Below, one piece after another: positions 1-57,291 of a stretch of 57,291 nucleotides of DNA. The stretch is from Phormidium tenue FACHB-1050 (lineage in GTDB: Bacteria > Cyanobacteriota > Cyanobacteriia > Pseudanabaenales > Pseudanabaenaceae): contig NZ_JACJQY010000039.1 of NCBI RefSeq assembly GCF_014696925.1, positions 1 to 57,291 on the forward strand, read 5' to 3'. Made by a program: the position numbers and the translations under genes. The notes below the pieces were generated by a model. That model did no database searches. It was not told the DNA's origin and worked only from the letters and a program-made list of their open reading frames with translations. The number at the start of each line of letters is the position of its first letter. Positions within the stretch are counted from its first letter, which is position 1.

Positions 1-516
1 ACGGGAAGTTCCGACAAGACCGTCAAATTGTGGAATCTGGAAGGAAAAGAAATCCAAACCTTGACAGGGCATAGCTATGATGTCTTGAGCGTAGCCTTTA
101 GTCCCGATGGCAAGACCATTGCCACGGGAAGTTCCGATAAAACCGTCAAATTGTGGAATCTGGAAGGAAAAGAAATCCAAACCTTGACAGGGCATAGCTA
201 TGGTGTCTTGAGCGTAGCCTTTAGCCCCGATGGCAAGACCATTGCCACAGGTAGTTGGGACGGCATCGTCAAATTGTGGGATCTGGAAGGAAAAGAAATC
301 CAAACCTTCAAAGGGCATAGCTATAATGTCAGGAGCGTAGCCTTTAGCCCCGATGGCAAGACCATTGCGATAGGAAGTAACGACAAAAACGTCAAATTGT
401 GGAATTTAAATCTTGATGACCTGATGGCGAAGGGTTGCGCGTGGCTCCACGACTATCTCGTTAATAACCCCAATGCCAGTGATGAAGACAGACAGGCTTG
501 TCAAGTAAAAAGGTAA
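1..516 (+). CDS. WD40 repeat protein, C-terminal part (5' end outside window)
   Basis: The frame is open from base 1, so this is the 3' part of a longer gene. It encodes the end of one WD40 repeat and then three full repeats of about 41 residues, each with GHS, SVAFSPDGKTIA and VKLWNLEGKEIQ segments, followed by a tail (DLMAKGCAWLHDYLVNNP) of the kind that ends many cyanobacterial WD40 proteins. The repeats are almost identical to those of the STAND-WD40 gene at 30414-35912. The repeats should form part of a beta-propeller that binds a partner. What lies upstream (protease, kinase or NTPase domain) cannot be seen. The family call is firm; the function is not known. Confidence 0.9.
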   Translation, partial: TGSSDKTVKLWNLEGKEIQTLTGHSYDVLSVAFSPDGKTIATGSSDKTVKLWNLEGKEIQTLTGHSYGVLSVAFSPDGKTIATGSWDGIVKLWDLEGKEIQTFKGHSYNVRSVAFSPDGKTIAIGSNDKNVKLWNLNLDDLMAKGCAWLHDYLVNNPNASDEDRQACQVKR

Positions 517-787
517 AAGTAAAAAGGAAAAAATTTGTAGGGGTTTTGCATTTGCGCCACCATTCCCAAACACCCCACATAAACCTCCATTCGCAAATGC
601 AAAACCCTCTTCGCTTTCACCAATCGCTTGTCCCTGCGTTGTCAGGTATTGGAGCCGAGCATTCCCAAATCAAAGGAACCTGAGAATTTAGAAATTATCG
701 CGGGAATGCTATGCCCCTACGCATGTTTACTAATCCCAACACTAGAGATAAAGATATAATCGATATAACGATCGCATCAATTAACCT
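517..787. repeat. Intergenic region with a long inverted repeat
   Basis: No convincing gene is present. Bases 541-556 (gggttttgcatttgcg) are the exact reverse complement of 592-607, with a 35-base spacer. This could be a small mobile palindromic element or a hairpin downstream of the WD40 gene. A second imperfect pairing of gcattccc-like words is seen near 660 and 702. An open frame at 498-683 has no recognisable features and covers the inverted repeat, so it was not accepted as a gene. Confidence 0.6.
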
Positions 788-1027
788 ATGCCTATCACCC
801 TCCAACCCGAACAAGAGCAATTTATTCAAAACCAGCTCGCCACAGGACGATACACCAACGCCACTGAAGTAATCGCCGAAGCATTGCAACTTCTAGAAAA
901 ACGCAACCATTACGATCGCTGGGTCGAAGAACTAGGCAACAAAATCGACATAGCCGCCGCAGAACTCGATCGCGGTGAAGGTATTGATGGCGAAACAGCT
1001 ATTAATCAGCTTCTATCGCGTCATTGA
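788..1027 (+). CDS. ParD-like antitoxin, ribbon-helix-helix type
   Basis: A 79-residue protein that fits ParD/CC2985-type antitoxins. The N-terminal half (MPITLQPEQEQFIQNQLATG, then RYTNATEVIAEALQLLEKR) is the usual short beta strand plus two helices that bind operator DNA as a dimer. The C-terminal part, rich in acidic residues, would wrap a ParE-type toxin. No ParE gene follows: the next gene is a DUF433 protein. The antitoxin may be an orphan, may act on a toxin elsewhere, or may belong to a decayed module. The family is clear from the sequence pattern; the partner is not visible. Confidence 0.8.
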   Translation: MPITLQPEQEQFIQNQLATGRYTNATEVIAEALQLLEKRNHYDRWVEELGNKIDIAAAELDRGEGIDGETAINQLLSRH

Positions 1028-1064
1028 TAAAAAACCTTAGTTCCTTGTTATGGAGGTCTGTACG

Positions 1065-1370
1065 ATGCTCGACACACCAACCCAATATATGCACATCCAA
1101 CTTCAAGGCAACGTACCTATCATCGCAGGTACGACCATGAAAGTCGTCGAGCTAGTCACCTCGCACCTCACCTATGGCTGGAGTCCCGAAGAACTACATT
1201 TTCAATATCCCCATATCGCTCTCAGCAAAATTTATTCCGCTCTCGCCTACTATTGGGATCACAAACAAGAAATTGATACCGACATCCAGCGCCGCCTCGA
1301 CTATGCCGAACAAATGCGCCTAAACGCTCCCATCTCACCATTGCAAGCCAAACTTCAAGCAACACATTAA
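1065..1370 (+). CDS. DUF433 family protein (antitoxin-like)
   Basis: The protein matches DUF433: IIAGTTMKVVELV, then YGWSPEELHFQYPHI and LSKIYSALAYY, the usual helix-turn-helix-like core. Many DUF433 proteins are antitoxins partnered with DUF5615 PIN-like toxins; no such toxin gene is adjacent. The start at 1065 is preferred over an ATG at 1050 because GGAGGT at 1052-1057 lies eight bases upstream of it. It lies 38 bases after the ParD-like gene, so the two are probably co-transcribed. Length is about 101 residues, normal for the family. Confidence 0.8.
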   Translation: MLDTPTQYMHIQLQGNVPIIAGTTMKVVELVTSHLTYGWSPEELHFQYPHIALSKIYSALAYYWDHKQEIDTDIQRRLDYAEQMRLNAPISPLQAKLQATH

Positions 1371-1433
1371 TCTATGGCTATAATTTGACATGGTTAATGA
1401 TTAATCTATTTGCAGGTATTGGAGAAAATTACA

Positions 1434-1685
1434 ATGATTACTTTAGACACAGCGATCGCCAAAATCAAACAACTTCCAACAGAAGATCAAAAAGAAATAA
1501 TTCGCTTTGTTGAGTTCATAGAATTCAAAAGCAGAAAAGCAATTACAAACCAAGATGAAATAGAAATTGCAGAAACAAAACCCATTTCTTTTGCTGAAGC
1601 CGCCAAAGACTTAATTGGTTGCTTAGATGGATTACCTCCAGACCTATCGACCAACAAAGCCTATATGCAAGGTTTTGGACAGTAA
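1434..1685 (+). CDS. VapB-like antitoxin (DUF2281-type)
   Basis: An 83-residue protein directly upstream of a PIN-domain gene (stop codon two bases before its ATG). The N-terminal helical part (TAIAKIKQLPTEDQKEIIRF) resembles DUF2281 antitoxins, and the C-terminal IGCLDGLPPDLSTNKAYMQ is a tail often seen in cyanobacterial antitoxins of this kind. The start at 1434 has GGAGA at 1421-1425; an upstream TTG at 1410 is unlikely. It should bind and neutralise the toxin encoded at 1688-2107 and probably repress the operon. Assignment rests mainly on gene pairing and sequence pattern. Confidence 0.75.
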   Translation: MITLDTAIAKIKQLPTEDQKEIIRFVEFIEFKSRKAITNQDEIEIAETKPISFAEAAKDLIGCLDGLPPDLSTNKAYMQGFGQ

Positions 1686-1687
1686 TC

Positions 1688-2107
1688 ATGCCAAAAAGTA
1701 TCATTTTGGATACGAGCGTTTTAGTTGCCCTGCTAAGTGTTCGCGACAACCATCACGCTTGGGCAAAAGCTACTGTCGAAGCGATCGCCACCCCATTTTT
1801 AACCTGCGAAGCCGTCTTGACCGAAACTTGCTTTTTGTTGAGAAGTCATGATATGGGACGGAGAGAAGTTTTGAGATCGTTACAGCAAGGATATATACAA
1901 GTTCCTTTTCATTTGAGTGATGAAGCTGAAGCGATCAATCTACTCATGAATCGCTATCAAAATGTACCAATGTCCTTAGCAGATGCTTGTTTAGTGAGGA
2001 TGTCAGAAATCTATGTGGATAGCGCTGTTCTGACCTTAGACAGCGATTTCAAAATCTATCGCAAGCACCGCAACGAACTGATTCCCGTAATTATGCCCGA
2101 CTTGTAA
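1688..2107 (+). CDS. PIN-domain ribonuclease toxin, VapC-like
   Basis: A 139-residue PIN-domain protein. The acidic residues expected for the metal-binding nuclease site are present: D8 in ILDTSVLVALL, E46 in LTCEAVLTETCF, D99 in MSLADACLVR and D118 in LTLDSDF. VapC toxins cut specific RNAs (tRNA or rRNA in studied cases) and are blocked by the antitoxin, here encoded immediately upstream with a two-base gap. The target of this protein cannot be read from sequence. Everything needed for activity seems intact. Confidence 0.87.
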   Translation: MPKSIILDTSVLVALLSVRDNHHAWAKATVEAIATPFLTCEAVLTETCFLLRSHDMGRREVLRSLQQGYIQVPFHLSDEAEAINLLMNRYQNVPMSLADACLVRMSEIYVDSAVLTLDSDFKIYRKHRNELIPVIMPDL

Positions 2108-2156
2108 GATCACATTCAGTCACATATCATAAATCCCTTCACCTGAGAGAAAAAAC

Positions 2157-2516
2157 ATGCCCCAACTCATCCCCACCGAACTCGAAGACGGAACCATTAT
2201 TTATTTTCAAGTCGAAGAAACTGCGGTAACTTCCACTACGCCAAAGCGATCATTTGGTCTTCCTGAAAATGATCAAAATGCCGTCAAAGAAAAAGCAATG
2301 CAAAGTTTTCATGCCATGCAAAGCCTCGTGCGTGGCTACACCGTCAACACCCTCAACGCCTTTCGCAATTTAGGAAGTGCCGAAGTCAGCGAAGTCACCC
2401 TAGAATTTGGCGTGAGCCTTGATGCTAAAGCAGGCGTACCCTTCATCGCATCAGGCGGCGCAAGCTCCAATCTAAAAATTACCGTAAAATGCGTGTTTCC
2501 CAAGAAGCCAGAATAA
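2157..2516 (+). CDS. CU044_2847-like protein (Trypco1 domain)
   Basis: A 119-residue protein that fits the trypsin-co-occurring domain 1 family: a short N-terminal strand (LEDGTIIYFQVEE), a central helix (NAFRNLGSAEVSEVTLEFGV) and a glycine/alanine-rich end (AKAGVPFIASGGASSNLKIT). The family is known mostly from gene neighbourhoods with trypsin-like proteases, STAND NTPases and WD40 proteins in predicted conflict systems. No protease gene is visible here, but a WD40 gene runs off the left edge 1.6 kb away. The biochemical role is unknown. The family call is from memory of its pattern. Confidence 0.7.
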   Translation: MPQLIPTELEDGTIIYFQVEETAVTSTTPKRSFGLPENDQNAVKEKAMQSFHAMQSLVRGYTVNTLNAFRNLGSAEVSEVTLEFGVSLDAKAGVPFIASGGASSNLKITVKCVFPKKPE

Positions 2517-2597
2517 CTACAACCACCACAAATCTCCCAGCGATCGCATACACTAGTAACAAATCTTTACGCCAGCTAAAGCATAAATCGCGATCGA

Positions 2598-5462
2598 ATG
2601 CCAGACCATACCCATATCCACGTTAGAGGTGCTAGACAGCACAATCTCAAGAATGTTGACCTGACGATTCCCCGCGATCGCCTGATCGTGTTTACAGGTG
2701 TGTCTGGCTCTGGTAAGTCATCTCTCGCTTTTGACACGATTTTTGCCGAAGGACAACGCCGCTATGTGGAGTCGCTGAGTGCCTATGCGCGGCAATTTTT
2801 GGGACAAGTCGATAAGCCTGATGTGGACTACATAGAGGGTTTGAGTCCTGCGATTTCCATTGACCAAAAATCAACTTCCCATAACCCTCGCTCAACCGTC
2901 GGTACGGTCACCGAGATTTATGATTATTTGCGGCTATTATTTGGTCGTGCAGGTTCGCCACATTGCCCCATCTGCGATCGCAATATAGCGCCTCAGACCA
3001 TTGATCGGATGGTGGACTCGATTATGGAGCTTAGCGATCGCACTAAGTTTCAGTTGCTAGCACCCGTAATTCGTGGCAAAAAGGGAACTCATAAGAAATT
3101 ACTATCTACCCTAGCCAGTGAAGGCTTTGCACGGGTGCGGGTAGATGGAGAAGTGCGAGAGCTTAGTGACAATATCGAATTAGATAAAAACAAACTGCAT
3201 GATATTGAAATTGTGGTTGATCGTCTAGTTCGTAAAAATGATATTCAAGAACGTTTGACTGATTCCCTCGCAACTTGTTTAAAACGTGCCGAAGGGATTG
3301 CAATGGTCGAGATTTTGCCCTCATCCCCAGACCCTAAATCTGAGAAAGTTAGCAACCTGCTAACTTTCTCAGAAAACTTTGCCTGTCCTGAGCATGGCGC
3401 GGTAATGGAAGAACTATCGCCGCGCATGTTCTCCTTTAATTCTCCCTATGGCGCTTGTCCAGCCTGTCATGGATTGGGAAGTATTAAAACTTTTAGTCCT
3501 GAGTTGCTAGTTCCCGATCCATCTTTGCCAGTCTATGCTGCGATCGCGCCTTGGGCAGATAAAACCCATACTTATTACATTTCACTGTTATCCAGTGTTG
3601 GCGAATATGTAGGCTTTGAGATTACTGCACCTTGGGAAAAACTTACCCAGTCACAGATTGATATTATTTTGCATGGCACTACAGAGAAGATTTTAATTAA
3701 GCCAGACTCGCTCTATCGCGATCGCAGTGAGGGATATTACAAGCGCTATGAAGGTGCGATCGCTATTCTCGAACAGCAATATAAGGAAGCTGGAGAATCG
3801 CAAAGACAGAAGTTAGAGAACTATCTCATCGAAGAGTCTTGCTCGACTTGCGAAGGAACAAGGCTGAAACCAGAATCTCTCGCAGTGCGGATTGGTGGGT
3901 ATAACATTAACGATTTTGTGTCAGTGCCGATTGGGACTTGTCGCGATCGCCTCAAAAATCTCGATCTTGATGATCGGACAAGACAAATAGGCGATCGGGT
4001 CTTGCAAGAAATCGAAGCCAGATTGCAATTTCTGCTGGATGTGGGCTTAGATTACCTCACTCTTGATCGTTCTACCATGTCCCTCTCTGGCGGCGAAGCC
4101 CAACGTATCCGCCTTGCTACCCAAATTGGTTCTGGTTTGACAGGCGTTCTCTATGTTCTTGACGAGCCGAGCATAGGACTACATCAACGGGATAACTCGC
4201 GGCTGCTTGCGACATTAACCAAACTTCGCGATCTTGGGAATACCTTAATCGTGGTCGAACATGACGAAGAAACTATTCGTGCTGCTGACTATCTCGTAGA
4301 CATTGGTCCAGGGGCAGGAGTACATGGCGGTAAGATCGTCGCGCAGGGTACGGTCAAGGATATTGAGCAGCATCCTGAATCCCTCACAGGTGCTTATCTA
4401 TCTAAACAAAAGCTGATTCACACACCCGCAGAGCGTCGCGAAGGTAATGGCAAATATTTAGAGATTTGTAATGCCTATCTCAATAATCTGAAGCACGTCA
4501 ATGTCACACTTCCACTTGGTAAGCTAGTTTGTGTCACAGGTGTATCAGGTTCAGGCAAATCCACGCTTATTAATGACCTGCTCCATAATTCTCTAGATCA
4601 TCATTTTTCGCGCAAAGTACCAGCACCTAAAGGCATCGATGAAATTAAAGGACTCCAAGCTCTAGACAAATTCATCGTCATCGATCAATCTCCCATCGGA
4701 CGCACACCTCGTTCCAATCCTGCTACTTATACAGGCTTATTTGATGTCATTCGTGAAACCTTTGCACTGACGACGGCGGCGAAAACGAGAGGCTATAAAG
4801 CAGGACAGTTCTCTTTTAATGTTAAGGGTGGACGTTGTGAAGCTTGCTCTGGACAAGGTGTAAATGTTATCTCAATGAATTTTCTTCCCGATGTCTATGT
4901 GCAGTGTGATGTTTGCAAAGGCGCAAGATATAACCGTGAAACTCTGCAAGTTAAGTACAAAGAGAAGACGATCGCCGATGTGTTGGATATGACCATCGAA
5001 GAAGCAATGCACTTTTTTGAGAATATTCCTTCTGCTCATGCCAAATTAGGAATGCTAGTAGATGTCGGTTTAGGCTATGTGCGTCTCGGTCAGTCTGCGC
5101 CCACGCTCTCAGGTGGTGAAGCCCAACGGGTCAAGCTAGCCACAGAACTAGCGCGTCGAGCTACAGGTAAAACTCTCTATCTCATCGATGAACCGACTAC
5201 AGGTTTAAGTTTTTACGATGTACATAAACTCCTAGACGTGATGCAACGCCTTGTGGATAAAGGTAATAGCATTATTGCGATCGAGCATAATCTCGATGTG
5301 ATTCGTTGTGCCGACTGGGTGATTGATCTGGGGCCAGAGGGAGGCGATCGCGGTGGTGAGATTGTCGCTGAGGGTACGCCCGAACAGGTCGCCAAGGTCA
5401 AAAAATCCTATACTGGCAAGTATCTCAAACAAGTATTAGCGGATTACCCCCGTGCTAAGTAG
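2598..5462 (+). CDS. uvrA: Excinuclease ABC subunit UvrA
   Basis: UvrA scans DNA for bulky damage and loads UvrB in nucleotide excision repair. The 954 residues are normal for the family and hold two ABC ATPase halves: Walker A motifs [12 protein letters not shown] (about residue 34) and [12 protein letters not shown] (about 650), signature motifs [12 protein letters not shown] and [12 protein letters not shown], and Walker B regions [11 protein letters not shown] and [11 protein letters not shown]. Zinc-binding cysteine pairs are present ([30 protein letters not shown]). A perfect 16-bp palindrome is read in frame at 3339-3373, just before the conserved FACPEHG, and the protein seems about four residues longer there than the E. 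coli protein as remembered. The start ATG at 2598 begins [19 protein letters not shown], as expected. Confidence 0.97.
3339..3373. repeat. Perfect palindrome inside uvrA
   Basis: Bases 3339-3354 (tctgagaaagttagca) are the exact reverse complement of 3358-3373, with a three-base loop. The 16-bp stem is coding and gives residues [12 protein letters not shown]. Such a long perfect stem in a coding region is unlikely by chance and looks like an in-frame insertion of a small palindromic element, or of a hairpin derived by template switching. Confidence 0.85.
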
Positions 5463-5491
5463 TAACCTGTAAAAAATAGGAGGTTAAATTT

Positions 5492-5728
5492 ATGATTGCT
5501 ACCCAACAAGAACTCCTCAAGACCTTTGCGAGCCTTCCGCCCGAAGCACAACGCCAAGCCCTAAACTTCATCGCCTTCTTGCAACAAACATATGCCCCTG
5601 CGATCTCTAAACCACAAAAAACAGAAATTGATTGGACAAACGATCCATTTATAGGCATGTGGCAAGAGCGTCAAGACATGGATGACAGCACAACATGGGT
5701 ACGCAATATTCGGAATAGCGAGTGGTAG
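5492..5728 (+). CDS. Antitoxin, DUF2281-like, partner of downstream PIN toxin
   Basis: A 78-residue protein starting MIATQQELLKTFASLPPEAQ, the helical N-terminus typical of DUF2281 antitoxins in cyanobacteria, with a C-terminal part (DWTNDPFIGMWQERQDMDD) of the kind that binds a PIN toxin. AGGAGG at 5478-5483 gives a strong ribosome binding site for the ATG at 5492. It ends three bases before the PIN gene at 5732, so the two form a VapBC-type operon. It starts 29 bases after uvrA and may receive read-through transcription from it. Confidence 0.78.
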   Translation: MIATQQELLKTFASLPPEAQRQALNFIAFLQQTYAPAISKPQKTEIDWTNDPFIGMWQERQDMDDSTTWVRNIRNSEW

Positions 5729-5731
5729 GCT

Positions 5732-6121
5732 ATGACAAATCTAACCATTATTGATACAGATATCTTGATTGATACTTCTCGTAGTAAAAGTGAAGCAATT
5801 GATTATCTGCAAAATCTACAAGCAAGCAGCACTCTTGCAATTAGTGCAGTTACACAAATGGAACTCATTGTCGGTTGCACCAATAAAGCAGATTTGAGAA
5901 AGATCGAAAATTTCCTCCAACAATTTTCGATCATCAAAATTGATCAAGATATTTCAGACAGATCAGTGGAGTTACTAAAATTTTACCGTTTGAGTCACGG
6001 ATTGCTCATTGCTGACAGCCTGATCGCAGCCACTGCGATTGTTTGGGATTATCCACTCGCCACCAAAAATCAACGCGATTATAAATTTATCCAAGAATTA
6101 AACCTGTTGCCATATCCATAG
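5732..6121 (+). CDS. PIN-domain ribonuclease toxin, VapC-like
   Basis: A 129-residue PIN protein with the expected acidic site: D8 in TIIDTDILIDT, E44 in VTQMELIVGC, D95 in LLIADSLIAATA and D116 in TKNQRDYKFI. The TxNxxDF-like end is typical of the VapC4/FitB-like group. It is the second PIN toxin within 4 kb but differs clearly from the one at 1688-2107, so the two modules are not a recent duplication. The antitoxin is the gene three bases upstream. The RNA target is not known. Confidence 0.87.
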   Translation: MTNLTIIDTDILIDTSRSKSEAIDYLQNLQASSTLAISAVTQMELIVGCTNKADLRKIENFLQQFSIIKIDQDISDRSVELLKFYRLSHGLLIADSLIAATAIVWDYPLATKNQRDYKFIQELNLLPYP

Positions 6122-6189
6122 GCACAAAAATCGTAAGACAAACAATCGCATATCTTAAGAACAATCCAAAAGCAACTAATTTACATCCC

Positions 6190-7959
6190 ATGACTTATGT
6201 TCATCCGTTTATCCGACTGACTCGCTATGCCCGTACTTATCGCCAACAAATTTGGACAGCGACAACTTGCTCAATTTTAAATAAATTCTTCGATTTGGCT
6301 CCCCCAGTCCTGATAGGTGCAGCGATCGATCTGGTACTCCAAAAAGAGAACTTTTGGGCAAATCCCTTTGGTGTCCAAGGATTAGCAGCGCAGTTACTAG
6401 TACTTTCGGCAATTAGTGGCGTGATCTGGGGCTTGGAGTCGATTTTTGAGTATGCCTATGCGCTTCAGTGGCGTAACCTTGCTCAGACGATCCAGCATGA
6501 CTTGCGCCTTGATGCCTATCAGCATTTACAAGAGTTAGAGCTAGCCTTTTTTGAGGAGCGGAGTTCGGGTGGATTGATGTCGATATTGAGTGATGATGTT
6601 AATCAATTAGAACGATTTCTTGACGGTGGTGCAAATGAAGTAATTCAAGTTTCGGCGACGATTCTGTTGATTGGTGGTGCATTTTTTGTGATTACGCCTA
6701 ATGTGGCTTGGTTAGCCCTGTCGCCGATGCCGTTTATTTTATGGGGTTCGATTTGGTTTCAGAAATTCCTTGCGCCGCGCTATGCGGAAGTTCGCGAAAA
6801 AGTGGGACTGCTAAATGGGCAACTATCGAATAATATTGGCGGAATCACGACGATTAAGGCATTTGTGACAGAAGCCTATGAACGTAAACGCATTGAGAAG
6901 GAAAGTAATCAATATCGTCAAAGTAATCGCAAGGCGATCGCCTATAGTGCCGCGTTTGTTCCTTTGATCAGAATCCTGATCTTTATGGGATTTATTGCGA
7001 TTCTTTATTATGGTGGCTTGGAGGTTCAGGCAAACAGGCTTTCGGTAGGCAATTACTCCGTGATGATTTATCTAATTCAGCGACTTTTATGGCCGCTCAC
7101 GCGCTTAGGTGAAACCCTCGATCAATATCAAAGAGCGATGGCTTCGACTAACCGCATTCTCGATTTGCTCGATACCCCGATCGCAATTCATTCAGGCTCA
7201 CAGGTACTAGACTCTGTAGTAAATGGTGATATTCAATTAAAAAATGTCACCTTTGGCTATGCTGCAAACTTCCCAATCGTAGAAAATCTATCCTTAGAAA
7301 TCGCCGCCCATAAAACTACTGCCATAGTTGGGGCAACGGGTTCGGGCAAAAGTACTTTGGTGAAGTTGCTCCTACGCTTATACGAAATTCAATCGGGAAA
7401 TATCTTGCTTGATCGCATTGATATTCGTGACTTAGAATTGCGATCGCTACGTTCTTGCATGGGCTGGGTAAGCCAAGATGTATTTCTATTTCATGGTTCA
7501 GTTCTAGAAAATATTGCCTATGGTTCCTTTGATGCAACCGTGGATCAGATTGTCGAAGCTGCCAAGATTGCCGAAGCCCATGACTTTATCCAAGCTCTGC
7601 CCAAGGGTTACGATACGATTGTCGGTGAGCGTGGTCAAAAGCTATCAGGTGGTCAGCGCCAACGAATTGCGATCGCCCGTGCAGTGTTACGCAATCCACC
7701 GATTTTAATCCTCGATGAAGCAACTTCGGCAGTGGATAATGAAACGGAATCGGCGATCCAAAAATCTTTGGATCGGATTACCAAAAATCGCACAACGATC
7801 GCGATCGCCCATCGTCTATCCACTATTCGCAATGCCGATCGCATCTATGTCATGGATCAAGGAAAAGTAGTAGAAACAGGAACTCATGATCAGCTAGTTG
7901 CGAACAATGGTATCTATGCAGGTTTATGGAATCTGCAAACAGGACAAACCCATATTTAA
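6190..7959 (+). CDS. ABC transporter, fused permease and ATPase (exporter type)
   Basis: A 589-residue ABCB-type half transporter that would work as a homodimer or heterodimer in the membrane. The first 320 or so residues form the six-helix membrane domain. The ATPase domain has Walker A GATGSGKST (about residue 381), a Q-loop VSQDVFLF, signature LSGGQRQRIAIARA, Walker B ILILDEATSAVD and H-loop IAHRLSTI. Relatives export lipids, peptides or drugs, so the substrate cannot be told from sequence. It stands alone, ending in a strong terminator at 7962-7992 shared with the convergent kinase gene. Confidence 0.92.
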   Translation: MTYVHPFIRLTRYARTYRQQIWTATTCSILNKFFDLAPPVLIGAAIDLVLQKENFWANPFGVQGLAAQLLVLSAISGVIWGLESIFEYAYALQWRNLAQTIQHDLRLDAYQHLQELELAFFEERSSGGLMSILSDDVNQLERFLDGGANEVIQVSATILLIGGAFFVITPNVAWLALSPMPFILWGSIWFQKFLAPRYAEVREKVGLLNGQLSNNIGGITTIKAFVTEAYERKRIEKESNQYRQSNRKAIAYSAAFVPLIRILIFMGFIAILYYGGLEVQANRLSVGNYSVMIYLIQRLLWPLTRLGETLDQYQRAMASTNRILDLLDTPIAIHSGSQVLDSVVNGDIQLKNVTFGYAANFPIVENLSLEIAAHKTTAIVGATGSGKSTLVKLLLRLYEIQSGNILLDRIDIRDLELRSLRSCMGWVSQDVFLFHGSVLENIAYGSFDATVDQIVEAAKIAEAHDFIQALPKGYDTIVGERGQKLSGGQRQRIAIARAVLRNPPILILDEATSAVDNETESAIQKSLDRITKNRTTIAIAHRLSTIRNADRIYVMDQGKVVETGTHDQLVANNGIYAGLWNLQTGQTHI

Positions 7960-7961
7960 AG

Positions 7962-7992
7962 AAAAAAGACTGCCCAAAGGGCAGTCTTTTTT
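7962..7992. terminator. Bidirectional intrinsic terminator
   Basis: The 14-bp stem aaaaaagactgccc / gggcagtctttttt has a three-base loop and T-runs on both strands. It lies between the convergent ABC transporter and histidine kinase genes and overlaps the stop codon of the kinase (7991-7993). Confidence 0.93.
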
Positions 7993-10900
7993 ATAACACT
8001 GGTGAGCTACCTCCTCTAGATTGGAAAGTTTGATATACATAGTTATATTGGTCTTCTATATTCTCTAAAAGACTAGCAATTTTGCTGATATCTTCTTCAG
8101 TATGTGTCTTCGACTTGATTAACTTCTTGCAAATAGATTGTAGGGCTTGGCAAGAACTAAAAAGCTGGGCAGCTCCAAAGGTAGCACTTCCTCCTTTGAG
8201 GGCGTGATTATGGGCTTCAATCTTCACAAAGTCCTTAGTTTGAAAAGCCTCCTTCATTGTGGCGATCGCCTTTGCCGAATGTTCTAAATAGACATTGATT
8301 AATTCTTCTAAGTTCTGTGTACCTACAGAATCTTCTAGATTTGATAGGATCGATAAGTCAACAGGCGGCTGACTATGAATAGCAAGATGTTGATGTTGGG
8401 GAATCCTTTGTAACGCTGCTATTAAGCTGCTAGTTTTTAGAGGCTTAGTGAGATAGTCATTCATTCCTGCACTCATGGCTGACTCACGGGATTCTGAGAA
8501 AGCATTTGCTGATAGCCCAATGATCCAAGGTTGTTGACTTGGCAACTGGCGGATACTTTTGCTTGCAGTCAAGCCATTCATAATTGGCATTTGGATATCC
8601 ATAAAGATCAGATCGTAGGCTTGATCTAAGAAAGCATTGATGGCTTTCTGCCCATTTTCCGTAAAACCTGCTTTATAGCCTAAGTTTTCTAGCATCAATA
8701 GCAGAATCTTTTGATTGACAGGATTATCTTCGACAACCAAGATTTTAAATGGATAACATTGAGCAAAATTCTCATCTCTCAAAATCTCATCGCTTGCAAA
8801 TGGAGCTTGAGTTCTTGTATTAGTTGCATCTTGGGGGATAGTTGGGACTTTTTCACTAAAAATATTGCAAAAAGCTTGATAAAGTTTTGAGGCAGATATC
8901 GGCTTAGTGATGTAATCTCCAAAGCAAGCTAAATTGGCATTGTCATTCTCATTAAGAATGATGTTTACAGGGGTTAATAGAATTAAATTTAACTCAGGAA
9001 AAATTTCTTGAATGTGTTTAGCTAGTTCTAAACCATCCATTTGAGAACCATCAGATTCTATAAGTTGTCGGTCAATTAAAATTACATCAAAGTTCGATGT
9101 TGTCAATGATTGCAGCGCATTAGCGGCTGAGTAGACAGCCTGTAAGTTCATCTCCCACGGTTGCGTGTATAAAGCGATCGCCTGCTGGAGTGTCGAATTA
9201 GTGTTAACGCTTAAAATCCTCTTACCCCTCAGGTCTGGCGCGATCGCTGTAGTATCTTCGTCTTCAATAATGGCGCGTACTTGGATGGAGAAGCTGAAAG
9301 TAGAACCTTTACCGACATTGCTGCTAACCCCTATTTCACCGCCCATCAATTCGCAAAGTTGTTTACAAATTGCTAGTCCCAAACCAGTGCCGCCATATTG
9401 TCGCGCAATCGAATTATCAGCTTGACTAAAGGCTTTAAAAAGTTTGGAGATCGCTTCAGGAGCAATGCCAATTCCTGTATCGCTCACATCAAAATGCAAT
9501 TCGTAAGTGTTAGTCTGATGATCGATTAATCGCGAATTTACCGTAATAATAATTTCCCCAGATTCGGTAAATTTAATGGCGTTACTTACTAAATTGACGA
9601 GGATTTGACGTAAGCGCGTATAGTCTCCAATCAACTGTTGCGGGACATCTAGACTTACAAATGGGACTAGTTCTAGGAACTTCTCAGCCGTGCGTGATGA
9701 CATCAGTTCTAGAACTTCCTCAATACATTGTTGAAGTTTAAAAGGACGCTCTTCGAGTTCAAAATGTCCTGACTCAATTCGTGAGAAGTCAAGGATATTA
9801 TTAATTACCGATAGTAGTACTTCCCCACCTTGACGAATCGTAGTGACATATTGCTGCTGTTGCCGCGTTAGGGGCGTACTTTCTAAAATCTCGGTCATTC
9901 CAATCACAGCATTCATCGGAGTTCGCAGTTCATGACTCATGACAGCGAGAAATTCGCTTTTAGCTTTGTTTGACAACTCGGCTACTCGCGCCGCCGCTAG
10001 TTTGGCTTCAGTTTGTTTGCGCTCAGTTACATCTTCTACCCCAGCGACAAATTGAATTGGCTTGCCATTTTCATCTCGCACTAGTCCAAATCGACTAATC
10101 ACATCGATCGCATGACCATTTTTATGGATATATTGTTTCTCCAGTTCACCACTAGTTGCTTCATTCGCAATTAAGCGATGGAGAGCCGTTAATGTTTTTT
10201 CAACAGAATTGGGATGAGTCAGTTCAATTGCTGTCATAGCCAGCAATTCTGCTTCGGTATATCCAAATGTTGTACAGAAGCCCTGATTTACCATCAAAAA
10301 TTTACCTTCTAAATCAAAGGTGGCAATCCCTATTGGTACATTGGCGAGTGTTAACTTAAGTAAGGCTTCACTCTGAAGTAGTTTTGCTTCTACAAGTTTG
10401 CGATCGCTAATATCTTGAGCCGTTCCATAAAGATTAATAATGCTTCCATGATCGTCATATTCCGCATGACCAAATGCTTCAATGTAAATATAGGATTCAT
10501 CAGATTTTTGGACACGTAAGTCTAAATGATATGAACCGCCATTTTTGACGGCATTATCAACTGCTTGAATGTGTTTTTGGCGATCTTCTTCTACATAATA
10601 TTGCAAAATCTCCTCATAACTGGGGACACCTAAATTTGGATCACGTCCAAAAATATGAAATAATTCGTCTGACCAAATGGTTTTCTGCTCAATGACATTC
10701 CATTCCCAATTACCAATCTTGGCGATTTGTTGAGCTTTTGCTAGGATTGACTGACTTTTGCGTAAAGTTTTTTCAGTCGCTTTGAGTTCACTAATATCTC
10801 TACCTTCAGGAATTAGTAAAATCACTTGTCCCGATTCATCTTTGAGAGGACGGAGCGAGAAATCGATAGTTGTAATTGTCTGACCAGCGCCAAATATATC

Positions 10901-12232
10901 CATTTCATAACGGACAAATTCACCTTGAGCAGCTTGCTGAACTGCTTGTTTTATCCGATTTTGCGTAGCCTCCGAAATTGTCAGCCAATAGGTTTCCCAG
11001 ATTGGCTTACCAATTACCTCGGCGTGAGTAATTCCCCCAAAGTCTAAGGCTGTTTGGTTTACTTCCAAGAAAATACCATCAAGAGAAAGTAAGCCCACAA
11101 ATTGAAAAGTGTTGTTAAAAATCCCTTGAAATCTTAGTTCGCTTTCTTTGCGATCGCTAATATCAAAAGCGGAACCCCGTAAAACTTTAGTTTTCCCATC
11201 TGTTGCCAAGCCAAGGTGAGCAGTATCACGCAACCATATAATTTTGCCATCACTAGCAATCATTCGATATTCACAGCAAAAAGGCTCTCCAGTCTCTATA
11301 GTGTGGCGAACTGCTTGATGTACGCGATCGCGATCGTCAGGATGCACATAATCAGCCCAAGTATTAAAAAAACCTGCATTCCATTTAGAAGAATCGATAC
11401 CTAAAAGTGCTTGCAATTGTGGACTAATATAGGCAAACTCTGAAGTGTTCGTGATGGGGGAGACATAACATACATTAGGAATCTGCTCCACAAGATAACG
11501 ATAATTCTCCATCCACCGATACAAGGTTGCGTAGGATTGCTCAGCTTCTTTTACCTGCTCTAGCAAACGGGTACTACGATTTTCTCGTTGTAAAATAATC
11601 TCGATCTGCATGGCTATTTGTTGGAGCATCAGCACATCATCTTGATCCCATGAGCTTTGAAAAGACTTCCCACCCAAAGCGGTGCATTGATGAACTGTCA
11701 GAAATCCCCATAATGGATGCTCTGGCTCTCGATCTGACAATATGATTGGCACAAGTAAATAAGCTTTACCTACAAATACTTCCGCCAAGTTAAGCTCACA
11801 CCTAGTCATCCCCGCAGTATAAAGATCAAGGATTTGTCCCGTAATATCCTGTCCCCACTGATATTCTTCTCTCAGAATATTCTCAAGCTGAAATTGCGAG
11901 CAAGGCTGACATTGTGGTGCGATCGCCTCTGCAATAATCTTGCCACTGATCCCTATTCCACTATGGCGATCGGCAAATTTATCGAGCTTATAGATAGAAA
12001 CATGAACAGCCTGAACTAAATTCAGTAACTTTGTGGTGATTGTTTGAAAAATTTTTTCTACGTTATCGCACTGATTATCATAATGGCGCATACTTTGCAA
12101 AATTTCTGAGCAAATCAGCATCCTTGATCTGAATTTATCCATTTCAATACTTGAATGGTTATCTAAACTACTAATTTTCGCATCCTTTGATGATGAGGAT
12201 CTGTCAGGGTCTAAATCTAGAGGGGAATTCAC
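7991..12232 (-). CDS. Multi-PAS hybrid histidine kinase (GAF-PAS-HisKA-HATPase-REC-REC-HPt)
   Basis: A 1413-residue hybrid sensor kinase without clear membrane segments, so probably cytoplasmic. Order of parts: GAF-like region (about 50-215), four PAS/PAC units (about 245-740, each ending in DISDRK-like or DVTERK words), HisKA with the phospho-accepting H767 ([10 protein letters not shown]), HATPase (N-box LVSNAIKF, G-boxes DTGIGI and GGTGLGLAI), two receiver domains, and HPt with H1343 ([10 protein letters not shown]). The second receiver is complete (VVEDN, D1212 in FMDIQMP, TKP). The first has D1054 but lacks the acidic pair at its start (RILSVNTNS), so it may not be phosphorylated normally. 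The signal is unknown. Confidence 0.93.
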
Positions 12233-12896
12233 TCATAACTCCAGTTAGTTCATAGTTTACAAAGATTATGGTGATAGTAAAATCTAGTACTAGCAGGTGA
12301 CACAGCACTACGAAATGACATTCAATGTTTAGGTAGGGACAAGCCCCCGTGCTTGCCATCACTCAACAGTAGCCATAGATTGATCATCTGCGTTCCACTT
12401 AAAATCGAGAAGAACTAATGGAAATTTATGATAATCGTCTCAAAATAAGTATAGCAAAGCTTCTAAACTATGATTTTTACAATCGCTTGTAGTACTTAAA
12501 ACATAATAAAAAATTGTGACAGCTAAGATTTATAGTAGTATTTCATGATTTTACCATAGCAATCTTCCTGTTACAAAAATGTGCAACTGTTACTTTTATA
12601 GTGCTTTATGCTCAAATCCAAACCAATAAAATTTTTGAAAGTGTTGCTTTGTAACACTTTCAAAAATTTTATTGTGGTTCGTTAGAGCGATAATTGCTGT
12701 ATAGCTAACTTTTTAGCAATGTAAGTTTTGCTGAGAACATAAAACCCAAATCAATGAAGGTGGCGCAAAGCGCCGCCTTCATTGATTTGGGTCTTGATTT
12801 GTCCTAATTATCTCTGTCCTTGCGATAGGATTCGGTGAGAGCATTTCTTGATTTGTTACACTTGCTAAAGAAATCATTAACTAACTACTCAACATC
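12233..12896. repeat. 664-base intergenic region with two palindromes
   Basis: This spacer separates the divergent kinase and tldD genes and must hold their promoters, but no clear promoter boxes were identified. It contains a 21-bp perfect hairpin at 12625-12673 (aataaaatttttgaaagtgtt and its complement, seven-base loop) and one member of the GGCGC palindrome family (12745-12791). A word like gggacaagcccccgtgcttgcc near 12334-12357 is reminiscent of dispersed cyanobacterial repeats. Confidence 0.7.
12694..12815. repeat. Palindromic element A (GGCGC family)
   Basis: Stem 12745-12766 pairs with 12770-12791 (22 bp, one T-G wobble, loop aaa). It is flanked on the left by gagaacataaaa and on the right by cttgatttgtcct, the flank pair shared with other copies. 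The outer left sequence (tagcaatgtaagttttgct) matches the outer flank of element C in reverse orientation, showing that the repeated unit extends well beyond the hairpin. Confidence 0.88.
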
Positions 12897-14366
12897 ATGA
12901 TCAGTAACCTGATTCAGACAAAAGAGCTATCAAATCTGCAATATGCAACCGTCAGCGATCGCTTTGACGAAACATGGGAAGCCCCACTGGCGATTCTGTT
13001 GGGACTTGGACGCGCCGCAGGTGCGGATTTTGTAGAATTTTTCTTAGAGCGTAACAATTACATTAGCTGTCTTGCAGAAGATGACACGATTACAAGTATC
13101 TCGCCACGATTGTCTACAGGAGCAGGGATTCGTGCTTTTAAGGGCAAAGCCGATTGTTATGTCAGCACCAATGATTTGACTTTTCTAGGACTAAAATCAG
13201 CCCTCGAACGCGCTCTGTCCATCCTAGGACTACAACTTCCTTCTCAAAAATCGATTATTCCTTCTATTCATTTAGAGCTATTCCGTGACTATGCCACTAA
13301 AAAAGATAAAGAATCATGGATCGCGCAATGTAGCCCCATGCGAGAAATGGGTGATATCCTGCTTGGAGCCAATGCACTGTTAGCCAAAAAAGGTAAACAT
13401 ATCCAATCAAGGCGATCGGGCTATTTCCGTGATTGGCAAGAAGTTCTAGTTGCTGCTAGTGACGGTACATTCGCTAGAGATATTCGCCTTACTCAGTCGA
13501 TAGGTTCTAACTTACTCTGTGCGGATGGTGCAAATCGTTCATCCATTGGTAAGCGGGTTGGCGGTACGAGCGACCCCAGCTACCTTCGTAATTGGAACTA
13601 TGAACCCGTCGTCGATGAAATCGTCGAAGCCGCAGGTCAAATGCTCTATGCTGATTATGTGGAATCTGGTTCCTATCCGATTATTATGGCAAATCAGTTT
13701 GGTGGTGTGATTTTCCATGAAGCCTGTGGACATTTACTAGAAACGACGGGCATCGAAGCCAAAACAACGCCTTTTGCTGAGATGAAAGGTAAGAAAATTG
13801 CCCATGAAAACCTCACAGCTTGGGATGAAGGACGCTCTGAAGAAGCTTTTGGAACCATCGATATGGATGATGAAGGAATGCCCACACAGCGCACCCTCTT
13901 AATTGAGAATGGAATTTTGAAAAACTTTATTAGCGATCGCGCTGGTGAGTTACGCACTGGACATCCGCGCACAGGTAGCGGTCGTCGCCAAAGTTACGCC
14001 TATGCGGCGGCAAGTCGGATGCGAAACACCTATATTGATGCAGGTGATTTTTCCTTGGACGATCTGTTTGCCTCAGTGGATAAAGGCATTTACTGCAAAA
14101 AGATGGGTGGCGGTAGCGTTTTGCCTACTGGTCAGTTTAACTTTGCCGTTGATGAAGCTTACCTCATCGAAAATGGCAAAATTACCAAACCGCTCAAAGG
14201 AGCTACTTTGATTGGGGATGCTAAAGAAATCATGCAAGAAATTTCGATGAGTTCTCGCGATCTAGAACTTGCCGCAGGTTTCTGTGGCTCCGTCAGTGGC
14301 AGTGTTTATGTCACGGTTGGTCAACCTCATATTAAGGTTGATGCGATTACCGTCGGGGGGCGCTAA
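12897..14366 (+). CDS. tldD: TldD-family metallopeptidase
   Basis: A 489-residue TldD protein. TldD works with TldE/PmbA as a zinc-dependent heterodimeric protease that trims unfolded peptides and processes antitoxins and modified peptides. The HExxxH zinc motif is intact ([11 protein letters not shown]274, E275, H279), and the C-terminal glycine-rich strands ([15 protein letters not shown]) are typical. The N-terminal region also fits ([19 protein letters not shown]). The tldE partner is not in the window. It starts with ATG at 12897 and no other gene lies close on this strand. Confidence 0.93.
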
Positions 14367-14780
14367 TCTCGCAAAAAAGGTGACGCAGATCGTCGCTTTT
14401 TTGCCTTTAGGTAGCGTTTAGTCTAGTTTGTTTCCCCACCTTCGGCGGGGAAACAAACCTTTGTACCTCGTTTGTTTGAAAATTGCTATATAAAAGAGCC
14501 GTAATACCAGATCAAGAAAGTGTGACAACACTTTCTTGATCTGGTATAAAGTAAGACTTTTAACTGACGTTACGTGGAACCCTCATCCCCCAACCCCTTC
14601 TCCCGCAAGAGAAGGGGATCAAAACCCATATTTTCTTGTTCCCCTCTCCTGCGGGAGAGGGGTTAGGGGTGATGGCTTTACAATCTTCCACGTAACATGA
14701 GTTTTAATAAAAATCTAGGTTTTACTTCAGCACAAAGCACTGTAAGCTTTCTACTAAAATGATCAAAAGGTGATCAAGTC
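14367..14780. repeat. 414-base intergenic region with terminator, hairpins and repeat element
   Basis: After the tldD stop comes a terminator-like hairpin (about 14375-14404, gcaaaaaaggtgacg...cgtcgcttttttgc). Next are a short GC hairpin near 14435-14458 (ccccacc/ggcgggg-type), a 20-bp perfect stem at 14504-14523/14528-14547 with a four-base loop, and a 128-base element with inverted ends at 14569-14696. The kinase gene at 14781 starts with GTG; AAGGTGA at 14767-14773 is its likely ribosome site. Confidence 0.75.
14569..14696. mobile_element. MITE-like element with 11-bp terminal inverted repeats
   Basis: Left end gttacgtggaa (14569-14579) and right end ttccacgtaac (14686-14696) are exact reverse complements. 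Inside are two hairpins of the ccccttctcccg/cgggagagggg type and paired words ccccaacccc/ggggttagggg, so the element can fold almost end to end. The inner sequence resembles the repeat within the STAND gene at 32151-32276, which has nearly the same length. There is no coding capacity. Confidence 0.75.
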
Positions 14781-17255
14781 GTGCAAGCAAATGCGATCAA
14801 TGTTGCTCAATCAACAATACTCTTAGTTGACAATGATCCAGATATTCGCCATGAACTAGCATCGGCTCTAAAAAAGCATGGCTATATCGTCAAAACTGCT
14901 GGAGATAGCAGTGGTGCTTTGTTGTACGTGCAATCCCATCCTCCAGACTTGATCCTGTTGAATATATTCTTGCCACAAATAAGTGGCTATGAAGTGGCTC
15001 GCATTCTCAAGGCTGACACAATCACCGAAAATATTCCAATCATTTTTACGAGCATCCATGATGATATCGCCGCAAAGCTTCAAGCTTTTGAAAGTGGTGG
15101 TTCAGATTTTATTGTCGTCAAACTGTCTCAGCTTGCTGAACTATTTGCGCGTGTGCATTTACATTTGTCATTGCGGCATCTGCAAATACACCTAGCGCAA
15201 AAGAATCAAGAACTCTCTCACGCGGTATTTGACAGAATTGGGATGCTCAAGGATCTTCAACGGACTAACCTCCTACTCCATGCTCAAAAAGAGGCGGTGA
15301 TCGATGGAATTCTTGCCGTTGATGAACAAGGACGCATTGTTAGTTTTAACCGTCGGTTATGCGAAATGTGGAACATTCCCCATAACTTATTTATGGGTGA
15401 TGGGCTGGAGCCTGAGTTTCATAATGGATCGCCACTGGGGACATTTTTTGTTAAATCCGATCTTCCCGAAGTATTAATAAGTTTGATAGAGACTACTTAC
15501 GATGATCCTGATGTAGTCAGACATGGCGAAATTATTTATGGCGATCGCGTATTTGATTACTACACTAGCCCTGTCAGTTCTGAGCAAAATAAATTCTTTG
15601 GCTTGATTTGGTGCTTTCGAGATATCACCGCCAAAAAACAGGCAGATCTACTACAGATGCAATTAATGGAGGATCTGCGTAAAGCCAAAGATGAGGCTGA
15701 AGAAGCAGTTCGCACTAAAGCTGCTTTTCTGGCGATGATGAGCCACGAAATTCGGACACCGATCAATGGGGTGATCGGTATGACCCAACTCCTAGCAGGC
15801 ACTGATCTCAACAATGAACAGAATAAATTTGTACGGACGATCCAAGTCAGTGGGGAAATGCTACTTTCAGTAATCAATGATATTTTGGATTTCTCGAAAA
15901 TTGAATCTGGCAAATTGGAATTAGAAAGTGTAGCCCTAGATGTCAGAGCTTTGGTACGCGATATCTATGACGTGCAGTTATCGAAAGCCAAGGAAAAAAG
16001 TCTGAAGTTTGAAGTTAGTATGCATACCTATGTTCCTCCCTTTATCGTAGGAGACGTGACCAGACTGCGACAAATTCTATTGAATCTCGTTTCTAATGCC
16101 CTCAAATTTACAGATACAGGTTCAGTGCGAATTGGGGTGCGTTTAGCTTCTGAGCAAGTTCCTAACCCCGATCAGCCCTTTCAATTACTATTTTCGGTAA
16201 CTGATACGGGGATTGGCATTACCGATGAACAGAGACAGCGACTATTTCAGCCTTTTTCGCAAGCAACTGCGACGACCGCCCGTAAATATGGCGGTACTGG
16301 GCTAGGACTCGTGATCTGTAAGAATTTAGTAGAGACTATGGGAGGTAAAATTCAAGTCGAAAGTAAGACTAATCAAGGTTCGATTTTTTCCTTTACCATC
16401 ACCACCCAAATTGCTAAGGAACGACCAAGCTATACTCTGCAAGATGCGATGAATAAGAGTATTAGTAATGGTAGTCGGTTAGGCGATCGCGTGCCATTAA
16501 AAATTTTGATTGCGGAAGATAATTTAATTAATCAAGAACTGGCGATGGCGATGCTGATTAAGATGGGCTATCAGCCTGATGTCGTCGATAATGGCTTGGC
16601 AGTATTAGAAGCTTTACAGGTAAACCGTTATGATTTGTTATTGCTAGATGTGCAGATGCCAGAAATGGATGGATTAGAAACCGCAGCTCATCTGGTTAAT
16701 CATTGGCATGATCTCCACACGGGTTATGAACGTCCTACGATTATTGCCATGACTGCTAGTGCGATGCAGGGCGATCGCGAAATGTGCTTACGCGCTGGGA
16801 TGGATGATTACATCAGCAAGCCAATCATGATGGATTCACTGCAACGGACAATCGAGAAATGGGCTGTGGGTGAGCAAATTAATGAGGCGGATGCAATCAA
16901 TACAGTTGCTAAGGATATGAGTTCTTCAGTGATCGATCCAGCCGCCATTAAAAATCTTCAACAAATTAATCCTAAGTTGATTGGGCGGATGATCAATTTA
17001 TTCACGATCGAAGAAGCACCCGTCCTATTGAAAAACTTGAGACAGGCGATCGCCAATAACGATCTGCAAGAGGTGAGCTATAACGCACACACCTTGAAAG
17101 GAAGTAGCAATATTTTGGGAGCTAAGACTCTAGGAAAACTTTGTCTTGAAGTTGAGCTAAAGGGCAAACGTGAAGATCCCGTAGGCTTGCCCGACCTCTT
17201 CTCCCAAATTGAGCAGCAATATCAAATCGCTTGCGAAGAACTTGCAAAATTATGA
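14781..17255 (+). CDS. Hybrid histidine kinase with N-terminal pseudo-receiver (REC-PAS-HisKA-HATPase-REC-HPt)
   Basis: An 824-residue phosphorelay protein. The N-terminal receiver (about 10-130) keeps the acidic pocket (LLVDNDP) but has N61 (LLNIFLP) where the phospho-accepting Asp is expected, so it is probably a pseudo-receiver. A PAS-like domain follows (about 165-285), then HisKA with H321 ([10 protein letters not shown]), HATPase ([16 protein letters not shown]), a complete second receiver ([24 protein letters not shown]) and a C-terminal HPt (HTLKGSSN). The start is GTG at 14781. It sits near a second hybrid kinase (7991-12232) but the two share no operon. Confidence 0.92.
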
Positions 17256-17440
17256 ACCCGTTTTTTAGGGATTACGCAAAAATGACTTGAAATCCGCACT
17301 GCAAAGTAAGGGAAATTCATGAATTGCCCTTACTTTGTGTTCTTTAGCATTTGAAGAAGTGTTAGCGCAAAGTGTTGCCATTTCTTCTTTTTAAGAATGA
17401 AGGTTAGAATGGCTTAGCCATTCTAACCTTCATATTTTTT
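17256..17440. terminator. Two palindromes between the kinase and the ABC ATPase gene
   Basis: The first (17302-17337, caaagtaaggg...cccttactttg around aattcatgaatt) resembles the palindrome at 18701-18746 in its centre. The second (17398-17414 with 17416-17432, 17-bp perfect stem tgaaggttagaatggct) is followed by tatttttt and then directly by the ATG at 17441, the layout of a Rho-independent terminator that abuts a start codon. Confidence 0.8.
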
Positions 17441-18058
17441 ATGCTTTCTATCCGCAATCTTTGCTATCACCCACCTGCTACCCCTGAAGCAATTCTTCAA
17501 AATATATCTTTTGAGTTGCAGGATCGGCAATTGGGCTTGATGGTGGGACCCAGTGGTTCTGGTAAAAGTACCTTACTGGAAATTTTGGCTGGATTTGTCG
17601 ATTGGACTAGTGGCAGCATTTATTGGCACTCTCAAGAATTACTACCTGACCACTTGCAGCAAATATGTGGATTAGTATTTCAGTTTCCTGAACGTCATTT
17701 TTGTGGAAGTACGATTTTAGAAGAATTAAGATTGGGACATATCGATCTAGATGGCGATCGCATCCAAGGAGCATTAAATTCTGTGGGTTTAAGCCATCTC
17801 AGTCCCAGTGCATCACCACAGTCACTGAGTGGTGGTCAGCAGAGACGATTAGCGCTTGCGGTACAGTTAATTCGTCAACCCAGCCTGTTATTGCTTGATG
17901 AGCCTACCGCAGGCTTAGACTGGTCAATGCGAAAGCAAATCCTTGGCATCCTGCAAGAACTTAAAAAAAATTGGACAATTCTCGTCGTCACCCATGATCC
18001 TGAAGAGCTTGACTCGATGGCTGATCAAACTTGGACTATTTCCCATGGCAAGATATAA
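17441..18058 (+). CDS. ABC ATPase, energy-coupling-factor (CbiO/EcfA) type
   Basis: A 205-residue stand-alone ATPase: Walker [14 protein letters not shown]-loop region LVFQFPERHFCGST (a hallmark of cobalt/ECF-type ATPases), signature LSGGQQRRLALA, Walker B LLLLDEPTAGLDW and H-loop VVTHDPEEL. No EcfT-like permease or substrate-binding subunit is next to it. In cyanobacteria and plants isolated ECF-like ATPases occur without known substrates, so the transported compound is unknown. No ribosome binding site is visible because a terminator-shaped hairpin with a T-run ends just before the ATG. Confidence 0.85.
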   Translation: MLSIRNLCYHPPATPEAILQNISFELQDRQLGLMVGPSGSGKSTLLEILAGFVDWTSGSIYWHSQELLPDHLQQICGLVFQFPERHFCGSTILEELRLGHIDLDGDRIQGALNSVGLSHLSPSASPQSLSGGQQRRLALAVQLIRQPSLLLLDEPTAGLDWSMRKQILGILQELKKNWTILVVTHDPEELDSMADQTWTISHGKI

Positions 18059-18059
18059 A

Positions 18060-18196
18060 AAGAGCAGGTTGCAGCGCTTCGTGTTGCAACCTACTCTAAC
18101 AACAATTCTCGAAAGTTTGACAACACTTTTGTGAATAAAAAAACAAACCTAGTAAAGGTTTTTAAATTAAGAAATGGCGTAGCCATTTCTTAATTT
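18060..18196. repeat. Two hairpins between the ECF ATPase and gvpK
   Basis: An imperfect stem at about 18062-18096 (gagcaggttgca / tgttgcaaccta) follows the ATPase stop and may end its transcript. A perfect 15-bp stem at 18164-18178/18182-18196 (aaattaagaaatggc, loop gta) lies 37 bases upstream of gvpK, within its likely leader. Confidence 0.7.
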
Positions 18197-18233
18197 GGTA
18201 TAAACTACGCCAAGAAGCCTGTGGAATTCTCTA

Positions 18234-18689
18234 ATGACTGATAGTAATGACAGTTTAATTGTCAAGCCCAAAAAATCTGGACTAGCGCCACTAATTCTCA
18301 CATTAGTAGAACTGTTGCGTCAGTTAATGGAAGCCCAAGTAATTCGACGGATGGATGCTGAAAAGTTAACTGAATCTGAAATAGAGAAAGCCGCCGATAG
18401 TTTGCAAGCTTTAGAACAGCAGATTTTTAATCTTTGCGAAGTTCTCGATATCGATCCTGAAGACCTGAATCTTGATTTAGGTGAATTTGGCAAACTACTG
18501 CCTAGACGTGGTGCATATTATCCCGACAAATCATCAAGTGAATCATCAATTTTGGAATTGCTCGATCGCTTAATCAGTACAGGAATCGTTTTAGAAGGTG
18601 ATGTACAAATAGGCTTAGCTGACATTAATTTAATAGACCTCAAGTTGAAATTATTACTAACTTCAGGCGATAAATCTGCATCTCATTAA
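18234..18689 (+). CDS. gvpK: Gas vesicle protein GvpK, with GvpA/J/S-like C-terminal part
   Basis: The first 95 or so residues match GvpK (LAPLILTLVELLRQLMEAQ, then VIRRMDAEKLTESEIEKAA and DPEDLNLDLGEFGKLLP). After a linker (RRGAYYPDKSSSE) comes a segment, SILELLDRLISTGIVLEGD then VQIGLADINLIDLKLKLLL, that has the LLDRxLxxGxVLxGD pattern of the GvpA/J/S family. I recall a similar extension in other cyanobacterial GvpK proteins, so it may not be unique. GvpK is a minor protein needed for gas vesicle assembly. No other gvp gene is in the window, so it is separated from the usual cluster. Confidence 0.87.
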   Translation: MTDSNDSLIVKPKKSGLAPLILTLVELLRQLMEAQVIRRMDAEKLTESEIEKAADSLQALEQQIFNLCEVLDIDPEDLNLDLGEFGKLLPRRGAYYPDKSSSESSILELLDRLISTGIVLEGDVQIGLADINLIDLKLKLLLTSGDKSASH

Positions 18690-18700
18690 CATCATTGCAT

Positions 18701-18746
18701 TGATTAATCGTAGGGGCAATTCATGAATTGCCCCTACGATTAATCA
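18701..18746. repeat. 46-base perfect palindrome covering the larC stop
   Basis: The whole 46 bases equal their own reverse complement (tgattaatcgtaggggcaat tca and back). It contains the word aggggcaattcatgaattgcccct, related to the palindrome at 17302-17337, and includes the stop codon of the larC C-terminal frame (18721-18723). It separates convergent gvpK and larC and may act as a terminator. Confidence 0.92.
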
Positions 18747-19209
18747 ATTCTCCCGCTAGTTTAACTATTTCTTGAACTCGAATTAATGGAATATTATGCG
18801 ATCGCGCTAACTTTGCACAGTCCTCATATTCTGGCTGAATCGTACAGAATCCATCGCGCCATGCAATCTTGACCCGCGCCTTGCCATATTCCGTTTCGAC
18901 TTCATGAATTTCCCGATAGAGAATTTTACGCTCCTGTAATCGATACCTAATGCCGAGAGTACTGGTTTCCCGAAACAGAATTTGCTCACAAATGGTTTGG
19001 CGATCGCAGGGACAAGTAACCGTAATCAGTATTCCATTGCGCGATTTCTTCATGCCGATCGCTTGGGTATAAACATCAAGAGCGCCATTTTCCAATAACT
19101 GCTCCATGGTATAGGCGATCGCCTGTGCAGTCATGTCATCGACTTGCGTTTCTAAAACAGCGATGGTTTCGACAGTTTGAAACCCTTGAAGTAAAGGAAC
19201 ATCGGGCAA
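18721..19209 (-). CDS. larC: LarC nickel-pincer cofactor synthase, C-terminal part (second frame)
   Basis: This frame encodes the C-terminal domain of LarC, beginning around TVETIAVLETQVDDMTAQ and containing GMKKSRNGILITVTCP and RLQERKILYREIHEVET. LarC inserts nickel, using CTP, into the pincer nucleotide cofactor first found in lactate racemase. The listed start is a weak TTG. The frame stays open further upstream, through the hairpin to the A9 run at 19236-19244, reading KKTLEVKEHRALPDVPLLQG. It is therefore probably expressed by a -1 shift from the upstream frame (19224-20114), giving a protein of about 464 residues, rather than from its own start. Confidence 0.85.
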   Translation of the reverse strand: MPDVPLLQGFQTVETIAVLETQVDDMTAQAIAYTMEQLLENGALDVYTQAIGMKKSRNGILITVTCPCDRQTICEQILFRETSTLGIRYRLQERKILYREIHEVETEYGKARVKIAWRDGFCTIQPEYEDCAKLARSHNIPLIRVQEIVKLAGELINRRGNS

Positions 19210-19244
19210 CGCCCGATGTTCCTTTACTTCAAGGGTTTTTTTTT
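19180..19244 (-). promoter_or_regulatory. Putative -1 frameshift element of larC: A9 run plus 28-bp hairpin
   Basis: Read on the minus strand, the first larC frame reaches nine A residues (19244-19236) in phase as AAA AAA AAA, offering an A AAA AAA heptamer. Directly after it comes a perfect 28-bp stem (19238-19211 with 19207-19180; three-base loop). The first frame stops at 19226-19224 within the stem, and the -1 frame continues into the rest of LarC. Ribosomal or transcriptional slippage would give full-length protein. Alternatively the hairpin is an inserted palindrome that broke the gene. Confidence 0.7.
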
Positions 19245-20114
19245 GCTCTTACCAATCCATAGCCGCAAAGTATTTGGAATTTCTAGATCTTGCGTACCAG
19301 CACCTAAACCCACTTTTTTGATTTTCATTAAGGGAACTTCACCAAAACTTTCACTGAGAGTTACGGCGATCGCTGCCCCTGTGGGTGTGACTAATTCCTT
19401 CCTAATACCATTATCAAACGTAGTCACCCCATGCATTTCCCACAATTTCAATGTAGCAGGTGCTGGCACTGGCATTTTGCCATGATCGCAATTTACATAT
19501 CCTCCACCCGCAGGCAAAGCTGAGCAATAGATTTTTTCAACTTCTAACCATGCAAATCCTGCACAGGTACAGACAATATCAACGATCGCATCGATCGCCC
19601 CCACTTCGTGAAAATGTACTGCTTCGGGCGCAATGCCATGTACTGCTCCTTCCGCGATCGCTAGTTCTTTAAATGTTGCTAAACTCCAAACTTCAACCTG
19701 TTTAGGTAATTTAGCATCACGAATGATCTTCTCAATATCGGGTAAGTGACGATGAACTGGATGGGAATGCGCTTTATGGGAATGTGGCTTATGGGAATGC
19801 TCATGGCTATGGGAATCATGATTATGTTCTTCATGGCTATGGGAATGACCATGATCAGAATGAGAATGAGATTGTTCAGCCGCAATGGTGGGTGGCTCAG
19901 CACCGCTATAGTCTAGTAATTCGACATGCATTTTTGTGGCTGCAATCCCACCTCTATGAACAGATTCTGTCCACAGCTTCACTTCGCGATCGAGTCCTAA
20001 TTGATGAACAATATTTTGCAAATACTCTAAAGGTACACCTGCACTCACCAACGCACCTAAGCACATGTCACCTGCAATTCCTGTCGGACAATCCAAATAT
20101 GCAACGATTCCCAT
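19224..20114 (-). CDS. larC: LarC nickel-pincer cofactor synthase, N-terminal part (first frame)
   Basis: The N-terminal LarC (DUF111) domain: MGIVAYLDCPTGIAGDMCLG, a histidine-rich stretch of about 45 residues (SHSHSDHGHSHSHEEHNHD and more) that suits metal binding, then VHFHEVGAIDAIVDIVCTC, and ELVTPTGAAIAVTL. The start at 20114 (MGIV) fits the family better than a further upstream ATG at 20150. The frame ends GKSKKKPLK at a stop inside a hairpin; the remaining third of LarC is in the -1 frame. Lactobacillus LarC is also made by frameshifting between two frames, as I recall, so this arrangement may be functional. No larA or larB is nearby. Confidence 0.9.
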   Translation of the reverse strand: MGIVAYLDCPTGIAGDMCLGALVSAGVPLEYLQNIVHQLGLDREVKLWTESVHRGGIAATKMHVELLDYSGAEPPTIAAEQSHSHSDHGHSHSHEEHNHDSHSHEHSHKPHSHKAHSHPVHRHLPDIEKIIRDAKLPKQVEVWSLATFKELAIAEGAVHGIAPEAVHFHEVGAIDAIVDIVCTCAGFAWLEVEKIYCSALPAGGGYVNCDHGKMPVPAPATLKLWEMHGVTTFDNGIRKELVTPTGAAIAVTLSESFGEVPLMKIKKVGLGAGTQDLEIPNTLRLWIGKSKKKPLK

Positions 20115-20167
20115 GCTAAGCCTTACGAAATTTATAAAAACAACCTGCAACTGAATCCTAACATTTC

Positions 20168-20222
20168 AAAACCCCAAACTTGTGAGGCGGCGCTTTGCAC
20201 CGCCTCACAAGTTTGAGGTTTT
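20168..20222. repeat. Palindromic element B (GGCGC family)
   Basis: The stem runs from aaaacccc at 20168 to ggtttt at 20222, with core gaggcggcgc-ttt-gcaccgcctc. Two mismatches break the stem. The right flank tatcctaggcaaaact is the conserved L-side flank, also seen right of elements C and E. Confidence 0.88.
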
Positions 20223-20297
20223 ATATCCTAGGCAAAACTACTCTGAAGAACAAGTGGCTTAAGCCACTTGCCTTTCTTACAAAAGATTTTGGCTTTC

Positions 20298-20420
20298 TAT
20301 AGCAACACAAGAGATAGCTAGGACAGATCAAAACCAAAAAGATGAGTGGCGGTGCTTCGCGCCGCCACTCATCTTTTTGGTTTTATGTCCCAAGCAAAAC
20401 TTACATTGCTATTTATAGCT
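20298..20420. repeat. Palindromic element C (GGCGC family)
   Basis: Stem 20330-20355 pairs with 20359-20384 (26 bp, one wobble, loop ttc). The left flank is tagctaggacagatc and the right flank is atgtcccaagcaaaactta. The variable arm (ccaaaaagatgag) is identical to that of element G at 28619. Outer ends tatagcaa and ttgctatttatag look like short terminal inverted repeats. Confidence 0.9.
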
Positions 20421-20531
20421 GTTGCCATTCTTGTTAGGACATAAAACCCAAATAGTGTGAGGCGGTGAAAAGCGCCGCCTCACACTATTTGGGTTTTGAT
20501 TTGTCCTGATACAGGTGGCTATAGCTATATA
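20413..20531. repeat. Palindromic element D (GGCGC family), inverted relative to C
   Basis: The stem spans 20443-20497 with arm cccaaatagtgtgaggcgg. The left flank is ttgttaggacat and the right flank is gatttgtcctgat. The conserved L-side flanks of C and D face each other, so the two form an inverted doublet that shares the sequence between them (about 20385-20442). Confidence 0.88.
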
Positions 20532-20540
20532 ACAACAGCA

Positions 20541-21638
20541 TTATTTCGGAGAAATCCCAATTACTCCCTGAAGATTTGCACCTGTCCAAATAGTACTTTC
20601 AATAACTACATCAGTTAAATTAGCATTAGCCAGATTTGCCTTTTCTAAGTTAGTTCCAATTAAGATCGCACCACTCAAATCCGCACCTCCTAAGTAAGCA
20701 TTTTGTAGGTCGGCGATCGCAAAATTTGCTTTTTTAAGAATTGCCATACTCAGATCCACTTCCTGCATTTCCGCATGGCGAAATTTTGTTTCGATACAAG
20801 TTGTCTGTGACAAAATAGCTCTGTACATATAGGTTTGACTGAAATCAGCATCGCTGAGATTAGCTTTCGTAAAATTAGCCATGCTCAGAGAAGCATCATT
20901 TAAAAATGTGTTATGTAATTCGGCTCTAACCAGTTGCGCTCCACTTAAAATCGCACCACCTAAATTTGCATTGTTCAAAATCGCATTGTTTAAAATTGCC
21001 TCACTAAAATTTGCCATTAGACATCCCGCCATACTAATGTCAGCAAAATCAAGGGATGCTCCGTATAAATTGGCACGGGTTAATAATGCTCCCCTTAATT
21101 TGGAGCGATTTAGTTTAGCTTTACTTAAGTTCACATTGCTTAAGTTTGCGCCACTAAAGTCAGTGTTTTGGAGATTTGCACCACTAAGATTTGCACCGCT
21201 GAGATTTGCACTTTTGAAGCTCTCATCACTCAGATTCACACCACGTAAATCTGCGCCACTAAGATTCGCGATGCCAAGATTTATGCCTCTCAGTTCTAGC
21301 GATCGCAGATCTGTGTTAGAGAGATTCACATCCTGAAGATTAGCCTGACTAAAGTTAACTTGCTTGAGAGTTGCACCACTCAAATTAGCTCCTTTTAGAT
21401 TGGCATTTACAAAGGCTGCCTCAGTTAAGTTTGAACCCGAAAGATTTGCTTGGGTCAAATCTGTTTTACTCAAGTTAGCTTTACTCAAGTTTACTTTAGA
21501 CAGATTTGCACCACCTAGCTTCAAACCAGATAAGTCAGCCTTTTGCAGATCAATCTCCTCAGACTGAGTTTTTTCGCGCCAAGCATTCCAACGCTCAGCG
21601 CCATCTTTAATATGTCGAACAATCTTTAGATCAGCCAA
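20541..21638 (-). CDS. Pentapeptide-repeat protein
   Basis: A 365-residue protein made almost wholly of A(N/D)LxX pentapeptide repeats (ANLSKVNLSKANLSKTDLTQ and many more), which fold into a right-handed quadrilateral beta-helix. A 40-residue N-terminal part (LKIVRHIKDGAERWNAWREK) precedes the repeats. There is no signal peptide or membrane segment. Such proteins are numerous in cyanobacteria; a few elsewhere bind DNA gyrase, but most have no known role. Frames on the other strand within it are reverse images of the repeats. Confidence 0.95.
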   Translation of the reverse strand: MADLKIVRHIKDGAERWNAWREKTQSEEIDLQKADLSGLKLGGANLSKVNLSKANLSKTDLTQANLSGSNLTEAAFVNANLKGANLSGATLKQVNFSQANLQDVNLSNTDLRSLELRGINLGIANLSGADLRGVNLSDESFKSANLSGANLSGANLQNTDFSGANLSNVNLSKAKLNRSKLRGALLTRANLYGASLDFADISMAGCLMANFSEAILNNAILNNANLGGAILSGAQLVRAELHNTFLNDASLSMANFTKANLSDADFSQTYMYRAILSQTTCIETKFRHAEMQEVDLSMAILKKANFAIADLQNAYLGGADLSGAILIGTNLEKANLANANLTDVVIESTIWTGANLQGVIGISPK

Positions 21639-21713
21639 GATGATTTAGTTACTCAAATTGATGTTTAGAGATGATTCTAATTTAAGCTGTTTCATTGAAT
21701 AAATCCATACAAG

Positions 21714-22664
21714 CTAAATGGCTGAATTGATCGCAGCTTTAGCATTGCGTTGCCAGCGATCGCGTTTAATCCTTCTCAAAGCCGAGCCTGTAAAATGCTG
21801 ATCCCACTCTTGCTCAGTCATGTTTACCAATGCTTCTAGCGGAGGATCAATATTGTGAGGAAAAGGCTGAAAATCAGTCTCCAAGGTTTCTTGAGCAAAT
21901 CGCTGATTCCAAGGACAAACGTCTTGGCAGATATCACAACCAGCCACCCAATTTTGTAAGTTAGAGGCGATCGCGTCAGGGATTTGGGTAGCTTTATTTT
22001 CAATCGTATGAAAAGCAATACAGCGATTAGCATCAACCACAAAGGGCTGTGCGATCGCTCCCGTTGGGCAGGCCTCAATGCAGCGCGTGCATGTCCCGCA
22101 ATGCTCTGTGTGTGGGCGATCGGGTTCTAATTCTAAATTAGTTAACACTTCTCCCAAAAACAACCAAGAACCATAGTCCCGTGTAATTACATTGCTATGC
22201 TTGCCAATCCAACCGATCCCTGCCCTCTGAGCAAAGGCTTTTTCCGCGATTGGACCAGTATCCACATAATAACGAGTTTGAATATTCTCCCCTTGAGCAT
22301 TTAACCAAGTAGCCAAAGCTTTGAGCTTCTTGGTTAAAACCTTGTGATAGTCTCGTCCCCAACCATAGCGGGAAATTTTACCAACATTGCGATCGCCTGA
22401 ATGCTGATGAGGTGTGTAGTAATTTAAAGCCACACAAATTACTGACTTTACTCCTGTCATTACCTGTGAGATATCTTGCCGCTTAGGATTGGTCATCCAG
22501 TCCATATCTGCTTGATATCCTAAGGCTAACCATGACTGCAAACGTTCTGACTCGATGCCCGATTCAGCTTTAGCTATGCCAACTTTGCTAAAACCGAGAG
22601 CGATCGCCTGTTGTTGGATCGCTAATTTAAGTTCTGCTTGCGATAATTTTTTCATAATGCCCAT
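21714..22664 (-). CDS. queG: Epoxyqueuosine reductase QueG
   Basis: QueG uses cobalamin and two [4Fe-4S] clusters to reduce epoxyqueuosine to queuosine in tRNA. Cluster ligands are visible as CGTCTRCIEACPTGAI and CDICQDVCPW, with a further Cys in ANRCIAFHTIENK. The N-terminal region also fits (GFSKVGIAKAES, WMTNPKRQDISQVM, SVICVALNYYTP). The 316 residues are a usual length. The first ATG (22664) and a second (22655) are both possible. The first lies inside an imperfect palindrome at 22663-22696 that separates this gene from the J-domain gene upstream. Confidence 0.94.
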   Translation of the reverse strand: MGIMKKLSQAELKLAIQQQAIALGFSKVGIAKAESGIESERLQSWLALGYQADMDWMTNPKRQDISQVMTGVKSVICVALNYYTPHQHSGDRNVGKISRYGWGRDYHKVLTKKLKALATWLNAQGENIQTRYYVDTGPIAEKAFAQRAGIGWIGKHSNVITRDYGSWLFLGEVLTNLELEPDRPHTEHCGTCTRCIEACPTGAIAQPFVVDANRCIAFHTIENKATQIPDAIASNLQNWVAGCDICQDVCPWNQRFAQETLETDFQPFPHNIDPPLEALVNMTEQEWDQHFTGSALRRIKRDRWQRNAKAAINSAI

Positions 22665-22696
22665 AATATAGGCAGTGCAAAGTACTACCTATATTA
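22663..22696. repeat. Imperfect palindrome between the J-domain gene and queG
   Basis: The arm ataatataggcagt (22663-22676) pairs with actacctatattat (22683-22696) with one mismatch. It holds the first possible queG start codon and ends one base before the stop of the J-domain gene at 22697, so it may end or attenuate transcription between them. Confidence 0.65.
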
Positions 22697-23875
22697 TTAA
22701 CCACCACCTAACCAACCAAAAAATCCACCTTTTTTATCATTCTTGGCTTTAGGATCTGTTTTTGTCGAATTAGTGCCACCAGCATTAGTACCACCAGCAT
22801 TAGTACCACTGGCATTAGTACCACTTACTTGGTCAATATATTGCTTAGCTATTGGTTCATCAGGATTTAGTTTCAAGGCTTGTTGGAAACTCACTTTAGC
22901 CATGCCTGATAACTTTTGATTCATATAGACAAATCCCAATAAAGCATGACATTTGCTATTGTTACAATCAATTTGGATAGCACTCCGCAGTTCCTTTAAA
23001 GCGGAAGCCCATAACTTTTGATTGATAAAGTTTTCCGCTTGACGAATATATTGATTAAGTGAGCCATCAGCAGCATTACTTTTATTGCTCGCTTGGTTGT
23101 TATTGGCAGTTTGATTGGTATTTTTGGCTGCATTAGTATTAGACGTGCTGCTATTGTTACGCAATGGTGTTTGAGACTCGCTCCGCATTTGATAACTGCC
23201 TGCGCTATTGGAATAAGATGAGCCTGCCCTATTAGTTCCTGTGCTATTAACGCCCGTGTTACTAGTAGAACTTGCTCTATTAACAGATGTATTATTATTT
23301 TGAATGCGGGTGTCATCACTGCTAGTAGGCTTTGCTGGCGACGTATAGGCATTGCTAGAACTTACAGTCGGTGTACTTGGCGCATGTTTGTACCCCTCTT
23401 GTAGCAGGATATGCACTAAATTTAGTTCACTTAATAAGCCAATGTTTTCTAAAGCTTTGCCTAGATCTTGATACTGTTGTTTGGCTATTTCATGAATTGT
23501 TTGCTCATAATTAACTTCCTTTGAGGAAACCAAGTATTTTTGGGCAATATCTGACTGTGGTAAAAATTTTTGATTACGCTTCATTAAGCGTTTGCCCAGC
23601 AGTTTGAGAATTGCCGAATATTCTGTCCGCTCTCGCTCTTGAGACAGGACATTGTAGGCAGGATTAACTAATTTGGATAGATATTGGGTAGCTATTTGCT
23701 TTTCAGAATGCGATCGCCCATGAATATCAGGATGTAGACATTTGGCTATTAGAAGGTATCGTCTACGCACAAGGGAAGACTCTGCTGTTAATGGTAAGCC
23801 CAACACAGCATAGTAATCATTAAAGTCATATTGACCGATGCCGCGATCTATACGAAATGTTCTTGGGGTTTCCAC
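22697..23875 (-). CDS. J-domain protein with C-terminal TPR
   Basis: The N-terminal 16-95 region is a J-domain (DYYAVLGLPLTAESSLVRRR, with the HPD tripeptide in CLHPDIHGRS), so it should stimulate an Hsp70 (DnaK). A long Ser/Asn/Thr-rich linker (about 165-270) follows. Next is a TPR-like region (ALKELRSAIQIDCNNSKCHA, GFVYMNQKLSGMAKVSFQQA), then a short tandem GTNAG repeat and a C-terminal GGFFGWLGGG. The repeat is coded by 15-base units near 22769-22826, which may vary in number between strains. It is not a canonical DnaJ because zinc fingers are missing. Its client is unknown. Confidence 0.88.
   Translation of the reverse strand: METPRTFRIDRGIGQYDFNDYYAVLGLPLTAESSLVRRRYLLIAKCLHPDIHGRSHSEKQIATQYLSKLVNPAYNVLSQERERTEYSAILKLLGKRLMKRNQKFLPQSDIAQKYLVSSKEVNYEQTIHEIAKQQYQDLGKALENIGLLSELNLVHILLQEGYKHAPSTPTVSSSNAYTSPAKPTSSDDTRIQNNNTSVNRASSTSNTGVNSTGTNRAGSSYSNSAGSYQMRSESQTPLRNNSSTSNTNAAKNTNQTANNNQASNKSNAADGSLNQYIRQAENFINQKLWASALKELRSAIQIDCNNSKCHALLGFVYMNQKLSGMAKVSFQQALKLNPDEPIAKQYIDQVSGTNASGTNAGGTNAGGTNSTKTDPKAKNDKKGGFFGWLGGG
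22769..22826. repeat. 15-base tandem repeat coding for GTNAG units
   Basis: Near-identical units of the form ccaccagcattagta repeat about four times within the J-domain gene, encoding GTNA(S/G) on the minus strand. Slippage here would change protein length without shifting the frame. Confidence 0.75.
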
Positions 23876-24055
23876 TATCTATCCTCTGCGTTGCTCTACC
23901 CAAACAAGATCTTTCAGATTTTAAAAGATTCTAAACTAGATAAGTAATAATAGCTTACCCATTAGTAATACAGGTACTATCGCAATAATCACATATTTTC
24001 TATAGATTAAAATCCAAAAGGGTTAATGCGCTCCTCACCTTTTGCATAAAGCAAA

Positions 24056-24799
24056 CTATAAGCTGGCTAAAACTTGTTTTGCCGTTTGAATTTGCTCATT
24101 ACTAAAACCAGCTTCGTTAAGAAAGTTTAAAAATTCAGGACTACGATATCGAGAATCCACCCCGATCGCCTCTCGAAATGTTTTTTTTGCCCTAGTTTGA
24201 TCACCAGATGTCCATTGGGCGATCGCACCAGCTACAAAGGGATGGGGATTATTTGGTTCCAGTTCAATCGCTTTTTGGGCATAGGCGATCGCTAGATCAT
24301 ATTGTTGTAAGCGTTGATAAGCCAAGCTGAGATTGTAGTGGGCGATTTCGTTGTCAGCTTTGAGCATCGCCGCCCAACTATGCAGGATTACAGATTGCGG
24401 TAAATCGCCACGCACTAAATAAACAATGCCGATCGCATTAAATGCTTGCAATGATGTTGGTGATAAATAAATTGCTTCCCACAGCGAAGTAGCAGCATCG
24501 TCATGTTTTTTAGCGAGGTGCTGTGTCCATCCAAGGATAATACGCCCATCCAGATTTTGAGGATCGAGGGTAACTGATTTTTGCAAAGCGGCGATCGCTT
24601 CATCAAAACGTTCTTGCTGACGATAGGCAAGCCCCATTTGCCGATATTCGTCAGCAGCACGTTTATTGGCTGGGGTGGTTTTGAGGGTCTGCGATAAATT
24701 TGTTTTAGTATTAACCGCGATCGCAGGTAATACTGACATGATGTTTGTGAGTACTACGCACAAATTCAAGCAGATCAAGAGTGTTGGCGATCGTTTCAA
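24056..24799 (-). CDS. TPR protein with signal peptide
   Basis: A 247-residue protein with a hydrophobic N-terminus ending in a likely signal cleavage region (LLICLNLCVVLTNIMSVLPA), so it is probably exported or membrane-attached. It has about five TPR units (YRQMGLAYRQQERFDEAIAA, GWTQHLAKKHDDAATSLWEA, YNLSLAYQRLQQYDLAIAYA and others). TPRs bind partner proteins. Nothing identifies the partner. Upstream on this strand are the terminator at 24879-24907 and a second hairpin at 24820-24863. Confidence 0.85.
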   Translation of the reverse strand: MKRSPTLLICLNLCVVLTNIMSVLPAIAVNTKTNLSQTLKTTPANKRAADEYRQMGLAYRQQERFDEAIAALQKSVTLDPQNLDGRIILGWTQHLAKKHDDAATSLWEAIYLSPTSLQAFNAIGIVYLVRGDLPQSVILHSWAAMLKADNEIAHYNLSLAYQRLQQYDLAIAYAQKAIELEPNNPHPFVAGAIAQWTSGDQTRAKKTFREAIGVDSRYRSPEFLNFLNEAGFSNEQIQTAKQVLASL

Positions 24800-24819
24800 G
24801 ACAAATTTCCTGTTGGTTA

Positions 24820-24863
24820 TACAAAAAAGCTCACACGGGAATTTTTGTTAGAGCTTTTTTGTA
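24820..24863. terminator. Hairpin with long loop upstream of the TPR gene
   Basis: tacaaaaaagctc (24820-24832) pairs with gagcttttttgta (24851-24863). The T-rich arms on both strands and the position 21 bases upstream of the minus-strand TPR start suggest a second terminator or a leader structure. Confidence 0.6.
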
Positions 24864-24878
24864 TTTTATGTTAATTAA

Positions 24879-24907
24879 GTAAAAAGCTTACGAAGTAAGC
24901 TTTTTAC
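24879..24907. terminator. Intrinsic terminator after the single-TM protein gene
   Basis: A perfect 13-bp stem gtaaaaagcttac / gtaagctttttac with loop gaa lies just past the stop of the minus-strand gene at 24911. The stem carries T-runs on either strand. Confidence 0.88.
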
Positions 24908-24910
24908 TTT

Positions 24911-25957
24911 CTATTTGCTAGCATTAATTTGTCGATAAGCCCTTGATACCAGTTTGTCATCTACAAAAGTGGCATTCATACTCAAGTCTGAACTTGTCCA
25001 ACTAATTACTACTGCACGATCTCCAAAATTATGATCGATTCCCAAGGGCTTACCTTCATTGCCCAAGATACTTGCTACTTGGTCATAACGCATCCCCTTC
25101 CCTAGGCAGATATAATTTTTTAAAGATACAGCAGGATTACCGCAACGATACTGAACATCGGTGATATTAGTGTCATGATGACGCTTGGGCATGAGTGCAA
25201 GATTAATGCTCGGACCTGATAAAGCTTCAGTCAACCAATATAAAGCGATCAGCATGACTCCCATAATCAGGATATCTTCAATTACTGCACGAAACAAATT
25301 TCGTTGATGACGACGTTTGATTTGCTGAGCCTTTTCCTTTGTCCAATTTTCCCAAGGGAAAGTATCAACCCATTGGATCGTGTCATTAAACTTAGCGATC
25401 GCATTAATTCGCACTGCATCCAATGCACCTCTAGGATCACGAATTGTAATACGGCTGGCTGTGCGTGCAGCTTGGAGCGTTTTGGGATCAGTTAACCAAC
25501 CACGAAAACGGCGGACGATATTACCAACTTTCGATTTGCCTTTAGCTAGAGAACTACTTGCCTTTACATTCCGTACAGGTGTTCTCCTAGAGTCATTATG
25601 TGCAAGGGCATTTTGCGGTAAAGGTGCAGGAGCCGCGATCAAACGAATGTCACGTCCTTGTGTTAAAAATGTTGCTGCTTCCCCAATTACATAAAATTCC
25701 CATTCAATCCGCCGCACCCCAATTAATTGTAGGCGATTGAAATATCGATCAATATTTTGTGTGAATTCGTTTAGGCGATCGCGATCGACATCAGAAGCAA
25801 TCAGGGTAAAAGCAATGGATAGAACTTGCTGCTCAAACTTAAATTCTGTTTGCTCAGCAGCCACTAGATCCATATAATCGGAAGCAAGACTCGTCAGAAC
25901 ATGCTGCAATTTCTGCCAAGCCTGTCTATCTTCAAGATTTAATCGCACTGCTTTCAT
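24911..25957 (-). CDS. Unknown protein with one membrane segment and a BLIP/SmpA-like C-terminus
   Basis: A 348-residue protein whose function I do not recognise. The N-terminal 100 or so residues are helical and charged. A basic region follows (SLAKGKSKVGNIVRRFRGW), then one strongly hydrophobic helix (VIEDILIMGVMLIALYWL) near residue 240. The C-terminal 80 residues (YICLGKGMRYDQVASILGN, then VVISWTSSDLSMNATFVDD) resemble the SmpA/BLIP fold, in which a short G(M)-x-YxQVxxILG motif recurs. The protein is probably anchored in the membrane with the C-terminal domain outside. The domain call is a pattern match only. Confidence 0.75.
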   Translation of the reverse strand: MKAVRLNLEDRQAWQKLQHVLTSLASDYMDLVAAEQTEFKFEQQVLSIAFTLIASDVDRDRLNEFTQNIDRYFNRLQLIGVRRIEWEFYVIGEAATFLTQGRDIRLIAAPAPLPQNALAHNDSRRTPVRNVKASSSLAKGKSKVGNIVRRFRGWLTDPKTLQAARTASRITIRDPRGALDAVRINAIAKFNDTIQWVDTFPWENWTKEKAQQIKRRHQRNLFRAVIEDILIMGVMLIALYWLTEALSGPSINLALMPKRHHDTNITDVQYRCGNPAVSLKNYICLGKGMRYDQVASILGNEGKPLGIDHNFGDRAVVISWTSSDLSMNATFVDDKLVSRAYRQINASK

Positions 25958-26091
25958 GATTTATCCTCATCTTGACCCTAACTTAGGTCTCATCGTCTTT
26001 GGCAACTGTTTGAGTATGTAGTTGCTTTGTGGGTAACAAGCAGGATGTTACCCAAACCCATGTATTTTTTTAACATGCTTGAGAATATAGC

Positions 26092-26214
26092 TGTATAGCA
26101 AAAAAAGAGTTAGCTAGTACAAACCAAAACCAAAGAATCGAGTGGCGGCGCGAAGCGCCGCCACTCGATTCTTTGGTTTTTATGTCCTAAGCAAAACTTG
26201 CTTTGCTGTAGCTA
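26092..26214. repeat. Palindromic element E (GGCGC family)
   Basis: Perfect 26-bp stem: 26126-26151 with 26155-26180, loop gaa. The arm is ccaaagaatcgag followed by tggcggcgc. The left flank is gagttagctagtacaaacc and the right flank is tatgtcctaagcaaaactt. Outer words tatagcaaa and tttgctgtag are near-inverted. Confidence 0.92.
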
Positions 26215-26229
26215 GTCAAGTCAGGATAT

Positions 26230-26284
26230 AAAACCCAGAATAAAAGTGGCGGCGCGAAGCGCCGCCACTTTTATTCTGGGTTTT
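26230..26284. repeat. Palindromic element F (GGCGC family), inverted relative to E
   Basis: Perfect 26-bp stem: 26230-26255 with 26259-26284, loop gaa. The arm cccagaataaaag differs from all other copies yet is perfectly complementary to its partner arm. The left flank (gtcaggatat) faces the L-side flank of element E, repeating the C/D arrangement. Confidence 0.92.
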
Positions 26285-26302
26285 GGTATTACTCAGATCC
26301 AA

Positions 26303-26339
26303 AAGAAAAGAGATGGCGCTTTGCGCCATCTCTTTTCTT
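26303..26339. terminator. 17-bp hairpin downstream of the L7/L12-like gene
   Basis: aagaaaagagatggcgc pairs perfectly with gcgccatctcttttctt (loop ttt). It begins two bases past the stop of the minus-strand gene and likely ends its transcript. The centre is like the GGCGC family but the conserved outer flanks are missing. Confidence 0.8.
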
Positions 26340-26341
26340 GA

Positions 26342-26647
26342 TTACAGCAAGTTACGTTCAATAAACTCTTCTATTGCTTCTTTAGCTTCTCTAAGCCCTA
26401 TTCCTGTTTCTTCTCGATAGAGCTTGATGGCTTCTAACTTTCTATAGGGATCAAGGGCGATCTGCTTGACTCGATCTGAAAGTTGAGATGGAACCTCAAT
26501 CTCCATCCGATTTAATAGCACGCTTAGTGAGAGATCCATGCGTTTCATCTTTTTCTCAAGCCGCCTAATACTTGATTGGAGACTAAAGGTAATCAACACA
26601 ATCGTAAAGAGACAAGCATAAATAACCCCATCTGTTACCGTCATCAT
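26342..26647 (-). CDS. Small membrane protein with L7/L12-like C-terminal helix motif
   Basis: A 101-residue protein with an N-terminal membrane helix (GVIYACLFTIVLITFSLQ), a basic coiled segment (SIRRLEKKMKRMDLSLSVLL) and a C-terminal motif KLEAIKLYREETGIGLREAK that matches the C-terminal domain of ribosomal protein L7/L12 (K-x-x-x-I-K-x-x-R-x-x-T-G-L-x-L-x-E-A-K). In L7/L12 that domain binds translation factors. Here it would be tethered to a membrane. Such small hybrids exist in bacteria but their role is not known. It sits 27 bases from the TolC gene on the same strand. Confidence 0.82.
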   Translation of the reverse strand: MMTVTDGVIYACLFTIVLITFSLQSSIRRLEKKMKRMDLSLSVLLNRMEIEVPSQLSDRVKQIALDPYRKLEAIKLYREETGIGLREAKEAIEEFIERNLL

Positions 26648-26674
26648 CCAACCCTAAAAATCTAAAATTGGTAT

Positions 26675-28408
26675 TTATAACCCACTGATGGCTCTTTCAA
26701 GATTAGCGCGGGATTGGTTGTAACCGATGATAGCTTGCAATCGATTAACCTCAGCACGAGTACGGTCTGACTCAGCAGTAATTACCTCAAGCTGTGTCCC
26801 CACTCCTGCATCAAGTCGCAAACGAGCTAGACGCAATGCTTCTTCAGCACTTGTCACAGCTTTGGTTGCTGTTTCAATTTGCTGGAAGCGCGATCGCTGA
26901 TTGATATATGACTCTTCTACGTCATAACGAGCTTGGCGGGCATCTTGCTCAAACCGAGTTTCGGCAATAGCTTGGTCAGCTTTAAATTGATTTACTTGTG
27001 CGGCAGCTCTACCACCATCATAGAGATCCCAATCTAGTCTTGCGCCAACTTGATAGCCAACGCCGATACCACTACCACTGGTAAATTCAGAAGCCGTATT
27101 AAAGTTGCCAAACACACTAACTTGAGGACCTAATCTGGCTAACGATGTGTTGGCGCGATCGCGGGCAATTTCACGCTCCAATTTGCGAATATCTAGCTCA
27201 GCACGGTTTCGCACTGCTAATAAGATTGTTTCTTCTACTGGCAATTTCCATTCAGGGACAGGTGCAATTTTATCAGCAGCTGTAATCTCGATAGTAGCAG
27301 GATAATTTAGCTGACGTGATAACTCACGTCTTGCCACCAATTGAGCCGCTTCCGCATTGAGTAAATCCTGTCTAGCATTGGCAAGTTGAACTTCCGATTG
27401 CAATACGTCAAATTTTGTACCAACACCTGCTCTTTCTCTTGCCCTAGTATCTTTTAAGCTTCTTTCCGCATTTTCAACAGCTTTACTTTGAATACGGATA
27501 GTTTCATCAGTATTTTGTAAGTTGTAATAAGCAGTGACGATACTTAAGCGAATGTTTTGTCTAATGCGACTGAGATCTGATTCTGCGATGCGTAAGTTAT
27601 TCTCAGCAATCCGAACCGTTGCATCATTAACACCTGAGTCAAAAACATTGTAATTTACTCCGACAGTACCAGTGAGAGGATTACTAGTGGTTCTACCTAG
27701 TGGAGTGTTGTTGTTAATGCTATTTAGACGGGCTTGAGCGGAGTCACTGTAACTGTATTGAACTGATCCTGTCACTGTTGGCGATCTACCTGCTTCGGAT
27801 TCTTGTAATACAGCACGAGCACGTTCGATTGCAATTCTGGCGCGAATTGCATCAGAGTTAGTTTTTTCAACTAAGTCCAGAAGTTCTGCGAGGGAAACAG
27901 GTTTGGTGGTGTCTAGTTTGACTTGACTAGGGGTCGTCGGCACAACTAGTGGTTGGGCAGGATCGAGTTGCCCTGAATTCGAGGCAGCTGAGCTAGGAAT
28001 TATTCTGGCAGGTTCGGTCGAAGAACTGACTTTTTCAGGTTGCGATCGCAGACTATCTTGGAGGATAGTTGACTCTGAGGCAGGTAGTTTTGAGGTGTCT
28101 GGAGGGACGGCTTTGGGTAAAGATGCGATCGTTAACTGAATATCTTGCAGGATAGGTTGTTGATCACTGGCTAATGCACTGTTTGCACTTGCACTGTTTT
28201 CACTATTAAGTTTAAGGCTATCTACTTTTGCAAGGGTATTCACTTCTGAAGCGATCAAGGAAGTGTATTTGATTGTAAAGTCAGGCTCTAGGACGACCTT
28301 TGTATAGGGTCTTAGGGGCATGGTAAATTCTTGAGCATTGGCTGTCCAAGCTGGAATCAGAAGCGATAAACTCGCACCAAGCGTCAACCAACTGGAAGAA
28401 ATTCGCAT
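26675..28408 (-). CDS. TolC-family outer membrane efflux channel
   Basis: A 577-residue TolC-like protein with a signal peptide (SWLTLGASLSLLIPAWTANA). The first 190 residues form a long Ser/Pro-rich linker. Two OEP repeats follow, with coiled-coil helices (RARIAIERARAVLQESEAGR, VTAYYNLQNTDETIRIQSKA) and strand-forming segments (PTVTGSVQYSYSD). TolC trimers make the exit duct of type I secretion and drug efflux, reaching from the outer membrane into the periplasm. No inner-membrane pump is adjacent. The cyanobacterial linker (about 150 residues) is longer than in E. coli TolC. Confidence 0.92.
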   Translation of the reverse strand: MRISSSWLTLGASLSLLIPAWTANAQEFTMPLRPYTKVVLEPDFTIKYTSLIASEVNTLAKVDSLKLNSENSASANSALASDQQPILQDIQLTIASLPKAVPPDTSKLPASESTILQDSLRSQPEKVSSSTEPARIIPSSAASNSGQLDPAQPLVVPTTPSQVKLDTTKPVSLAELLDLVEKTNSDAIRARIAIERARAVLQESEAGRSPTVTGSVQYSYSDSAQARLNSINNNTPLGRTTSNPLTGTVGVNYNVFDSGVNDATVRIAENNLRIAESDLSRIRQNIRLSIVTAYYNLQNTDETIRIQSKAVENAERSLKDTRARERAGVGTKFDVLQSEVQLANARQDLLNAEAAQLVARRELSRQLNYPATIEITAADKIAPVPEWKLPVEETILLAVRNRAELDIRKLEREIARDRANTSLARLGPQVSVFGNFNTASEFTSGSGIGVGYQVGARLDWDLYDGGRAAAQVNQFKADQAIAETRFEQDARQARYDVEESYINQRSRFQQIETATKAVTSAEEALRLARLRLDAGVGTQLEVITAESDRTRAEVNRLQAIIGYNQSRANLERAISGL

Positions 28409-28804
28409 AATTCAGTCCGTCACTCCTCGCATTTAAATAGCAACCAACATACTTTACTCAAAGCATCTTCTGATAGCTCCTACGTCACAATCATCATGCT
28501 ATCGGGTAAAGATGTTTATGTCTGTATATTGGCATAACAGATTGTAGTACAAACCTAGAAATTTAGAGATATTACACATAAAAGTCTCTAGATTTTGCAA
28601 GCAAAATTTGAAGGACATAAAACCAAAAAGATGAGTGGCGGCGCGAAGCGCCGCCACTCATCTTTTTGGTTTTGATGGGTAGAATCTGTACATGCCAAAA
28701 CTGCTTTGATCGGAAAACAGTAATTCACACCTCACGCCCCTTCTGCTTTCTAAGCTTTAATATTAGGTATAACGTCGCAACAAATTCTACAGACTGTATC
28801 TAAA
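28409..28804. repeat. 396-base divergent intergenic region with element G
   Basis: This region lies between tolC-like (minus) and pepA (plus). It must hold both promoters; no clear boxes were called. The only conspicuous structure is the palindromic element G. Confidence 0.7.
28619..28673. repeat. Palindromic element G (GGCGC family)
   Basis: Perfect 26-bp stem: 28619-28644 with 28648-28673, loop gaa. The arm (ccaaaaagatgag) equals that of element C. The left flank aaggacat is conserved, but the right flank gatgggtagaatc departs from other copies. The opposite flank is therefore worn or truncated. Confidence 0.92.
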
Positions 28805-30334
28805 ATGAATATTCTCCCATCATTAACCGCTCCGCAGGCTTGGCATGGTGATGCCCTTGCGATCGCTGTTTTTGCTAGTCCACAGGCTAGTAATGAGCAA
28901 TCTGAAAACTCAGTAAAGCAAGCTCTAGAATTATCTGAACCATTAAAAAACTTGGATATTCAGGTTTTGGCTTGCACTTTAACGGATTTGATTACTGAGT
29001 CAGAGTTTACGGGGGAAACAGGGGCTGCGGTCAGTGGACGTGTGGGGATTGACTATGCCATCCGTAAGGTAATTTTAATCGGATTGGGCGATCCTGCTAA
29101 AGCTAATGCGGATGTCTGGCGTAAAGCTGCTGCAACTGCTGTGAAATGGGCAAATAAGGAGAAGGTGAAAAAGCTGGCGCTTTCTTTTCCTATATATAAC
29201 CAAGATGTGAGTTTGACATCTCAAGCGATCGCCGAGGGTGTATTACTTGCAGCGCACCAAGATAAACGATTTAAATCCAAAAACGCTAACCCGCAGTTCC
29301 TCGATCAAGTTGAAATTTTAGAAACCGATCCTGAGTTAGCAAATCCTGCGATCACGAAGGCGCAACAGATTGTCGATGGTGTGATACTGGCAAGAGAGTT
29401 AGTATCGGCTCCTGCAAATATTGTGACCCCAATTACATTGGCAGAAACTGCGGTAGCGATCGCCAATGAGTCAGAACACTTCACTGCCAAAATCCTCGAA
29501 CAGGCTGAATGTGAAGCTCTGGGGATGGGCGCTTTCCTTGGTGTGGCTAGAGCCTCGGACATTCCACCCAAATTTATTCACCTTACCTACAGCAACGGTA
29601 CACCGAAGCGCAAATTAGCGATCGTCGGCAAAGGCTTGACCTTTGACTCTGGTGGTTTGAATCTGAAAACGGGTATTGGCAGCAGCATCGAACTAATGAA
29701 AACCGACATGGGTGGTTCTGCCGCCGCACTCGGTGCAGCAAAAGTAATTGCTCATCTACAACCCACCGACATCGAAGTGCATTTCATCGTGGCTACTTGC
29801 GAAAATATGGTTAATGGCAGTGCGATGCGTCCAGGGGATATTCTCACTGCTTCTAATGGCAAAACCATTGAGGTGAATAATACTGATGCTGAAGGTCGGT
29901 TGACTCTTGCCGATGCGCTGGTCTATGCCGATAAGTTGGGTGTGGATGCGATCGTCGATCTGGCGACGCTGACAGGCGCTTGTGTGGTCGCCTTGGGTGA
30001 GGATATTGGAGGTATGTGGTCGATTGATGATGATTTTGCTGAGGCGATCGCTAAAGCCGCAAAAGAAGCTGGTGAGAAATTCTGGCGGATGCCCCTCGAA
30101 GATCCCTATTTTGATCAATTAAAGTCAGTGGTTGCTGATTTCAAAAATACAGGTTCGCGGGCTGGCGGTGCGATTACAGGGGCTTTATTCCTGAAACAGT
30201 TTGTGGAAAAAACAACTGCTTGGGCGCACCTTGATGTGGCGGGTCCCGTCTGGACTGAGCGTGAGTCTGGTTATAACAATGCTGGCGGTACTGGGTTTGC
30301 GGTACGAACTTTAGTAAATTTAATTATCAATTAA
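28805..30334 (+). CDS. pepA: Leucyl aminopeptidase (M17, PepA)
   Basis: A 509-residue M17 family aminopeptidase that removes N-terminal residues from peptides in the cytoplasm and forms hexamers. The family motif NTDAEGRL is present in [16 protein letters not shown], together with [14 protein letters not shown] and [10 protein letters not shown], which carry the metal-binding Lys, Asp and Glu residues. In E. coli PepA also binds DNA; whether this one does is unknown. The start ATG 28805 begins [14 protein letters not shown] strong terminator follows at 30333-30369. Confidence 0.96.
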
Positions 30335-30369
30335 ACAAAAAAGGCTTGCTTAGCAAGCCTTTTTTGTTT
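30333..30369. terminator. Intrinsic terminator after pepA
   Basis: aaacaaaaaaggcttgc (30333-30349) pairs perfectly with gcaagccttttttgttt (30353-30369), loop tta, followed by T-rich sequence. It begins within the pepA stop codon. Confidence 0.93.
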
Positions 30370-30413
30370 AATTGGTTAATAATGTAGCAGTCCTAAATCT
30401 GGGTCACAAAGCA

Positions 30414-33400
30414 ATGAGTGATGAGTCTACTCTGACATCTGCCAATATTTCTCCTGAGAATGAGGATTTATTGCAAGAGCTTTCGATGACGCTAGATCTG
30501 TATGAGGGTGAATTTAAGCTGCTTTTGGTGCGATGCAACTATCAAGATTTGCGCGATCGCCTGATTACTTGCCTCAAAGAAATTCATCCGCAACCGATCC
30601 ATGAGATTAGGTTGCCGCGATCGCAAAAAGACTTATATAACTACATCATTTCCCAAGTGCCGTCAGAGACTCCTGCCGCATTGTCTATCGTGGGGCTGGA
30701 TGAATTAGAGGATCTACAGGCGGCGCTGTTGGATCTGAATATCAATCGCGAAATGTTTCGCAATCACTGCCCCTATCCGATTGTGTGGTGGATTTCTGAT
30801 GCTGTGCATAAGCGGATTATTCGAGTTGCTCCTGACTTTGAGAGTTGGACGACGACTCTTGACTTTGAGATCGCTACTGATGAGTTACTGAATTCTTTGC
30901 ATGATGGTAGTGAAGCTTTATTTAGTCATGTACTTTCGCCCAGTGAGGTTCCTTTTTTCAAAAAGTTGGGTGAGATTCATCGGCTAGGTTCAATTCAATG
31001 TTCTGAAATAGAAATAGCACTCAAGGACTTAGGCGATCGCGGGTTGAATCTTGAGCCAAAACTGCAAGCTAATCTGAACTTTATTCGCGGTTTAGACACG
31101 CTACCACCTAATAATTCTCCTGAAAAGGCTCTGCAATATTTGCAAGCGAGTTTTAACTATTGGCAAGAGATTCAAGATATTGAGCGCTGTGGTCTATTGA
31201 TCAATCAAATTGGACAAGTCAATTACACAATTGCGGATGCTGAGAAATATCGCACACCTAATTGGGAATTAGCGCGATCGGGTTTTCAGTCTGCTATTGA
31301 GTTTTTTGAAAAGATAAACCGTGCCGATTTTGTAGCCAATATCATTATTCGTCTTTTTGTTACGGCTTATCGCATGTCTGATTGGGATGCGGTTGAGTCA
31401 ATTGTCCAGAAAGCTTTACCTTTACATCAGGAGTTTCACGAACCTTATCATCTTTCGTTAGACTATCGATATTTGGCGGAGGTCGCACTCCAAAAACAAG
31501 AATGGGAAACTGCCAGAAATCAAGGAAAAATGGCGCTTTCTTTCTTGGATCAATCTCCTCAGGATTATCAAAAATGGCGTAATTTATATCTGTTTATCAT
31601 TGCTCAAGCGGAAATCAAACTCGAAAATTATCAAGAGGGATTAAAACTACTTCTTGAAGCAAAGGAGTTAGGAGATACGGGGCATCCACAGATTTATATC
31701 AAACTTTTAACAGAACTGCGATCGCTTTACACCAAACAAAAGCAATATCTCGAAGCCTATGTCACCAAGCAGGAGCAATATGCGATCGAGCAGCAGTATG
31801 GCTATCGGGCGTTTATCGGTGCAGGTCGATTGCAGGGTAAGAAGTCGGTCGGCAAGTCGCAAACCGATGTGGCAACGGAAATTGAGGCTTCGGGACGCAA
31901 GCACGATCTCGATGAGTTGATTACGCGGATTGCCAAGCCTAGTTATAAGCTGATCGTGCTGTATGGCAAGTCTGGTGTGGGTAAGAGTTCGCTGGTGAAT
32001 GCAGGATTAATTCCGCAGTTAGAGCATACATCTTTTGAGGGTAGAGATGTTTGCGCGATCGCTTTGCGGGTATATACAAATTGGGAAGAGGAGTTAGAGA
32101 AGGCGTTAAAGACTCTCAGCCCCCAGCCACTTCTCCCATTAGAAAGTAAAGCCCTCACCCCCCAGCCCCCTCTCCCATTGGGAGAGGGGGAGACGGATTC
32201 TTTGTCTATAGAGAAAGAATCTGAGAATAAAGTTTTGCTCCCCTCGCCTTCTGGGCGAGGGGCTGGGGGTGAGGGCATCATCTCAAAACTACGAGAAAAA
32301 GAAGCGCAAAACTTACGTTTAGTCTTGATCTTCGATCAGTTTGAGGAGTTCTTTTTTGTATATTACAATCAACCTACCGAGCGGCGGCGCTTTTTTGAGT
32401 TTATTGGGAAGTTGCTAAATGATTCGCAAAATTTATCTTCTTTGAAGGTGGTTTTGTCATTGCGGGAGGACTATCTGCATTATTTGCTGGAGTGCAACCA
32501 GATCGAGAGCATGGCGGCGATCGATCAGGATATTCTCAGTAAGAATGTGTTGTATCGGGTAGGCAATCTCAAGGTGGAGGCTGCTAAGTCGCTGATTCAG
32601 ACGCTTATGGAGAAGTCACGGTTTTATTTGGAGCCTGAGTTGATTGGGGCGATCGCTGACGATCTCAAGGATGAGCTAGGTGAGGTGCGTCCGATTGAGC
32701 TTCAGGTAGTGGGGGCGCAGTTACAGCAGGAGGGAATTAAGACTTTGGAGCAATATCGCCTGTTGGGAGAGAATCCGAAGGCGATATTGGTGGAGCGCTA
32801 TTTGAATGATGTGATTGTGGATTGTGGGGAAGAGAACGAGCGCTTGGCTAAGTTCTTGCTGTTTATGTTGACGGATGAGCGGGGGACTCGTCCGTTAAAG
32901 ACTCGTGAGGAGTTAGAAAAGGATTTGCATGATTTGCTGGCTGAGATGCAGGGGGATACATCGGCGTTGGATTTGGTGTTGGAGATTTTTGTGCAATCTG
33001 GTTTGGTGGTATTGATTCCTGAGTCACCTTTGGATCGCTATCAGTTGGTGCATGACTATCTAGCAGAGTTTATCCGTGCGTCGCAAGCGCCTGAGATGGC
33101 GAAGTTGCAGCAGGAGTTGGCGGAGACTAAGGAGACACTGAGGGAAACAGTGGATCGGTTGAGTGTTGCCGTGAAGGAGGAAGAGGCGGCGAAGTTTAGG
33201 GCAAGGGGGCGGAGTCGGTTGGCTTTTGGGGTGGGGATTGTGGCGAGTGTGATGGCAGTGGGCGCAGGGATTGCGGGTTTTATGGCTCTGAAAACTAGCG
33301 TTGATTCGCAATTTGTCACTGAGAGTTACAAGATGCTATCGCTACTAAATGGAGATCTTCAGCTTGAGGCTTTAGTTGAGGCAGTAGAGACAGGGGAAAG

Positions 33401-35912
33401 ATTAAAAAAAAGTGCGATCGTCTCTCCTGATACTGAGATTCGTGTAATTACCTCTATCCAAGAGGTTGTTCATGCTGTGCAAGAAAAAAATCGTCTACTT
33501 GGGCATAGCGCTAGTGTCTTGAGCGTAGCCTTTAGTCCCGATGGCAAGACGATTGCCACTGGCAGTGTGGACAACACCGTCAAATTGTGGAATCTCGAAG
33601 GCAAAGAACTCCAAACCTTGAAAGGGCATAGCGCTAGTATCAGTAGAGTAACCTTTAGTCCCGATGGAAAAACCATTGCTACAGCAAGTGAAGACAGCAT
33701 CGTCAAATTGTGGAATCTCGAAGGCAAAGAACTCCAAACCTTGAAAGGGCATAGCGCTAGTATCAGTAGAGTAGCCTTTAGTCCCGATGGAAAAACCATT
33801 GCTACAGCAAGTGAAGACAGCATCGTCAAATTATGGAATATCGAAGGCAAAGAACTCCAATCATTAACATTAAAAGGACATAGTGATGTTGTAGTTTGCG
33901 TAGCCTTTAGTCCTGATGGCAAGACGATTGCCACTGGCAGTTTTGACAAAACTGTCAAATTGTGGAGTCTTGAAGGCAAAGAACTTCAATCATTAAAAGG
34001 ACATAGCGATGTTGTCTTTAGCGTTGCCTTTAGTAATGATGGAAAGATCATTGCTACTGGAAGTTATGACAACACTGTCAAACTGTGGAATCTCGAAGGA
34101 AAAGAAATCCAATCATTAAAAGGACATAGCGCTAGTATCATTAGCCTTGCCTTTAGTCCTGATGGCAAGACGATTGCCACTGGAAGTTTTGACAACACTG
34201 TCAAACTGTGGAATCTCGAAGGAAAAGAAATTCAATCATTAAAAGGGCATAGCAATGGTGTAAGTAGCGTAGCCTTTAGTCCCGATGGCAAGACCATTGC
34301 AACAGGAAGTTTTGACAGCACCGTCAAATTGTGGAATCTCGAAAAAAAAGAAATCCAATCATTAAAAGGACATAGCAGTGTTGTCAGTAGCGTAGCCTTT
34401 AGCTCCGATGGCAAAACGATTGTCACAGGAATTGATGACAGCACCGTCAAATTGTGGAATCTTGAAGGAAAAGAACTTCAAACCCTCAATGGGCATAGCA
34501 GTGTTGTCAGTAGCGTAGCCTTTAGTCCCGATGGCAAGACCATTGCAACAGGAAGCTTTGACAACACTGTCAAATTGTGGAATCTTGAAGGAAAAGAACT
34601 TCAAACCCTCAATGGGCATAGCAATCGTGTCATTAGCGTCGCCTTTAGTCCCGATGGCAAGACTATTGCCACTAGCAGTGAAGACCTAACTGTCAAATTG
34701 TGGAGTCTCGAAGGTAAAGAAATCCAATCATTAAAAGGGCATAGCGATGTTGTCTTTAGCCCCAGTGGCAAGACCATTGCAACAGGAAGTTATGACAACA
34801 CTGTCAAACTGTGGAATCTCCAAGGCAAAGAGATCCAAACCTTAAAAGGACATAGCAATCGTGTCATTAGCATAGCCTTTAGTCCCGATGGTAAAACCAT
34901 TGCTACAGGAAGTGGTGACACCACCGTCAAACTGTGGAATCTCCAAGGCAAAGAGATCCAAACCTTAAAAGGGCATAGCAATCGTGTCAGTAGCGTTGCC
35001 TTTAGTCCCGACGGCAAGACGATTGTCACAGGAAGTGGGGATAATACCGTCAAATTATGGAATCTCGAAGGTAAAGAAATCCAATCTTTGAAAGGGCATA
35101 GAAATCCTGTCATTAGCGTCGCCTTTAGTCCCGATGGCAAGACGATTGCGACAGCAAGTAGGGACAAAACCGTCAAATTGTGGAATCTAGACTTAGACCG
35201 TCAAATGGGACTTGCTTGCTATTGGTTGCAAGACTACATTTCAACTCAGCCAGACTTACAGCAAAAACTAGCAACTTGCCGCGATCCTCAAACCCTGAAA
35301 GCGGCGGCTCCTGCCCTAGTCGCTGAAGCAAGAACTAAAGGGATGAATGGTAAACCTGAAGCTGCGCTATCACTATTTCAAGAAGCCAAAAAACTAGATC
35401 GCAGTATCACTCTCGATCCGCAAACAGAAATTAATCCATACTTCATCCCAAAAGGAGAACGCTTAGCCCAAGAAGGCGATATCAAGGCTGCTTTAGTTGC
35501 CTATGATGAAGCTATAAAGCGAAATCCCAATATCAAAGTTCCCGCAGATTCATGGGCTACCCTTTGCTGGAATGGAAGTATATATAACTCTGCCAAAAAC
35601 GTTATATTTGCCTGTGATAATGCCATCAAACTCGAACCAGATAGCAATTACTATCTGCAAAGAAGGGCAATAGCAAAAGCGATCGCTGGTCAAAATGATG
35701 AAGCAATCAGTGATTTTGAAAGTTATCTAAAAAAAATTTACAACAGAAAGCTTAAAAGTTTACTTTTTGTCATAGAAGGTGCTGACTATCTAAGCTTTGG
35801 AGATGAGGAAGTAAAAGAGTGGCTTGAGGAGCTAAAGGCAGGAAAAAATCCAATTACCGAAGAGAAATTAGAGGAATGGCGACAAGCGGCAAAAAGAACT
35901 AGAGGTTCTTAA
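30414..35912 (+). CDS. STAND NTPase (nSTAND1-like) with TPRs, a membrane segment and 14 WD40 repeats
   Basis: A protein of about 1832 residues. Parts in order: an N-terminal STAND-like module with no P-loop (LLLVRCNYQDLRDRLITCLK, IVWWISDAVHKRIIRVAPDF, residues 20-180); TPR-like helices (about 230-480); an nSTAND1-type NTPase with Walker A YGKSGVGKSSLVNAG (about 517) and Walker B LVLIFDQFEEFF (about 635); a predicted membrane helix GVGIVASVMAVGAGIAGFMA (about 938-960); 14 WD40 repeats (about 1027-1592); and C-terminal TPR-like helices. The first ATG with sensible context is 30414; an upstream TTG at 30372 would lie next to the pepA terminator. STAND proteins act as ATP-driven switches in signalling and phage defence, but this one's trigger and output are unknown. 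A 42-codon dispersed repeat interrupts the NTPase. Confidence 0.92.
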   Translation: MSDESTLTSANISPENEDLLQELSMTLDLYEGEFKLLLVRCNYQDLRDRLITCLKEIHPQPIHEIRLPRSQKDLYNYIISQVPSETPAALSIVGLDELEDLQAALLDLNINREMFRNHCPYPIVWWISDAVHKRIIRVAPDFESWTTTLDFEIATDELLNSLHDGSEALFSHVLSPSEVPFFKKLGEIHRLGSIQCSEIEIALKDLGDRGLNLEPKLQANLNFIRGLDTLPPNNSPEKALQYLQASFNYWQEIQDIERCGLLINQIGQVNYTIADAEKYRTPNWELARSGFQSAIEFFEKINRADFVANIIIRLFVTAYRMSDWDAVESIVQKALPLHQEFHEPYHLSLDYRYLAEVALQKQEWETARNQGKMALSFLDQSPQDYQKWRNLYLFIIAQAEIKLENYQEGLKLLLEAKELGDTGHPQIYIKLLTELRSLYTKQKQYLEAYVTKQEQYAIEQQYGYRAFIGAGRLQGKKSVGKSQTDVATEIEASGRKHDLDELITRIAKPSYKLIVLYGKSGVGKSSLVNAGLIPQLEHTSFEGRDVCAIALRVYTNWEEELEKALKTLSPQPLLPLESKALTPQPPLPLGEGETDSLSIEKESENKVLLPSPSGRGAGGEGIISKLREKEAQNLRLVLIFDQFEEFFFVYYNQPTERRRFFEFIGKLLNDSQNLSSLKVVLSLREDYLHYLLECNQIESMAAIDQDILSKNVLYRVGNLKVEAAKSLIQTLMEKSRFYLEPELIGAIADDLKDELGEVRPIELQVVGAQLQQEGIKTLEQYRLLGENPKAILVERYLNDVIVDCGEENERLAKFLLFMLTDERGTRPLKTREELEKDLHDLLAEMQGDTSALDLVLEIFVQSGLVVLIPESPLDRYQLVHDYLAEFIRASQAPEMAKLQQELAETKETLRETVDRLSVAVKEEEAAKFRARGRSRLAFGVGIVASVMAVGAGIAGFMALKTSVDSQFVTESYKMLSLLNGDLQLEALVEAVETGERLKKSAIVSPDTEIRVITSIQEVVHAVQEKNRLLGHSASVLSVAFSPDGKTIATGSVDNTVKLWNLEGKELQTLKGHSASISRVTFSPDGKTIATASEDSIVKLWNLEGKELQTLKGHSASISRVAFSPDGKTIATASEDSIVKLWNIEGKELQSLTLKGHSDVVVCVAFSPDGKTIATGSFDKTVKLWSLEGKELQSLKGHSDVVFSVAFSNDGKIIATGSYDNTVKLWNLEGKEIQSLKGHSASIISLAFSPDGKTIATGSFDNTVKLWNLEGKEIQSLKGHSNGVSSVAFSPDGKTIATGSFDSTVKLWNLEKKEIQSLKGHSSVVSSVAFSSDGKTIVTGIDDSTVKLWNLEGKELQTLNGHSSVVSSVAFSPDGKTIATGSFDNTVKLWNLEGKELQTLNGHSNRVISVAFSPDGKTIATSSEDLTVKLWSLEGKEIQSLKGHSDVVFSPSGKTIATGSYDNTVKLWNLQGKEIQTLKGHSNRVISIAFSPDGKTIATGSGDTTVKLWNLQGKEIQTLKGHSNRVSSVAFSPDGKTIVTGSGDNTVKLWNLEGKEIQSLKGHRNPVISVAFSPDGKTIATASRDKTVKLWNLDLDRQMGLACYWLQDYISTQPDLQQKLATCRDPQTLKAAAPALVAEARTKGMNGKPEAALSLFQEAKKLDRSITLDPQTEINPYFIPKGERLAQEGDIKAALVAYDEAIKRNPNIKVPADSWATLCWNGSIYNSAKNVIFACDNAIKLEPDSNYYLQRRAIAKAIAGQNDEAISDFESYLKKIYNRKLKSLLFVIEGADYLSFGDEEVKEWLEELKAGKNPITEEKLEEWRQAAKRTRGS
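32113..32276. mobile_element. Dispersed repeat inserted in frame in the STAND NTPase
   Basis: The 126-base core (32151-32276) has inverted ends: gccctcaccccccagcccc at left and its near complement ggggctgggggtgagggc at right, with hairpins ccctctcccattgggagaggg and ccctcgccttctgggcgaggg. It is read as ALTPQPPLPLGEGE...LLPSPSGRGAGGEG. A worn partial copy (tctcagcccccagccacttc) lies just upstream at 32113-32147. This resembles the element at 14569-14696 in length and sequence, with 126 bases equal to exactly 42 codons. Confidence 0.85.
33495..35200 (+). repeat. Fourteen 123-base WD40-coding tandem repeats
   Basis: Nearly identical units code for GHS-xxV-xSVAFSPDGKTIATGSxDxTVKLWNLEGKE(I/L)Q(S/T)LK. 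Variation concentrates in the two or three residues after GHS and around GSxDx. Unit 3 has two extra residues (SLTLK) and unit 11 lacks four (GHSDVVFSPSGK). Fourteen units fit two seven-bladed propellers. The window-edge gene at 1-516 carries the same unit. Confidence 0.92.
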
Positions 35913-36140
35913 TGGTAATTCCTGCAAAAGTAACCTGTAACTGCCCAGATCCCCGACTTTTTCTTTGCTATCAAAAGTGATTTGCAAGTTCACAAAAAAA
36001 GTCGGGGATCTTAATCTCTGCTTTTCAGGTTGTGAGCTAAGCGATCGCCCTGCTAATCTCCTCTCAAAGCGATCACCCTATTTCATTGAAAGGTAGACTA
36101 TCATAAGCGCATATTAGTCTAGCTTCTTGGAAACATAGCA
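35913..36140. repeat. Intergenic region with inverted repeat
   Basis: agatccccgacttttt (35947-35962) is the reverse complement of 35996-36011, with a 33-base spacer. The same kind of gatccccgac...gtcggggatc repeat is common between genes in cyanobacteria, as I recall. It may act as a terminator for the STAND gene. Confidence 0.75.
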
Positions 36141-36755
36141 ATGAGTCACAAAGCGATCGAGTTACCAGCATCCTGTGACTTCTCAGACTATTTCAAACTT
36201 AACTATTACCCCAAAGACCTTTTGGCATACTTTGGCTATAAATGGCAGGTTGCTAAGCTCACTCTACCTAAAACTTCACAAGTAATTACTTCTCTAACTG
36301 ATTTGCAACATCGGATAGAACGTAACTTACTGAGAATTGCCTTTGATAGTGAACTAGCTAGACGCGAATTTTTGATTGCTCCTGTCCTCATGGAAGTTAT
36401 GGATTACATCGATACCCAGTTATTTGTATCCTATCCATTAATGGTCACCGAACAATTAAAAGGCTCCCTAGACTATTACCTAGAAGCATCGCAGCAATTA
36501 TTGATTATTGAAGCAAAGAATGAGAACCTTGAGCGGGGATTTAAGCAGCTAGCAGTAGAACTAATTGCTGTGGATATAGCAGAAGTCAGTGATTGCCCTA
36601 CACTTTATGGGATAGTCTCAATCGGCAAAATATGGCAATTTGCAAAATTAGATCGTAAATCTAAGCAAATGACTCAGGATGTCGGTTTATATCGAGTACC
36701 TGAAGATCTTGCTGATTTAGTAACAAGCTTAATTGGGATTTTAGAGGAAAAATAA
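36141..36755 (+). CDS. PD-(D/E)XK nuclease-like protein
   Basis: A 204-residue protein. The segment GSLDYYLEASQQLLIIEAKN holds D111 and the E124-A-K126 signature spaced as in PD-(D/E)XK folds, and GFKQLAVELIAVDIA (Q136) follows as in many such nucleases; an upstream helix with E85 completes the pattern. The family is seen in cyanobacteria as an isolated protein of unknown role. It lies on the same strand 228 bases after the STAND-WD40 gene, which could make it a partner or effector, but a repeat lies between them. Catalytic activity has not been shown for this group. Confidence 0.75.
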   Translation: MSHKAIELPASCDFSDYFKLNYYPKDLLAYFGYKWQVAKLTLPKTSQVITSLTDLQHRIERNLLRIAFDSELARREFLIAPVLMEVMDYIDTQLFVSYPLMVTEQLKGSLDYYLEASQQLLIIEAKNENLERGFKQLAVELIAVDIAEVSDCPTLYGIVSIGKIWQFAKLDRKSKQMTQDVGLYRVPEDLADLVTSLIGILEEK

Positions 36756-36795
36756 ATACAATATCAGTGCGGTAAAAGATGCTAAGCGATCGCCT

Positions 36796-37296
36796 TTACT
36801 GCACATGCAACAGCGATAACTGATAATAATTTTCCGCATGGGCGATCGCCTGTTGTTGCTCCTCTTCTGAAATCTCGCGCATCACCTTCGCAGGCACACC
36901 TGCCACCACCACACCCGCAGGCACATCCTTCGTCACCACCGCCCCCGCACCCACAATACTCCCCGCCCCAATTTTCACCCCTTCCAACAGGATTGCCCCC
37001 ATCCCAATCAAGCAACCGCGCCCAATTTCCGCACAGTGAATCACCGCCCGATGCCCGATCGTCACATATTCACCAATTACCAAGGGCTGGTCAGGATCGC
37101 CATGCAAGATCGCCCCATCCTGAATGTTCGTACAGTAGCCGATCTCCATGCGATTGACATCCGCCCTAATCACCACCTTGTACCAAATATTTACGCGATC
37201 GCTGAGATGCACATCGCCAATTACCACCGCATCACTAGCAATAAAAGCAGCACGGGAACAGTCTGGGGTGGGTAGTTGCGAATAGGGAAGATGCAT
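36796..37296 (-). CDS. Gamma-carbonic anhydrase family protein (left-handed beta-helix)
   Basis: A 166-residue hexapeptide-repeat protein, with repeats such as [20 protein letters not shown] and [20 protein letters not shown]. It has the expected histidines in [17 protein letters not shown], which bind zinc in gamma-class carbonic anhydrases. In cyanobacteria related domains occur in CcmM, but this one is a free-standing YrdA/CaiE-like protein, so real carbonic anhydrase activity is uncertain. The ATG is embedded in one arm of a 25-bp palindrome and no ribosome binding site is visible. Confidence 0.85.
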
Positions 37297-37353
37297 ATTG
37301 TTTATTATTATAGGAGCGTGCTTAGCAGGCTCCTATAATAATAAACAATATGC
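37293..37353. promoter_or_regulatory. 25-bp perfect palindrome between divergent genes, covering a start codon
   Basis: Bases 37293-37317 (gcatattgtttattattata ggagc) pair perfectly with 37329-37353, with an 11-base loop. The gamma-carbonic anhydrase ATG (37296-37294) is in the left arm; the ABC ATPase gene begins 13 bases after the right arm. RNA from either direction could fold over a start site. The word ggagc in the arms is not a good ribosome site. Confidence 0.85.
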
Positions 37354-37366
37354 CAGCCAATAACCT

Positions 37367-39172
37367 ATGTCACAACCCCTCGATTTAGCCCAAACTCCAA
37401 CACAGACTGAAGATTTCTTGCTTTCTGTGCGTAATTTACAGGTTAGCTTTAGGGGCGATGAAGGCATCGTCCATGCTGTCAAAAATATTTCCTTTGACCT
37501 TGCCCAAGCACAAACCCTTGGCATAGTCGGCGAATCTGGCTCTGGCAAATCGGCAACAGCTTTAGCAATCATGGGCTTATTGGGAGAATCTGGCAAAATT
37601 ACCAATGGGGAAGTTATATTTCGCCCCAGTGGAGAATCTCCGATTGATCTAGTGCGCGTGTCACAACAGAAAATGCTCAAATACCGAGGCGATCGCATAT
37701 CGATGGTATTTCAGGAGCCGATGACATCGCTCAATCCCTTGTTTACTTGCGGCTATCAGGTGATCGAAGCAATTCGGTTGCATCAAAAGGTATCGGAGCA
37801 GGAGGCAGAAGCACGCACGATTCAGCTATTTCAGGAAGTGCAATTACCCAATCCTGAGCAACTAATTGAACGCTATCCCCACGAACTTTCGGGTGGTCAA
37901 TTACAACGGGTGATGATTGCGATGGCGATTTCCTGCAATCCGCAGTTGATTATTGCTGATGAGCCGACAACGGCGCTAGATGTCACCGTACAAGCGACAA
38001 TTCTGAAATTGCTCAAAGAAATTCAGCGATCGCGTCAGATGTCGATGATTTTTATTACCCATGATTTAGGGATCTTGGCAGAGATTGCGGATAAGGCGAT
38101 CGTCATGAATCAAGGGGAAGTTGTCGAAACTGGTGATACTCAAGATATCTTCCAAACACCAAAACATCCCTATACCAAGGGATTAATTGCCTGCCGACCT
38201 CAGCCCGATCGCCAGTTGCGCCTATTGCCAACGGTAAGTGACTTTATGGAAATTCAAAATGGGCAAATGGTTGAGAAAGAACCAAGTGATCCTCGTTATT
38301 TAGAAGTTGTTCCACCTGAAGAAATTAGTACACGTTTACTAGAATTACAGAAACAAGAACCAATTCTCTCTGTGCAGAACCTCAGAATTGAGTTCCCAAT
38401 TCGCAGCATTTTAGGACTTAAAAAACGATATCTCGTTGCTGTCAATAACATTAGCTTTGATGTCTATCGTGGTGAAACCCTTGGACTAGTTGGCGAATCT
38501 GGCTGTGGCAAAACCACCACAGGTCGAGCAATTCTGGGTTTAACTAATGGCGTGATGGGTTCTGTTAAATTTGAAGGACACGAAATCTCCCGCCTCAAAG
38601 GAGAAGCATTACAAAAATTACGCTGTGATCTGCAAGTTGTATTTCAAGATCCTTACGGTTCACTCAATCCGCGCATGAGTGTTGGTGATGCGATCGCTGA
38701 GCCATTAATCGTCCATAGCCATCAAGAACGGTTTCACCGCTATCGCAGTGCGACCGCAAGACAAGAAAGAGTAGCCTATTTACTAGAGCGTGTGGGTCTA
38801 ACTAAAAGCGCAATGCGTCGATATCCTCATGAGTTCTCAGGTGGTCAACGTCAACGTATTTGTATCGCTAGAGCCTTGGCCCTCAATCCTAAATTAATTA
38901 TTGCAGATGAACCTGTTTCTGCCCTTGATGTATCGGTACAGGCTCAAGTTCTCAATCTCTTAAAGGAACTCCAAGCAGAATTTGGCTTAACCTATATTTT
39001 TATTTCCCATGATCTCGGCGTAGTCAAATTTATGAGCGATCGCATCATGGTGATGAACAAGGGCGAAATTGTCGAACTAAACACTGCTGAATCCATCTAC
39101 ACCAATCCTCAAGAACCCTATACTCAAAAACTAATTAGCGCCATTCCCAAAGCTTTAGTTTTATCTCCCTAA
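37367..39172 (+). CDS. Peptide/nickel-type ABC transporter, two fused ATPase domains
   Basis: A 601-residue protein with two Opp/Dpp-type ATPase halves, like GsiA or YejF. Half one has GESGSGKSATAL, LSGGQLQRVMIAMA and LIIADEPTTALD. Half two has GESGCGKTTTGR, FSGGQRQRICIARA and LIIADEPVSALD. Each ends in the region that marks oligopeptide importers (HPYTKGLIACRP, EPYTQKLISAIP). The permeases and binding protein are not adjacent, so the substrate (peptide, nickel or glutathione) is open. The gene is transcribed away from the gamma-carbonic anhydrase gene. Confidence 0.9.
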   Translation: MSQPLDLAQTPTQTEDFLLSVRNLQVSFRGDEGIVHAVKNISFDLAQAQTLGIVGESGSGKSATALAIMGLLGESGKITNGEVIFRPSGESPIDLVRVSQQKMLKYRGDRISMVFQEPMTSLNPLFTCGYQVIEAIRLHQKVSEQEAEARTIQLFQEVQLPNPEQLIERYPHELSGGQLQRVMIAMAISCNPQLIIADEPTTALDVTVQATILKLLKEIQRSRQMSMIFITHDLGILAEIADKAIVMNQGEVVETGDTQDIFQTPKHPYTKGLIACRPQPDRQLRLLPTVSDFMEIQNGQMVEKEPSDPRYLEVVPPEEISTRLLELQKQEPILSVQNLRIEFPIRSILGLKKRYLVAVNNISFDVYRGETLGLVGESGCGKTTTGRAILGLTNGVMGSVKFEGHEISRLKGEALQKLRCDLQVVFQDPYGSLNPRMSVGDAIAEPLIVHSHQERFHRYRSATARQERVAYLLERVGLTKSAMRRYPHEFSGGQRQRICIARALALNPKLIIADEPVSALDVSVQAQVLNLLKELQAEFGLTYIFISHDLGVVKFMSDRIMVMNKGEIVELNTAESIYTNPQEPYTQKLISAIPKALVLSP

Positions 39173-39179
39173 AAACCTG

Positions 39180-39211
39180 ATTTCGTGGGGTGCTTCGCTC
39201 CCCTACGAAAT
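39180..39211. repeat. Imperfect hairpin between the ABC ATPase and Uma2 genes
   Basis: atttcgtggggtgc pairs imperfectly with ctcccctacgaaat around ttcg. It lies right after the ABC ATPase stop and ends upstream of the next ribosome site, so it is a possible terminator. Confidence 0.55.
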
Positions 39212-39234
39212 ACTCTCAAATTAAGAAGGTAATT

Positions 39235-39807
39235 ATGCTAACTCTCACCCAAAAATATTCCCTTACCGAGTACTTTGATCGTGAAATTCTTTCAGAGACA
39301 AGAAATGAATACATTGATGGAGAAATCAAACCGATGACTGGTGGAACCCCAACCCATAACCGTATTATTGGCAATTTCTTTGCTGCTTTACATCAAGCAA
39401 TCCAAGACAAACCCTATGGAGTATTTGTCACCGATCAGCGTCTTTGGATTCCTGTTCAAAAAATAGCCACATATCCTGATGTAATGGTTATCGCAGAACC
39501 ATTTGAATATCAAGAAGGAAGAAAAGATACCTTAGTCAATCCTATTTTGATTGCCGAAATTCTATCGCCATCAACAGCAAGCTATGATCGGATTGGCAAA
39601 TTTGAATCCTATCGGACTATTTCCTCATTCAAGGAATATTTGCTAATTTCTCAAGATCGCAAGTATGTCGAACATTTCTATAAAGAAGGCGATCGCTGGA
39701 TATTCACGGTCTATGAAAACGATGCGACTATTTCCCTATCATCCTTTGAAGTAGCGATCACTACTTCAGTTCTATATAATCGTATTAATTTTGAATTAGA
39801 ACCTTAA
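39235..39807 (+). CDS. Uma2 family endonuclease-like protein
   Basis: A 190-residue protein of the Uma2 (DUF820) family, abundant in cyanobacteria, with a PD-(D/E)XK fold. Typical features are TEYFDREILSETRNEYIDGE, YPDVMVIAEP, the ILIAEILSPSTASYDRIGKF segment with its acidic and Lys residues, and SFKEYLLI. The start at 39235 has a good AAGAAGG ribosome site upstream; an earlier start at 39190 would place it in a hairpin. The targets are unknown and many members may not be true nucleases. Confidence 0.88.
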   Translation: MLTLTQKYSLTEYFDREILSETRNEYIDGEIKPMTGGTPTHNRIIGNFFAALHQAIQDKPYGVFVTDQRLWIPVQKIATYPDVMVIAEPFEYQEGRKDTLVNPILIAEILSPSTASYDRIGKFESYRTISSFKEYLLISQDRKYVEHFYKEGDRWIFTVYENDATISLSSFEVAITTSVLYNRINFELEP

Positions 39808-39841
39808 GGATTGAGAGCGCTTTGCGCTCTCAATCCTTAAG
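39803..39841. terminator. 18-bp hairpin between convergent Uma2 and gshA genes
   Basis: cttaaggattgagagcgc pairs perfectly with gcgctctcaatccttaag (loop ttt). It includes the stop codons of both genes (39805-39807 and 39837-39839), so it serves as a shared terminator-like structure, although there is no long T-run. Confidence 0.8.
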
Positions 39842-40982
39842 ATAATAACAACGCTTCTGCTAGTTCTTTATCCATTTGTTCAGCAGAGGCGATCGCATCA
39901 GTCATGATTTGGCGAGGTGAAATACCATTGTGATAAGCTGCAAGCCAACGTTGGGCTTCATTACCCTGTTCGAGAATTTTTTTCAATGGTGACAAGAAGC
40001 ACCATACACCGTTATCCTTAGCACGCGATCGCAATTCTTCGTATTGATCTGAAATCCATTCCCTTGCGGTAATTTGTTCGCCTGTTTGCCAATGGGTCAA
40101 AACTGCATCAAGACTATTAATAGCAGCAGCAACTTCATTTTGATCGGCGATCGCCGCAAGTTCTTCAGGAGTAAACTTAGTTGCATGGGGCGCAAGGGGA
40201 TCGAGCGATGAACCGATTCCAGCTTCGAGAAATTGATTGAGGCGCATTTCTAAAAGAGCCGTAATCGCGAGTAATGCGACGGGATCGATAACTAGATCAG
40301 AAATTCGCAGTTCTAAACGGTTAAGGTTATAGGGGCGATTATCGCCATTAGGACGCACCGATGACCAGAGATGACGCACATTTTGCATCGTGCCTAACTG
40401 CAATTGTTGTTCTGTCCATTCTACGAAATGATGATGACTGCTAAATAAAGGAACTAGCTTTGGAGTTTTTGGAAACATTTGCCAACGGGAAGAATGGAAT
40501 CCTGTTGCTTTACCATCAAGGAAAGGAGATGCGGCACTTAGGGCAAGATAAAGCGGTGCTTCCAAACGAATTAACCGACAAGCCGCGATTAATAACTCTA
40601 GATCGGGGATACCGACATTAATATGAATGCTTGCAGTTACGACATCAGTTCCGTAGGTCTGCTCGATGTAAGTGTGATAAGGATTCTGGGGATCAGAACG
40701 ATAAAAATGATCGACCCCACCCAAAGCTAGCGTACTTCCTGGCATCAAAGTGTAATCACCAAGCGATCGCAAATAGCTGCGTAGCTTCTGGCGTGGCTCT
40801 ACCAATGCCATCAGCAACGGCTCATATTTATGAAAAGGCGGCGTGATGTATTCAACATTGCGACTGTCTGGCTCGCGCACAAACCCATTTAGATTAGCTA
40901 CAATGCGATCGCTAAAGCCCACCACATCCCCCGTCGGTGTAGAGGTGTAGATTTCCACTTCAAAGCCTTTGGATAAAAGCAC
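39837..40982 (-). CDS. gshA: Glutamate-cysteine ligase, cyanobacterial type
   Basis: The first enzyme of glutathione synthesis, joining Glu and Cys with ATP. The protein (381 residues) belongs to the cyanobacterial GshA family: it opens MLLSKGFEVEIYTSTPTG, which holds the acidic residues of the carboxylate-amine ligase site, and has YGTDVVTASIHINVGIPD and NLNRLELRISDL. Glutathione protects against photooxidative stress in these bacteria. The opening ATG agrees with homologs, as I remember them. It converges on the Uma2 gene. Confidence 0.92.
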   Translation of the reverse strand: MLLSKGFEVEIYTSTPTGDVVGFSDRIVANLNGFVREPDSRNVEYITPPFHKYEPLLMALVEPRQKLRSYLRSLGDYTLMPGSTLALGGVDHFYRSDPQNPYHTYIEQTYGTDVVTASIHINVGIPDLELLIAACRLIRLEAPLYLALSAASPFLDGKATGFHSSRWQMFPKTPKLVPLFSSHHHFVEWTEQQLQLGTMQNVRHLWSSVRPNGDNRPYNLNRLELRISDLVIDPVALLAITALLEMRLNQFLEAGIGSSLDPLAPHATKFTPEELAAIADQNEVAAAINSLDAVLTHWQTGEQITAREWISDQYEELRSRAKDNGVWCFLSPLKKILEQGNEAQRWLAAYHNGISPRQIMTDAIASAEQMDKELAEALLLS

Positions 40983-41107
40983 GGGAGGTTTCCTTTTGCT
41001 ATAGACACTTTTATTAGCCTACCGTGCAATGCGATCGCTTTAAAGATGCCTTAAGACATACAGCAAGTAAGAATCCCCAATACAACGCTTTGCGCTTAAT
41101 TAAATCC

Positions 41108-41158
41108 CAGAGAAATTTTTGGAAGCGGCGCGGAGCGACGCTTCCAAAAATTTCTCTG
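41108..41158. repeat. Hairpin upstream of gshA and downstream of the DUF3095 gene
   Basis: cagagaaatttttggaagcg pairs with cgcttccaaaaatttctctg, with one mismatch near the loop cggag. The centre (gcggcgcggagcg) resembles the GGCGC family, but no conserved outer flanks are seen. Confidence 0.75.
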
Positions 41159-41199
41159 TACTACTCAAAGCTTCAATAGGCTGTAATGCAAAGAGTTTA

Positions 41200-42399
41200 C
41201 TAACTTTTCATTAGTTCTTTCATGTTTTTGGCTGCTAAGGCATAGCCCCCATCAGCTCCATCCACAAAATGTACTTGACGACCATCGCGCTCAAACACTA
41301 AGCAAGTCATCAGGGCGCGATCGGACACATGAAAGCCATAAACTAACCGACCTTCCTTAAACTTTTTGTCTAGATACTCAATTAATTGTTGGCGTTGTCT
41401 AGCTTTACCAGAAATCACCATTCTTAGGACATCATCAAATTTTTTGAAGTCAGTGGCTTCGGAAACAATTTGCTTATAATCTCCCCAATTAAACCCTCCA
41501 ATTTGAATATTAAATGTCATAAAGATCAACCCCAGTAAATTAATCAGGCGCAATTTCCACAAATACAACTTCTGTTTTAGCCACCCCTGAGAAGCAGCAA
41601 CAACCTTTGTCTCTGACGATAGGTTTTTGTTCTTAAAAGCAAGTTGCAAGTTCTCGGATACTACAGGGTTACAGTCTATCCCCGTCCCATAGATGCGCTC
41701 AATTTGGGTAATTACTTCGCGATAGAGAAGATCAATTTGGCTTTGACTGGGAGCTGTTACAAAAACGATTAAACTAAGAATCTCCTCATGGCGAGTGGGA
41801 ATATCTTGCCAACGACATTCTAAGCCAGAGAAATCAGCGATCGGATAGGAGTTTTTGTGTCTAGGACTGTACAAATCCGTTGTTGCTTGATCCTTAACTA
41901 AACGTGTCGCATAGCTGATCCCTCCACCTCTGAGGATCGCTTGTACATAATTGTCAGAGATACGGAGTTTCGCAACTTTAATGTCATAGCTTGATGTAAT
42001 AGTCGCAAGTGGGACAATCCCGATGCGTAATTTAAGATTAAATTCTTCAGCCGCTAATTTCTGTACAGCCAATAATGCTTGTTCTGATTCGGGGATAAAC
42101 CTTGGGGGAATGAGGATAGATGCGCCATCACCACCGAATACAAAGGGAATCTCTAAGTCTCCAACTATATTTAAAATCACAATAATGGAACAAGCGCCTA
42201 AGAGATTGATATCTTTGTATCTGCCATCCTCGATCGCTTTGGTTGAGTCAGCAATATCAGTAATAATCGCAGCCCAGTCATCGGGTATTGTATAAAAATT
42301 CTCACTATGAGTAATATCGGCAAAATTTAGAAGAACAGGTAGATCGGCATAAAAGTTTTCAGAACTCGTATTTCGTGGCTGAAAGTTTTGAATACTCAT
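41200..42399 (-). CDS. DUF3095 protein with a nucleotidyl-cyclase-like fold
   Basis: A 399-residue protein of the DUF3095 family. Two motifs resemble metal-binding sites of class III adenylate/guanylate cyclases: D48-I-A-D-S-T (AAIITDIADSTKAI) and G89-G-D-G (PFVFGGDGASILIPP). A second part (about 250-399) contains a membrane-like stretch LWKLRLINLLGLIFMTFNIQ and a C-terminal domain (YGFHVSDRALMTCLVFERDG). Family members have not been assigned an activity that I know of. The call is for the family; a cyclase activity is only a guess from the two motifs. Confidence 0.83.
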   Translation of the reverse strand: MSIQNFQPRNTSSENFYADLPVLLNFADITHSENFYTIPDDWAAIITDIADSTKAIEDGRYKDINLLGACSIIVILNIVGDLEIPFVFGGDGASILIPPRFIPESEQALLAVQKLAAEEFNLKLRIGIVPLATITSSYDIKVAKLRISDNYVQAILRGGGISYATRLVKDQATTDLYSPRHKNSYPIADFSGLECRWQDIPTRHEEILSLIVFVTAPSQSQIDLLYREVITQIERIYGTGIDCNPVVSENLQLAFKNKNLSSETKVVAASQGWLKQKLYLWKLRLINLLGLIFMTFNIQIGGFNWGDYKQIVSEATDFKKFDDVLRMVISGKARQRQQLIEYLDKKFKEGRLVYGFHVSDRALMTCLVFERDGRQVHFVDGADGGYALAAKNMKELMKS

Positions 42400-42450
42400 A
42401 CCTGTAGCTTTGAATGCGCTCGTAAAATCATAATAATGATCCTAACAATA

Positions 42451-42500
42451 AAAGAGAAGGATGTATAACCGCCAACTGGCGGTTATACATCCTTCTCTTT
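42451..42500. terminator. 24-bp palindrome between guaA and the DUF3095 gene
   Basis: aaagagaaggatgtataacc, continuing gcca, pairs perfectly with its partner up to ccttctcttt. It lies 34 bases past the guaA stop and 52 bases before the DUF3095 start, in a spot suited to a terminator of guaA or a leader hairpin for DUF3095. Confidence 0.85.
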
Positions 42501-42533
42501 AGCGACGAAAGAATAATTTTATCCCTTTCGTAT

Positions 42534-44207
42534 TTATTCCCATTCAATCGTGCCAGGGGGCTTGGATGTGATATCTAACACCACTCGATTGACTCCTTCC
42601 ACTTCATTAACAATCCGATTGGAAATAGTTTCCAATAGATCATAGGGAACTCTTGCCCAATCCGCAGTCATGCCATCCTCACTGGTGACAAGGCGTAAAA
42701 CTACAGGATGGGAATAGGTACGCTTATCACCCATCACACCGACGCTGCGAACTGTGGGCAATAGCACTGCAAACGCTTGCCAGAGATTATTGTATTGACC
42801 TGCGCGATTAATTTCTTGACGCACGATCAAGTCAGCATCACGTAAAGTATTTAAGCGATCGCTCGTAATATCACCGATAATCCGAATCGCTAAACCAGGA
42901 CCTGGAAAAGGCTGACGCTTGACGATTTCTTCGGGAAGTCCAAGCGCTGTGCCAACCTTACGCACTTCATCCTTAAAGAGTTTGCGAAGTGGCTCTACGA
43001 GAGTAAATCGCAGATTATCAGGTAAGCCGCCCACATTATGATGGCTCTTAATTTTGACAGCGACACGTTTACCAGTGACTGGATCAGCGTTGGTATCAGC
43101 AGATTCAATTACATCTGGATAGAGAGTGCCTTGAGCAAGGAAGTCAAAAGGACCTAATCTCTGTGATTCTTCCTCAAAAACATTGATAAATTCGCCGCCA
43201 ATAATCTTCCGTTTTTGCTCAGGATCAGTAACTCCTTTGACTTTCTCAAGGAATCTTTCGCGGGCATTGACATACTCGACATGAATATGGAACTGTTCTT
43301 CAAAGAGTTTGACAAGGCGTTCTGGTTCGAGCTTTCGCATGAAGCCTTGATCAATAAACATACAGGTGAGTTTATCGCCGATTGCCTTATGTAATAAAAA
43401 GGCAAGTGTGGAAGAATCTACACCACCTGAAAGGGCTAGTAATACTCGCTTGTCACCAACTTGAGCGCGAATCTCACGGATTGAATTTTCGATAAAAGCA
43501 TCAGTCGTCCAGCTTGGCTCACATCCACAAATGTGATACACAAAGTTACGAATCATCGCCATCCCACCTGCGGAATGGACGACCTCAGGATGAAACTGTA
43601 CTCCATATAGCTTTTTGTCATGATCAGCGATCGCCGCGCAGGGAGTGTTAGCGGTATGTGCTAATACCTCGAATCCTCTAGGTAAATCAATCACGGAGTC
43701 ACCATGACTCATCCACATAGTGATGCCCGTATCTACGTTAGTTAATAGATCAGTGGGATCATCAATTTGTAACTCTGCTTTACCATATTCCCCGCGATCA
43801 GCTTGCTCGACCTTACCTCCGAGTTGCTTCGCCATCAATTGCATTCCATAGCAAACACCTAAAATAGGAATGCCCAAATTAAAAATTTCAGGATCACATT
43901 GAGGAGCGCCTGCATCATAAACAGAGTTAGGACCACCTGATAGGATGATCCCCTGAGGATTAAACTTCAGTAAATCTTCGGCTGATATGTGATAGGTTAA
44001 AACTTCTGAATAAACCTGTGTCTCACGGATACGTCGAGCAATTAGCTCAGAGTACTGAGATCCAAAATCGAGAATAGCGATCATTGAACGACTAGTTATA
44101 TTGTCTGTGGTACGATCAGAGTCTGGGATAGGGGAATCAGTACTAGAAGAAAGAGAACCTTCAAGATTTAGTACTGCATTCGACGATGTTGGAGGGGAAG
44201 AAACCAC
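42534..44207 (-). CDS. guaA: GMP synthase (glutamine-hydrolysing)
   Basis: A 557-residue GuaA protein that converts XMP to GMP. The glutamine amidotransferase domain has the nucleophile Cys in [14 protein letters not shown] and the HPE pair (VQFHPEVVH). The synthetase domain has the PP-loop [13 protein letters not shown] and [11 protein letters not shown], and the C-terminal dimerisation domain ends GTIEWE. A 40-residue Ser/Thr-rich extension precedes the conserved [13 protein letters not shown]; a similar extension appears in other cyanobacterial proteins, so 44207 is kept as the start. Confidence 0.96.
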
Positions 44208-44299
44208 AGTGGATACCTCTATCTTAATGAGATAGCATTTTAATGAGATAGTCAGGCTTTCTGTAAGCCTATCGCTGCGAAAAAGTAGCTATTCCTACA

Positions 44300-44953
44300 A
44301 TGCTAGCAAAACGGTACGTCTTTATGGTGAAAAAAATGCGTAAAAAAGTTATGACTGCGATCGCATTGTTACCTATTTCTACACTGTCAATTTTAGCGAT
44401 ACCAGTTTTTGTAGGTAACAATCAAAATCTCCCCTCCAGCAGTTTTTTAAATTCCTCAGCAGGAGCCGTACAGTTACGTGATGGCAAAACCCATTTTGTA
44501 CAACTGCCATTTCTTTTAGGTGCGGAAACTACCGTTAATCGGATTTACTCTCGGAGTGCGATCTATTACTTTGCGATCGCCTTACCTGAAAATATGGGAG
44601 AGCCTTTACAAAAGCTAGAAGTTTCTCAGACAGAAGGTTTTGATGCGGTCGATTTTCTGAGCAATGAAACGATCTCCTATGTGCAGTTGTCTTCGGGAGA
44701 GCGTATCGCCATTTCTAGCAAAACTGAGATTTTGCCAAGTCAAGATCGCGATAAAGTGACGATTACTTTTGACCCGCCAATTCCTGCTATTAATCAGCTT
44801 AACAGTAAGCTAATTGTAGGACTGCGACCTGTCCGCAATCCTCGTTATGATGGCGTTTACCTGTTTGGAGTGACTGCATTTCCTCAAGGCGATCGCCCCA
44901 ATTCGCAATTTCTTGGTTATGGCAGGCTCAGTTTCTACGATTCACGTTATTAG
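44300..44953 (+). CDS. DUF2808 family exported protein
   Basis: A 217-residue protein with a signal peptide (KKVMTAIALLPISTLSILAI, then PVFVG) and the DUF2808 body, with typical IYYFAIALPENMGEPLQKLE, DKVTITFDPPIPA and GVYLFGVTAFPQGD. DUF2808 is almost confined to cyanobacteria; its function is unknown, but it is probably a periplasmic or cell-envelope protein. An alternative start at 44324 (MVKKMRKK) would give a more typical signal sequence. The gene stands alone and ends in a palindromic terminator. Confidence 0.86.
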   Translation: MLAKRYVFMVKKMRKKVMTAIALLPISTLSILAIPVFVGNNQNLPSSSFLNSSAGAVQLRDGKTHFVQLPFLLGAETTVNRIYSRSAIYYFAIALPENMGEPLQKLEVSQTEGFDAVDFLSNETISYVQLSSGERIAISSKTEILPSQDRDKVTITFDPPIPAINQLNSKLIVGLRPVRNPRYDGVYLFGVTAFPQGDRPNSQFLGYGRLSFYDSRY

Positions 44954-44957
44954 TTAT

Positions 44958-44998
44958 TTAGTTAAGTAGGGTGGGCATTGCCCACCCTACTTAACTAA
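44958..44998. terminator. Palindrome after the DUF2808 gene (gtagggtgggc type)
   Basis: gttaagtagggtgggc pairs with gcccaccctacttaac, extended by ttagttaag/cttaactaa. The core gtagggtgggcattgcccac is repeated at 50895-50923 (with aat centre), and I recall the same word from many cyanobacterial intergenic regions. Confidence 0.88.
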
Positions 44999-45067
44999 CA
45001 GGGTGTTTTATGAAAAACATTGACGTTTGCTATACACTATTGGCAGATAGTAACTAGATAAATAACT

Positions 45068-45532
45068 ATGACCTTCACAACAGAATCGCCCATAACTCCT
45101 GTAGAAGCAGAATCTAGTTTTGCACCACCGTCTAATCACATAGTGCAAACGATCCAAACTGTCATCGCCAGTATGGATGCTGAAAATTCGGCTCTTGAAA
45201 ACCAGACCGAGGATACGTGGAAATTTCAATATGGCACTGTAGAGGTAGTTGTCAACATTACTGGAACCGAGCCTAATGATACCTTTACTGTTTTCTCGAC
45301 AGTACTGGCTGCACCATTTAAAGATGAAGCAAAAATGACGCGCTGGCTTTTAGAAAAAAATGCTGCTGATACCTTTGAAGCTCGTTATGCGCTCCAGAAC
45401 GATCAAGTACTGGTATTATGTTCGCGCTCTGTCGAGGATCTTTCACCTGCGGAAATTTCTCGGATCATCACGATAGTGGCAGCGATCGCTGATGAAAATG
45501 ACGAAGTATTAAAAGAAAATTTTGGCGCTTAG
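45068..45532 (+). CDS. YbjN domain-containing protein
   Basis: A 154-residue cytoplasmic protein with a YbjN fold (a helix-strand pattern related to chaperone-like type III secretion chaperones). Recognisable parts are TIQTVIASMDAENSALENQ, WLLEKNAADTFEARYALQND and LVLCSRSVEDLSPAEISRII. YbjN-type proteins have no agreed function. In cyanobacteria they are common and are usually listed as conserved unknowns. It ends in the terminator at 45546-45580. Confidence 0.83.
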   Translation: MTFTTESPITPVEAESSFAPPSNHIVQTIQTVIASMDAENSALENQTEDTWKFQYGTVEVVVNITGTEPNDTFTVFSTVLAAPFKDEAKMTRWLLEKNAADTFEARYALQNDQVLVLCSRSVEDLSPAEISRIITIVAAIADENDEVLKENFGA

Positions 45533-45545
45533 AACTGTGTTTTAT

Positions 45546-45580
45546 AAGAAAGTATCCCTTGGGTACTTTCTTGTCATTTT
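45546..45580 (+). terminator. Intrinsic terminator after the YbjN gene
   Basis: aagaaagtatccc pairs with gggtactttctt (loop tt, one bulged T) and is followed by gtcattttt. The T-run lies on the plus strand. Confidence 0.82.
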
Positions 45581-45589
45581 TAAAAATTC

Positions 45590-46324
45590 ATGAACAAACA
45601 ATGGCAGCTTGTTCCTTATTCCGAGATATCGGGAAAGTTGCAAATGGCTCTTGATAATTCTTTGCTCGATCTGCATAGCCAAGATCCGCAATCACCATCA
45701 ATCTTAAGATTTTATCGCTGGACTCCACCTGCAATCTCTTTAGGGCTTCACCAAAAGCAATATCCCATTCGCTGGAATGCGATCGCTCAAAAACATAATC
45801 TCGATATCGTTCGTCGTCCGAGTGGGGGGCGTGCTGTGCTGCATCAAGGGGAGCTGACTTATGCAGTAATTACCAGCGCTGATATTTGTGGGGACAAAGT
45901 TGGTGAGTTTGATGACAATACCTTTGGCAGAAAGCGATCGCATCGAGAGATCTATGAATATATCAGCGAATTTCTCATTCAAGGTTTTGCCAAGTTGGGG
46001 ATTAATCTAAGCTATGGAAAAGCAGGACGGGGCTATATTCACAATCCCAGTTGCTTCTCTACAGCAACCAATGCGGATTTAGTAATTGCGGATGGACGCA
46101 AACTGATCGGTAGCGCTCAAGTTTATCGTCATAATTCAGTTTTGCAGCACGGATCAATCTCGATCAATCCCAATTACCAGTTACTGAGAGAGCTATTTCA
46201 AGCAGAAGTTCCAATTGTTGGCTACCAAGAATTGGCATGGAATACCCACAAAGACTTAGCTGTAGAAATTATCGATGTTCTATCTCAATCGGCGCGGGAT
46301 TACTTTCAGACGGAGTTCTTGTAG
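45590..46324 (+). CDS. Lipoate/octanoate protein ligase family protein
   Basis: A 244-residue member of the biotin/lipoate A/B ligase family. Motifs seen: [20 protein letters not shown] and [12 protein letters not shown], where the Lys normally binds the acyl group or substrate. A conserved Cys in [15 protein letters not shown] matches the place where LipM-type octanoyltransferases carry a catalytic cysteine, so it may act as a transferase and not as LplA. It would lipoylate the E2 subunits of 2-oxoacid dehydrogenases or GcvH. It overlaps the convergent pseudouridine synthase gene by 45 bases. Confidence 0.86.
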
Positions 46325-46906
46325 TTCTGCTGGAGTCAAATTTCGCCATTGTCCCACAGCTAGATCTCCTAAACTTAAATGGGCGATCGCTACACGGACT
46401 AACCGCAAAGTTGGAAAACCTACTGCTGCCGTCATTCTCCTGACTTGTCGATTTTTTCCTTCAGTTAAGGTTAGCTCTAGCCAAGTTGTGGGGATATTTG
46501 CCCGAAAGCGAATAGGCGGATTCCGCTCTGGTAAATTTGGGTCACTATCTAATAATTTAGCGATCGCTGTTTTAGTCCGATATCCTTGGATGGTCACCCC
46601 ATTACGCAATTTCTGTAAAGCCGCTTCAGTGGGAATGTTTTCTACTTGTACCCAATAGGTTCGTGGATGTTCAAACTGGGGATCGATTAAGCGATGCTTT
46701 AACTGTCCATCATTGGTGAGGAGTAACAATCCTTCACTGTCAAAATCCAATCTTCCTACTGAATACACTTCAGGGATATCAATATATTCCTTTAAAGTAG
46801 GACGGGGAGATCCACTATCGTCAGTAAATTGACAGAGAACGCCATAGGGTTTATAGAAAACAATATATTTGGGAACGTATTTGGGAATATCGAGGCGATC
46901 GCTCAT
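46280..46906 (-). CDS. Pseudouridine synthase, RluE-like (RsuA family)
   Basis: A 208-residue protein of the RsuA/RluE group. Catalytic and structural motifs are [20 protein letters not shown] with the active-site Asp in RLDFDS, and [20 protein letters not shown]. The length and the lack of an S4 domain resemble E. coli RluE, which modifies U2457 of 23S rRNA. Target assignment is by resemblance only. The start at 46906 ([11 protein letters not shown]) is preferred because an earlier ATG at 46936 lies within the terminator at 46921-46951. Confidence 0.88.
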
Positions 46907-46920
46907 AAATTTTTTAGAGA

Positions 46921-46951
46921 ATAAAAAAGCTCGCATTGCGAGCTTTTTTTA
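46921..46951. terminator. Intrinsic terminator between the CAP and RluE-like genes
   Basis: ataaaaaagctcgc pairs perfectly with gcgagcttttttta (loop att). The T-runs allow use in either direction; it sits 8 bases past the stop of the minus-strand CAP gene. Confidence 0.92.
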
Positions 46952-46958
46952 TTCTAAT

Positions 46959-47504
46959 CTAGCGCTGTGGCTTACCAAATACTTGTACCCAGTAATGCCG
47001 ATAGGGGGAATTTGGTGCATTTGCATATCCAAATCCAATCTCTGTAAACTTAGCATTGAGAATATTGGCGCGATGTCCAGAGCTATTCATCCATTGTCGA
47101 ATTGTCCCTTCAGGTGTAGCTTTACCTGCGGCAATATTTTCGCCTAACGCCGAATATTTATAGCCAGTCCCCTTAGCTCTATCCACCATACTTGAACCAT
47201 TTAGCCCTGTATGACTAAAATAACTATTCCTAGCCATATCTGCCGCGTGCGCCTGAGCTGCGCTTGTCAATTGTGAAGATAGTTTTAACGGAGGCAAACC
47301 GACTTTTTTCCGTTCTAAGTTCGTCAACTTCAATAACTCAGATTCAAAGCTGACTCGGCTAGTACTTTGGCTGATGTTACGAATAGATTGGATTGGGGAA
47401 ACTTGGTTTTGTTGTTTGAGTGAAGATGTTGCACTTAACTCAGGTGCGATCGCTATTGTCCCCCCAAATACCAAAAGGCTACAGCAGACTAAAGTTGATT
47501 TCAT
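46959..47504 (-). CDS. CAP/SCP-like extracellular domain protein
   Basis: A 181-residue exported protein with a signal peptide (MKSTLVCCSLLVFGGTIAIA). The CAP domain has LTNLERKKVGLPPLKLSSQL, AADMARNSYFSHTGLNGSSM, the core His/Glu residues (LGENIAAGKATPEGTIRQWM, SSGHRANILN) and the terminal HYWVQVFG. Bacterial CAP proteins (YkwD-like) are extracellular and their activity is mostly unknown. The start at 47504 gives a proper signal sequence; the earlier start at 47537 adds an unlikely hydrophobic lead. Confidence 0.92.
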   Translation of the reverse strand: MKSTLVCCSLLVFGGTIAIAPELSATSSLKQQNQVSPIQSIRNISQSTSRVSFESELLKLTNLERKKVGLPPLKLSSQLTSAAQAHAADMARNSYFSHTGLNGSSMVDRAKGTGYKYSALGENIAAGKATPEGTIRQWMNSSGHRANILNAKFTEIGFGYANAPNSPYRHYWVQVFGKPQR

Positions 47505-47649
47505 AAAATTAGTTGCACAACTTGTGAATAAATACACATGGTTATTGACTTTGCTATCACTTAAGGGTTCCCATATTAAAGAACGTAAGTTACAGGCTCT
47601 AAAGAATTTAAGCTTTAAAACTATGCAACGAAATATTTAGGTAACACAA

Positions 47650-48408
47650 ATGACACCTTACCAAGACCACAAAACAATTGGTTGCGCTGAATGTACAAAG
47701 GGAGCGGGATTAGGATTTGACTTTACGATGGCATTTCAACCAATTGTTAACACTACTACCAAGGAAGTTTTTGCTCAAGAGGCTTTAGTGAGGGGAATTA
47801 ATCAGGAGCCTGCGGGTGAAATTTTGGCGCGAATCAATGATGACAATCGCTATCGCTTTGATCAAGCTTGCCGAGTCAAGGCAGTGCAACTGGGGGCGAA
47901 GCTAAATATTAAATCTTTTGTCAGTATTAATTTTTTGCCAAATGCAGTTTATCGTCCTGAATTATGTATTCGCACAACGCTTGAGGCTGCTGAGACCTTT
48001 GGGTTTCCTGTTGACCGTATTATCTTTGAGATTACTGAAGGAGAGAAAATTGAGGATCATGGACATCTTCGAGAAATTGTTCAATACTATCGACAACAGG
48101 GTTTTTTAACAGCGATCGATGACTTTGGGGCGGGCTACTCAGGGCTTAACTTATTAGCTGAGTTTCAAACTGATTTAGTCAAGTTAGATATGGGTTTAAT
48201 CCATCACATCAATCAAAATAAGGGTCGCCAAGCGATCGTTAAAGGAATTATTCAAGTATGTAAAGAGTTAGATATTAAGGTAATTGCTGAAGGCGTTGAA
48301 ACCTATGAAGAGTTAAGTATTCTCCAATCTTTTGGAGTTGAGCTATTCCAAGGATATTATTTTGCCAAGCCGAAATTTCAAGGTTTAGCGTCTCTAAATA
48401 ATCTATAG
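47650..48408 (+). CDS. EAL domain cyclic-di-GMP phosphodiesterase
   Basis: A 252-residue stand-alone EAL protein. All key residues appear intact: E44-A-L, an Asn in FVSINFLP, Glu in IIFEITE, AIDDFGAGYSG, Lys in LVKLDM, and Glu in VIAEGVETYEEL. It should hydrolyse c-di-GMP. The N-terminus has a CxxC pair (G11-C12-A-E-C15-T) just before the EAL domain, which may bind metal or respond to redox. There is no GGDEF, PAS or membrane domain. The gene is monocistronic. Confidence 0.93.
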   Translation: MTPYQDHKTIGCAECTKGAGLGFDFTMAFQPIVNTTTKEVFAQEALVRGINQEPAGEILARINDDNRYRFDQACRVKAVQLGAKLNIKSFVSINFLPNAVYRPELCIRTTLEAAETFGFPVDRIIFEITEGEKIEDHGHLREIVQYYRQQGFLTAIDDFGAGYSGLNLLAEFQTDLVKLDMGLIHHINQNKGRQAIVKGIIQVCKELDIKVIAEGVETYEELSILQSFGVELFQGYYFAKPKFQGLASLNNL

Positions 48409-48472
48409 CAATGCCCTTCGCACCCAAGGATTAGCGGTGCGGAGGGAGTATCTATAGTTCTCATGGAAACTT

Positions 48473-48511
48473 AAAAGAGATTTGCGGCGCTTCGCGCCGC
48501 AAATCTCTTTT
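48473..48511. repeat. 18-bp hairpin downstream of the EAL gene
   Basis: aaaagagatttgcggcgc (48473-48490) pairs perfectly with gcgccgcaaatctctttt (48494-48511), loop ttc. Its core resembles the GGCGC family but it lacks the ggacataaaacc flanks. Confidence 0.9.
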
Positions 48512-48662
48512 AGGTCTATACCTTCACAGAAATTGACATTTATTGATATTTATATAAAGTTTCAACCTCGACATATCAACCTATTTATAGATGACGATCC
48601 CCATCAGTCAACCTAGTGTGAGATGTTGACTGATCAAAAAATGTAGAATTCAAGTAATAACC

Positions 48663-48845
48663 ATGATTCATCAATTAGCAGTTCGCTTAGGTGTGTCGTG
48701 TGTGCTACTCGCAACCTTGCCTTTGGCTACAGACGAAATAGTTAAATATGTTCAAGCTCCTCATATTTTTTCAGGAATTGGAGCGATCGCCTCATGTGTT
48801 GGAGCCTGCGTACCAGTTTTAACTCTATTTCGCAATTCCGATTAA
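48663..48845 (+). CDS. Possible small membrane protein
   Basis: A 60-residue frame with one hydrophobic helix (LAVRLGVSCVLLATLPLA) and a second (ASCVGACVPVLTLF). The ATG is preceded by no clear ribosome site. Its stop codon overlaps that of the convergent ycf35 by two bases. The hydrophobic pattern is not what a random frame usually gives, but no family is recognised. Confidence 0.4.
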   Translation: MIHQLAVRLGVSCVLLATLPLATDEIVKYVQAPHIFSGIGAIASCVGACVPVLTLFRNSD

Positions 48846-49216
48846 GCCCAGCGACCAATCACAATCCGCACTGTTCCATCTTCTAGTACTTCCTGCTGCT
48901 CGATCGCAAAGCCCTGTTTGGTAGCACTCTCTAAGACTATTTGAGCAGCATATTGCTGATTCAGCTCCCCTAAAAATTCTTCGACATTCATTGCTATGCC
49001 CCACATATCAGCAATGAGTTCATAGCGATCGCCTATTTTCCGAAAGCCAATGTCATAGGCATTAGGCATCGGGATCACATAGTCGGCTGAAGTAGCATCG
49101 CCAAGATATCCGCGCACTAAAGTATTTTGCTTGACAGGATAGCCTAGCGATTGCAACGCTTGCTCTAGCAAGTCACCATTTTTGATTTCGATGGCGATCG
49201 TAGTAAAGTGGGACAT
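48842..49216 (-). CDS. ycf35: Ycf35 (DUF1257) protein
   Basis: A 124-residue protein of the Ycf35/DUF1257 family, also coded in red-algal plastids. It begins MSHFTTIAIEIKNGDLLEQA at 49216, in accord with the family, and includes DYVIPMPNAYDIGFRKIGDR and YELIADMWG. No activity is established. It lies 35 bases after ycf46 on the same strand, with an imperfect hairpin (ttagaataaa / tttattctaa) between them, and the two may be one transcript. Confidence 0.88.
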   Translation of the reverse strand: MSHFTTIAIEIKNGDLLEQALQSLGYPVKQNTLVRGYLGDATSADYVIPMPNAYDIGFRKIGDRYELIADMWGIAMNVEEFLGELNQQYAAQIVLESATKQGFAIEQQEVLEDGTVRIVIGRWA

Positions 49217-49251
49217 AAAATTTAGAATAAAGGGTGTGCTTTGCACTTCAT

Positions 49252-50871
49252 TTATTCTAAGTTAATTGCGAATTTTCGTAATTCTTGAAGTAATTGTTCA
49301 TCATTTGAAGCAGTCCTTGCACCAGACTCAGCAGCCCATTGTTTGAGGGATTCGATTTGCTGGGAGGCGATCGCGGCTAATGGGACAGTCTCCTCGATCG
49401 CACTAATGATATCTTCAGTGGTGAAGTCTTCGCGGTTGCCACTGCTACCACGTCCAAAAGCGCGATGAATACCATCAATAATTACTTGTTCAATTTCTGC
49501 CCCACTAAAGTTTTTGGTGTGTCGGGATAAAAGCATCAGATCAAATTCGCGCAAACGACTGGGGCGTAATTTTTGTAGATGCACTTTAAAAATTTCTTGA
49601 CGTTCCGATTCGGTGGGTAAATTTAAAAAGAAGATTTCATCAAATCTACCTTTTCGCAAAAGTTCGGCTGGCAAAATTCGGACATTGTTGGCTGTGGCGA
49701 CAATAAAAACTGGGGCAGTTTTTTCTTGCATCCAAGTGATCAATGTTCCAAATACACGCCGACTTGCGCCCGAATCTCCATCAGTAGATATATTGGCATT
49801 ACCAAAGGCTTTATCGATCTCATCAATCCACAATACACAGGGCGCAGTTGCCTCAGCAAGTTGGATCATCTGCCGCATCCGACTCTCACTCTCGCCCACA
49901 AAACTTCCAAATAGCCTTCCAATATCCAGACGTAATAGTGGTAATCGCCATTCATTAGCGATCGTTTTTGCAGATAAAGACTTGCCAGTGCCTTGAATGC
50001 CGACTAATAAAACACCCTTGGGCGTAGGAATGCCGTAGCGCTTTGCCTCTTCCGTAAAGGCATCACGACGAATCCTTACCCATTGTTTGAGATTATCCAA
50101 TCCTCCTACATTTTTCAGAGATTCGTTAACGGTAAAAAATTCTAAAATTCCTGTTTGTCTGATCGCTTGTTGCTTTTCGGCGAGTACAGCATCAATGTCA
50201 GCATCGTTAACTTGCTCTTTTTCGGCGATTGCCTTAGCTAAAACTCTCTGTATCCTTGTACGACTTAAACCTTGACAAGCCTTGACTAGTTGCTCAAAAG
50301 CTAATTTAGACAAATTCAGTTTATTTGGTGAAATTTTTTGCTTAATTAAATATTCGATTTCGGCGATCGCTGGCAAGGGAAAATCGATCGCTGTAATTTC
50401 TTCGTTCAATTCAGGCGGTATTTCTAAGACATGACTAGTTAGAGCGATAGTGCGGCGATCAAGTTTCAGATCCCGGGCAAGATTTTTTAACTCGCGAATA
50501 ATCGGAATGTGGCGATCGTGATGGGGATATTTAAGAATAGGATGCAAATCCCGCAATACATATAAGACGTTATCGCCATCCTTAGTTGCCTTATCTCGTT
50601 GAGCAATCCGTGACAAAGCCGCCATCACCGATCCTTTATCCGCATTATTGTCGCTCCAGCCTCTGGCAATGTCCCAAAACAAGATTCTGCGGCTAGGACT
50701 AGATTGCAAAGCTACTTCTGTCAAAATATCTTCGACAGGCTCTTCTTCGGCTGTAACTATATATATCAGTGGATATTTGGCACGGAGCAATAAATCAAAC
50801 TGCTCTATCAGAGCTTGATAGACTCTGCTTTTGAGGGGAGATACTGGAATTATTGGCGATTGTGGCGACAT
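49252..50871 (-). CDS. ycf46: Ycf46, AAA+ ATPase
   Basis: A 539-residue protein with one AAA+ module. Walker A is GVLLVGIQGTGKSLSAKTIA, Walker B is CVLWIDEIDKAF, sensor 1 lies in VFIVATANN, and the arginine-finger region is LRKGRFDEIFFLNLP. The N-terminal 250 residues are degenerate AAA-like. Plastid Ycf46 and cyanobacterial Slr0374-like proteins have been linked to photosynthesis or carbon uptake, as I recall. The start at 50871 (MSPQSPII) is chosen because the longer frame starts inside the palindrome at 50895-50923. Confidence 0.9.
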   Translation of the reverse strand: MSPQSPIIPVSPLKSRVYQALIEQFDLLLRAKYPLIYIVTAEEEPVEDILTEVALQSSPSRRILFWDIARGWSDNNADKGSVMAALSRIAQRDKATKDGDNVLYVLRDLHPILKYPHHDRHIPIIRELKNLARDLKLDRRTIALTSHVLEIPPELNEEITAIDFPLPAIAEIEYLIKQKISPNKLNLSKLAFEQLVKACQGLSRTRIQRVLAKAIAEKEQVNDADIDAVLAEKQQAIRQTGILEFFTVNESLKNVGGLDNLKQWVRIRRDAFTEEAKRYGIPTPKGVLLVGIQGTGKSLSAKTIANEWRLPLLRLDIGRLFGSFVGESESRMRQMIQLAEATAPCVLWIDEIDKAFGNANISTDGDSGASRRVFGTLITWMQEKTAPVFIVATANNVRILPAELLRKGRFDEIFFLNLPTESERQEIFKVHLQKLRPSRLREFDLMLLSRHTKNFSGAEIEQVIIDGIHRAFGRGSSGNREDFTTEDIISAIEETVPLAAIASQQIESLKQWAAESGARTASNDEQLLQELRKFAINLE

Positions 50872-50894
50872 ATTGGCAAGTATAGCAATAAGCA

Positions 50895-50923
50895 AAGTAG
50901 GGTGGGCAATGCCCACCCTACTT
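50895..50923. repeat. Palindrome upstream of ycf46 (gtagggtgggc type)
   Basis: aagtagggtgggc pairs with gcccaccctactt (loop aat). This is a second copy of the palindrome after DUF2808, here in the ycf46 leader and downstream of tal. Confidence 0.9.
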
Positions 50924-50949
50924 CTGGAATTTTTATTATAAAAATCAAT

Positions 50950-50976
50950 GTTTCCAGCGCCGAAGGCGCTGGAAAC
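50950..50976. terminator. 12-bp GC-rich hairpin after the transaldolase gene
   Basis: gtttccagcgcc (50950-50961) pairs perfectly with ggcgctggaaac (50965-50976), loop gaa. It lies 5 bases past the tal stop. The T-run is poor, so termination strength is uncertain. Confidence 0.75.
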
Positions 50977-50980
50977 GTAA

Positions 50981-51997
50981 TTAGGCTGCTGCGAGTACTT
51001 GCTCTTCGAGTTTGGCTAGTCTGTCAGTGAGTAGCTCCTCTAAGGTAACTAGTGCTTTAGAAAAACCCTTGATTCCTTCATCAAGCTTTTCGGCTGCCAT
51101 GCGATCGCTAGCGTGCATGGCTTCAAAAGTCGCTTTATCCATTGGGATTTGGGCAATATCGGCATGAGAAGCAATTTCAGGATCGAGTTTGCGTACCAGT
51201 TCACCTTGGGTATGGTGTAACTCATCCAGTAAAGCAGGGGAAATTGTTAACAAATCACAGCCCGCCAGTTCAACGATCTCGCCCATATTGCGGAAACTTG
51301 CGCCCATGATCTCTGTTTTATAACCAAACTTTTTGTAGTAGTTATAAATTCTTGCCACTGATAATACCCCTGGGTCTTCGGCAGCAGGATAGCTATCTTT
51401 ACCCGTATCTTTCTTGTACCAATCGAGAATCCGTCCCACAAAAGGTGAAATTAATTTCACACCTGCCTCAGCACAGGCGATCGCTTGGTGTAACCCAAAT
51501 AGCAAAGTCAAATTGCAGTGAATACCTTCTTTTTCAAGTGATTCGGCAGCCTTGATCCCTTCCCAAGTTGAGGCAATTTTAATCAAGATGCGATCGCGGG
51601 AAATCCCATGAGCCTCATACTGTGAAATTAAATAATGCGCCTTAGCGATCGTGGCTTCAGTGTTATAAGACAAACGCGCATCTACTTCAGTGGAAACACG
51701 ACCAGGAATAATTTGCAAAATCCTCATCCCAAAGGCGATCGCTAAGCGATCAAACGCTAAAGAAACCACTTGAGTTGGTGGAGCCTCTTTACCTAGATCT
51801 TTTCTAGCTTCTAGTAAGGTCTCGTCAACAATCTCTTGATATTGGGGCATCTGAGCCGCCGCCGTAATCAATGATGGGTTTGTGGTTGCATCTTGAGGTT
51901 TCACCATCTCAATCGCATGGATATCCCCTGTATCGGCAACCACTACAGTCATTTCACGCAACTGATCAAGAAAACTTTTGGGCAAATCATTAGGCAT
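50981..51997 (-). CDS. tal: Transaldolase
   Basis: A 338-residue transaldolase of the TalB type, which transfers a dihydroxyacetone unit in the pentose phosphate pathway. The Schiff-base Lys lies in [13 protein letters not shown]. The N-terminus [20 protein letters not shown] and [18 protein letters not shown] are characteristic. The start at 51997 has GGAGG at 52003-52007 on the plus strand (read as CCTCC), a good distance from the ATG; an ATG at 52009 would lie over this site. A short perfect palindrome lies just upstream. Confidence 0.95.
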
Positions 51998-52009
51998 AAT
52001 ATCCTCCAT

Positions 52010-52421
52010 AGCACCAGTTATAACTGGCTACCTTTGCACGCCTATCTTAGCCTTAACAATTTTGAGGGTTAGGCAACCTTTAGGGAAATTACAAGATCAC
52101 TGCCTTAATAGGGGAGAAAACATGACGTTTGCGAATTTAATAAAGTTTTATTAAGAAAAATGTAGATCTCATTGACTTAATAAACTGAGTTCATTTGTCT
52201 AAATTTATTGCATAGTCAAGGATTGAGCTGATTTGAGACATTCTAAACAATTGTTACAAAGACTCTAGAGCGACACAAACGTAAATCTATAATTACGACA
52301 TCGTGGCTTAGGTTCTCTTATTAAAGCAGTACTTATCTCATTCATAGATTCAGCACTATGAGAGAACTAGCCTAATCGTTTAATCTACTTTGTCTTAACA
52401 GTCTGAGAGAGGAAAATTTAC
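52010..52421. promoter_or_regulatory. 412-base divergent region with putative psaA promoter
   Basis: The region separates tal and psaA. A palindrome ccagttataactgg (52014-52027) lies 17 bases upstream of the tal start and could be an operator. A TATAAT box at 52288-52293 suits a psaA -10 element and predicts a start near 52300, with a leader of about 120 bases. No good -35 box is seen; a gttaca word at 52253-52258, near -45, resembles half an HLR1/RpaB site. The psaA ribosome site is the gaggaa at 52409-52414. These calls are by eye. Confidence 0.45.
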
Positions 52422-54674
52422 ATGACAATGACTCCTCAAAAGCCAGACACAGAGGTAAAGGTATCGGTTGATCGTGACGTAGTACCTACTTCCTTTGAGA
52501 AGTGGGGACAACCTGGTCACTTTGATCGCACCTTAAAGAAGGGACCAAAGACAACCACATGGATTTGGGATCTTCATGCCAATGTGCATGACTTTGACAG
52601 TTTCACAACCGAAGAAGATACTGCCCGTAAGATCTTCTCCGCTCACTTTGGGCACCTAGGTATTATCTTTATCTGGCTCAGTGGTATGTATTACCACGGA
52701 GCAAAATTCTCTAACTACACTGGTTGGCTTGCCGATCCAGTCAACATCAAACCCAGCGCCCAAGTGGTCTGGAATGTTGTCGGTCAAGATATCTTGAATG
52801 GCGATGTTGGTGGCGGTTTCCAAGGTATTCAAATCACTTCTGGTTTGTTCCACCTTTGGAGAGCATCTGGTATCACTACCGAGTATCAACTCCTCTGCAC
52901 CGCAATTGGCGGTTTGGTGATGGCAGGTTTGATGTTCTTCGCTGGTTGGTTTCACTACCACAAGGCTGCTCCTAAACTTGAGTGGTTTAAGAATGCTGAA
53001 TCGATGATGAACCACCACTTGGCAGGTTTACTCGGTTTGGGTTCACTCTCTTGGGCTGGACATCAGATCCACGTTTCGATTCCTATCAACTACTACCTTG
53101 ATAAGGGCGTACCTGCTGATCAGATCCCTCTACCCCATGAGTTCATCCTAAATCCTTCCTTGATGTCGGATATTTTCCCTAGTTTTGCTCAAGGTGTAAC
53201 ACCTTTCTTTACCTTGAACTGGGGCGCTTATGCTGACTTCTTGACCTTTAAGGGTGGTTTGAATCCTCAAACTGGATCTCTTTGGCTAACTGACCAAGCT
53301 CACCATCACCTTGCGATCGCTACACTTTTCATCATCGCTGGACATATGTACCGCACCAACTTTGGTATCGGTCACAGCATGAAGGAAATCCTTGAAGCTC
53401 ACAAGGGACCTCTAACTGGTGAAGGTCACAAGGGTCTATACGAAATCTTGACATCTTCTTGGCATGCTCAGCTAGCTGTTAACCTAGCTTTGATGGGTTC
53501 TTTGAGCATCATCGTCGCTCAGCACATGTACGCGATGCCTGCTTACCCCTACATTGCTACTGACTACGCAACTCAAGTTTCTCTGTTCACACATCACATG
53601 TGGATTGGTGGCTTCTTGATCTGTGGTGCGGCTGCTCACGCTGGTATTTTCATGGTTCGCGATTACGATCCTGCTAAGAATGTAAATAACTTGCTTGATC
53701 GCATGTTGCGCCACCGCGATGCAATCATTTCTCACCTTAACTGGGTATGTATTTTCCTTGGCTTCCACAGCTTTGGACTTTACATCCACAACGACACCAT
53801 GCGTGCATTGGGTCGTCCTCAAGATATGTTCTCCGACACCGCAATTCAGTTGAAGCCTGTCTTCGCTAACTGGATTCAAGGTATCCACGCTGCTGCTGCT
53901 GGTACAACCGCTCCTTACGCAACCTCTAGCGTTAGCCCCATCTTTGGTGGCGATACTATTGTTGTTGGTGGCAAGGTTGCTGTTGCTCACATGGCTCTTG
54001 GTACTGCTGACTTCTTGGTACACCACATCCATGCGTTTACCATTCACGTTACTGTCTTGATCTTGCTGAAAGGCGTGCTTTATGCTCGTAGCTCTCGCTT
54101 GATTCCAGACAAGGCTGAACTAGGTTTCCGCTTCCCTTGCGACGGTCCTGGTCGTGGCGGCACATGTCAAGTTTCGGCATGGGATCACGTATTCCTAGGT
54201 CTTTTCTGGATGTACAACTGTATTTCCGTTGTTATCTTCCACTTCTCTTGGAAAATGCAGTCCGATATCTTCGGTACTGTCGATGCAAGCGGCACAATCA
54301 CCAATATGGCTGGCGGTAACTTTGCACAGAGTGCATTGACTATCAATGGCTGGTTGCGTGACTTCTTGTGGGCACAAGCTTCCAATGTAATTCAATCTTA
54401 CGGTTCGGCTTTGTCGGCTTACGGTTTGATCTTCTTGGGCGCTCACTTCATCTGGGCATTTAGCCTCATGTTCCTGTTCAGTGGTCGTGGCTACTGGCAA
54501 GAACTCATCGAGTCAATCGTTTGGGCTCACAACAAGCTCAACGTTGCTCCTGCTATTTCTCCTCGCGCTTTGAGCATTACTCAAGGTCGTGCAGTGGGTC
54601 TAGCTCACTACCTATTAGGTGGAATTGCCACAACTTGGGCATTCTTCCTAGCCCGTTACGGTGCACTTGGCTAA
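52422..54674 (+). CDS. psaA: Photosystem I core protein PsaA (P700 apoprotein A1)
   Basis: PsaA and PsaB form the heterodimer that carries P700 and the first electron carriers. The 750 residues are normal. The [4Fe-4S] Fx-binding loop [13 protein letters not shown] is present, with its two Cys, and the typical N-terminus ([20 protein letters not shown]) and C-terminus ([20 protein letters not shown]) are there. Eleven membrane helices are expected, with many chlorophyll-binding His (LNHHLAG-like NHHLAGLLG). The psaB start follows after 25 bases, so they are co-transcribed. Confidence 0.98.
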
Positions 54675-54699
54675 TATTAACGGAGAAATTGAAGTAATT

Positions 54700-56928
54700 A
54701 TGGCAACGAAATTTCCTAAGTTTAGCCAGGCTCTCGCACAGGATCCAACAACCCGTCGGATCTGGTATGCGATCGCCACAGCGAACGATTTTGAAAGTCA
54801 CGATGGTGTTACTGAAGAAAGTCTTTACCAAAAGATTTTTGCTTCACACTTCGGACATTTGGCAATCATCTTCCTGTGGACATCTGGCAACCTGTTTCAC
54901 GTAGCGTGGCAGGGTAACTTCGAGCAATGGATCAAAAATCCTCTCACCACACGTCCAATCGCCCATGCGATTTGGGACCCTCACTTCGGTAAAGCCGCAG
55001 TTGAAGCGTTTACTCAAACCGACGCTGCTGGCCCTGTAAACATCGCTCTTTCAGGTGTTTACCACTGGTGGTACACCATCGGTATGCGTACCAATGCAGA
55101 GCTATTTGCTGGCGCAATCTGGATGCTAGTATTCGCTGCTGTCCTGCTATTTGCAGGTTGGTTGCACCTACAGCCCAGCTTCCGTCCTAGCCTCTCTTGG
55201 TTCAAGAATGCTGAGTCTCGCCTCAATCACCACTTGGCTGGTTTGTTTGGCGCAAGTTCCTTGGCTTGGACTGGTCACATGGTTCACGTTGCGATTCCTG
55301 AATCCCGTGGTATCCATGTAGGTTGGGACAACTTCTTGAGCGTTCCTCCTCATCCAGCTGGTCTTGCACCTTTCTTCACTGGCAACTGGGGCGTATATGC
55401 TCAGAATCCTGATACCGCAGGACATGTATTTGGTACATCTCAAGGCGCTGGTACTGCAATCCTGACCTTCCTTGGTGGTTTCCATCCTCAAACCGAATCT
55501 CTTTGGATGACTGATATCGCGCATCACCACTTGGCGATCGCTGTACTATTCATCATTGCTGGTCACATGTACCGCACCAACTTTGGTATCGGTCACAGCA
55601 TCAAGGACATTTTGAATGCACACAATCCTCCTAAAGGTACTCCCTTCGGTGGTTTGCTAGGCGATGGTCACAAGGGTTTGTATGACACAGTTAACAACTC
55701 CTTGCACTTCCAACTCGGTTTGGCTCTTGCTTCTTTGGGTGTAATCACCTCCTTAGTTGCTCAGCACATGTACTCGATGCCTTCCTATGCGTTCATTGCT
55801 AAGGACTTCACCACTCAAGCTGCTCTATATACTCACCACCAATATATTGCTGGTTTCTTGATGGTCGGTGCATTTGCTCACGGTGCGATCTTCTTCGTTC
55901 GTGACTATGATCCTGAAGCAAACAAGAACAACGTGCTTGCACGTATGCTTGAGCATAAAGAAGCAATCATCTCTCACCTAAGCTGGGTATCTCTCTTCTT
56001 GGGCTTCCACACTCTTGGCATTTATGTTCATAACGACGTAATGCAAGCTTTTGGAACTCCTGAAAAGCAAATCTTGATCGAGCCTGTTTTTGCACAATGG
56101 ATTCAAGCTGCTCACGGTAAAGCATTGTATGGATTTGATGTCCTACTTTCTAATCCTGATAGCATCGCTGCAACAGCTTGGCCAAATAGCGGTAACGTTT
56201 GGTTGTCTGGTTGGTTGGCTGGTATCAACTCTGGTGATAACTCTTTGTTCCTCACCGTTGGTCCTGGCGACTTCCTAGTTCACCATGCGATCGCTCTAGG
56301 TCTACACACCACCACCTTGATCTTGGTTAAGGGCGCGTTGGATGCTCGTGGATCTAAGCTCATGCCAGACAAAAAAGACTTTGGCTACAGCTTCCCTTGC
56401 GACGGTCCTGGTCGTGGCGGTACTTGCGATATCTCAGCATGGGATTCCTTCTACCTCGCGATGTTTTGGATGTTGAACACCATTGGTTGGACAACCTTCT
56501 ACTGGCACTGGAAACACCTCGGTGTATGGCAAGGTAACGTTGCTCAGTTCAACGAATCCTCTGTCACCATCATGGGCTGGCTCCGTGACTACCTATGGCT
56601 CAACTCTGCACAGTTGATCAATGGCTATAACCCCTATGGCATGAACAATATCTCTGTTTGGGCTTGGATGTTCCTCTTTGGACACCTCGTTTGGGCAACT
56701 GGATTCATGTTCTTGATCTCTTGGCGTGGTTACTGGCAAGAGTTGATCGAAACCCTTGTATGGGCACACCAACGCACTCCTCTTGCAAGTTTGGTTCAGT
56801 GGAAAGACAAGCCTGTGGCTCTCTCCATCGTTCAAGCTCGTTTGGTTGGCTTGGCTCACTTCACGATTGGCTACATCGTCACCTATGCAGCCTTCCTGAT
56901 CGCCTCAACGACAACGGCTTTCGGTTAA
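54700..56928 (+). CDS. psaB: Photosystem I core protein PsaB (P700 apoprotein A2)
   Basis: PsaB pairs with PsaA; its Fx loop [13 protein letters not shown] is intact. The 742 residues agree with the family. The start at 54700 ([18 protein letters not shown]) is the family N-terminus; a start at 54661 inside psaA would add 13 residues. GGAGA at 54682-54686 is upstream. The C-terminus ends [20 protein letters not shown]. Terminator at 56948-56983 follows. Confidence 0.98.
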
Positions 56929-56947
56929 TCTAGCTTGCTAGTTAATT

Positions 56948-56983
56948 AAAAAAATCCCTCACAGCAATGTGGGGGATTTTTTT
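56948..56983 (+). terminator. Intrinsic terminator of the psaAB operon
   Basis: aaaaaaatccctcac (56948-56962) pairs with gtgggggattttttt (56969-56983), one T-G wobble, loop agcaat, ending in a T-run. Confidence 0.92.
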
Positions 56984-57291
56984 GTAAAAGCTGTAATATC
57001 TAATATTTATAAGAGTGGCGAATATGACAGCGTTGGAAAGCTAGACTAGCGACTGAGGCATGAAGTTTTTAATTGATTACAATTTTCAGTCTTCCAGTTG
57101 TAACTATTAGTAATGTGGATCGTCTTGATGAGAAAGTGTATCAAGAAAAATGTGTGGCTAGTTTGATAGAAATTGGTCTTGATATAGATAATACCAAATC
57201 ACAAAAGAGAGGCAACAGATAGGGCATCCAGTATGGAATCTCTACCGACAAGAGAAGCAATTACAGATTTAGTCATTTCGGAGAGACGATT
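56984..57291. other. Right-edge region, no supported gene
   Basis: No complete gene is seen in the last 308 bases. An open frame (57073-57222) and a short start MKFLIDYNFQ at 57062, which recalls the N-terminus of DUF5615 toxins but stops after 16 codons, may be gene remnants. An ATG at 57233 opens a frame (MESLPTREAITDLVISERR) that runs off the window; its first residues recall SnoaL-like proteins, but this is too short to support a call. Confidence 0.4.

Follow-up and report, generated by a model that had tools for sequence, protein, structure and literature searches.

The 5.63-Mb genome of Phormidium tenue FACHB-1050 carries larC, the gene of the nickel insertase LarC, in two overlapping reading frames. 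The gene lies on the minus strand, from 20114 to 18721, of the 57,291-nt stretch analysed here (contig NZ_JACJQY010000039.1, hereafter the window, in whose numbering positions are given unless another genome is named). The features to which we refer below are the following:

19227..20114, minus strand: N-terminal part of LarC, LarC1 frame, 296 aa, matching the TIGR00299 and PF01969 profiles
18721..19236, minus strand: C-terminal part of LarC with the LarC2 domain, −1 frame, A9-CC to TGA (171 aa)
19224..19248, minus strand: 25 nt open in both frames by ORF reading, the obligatory place of the frame change
19236..19244, minus strand: A9 slippery run (T9 on the plus strand), AAA AAA AAA in the LarC1 frame, containing A_AAA_AAA
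19180..19238, minus strand: perfect 28-bp hairpin with a 3-nt loop (arms 19180-19207 and 19211-19238), presumed stimulator
18699..18748, no strand: 25-bp perfect palindrome over the larC stop codon, found by hairpin search, one of the many in this genome
20168-20222, 20330-20384 and 20443-20497, no strand: intergenic copies of a dispersed palindrome, near core
26126-26180, 26230-26284 and 28619-28673, no strand: intergenic copies of the dispersed palindrome, exact core

The LarC1 frame opens with the ATG at 20114 and closes with the TAA at 19226-19224, and its product matches TIGR00299 (nickel_LarC1) with an E-value of 5.7e-64 and PF01969 over positions 1-238 of 375. The −1 frame contains no stop from 19248 until the TGA at 18723-18721, at the end of the LarC C-terminal domain; its product matches NF052512 (nickel_LarC2, E-value 2.5e-43), positions 241-374 of PF01969 and the solved LarC chains PDB 6bwo and 12bi. 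Both halves of LarC are thus present, jointly spanning almost the whole PF01969 profile, and by computation a −1 step on the A9 run would join 293 and 171 residues into a 464-aa protein. An earlier note on this DNA had given the right coordinates without the strand of the gene, and its description of a LarC1 frame that ends just after A9, with a −1 frame open into the C-terminal domain, was borne out on both counts. As the palindrome at 18699-18748 spans the larC stop, the last residues of LarC are encoded within it.

To see how the gene is laid out in close relatives, a comparison that the earlier note had called for, we examined 38 genomes of the family, 37 of which have larC. Of these 37 genes, 34 encode the C domain in the −1 frame relative to the N domain. 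The split layout is found in all 25 larC genes of the host genus and in nine of the 12 family genes outside it, and the three continuous genes (G026, G033 and G058) are those of all three genomes of one other genus, g2. One member of the host genus that is 99% complete, G014, gave no larC match at all. An A-run lies within the overlap of the two frames in every one of the 34 split genes. The overlap is only 13 nt long, including most of the run, in eight genomes (G002, G004, G020, G021, G023, G024, G025 and G029), and reaches 529 nt in G030 and 227 nt in G059, long enough for an A-run to carry less weight as evidence. The split is therefore not specific to the strain, and insertion of a strain-specific hairpin was rejected as its cause.

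The downstream half evolves as protein-coding sequence. Comparing the host with 24 members of the genus, dN/dS of the C part in the −1 frame was 0.06-0.20 in 22 of the 24 pairs, and that of the last 150 codons of the N part was 0.02-0.08; dS was saturated in two of the pairs (G001 and G011), and G023 and G025 are near copies. By these comparisons, purifying selection acts on the −1 frame of the downstream half, a genuine coding sequence. Hence it is extremely unlikely that the split reflects a sequencing error, a pseudogene or a strain-specific insertion, with the hairpin an ordinary palindrome and no full protein made: the 25 genomes of the genus, two of them in one contig, concur on the split, the dN/dS values speak against a pseudogene, and LarB and LarE score above cut-offs in the same genome. 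As read from the sequences, the split, its −1 direction, its conservation, the slippery run and the selection on the downstream frame are properties of larC in this family.

The two halves could also be translated separately and assemble as LarC1 and LarC2, the latter made by reinitiation near the LarC1 stop. Such a layout appears to exist in a plasmid gene pair of Paenibacillus cellulositrophicus, whose larC2 is annotated from its own start, an ATG preceded by AGGAG, and in the window a TTG lies in the hairpin loop with an AGGA upstream. We searched each split gene for ATG, GTG and TTG (CTG and ATT were not counted), over a stretch beginning no more than 40 nt ahead of the run and ending 30 nt inside the C domain. 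At least one of these codons was present in 24 of the 34 genes and none in the remaining ten, and a Shine-Dalgarno-like match accompanied the candidate start only in the host, where it falls within the stem, and in G022. A separate start of the C part is accordingly unlikely as a general device, judging by these counts, and separate translation, which would leave the A-run of all 34 genes unexplained, is very improbable.

The run itself is conspicuous. We took 457 kb of the host genome as a sample, made up of the window and 20 stretches of 20 kb each. Among its 343 ORFs (382,143 nt), only larC contains a sense-strand run of nine or more A's, the A9. Shuffling codons gave a mean of 11.2 such runs with a minimum of 5 (n = 100), and shuffling synonymous codons a mean of 5.0 with a minimum of 1 (n = 100), against the one observed. 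In the larC genes of the genus nine or more A's are kept in 25 of 25, never fewer, and an uninterrupted run of about nine A's, as transcriptional slippage would use, is found in the host and overall in 31 of the 34 split genes; G059 has A8, and in a sister genus G031 and G060 have only six A's followed by G, which form A_AAA_AAG in the correct phase with a stop directly after. The host run contains a heptamer of the X_XXY_YYZ type in the correct phase, A_AAA_AAA, but this is inherent in any A9, so that the heptamer alone is weak evidence for ribosomal slipping.

A run of this kind brings RNA polymerase into consideration, which might add one A at A9 in some of the mRNAs and so yield full LarC by programmed transcriptional realignment. 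The retention of nine or more A's in a genome whose ORFs otherwise rarely contain them is in line with this explanation, and the strict nine A's where A_AAA_AAG would serve could indicate polymerase slippage; the portion of PMC3711429 that we consulted names runs of more than seven A's as sites of polymerase slippage and infers such slippage for poly-A dnaX genes. The A6 runs of G031 and G060 are shorter than that, and their A_AAA_AAG with its immediate stop is an informative heptamer, which supports the ribosome. Nor would polymerase slippage be expected to need the hairpins that recur in the genus, which overlap the run or follow it at distances of up to about 10 nt. We regard realignment as unlikely, though worth keeping in mind, and slippage by ribosome and by RNA polymerase may both contribute.

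The perfect 28-bp stem described in the earlier note was confirmed, as was its overlap with A9: the base of the stem takes in the last three A's. A 131-nt stretch of the RNA folds with a minimum free energy of −61.9 kcal/mol (z −8.7), and none of 200 shuffled sequences was equally stable. Omitting the first 8 nt past the run, 17 bp of the host stem remain and the 60-nt fold has −31.7 kcal/mol, so that a ribosomal stimulator need not be impaired by the stem reaching into the run. The geometry, unusual in the words of the earlier note, recurs in a few relatives in which the base of the stem is also inside the run; in the others the stem begins up to about 10 nt past the run. A strong stem (z < −2.5) at or after the run was found in 15 of the 34 split genes, all in the host genus (15 of 25, the host included), and in these 15 the junction window ranked 2-12 in stability among the 193-261 windows per gene. 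The other 19 do not have it; they include all nine split genes of other genera, where the lowest z was −2.3 (G028). In 20 continuous larC genes that we folded, no comparable structure was seen at the junction (z −0.98 or higher). Since a strong hairpin is missing from ten of the 25 split genes of the genus and from nine of the nine of other genera, it cannot be essential, and the junction stems that exist fall into several sequence types across the genus. The weight that the earlier note had put on the hairpin is corrected accordingly: from the comparison of relatives, what is conserved at the larC junction is the A-run, and the hairpin can be absent and differs in sequence between genomes.

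As sequence features, the hairpins that lie at the run or shortly behind it in 15 genomes argue for a ribosomal slip. We looked for selection on the pairing in seven genomes chosen for hairpins like that of the host. In this host-type stem 94.9% of the cells pair, and at ten of the 28 pairs both sides have changed with pairing kept (0 or 1 in slid controls). Covariation was nevertheless rejected as proof of selection on the RNA, because correction by template switching could also yield the ten double changes; template switching in replication might also keep the intergenic palindromes of this genome perfect. Read on the plus strand, the hairpin and T9 resemble an intrinsic terminator, which could stop antisense transcription from the convergent neighbour and have no role in a frame change. 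Three of the five terminator-like matches in 18650-20250 are indeed the larC hairpin read in this direction. Species differ, however, in the spacing between stem and run, from overlap to a gap of about 10 nt, and such variation should disrupt a terminator; it is also the run that is conserved and not the hairpin, even where no strong hairpin exists. A terminator in place of a frameshift site is thus most improbable, though termination could be an additional effect of the hairpin.

Perfect hairpins are common in this genome. With a stem of at least 15 bp there are 201 in the 457-kb sample, 159 of them intergenic, 39 at an ORF edge and three deep within ORFs; the larC hairpin counts among the 39 because both half-ORFs end within it. 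The only three that lie more than 60 nt inside ORFs are at 3339-3373 of the window, at 10607-10661 of sampled stretch L096 and at 9804-9840 of L109. The genome also contains a family of dispersed palindromes with the core GGCGGCGC-NNN-GCGCCGCC and, in the window, the ends AAAACC...GGTTTT (one copy is off by a base), for which a literature search on Pseudanabaena palindromes returned no name. The core GGCGGCGCNNNGCGCCGCC occurs at 430 places in the host genome and at 17 to 430 per genome over 26 genomes of the genus (0 for the control in each), and the outer stems vary from copy to copy yet still pair. This abundance favours the view of the larC hairpin as an ordinary palindrome. The host hairpin has a core that differs from that of the dispersed palindrome, and a repeat family was rejected as its source: its own core, TCGGGCNNNGCCCGA, is found at this one place in the genome, and the 91-nt hairpin stretch matches only itself.

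In G011 the situation is different. Its larC hairpin (C5:37628-37648) is one of 14 copies of a longer core, GGGCGGCGCNNNGCGCCGCCC, and the GGCGGCGC palindrome occurs in the larC hairpin exactly only in this genome, with one mismatch in G007. As the G011 hairpin is a copy of the dispersed core, a palindrome either became the hairpin of the frameshift site in one lineage or arose there likewise, and we infer that it could act as a stimulator. A tentative and rather doubtful extension is that, across the genus, the fixed run repeatedly acquired different hairpins, certain ones being copies of the dispersed palindromes, so that a mobile or self-copying family would supply the stimulators; if true, this exchange of hairpins would retune LarC output from species to species.

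Taken with the split and A-run in 34 of 37 family genes and the purifying selection on the −1 frame, the programmed frameshift proposed in the earlier note is supported. That larC is recoded into full LarC, whichever machine slips, is very probable on these data. That the recoding is a programmed −1 slip of the ribosome, giving both LarC1 and full LarC, is in our estimate about 70% probable; the ribosome rather than RNA polymerase as the slipping machine, stimulation by the hairpin and the efficiency of the slip are what we infer beyond the sequence patterns. Under a ribosomal slip, some ribosomes would stay in the LarC1 frame and stop at the TAA, releasing the 296-aa N-terminal protein. A fraction would slip back by one base on A_AAA_AAA within A9, presumably helped in the host by the hairpin ahead of the ribosome, and would continue in the −1 frame to produce the 464-aa LarC (...GKSKKK-TLEVKEHR...). 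A Shine-Dalgarno-like stimulator some 10-14 nt upstream is an optional element of bacterial −1 sites. None of AGGA, GGAG, GAGG and AAGG occurs within 24 nt upstream of the host site, and the matches found upstream of the site in eight of the 34 split genes are 5-7 nt away and not 10-14.

Outside the family larC is mostly a single frame. It is continuous in all 23 genomes that we first sampled from other families (17 + 6), and a search of the whole class gave a larC match in 280 of 291 genomes. Among the matches listed, we followed up five rows from outside the family with an open frame below 340 aa (G237, G068, G255, G221 and G191). One of these, G237 of another family (L124, G237:C167:31500-36000), has an A9 −1 split at the same boundary with a 13-nt overlap; its six genus mates have open larC frames of 453-518 aa. 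G068 (L123, G068:C73:34000-38500) encodes the C domain in the −1 frame with an 85-nt overlap and no homopolymer run, which may be a sequencing error, a recent mutation or another kind of site. The C domain of G255 is in the other frame, and no C domain was found in the stretches taken from G221 and G191. In a LarC tree of 61 rows, 17 of whose 57 inner branches are well supported, the family genes group together (98/93) and G237 stands apart, which suggests two or more origins of the split layout in cyanobacteria. Three changes of layout are required on the tree, the independent G237 included, and the three continuous family genes imply either a single loss of the split or more than one gain. 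The literature that we searched, to which most subscription papers did not belong, contained no report of larC recoding in cyanobacteria.

Of the partners of LarC in the host, LarE (C15, E-value 5.6e-92) and LarB (C44, E-value 3.8e-86) are both above cut-offs, and a profile search of the host genome with the N domain of LarA, PF09861, gave no match. With LarB, LarE and a split LarC but no LarA match, the nickel-pincer cofactor would serve a protein other than LarA. This fits a statement in the text of PMC11796402 that some genomes, including those of many cyanobacteria, have homologs of larB, larE and larC without larA; the same text reports that Synechocystis LarC is functional in an E. coli Duet system. 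Since the split shares its boundary and type of run with that of Lactobacillus and is kept by most of a family, synthesis of the nickel-pincer cofactor may be sensitive to how much LarC1 is made relative to full LarC. The genus offers a natural series, in which the slippery site is constant and hairpins are present, absent or exchanged, and in which the role of a stimulator is directly measurable.

Comparable sites are known. In dnaX of the E. coli type a hairpin lies downstream of the slippery site. The larC site shares with dnaX an A-rich slippery sequence, which in dnaX of the Thermus and Chlorobi kind is a long poly-A according to PMC3711429. It differs from dnaX in two ways: host larC has no Shine-Dalgarno-like stimulator at the expected distance, and its product would be a complete two-domain enzyme, which the cyanobacterial families first sampled beyond this one encode in one ORF.

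DUF111 is presumably the earlier name of PF01969. For DUF111 genes, the consulted part of Antonov et al. (2013; PMC3711429) gives frameshifting of up to 39% in E. coli reporter tests, and for magnesium chelatase constructs 10, 40 and 63% with 7, 9 and 11 A's. The DUF111 cluster, whose organisms are unnamed in that part, resembles larC in its gene family and in a frameshift between two ORFs.

The closest parallel is the larC of Lactobacillus, whose frameshift was reportedly described by Desguin and colleagues and with which the earlier note had compared the host gene. We checked it in plasmid larC genes of Lactobacillaceae, reading four of 14 matches. Two of them, in Lactiplantibacillus plantarum Heal19 and Lacticaseibacillus paracasei W56, have GAA AAA AAA AAC TAA, where C-TAA comes directly after an A10, and their −1 frame continues into the C domain without a stop. 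In L. paracasei CBA3611 an A11 lies in a single continuous frame of 1263 nt, and the gene of L. plantarum TS12 is continuous with no run. Elsewhere, Paenibacillus has two annotated larC genes with a separate start and AGGAG, the gene of Acetoanaerobium is continuous, and in Niallia the parts are in different frames. LarC thus exists in fused, A-run-split and separate forms, and where the A-run split recurs its design is the same. In the parts of the literature available to us, larC1 and larC2 are given merely as genes of the lactate racemase operon (PMC3496567), larC is not mentioned in PMC5009743, and reading frames are not mentioned in PMC7583248.

The host gene agrees with Lactobacillus larC1/larC2 in the gene itself, the boundary between N and C domains, the −1 direction and the A-run. 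Heal19 larC also has a predicted downstream stem-loop (z −4.2), and the host hairpin is longer and perfect. Unlike the lactate racemase operon of Lactobacillus, the host has no LarA match, and the split of its family is apparently of independent origin, as judged from the continuous genes of all 23 genomes first sampled in other cyanobacterial families: recoding of larC very probably arose separately in cyanobacteria and was then retained by most of a family. To the known −1 recoding of larC at poly-A, larC of P. tenue thus appears to add a conserved and apparently independent case, with a hairpin that is unusually strong and not universal.
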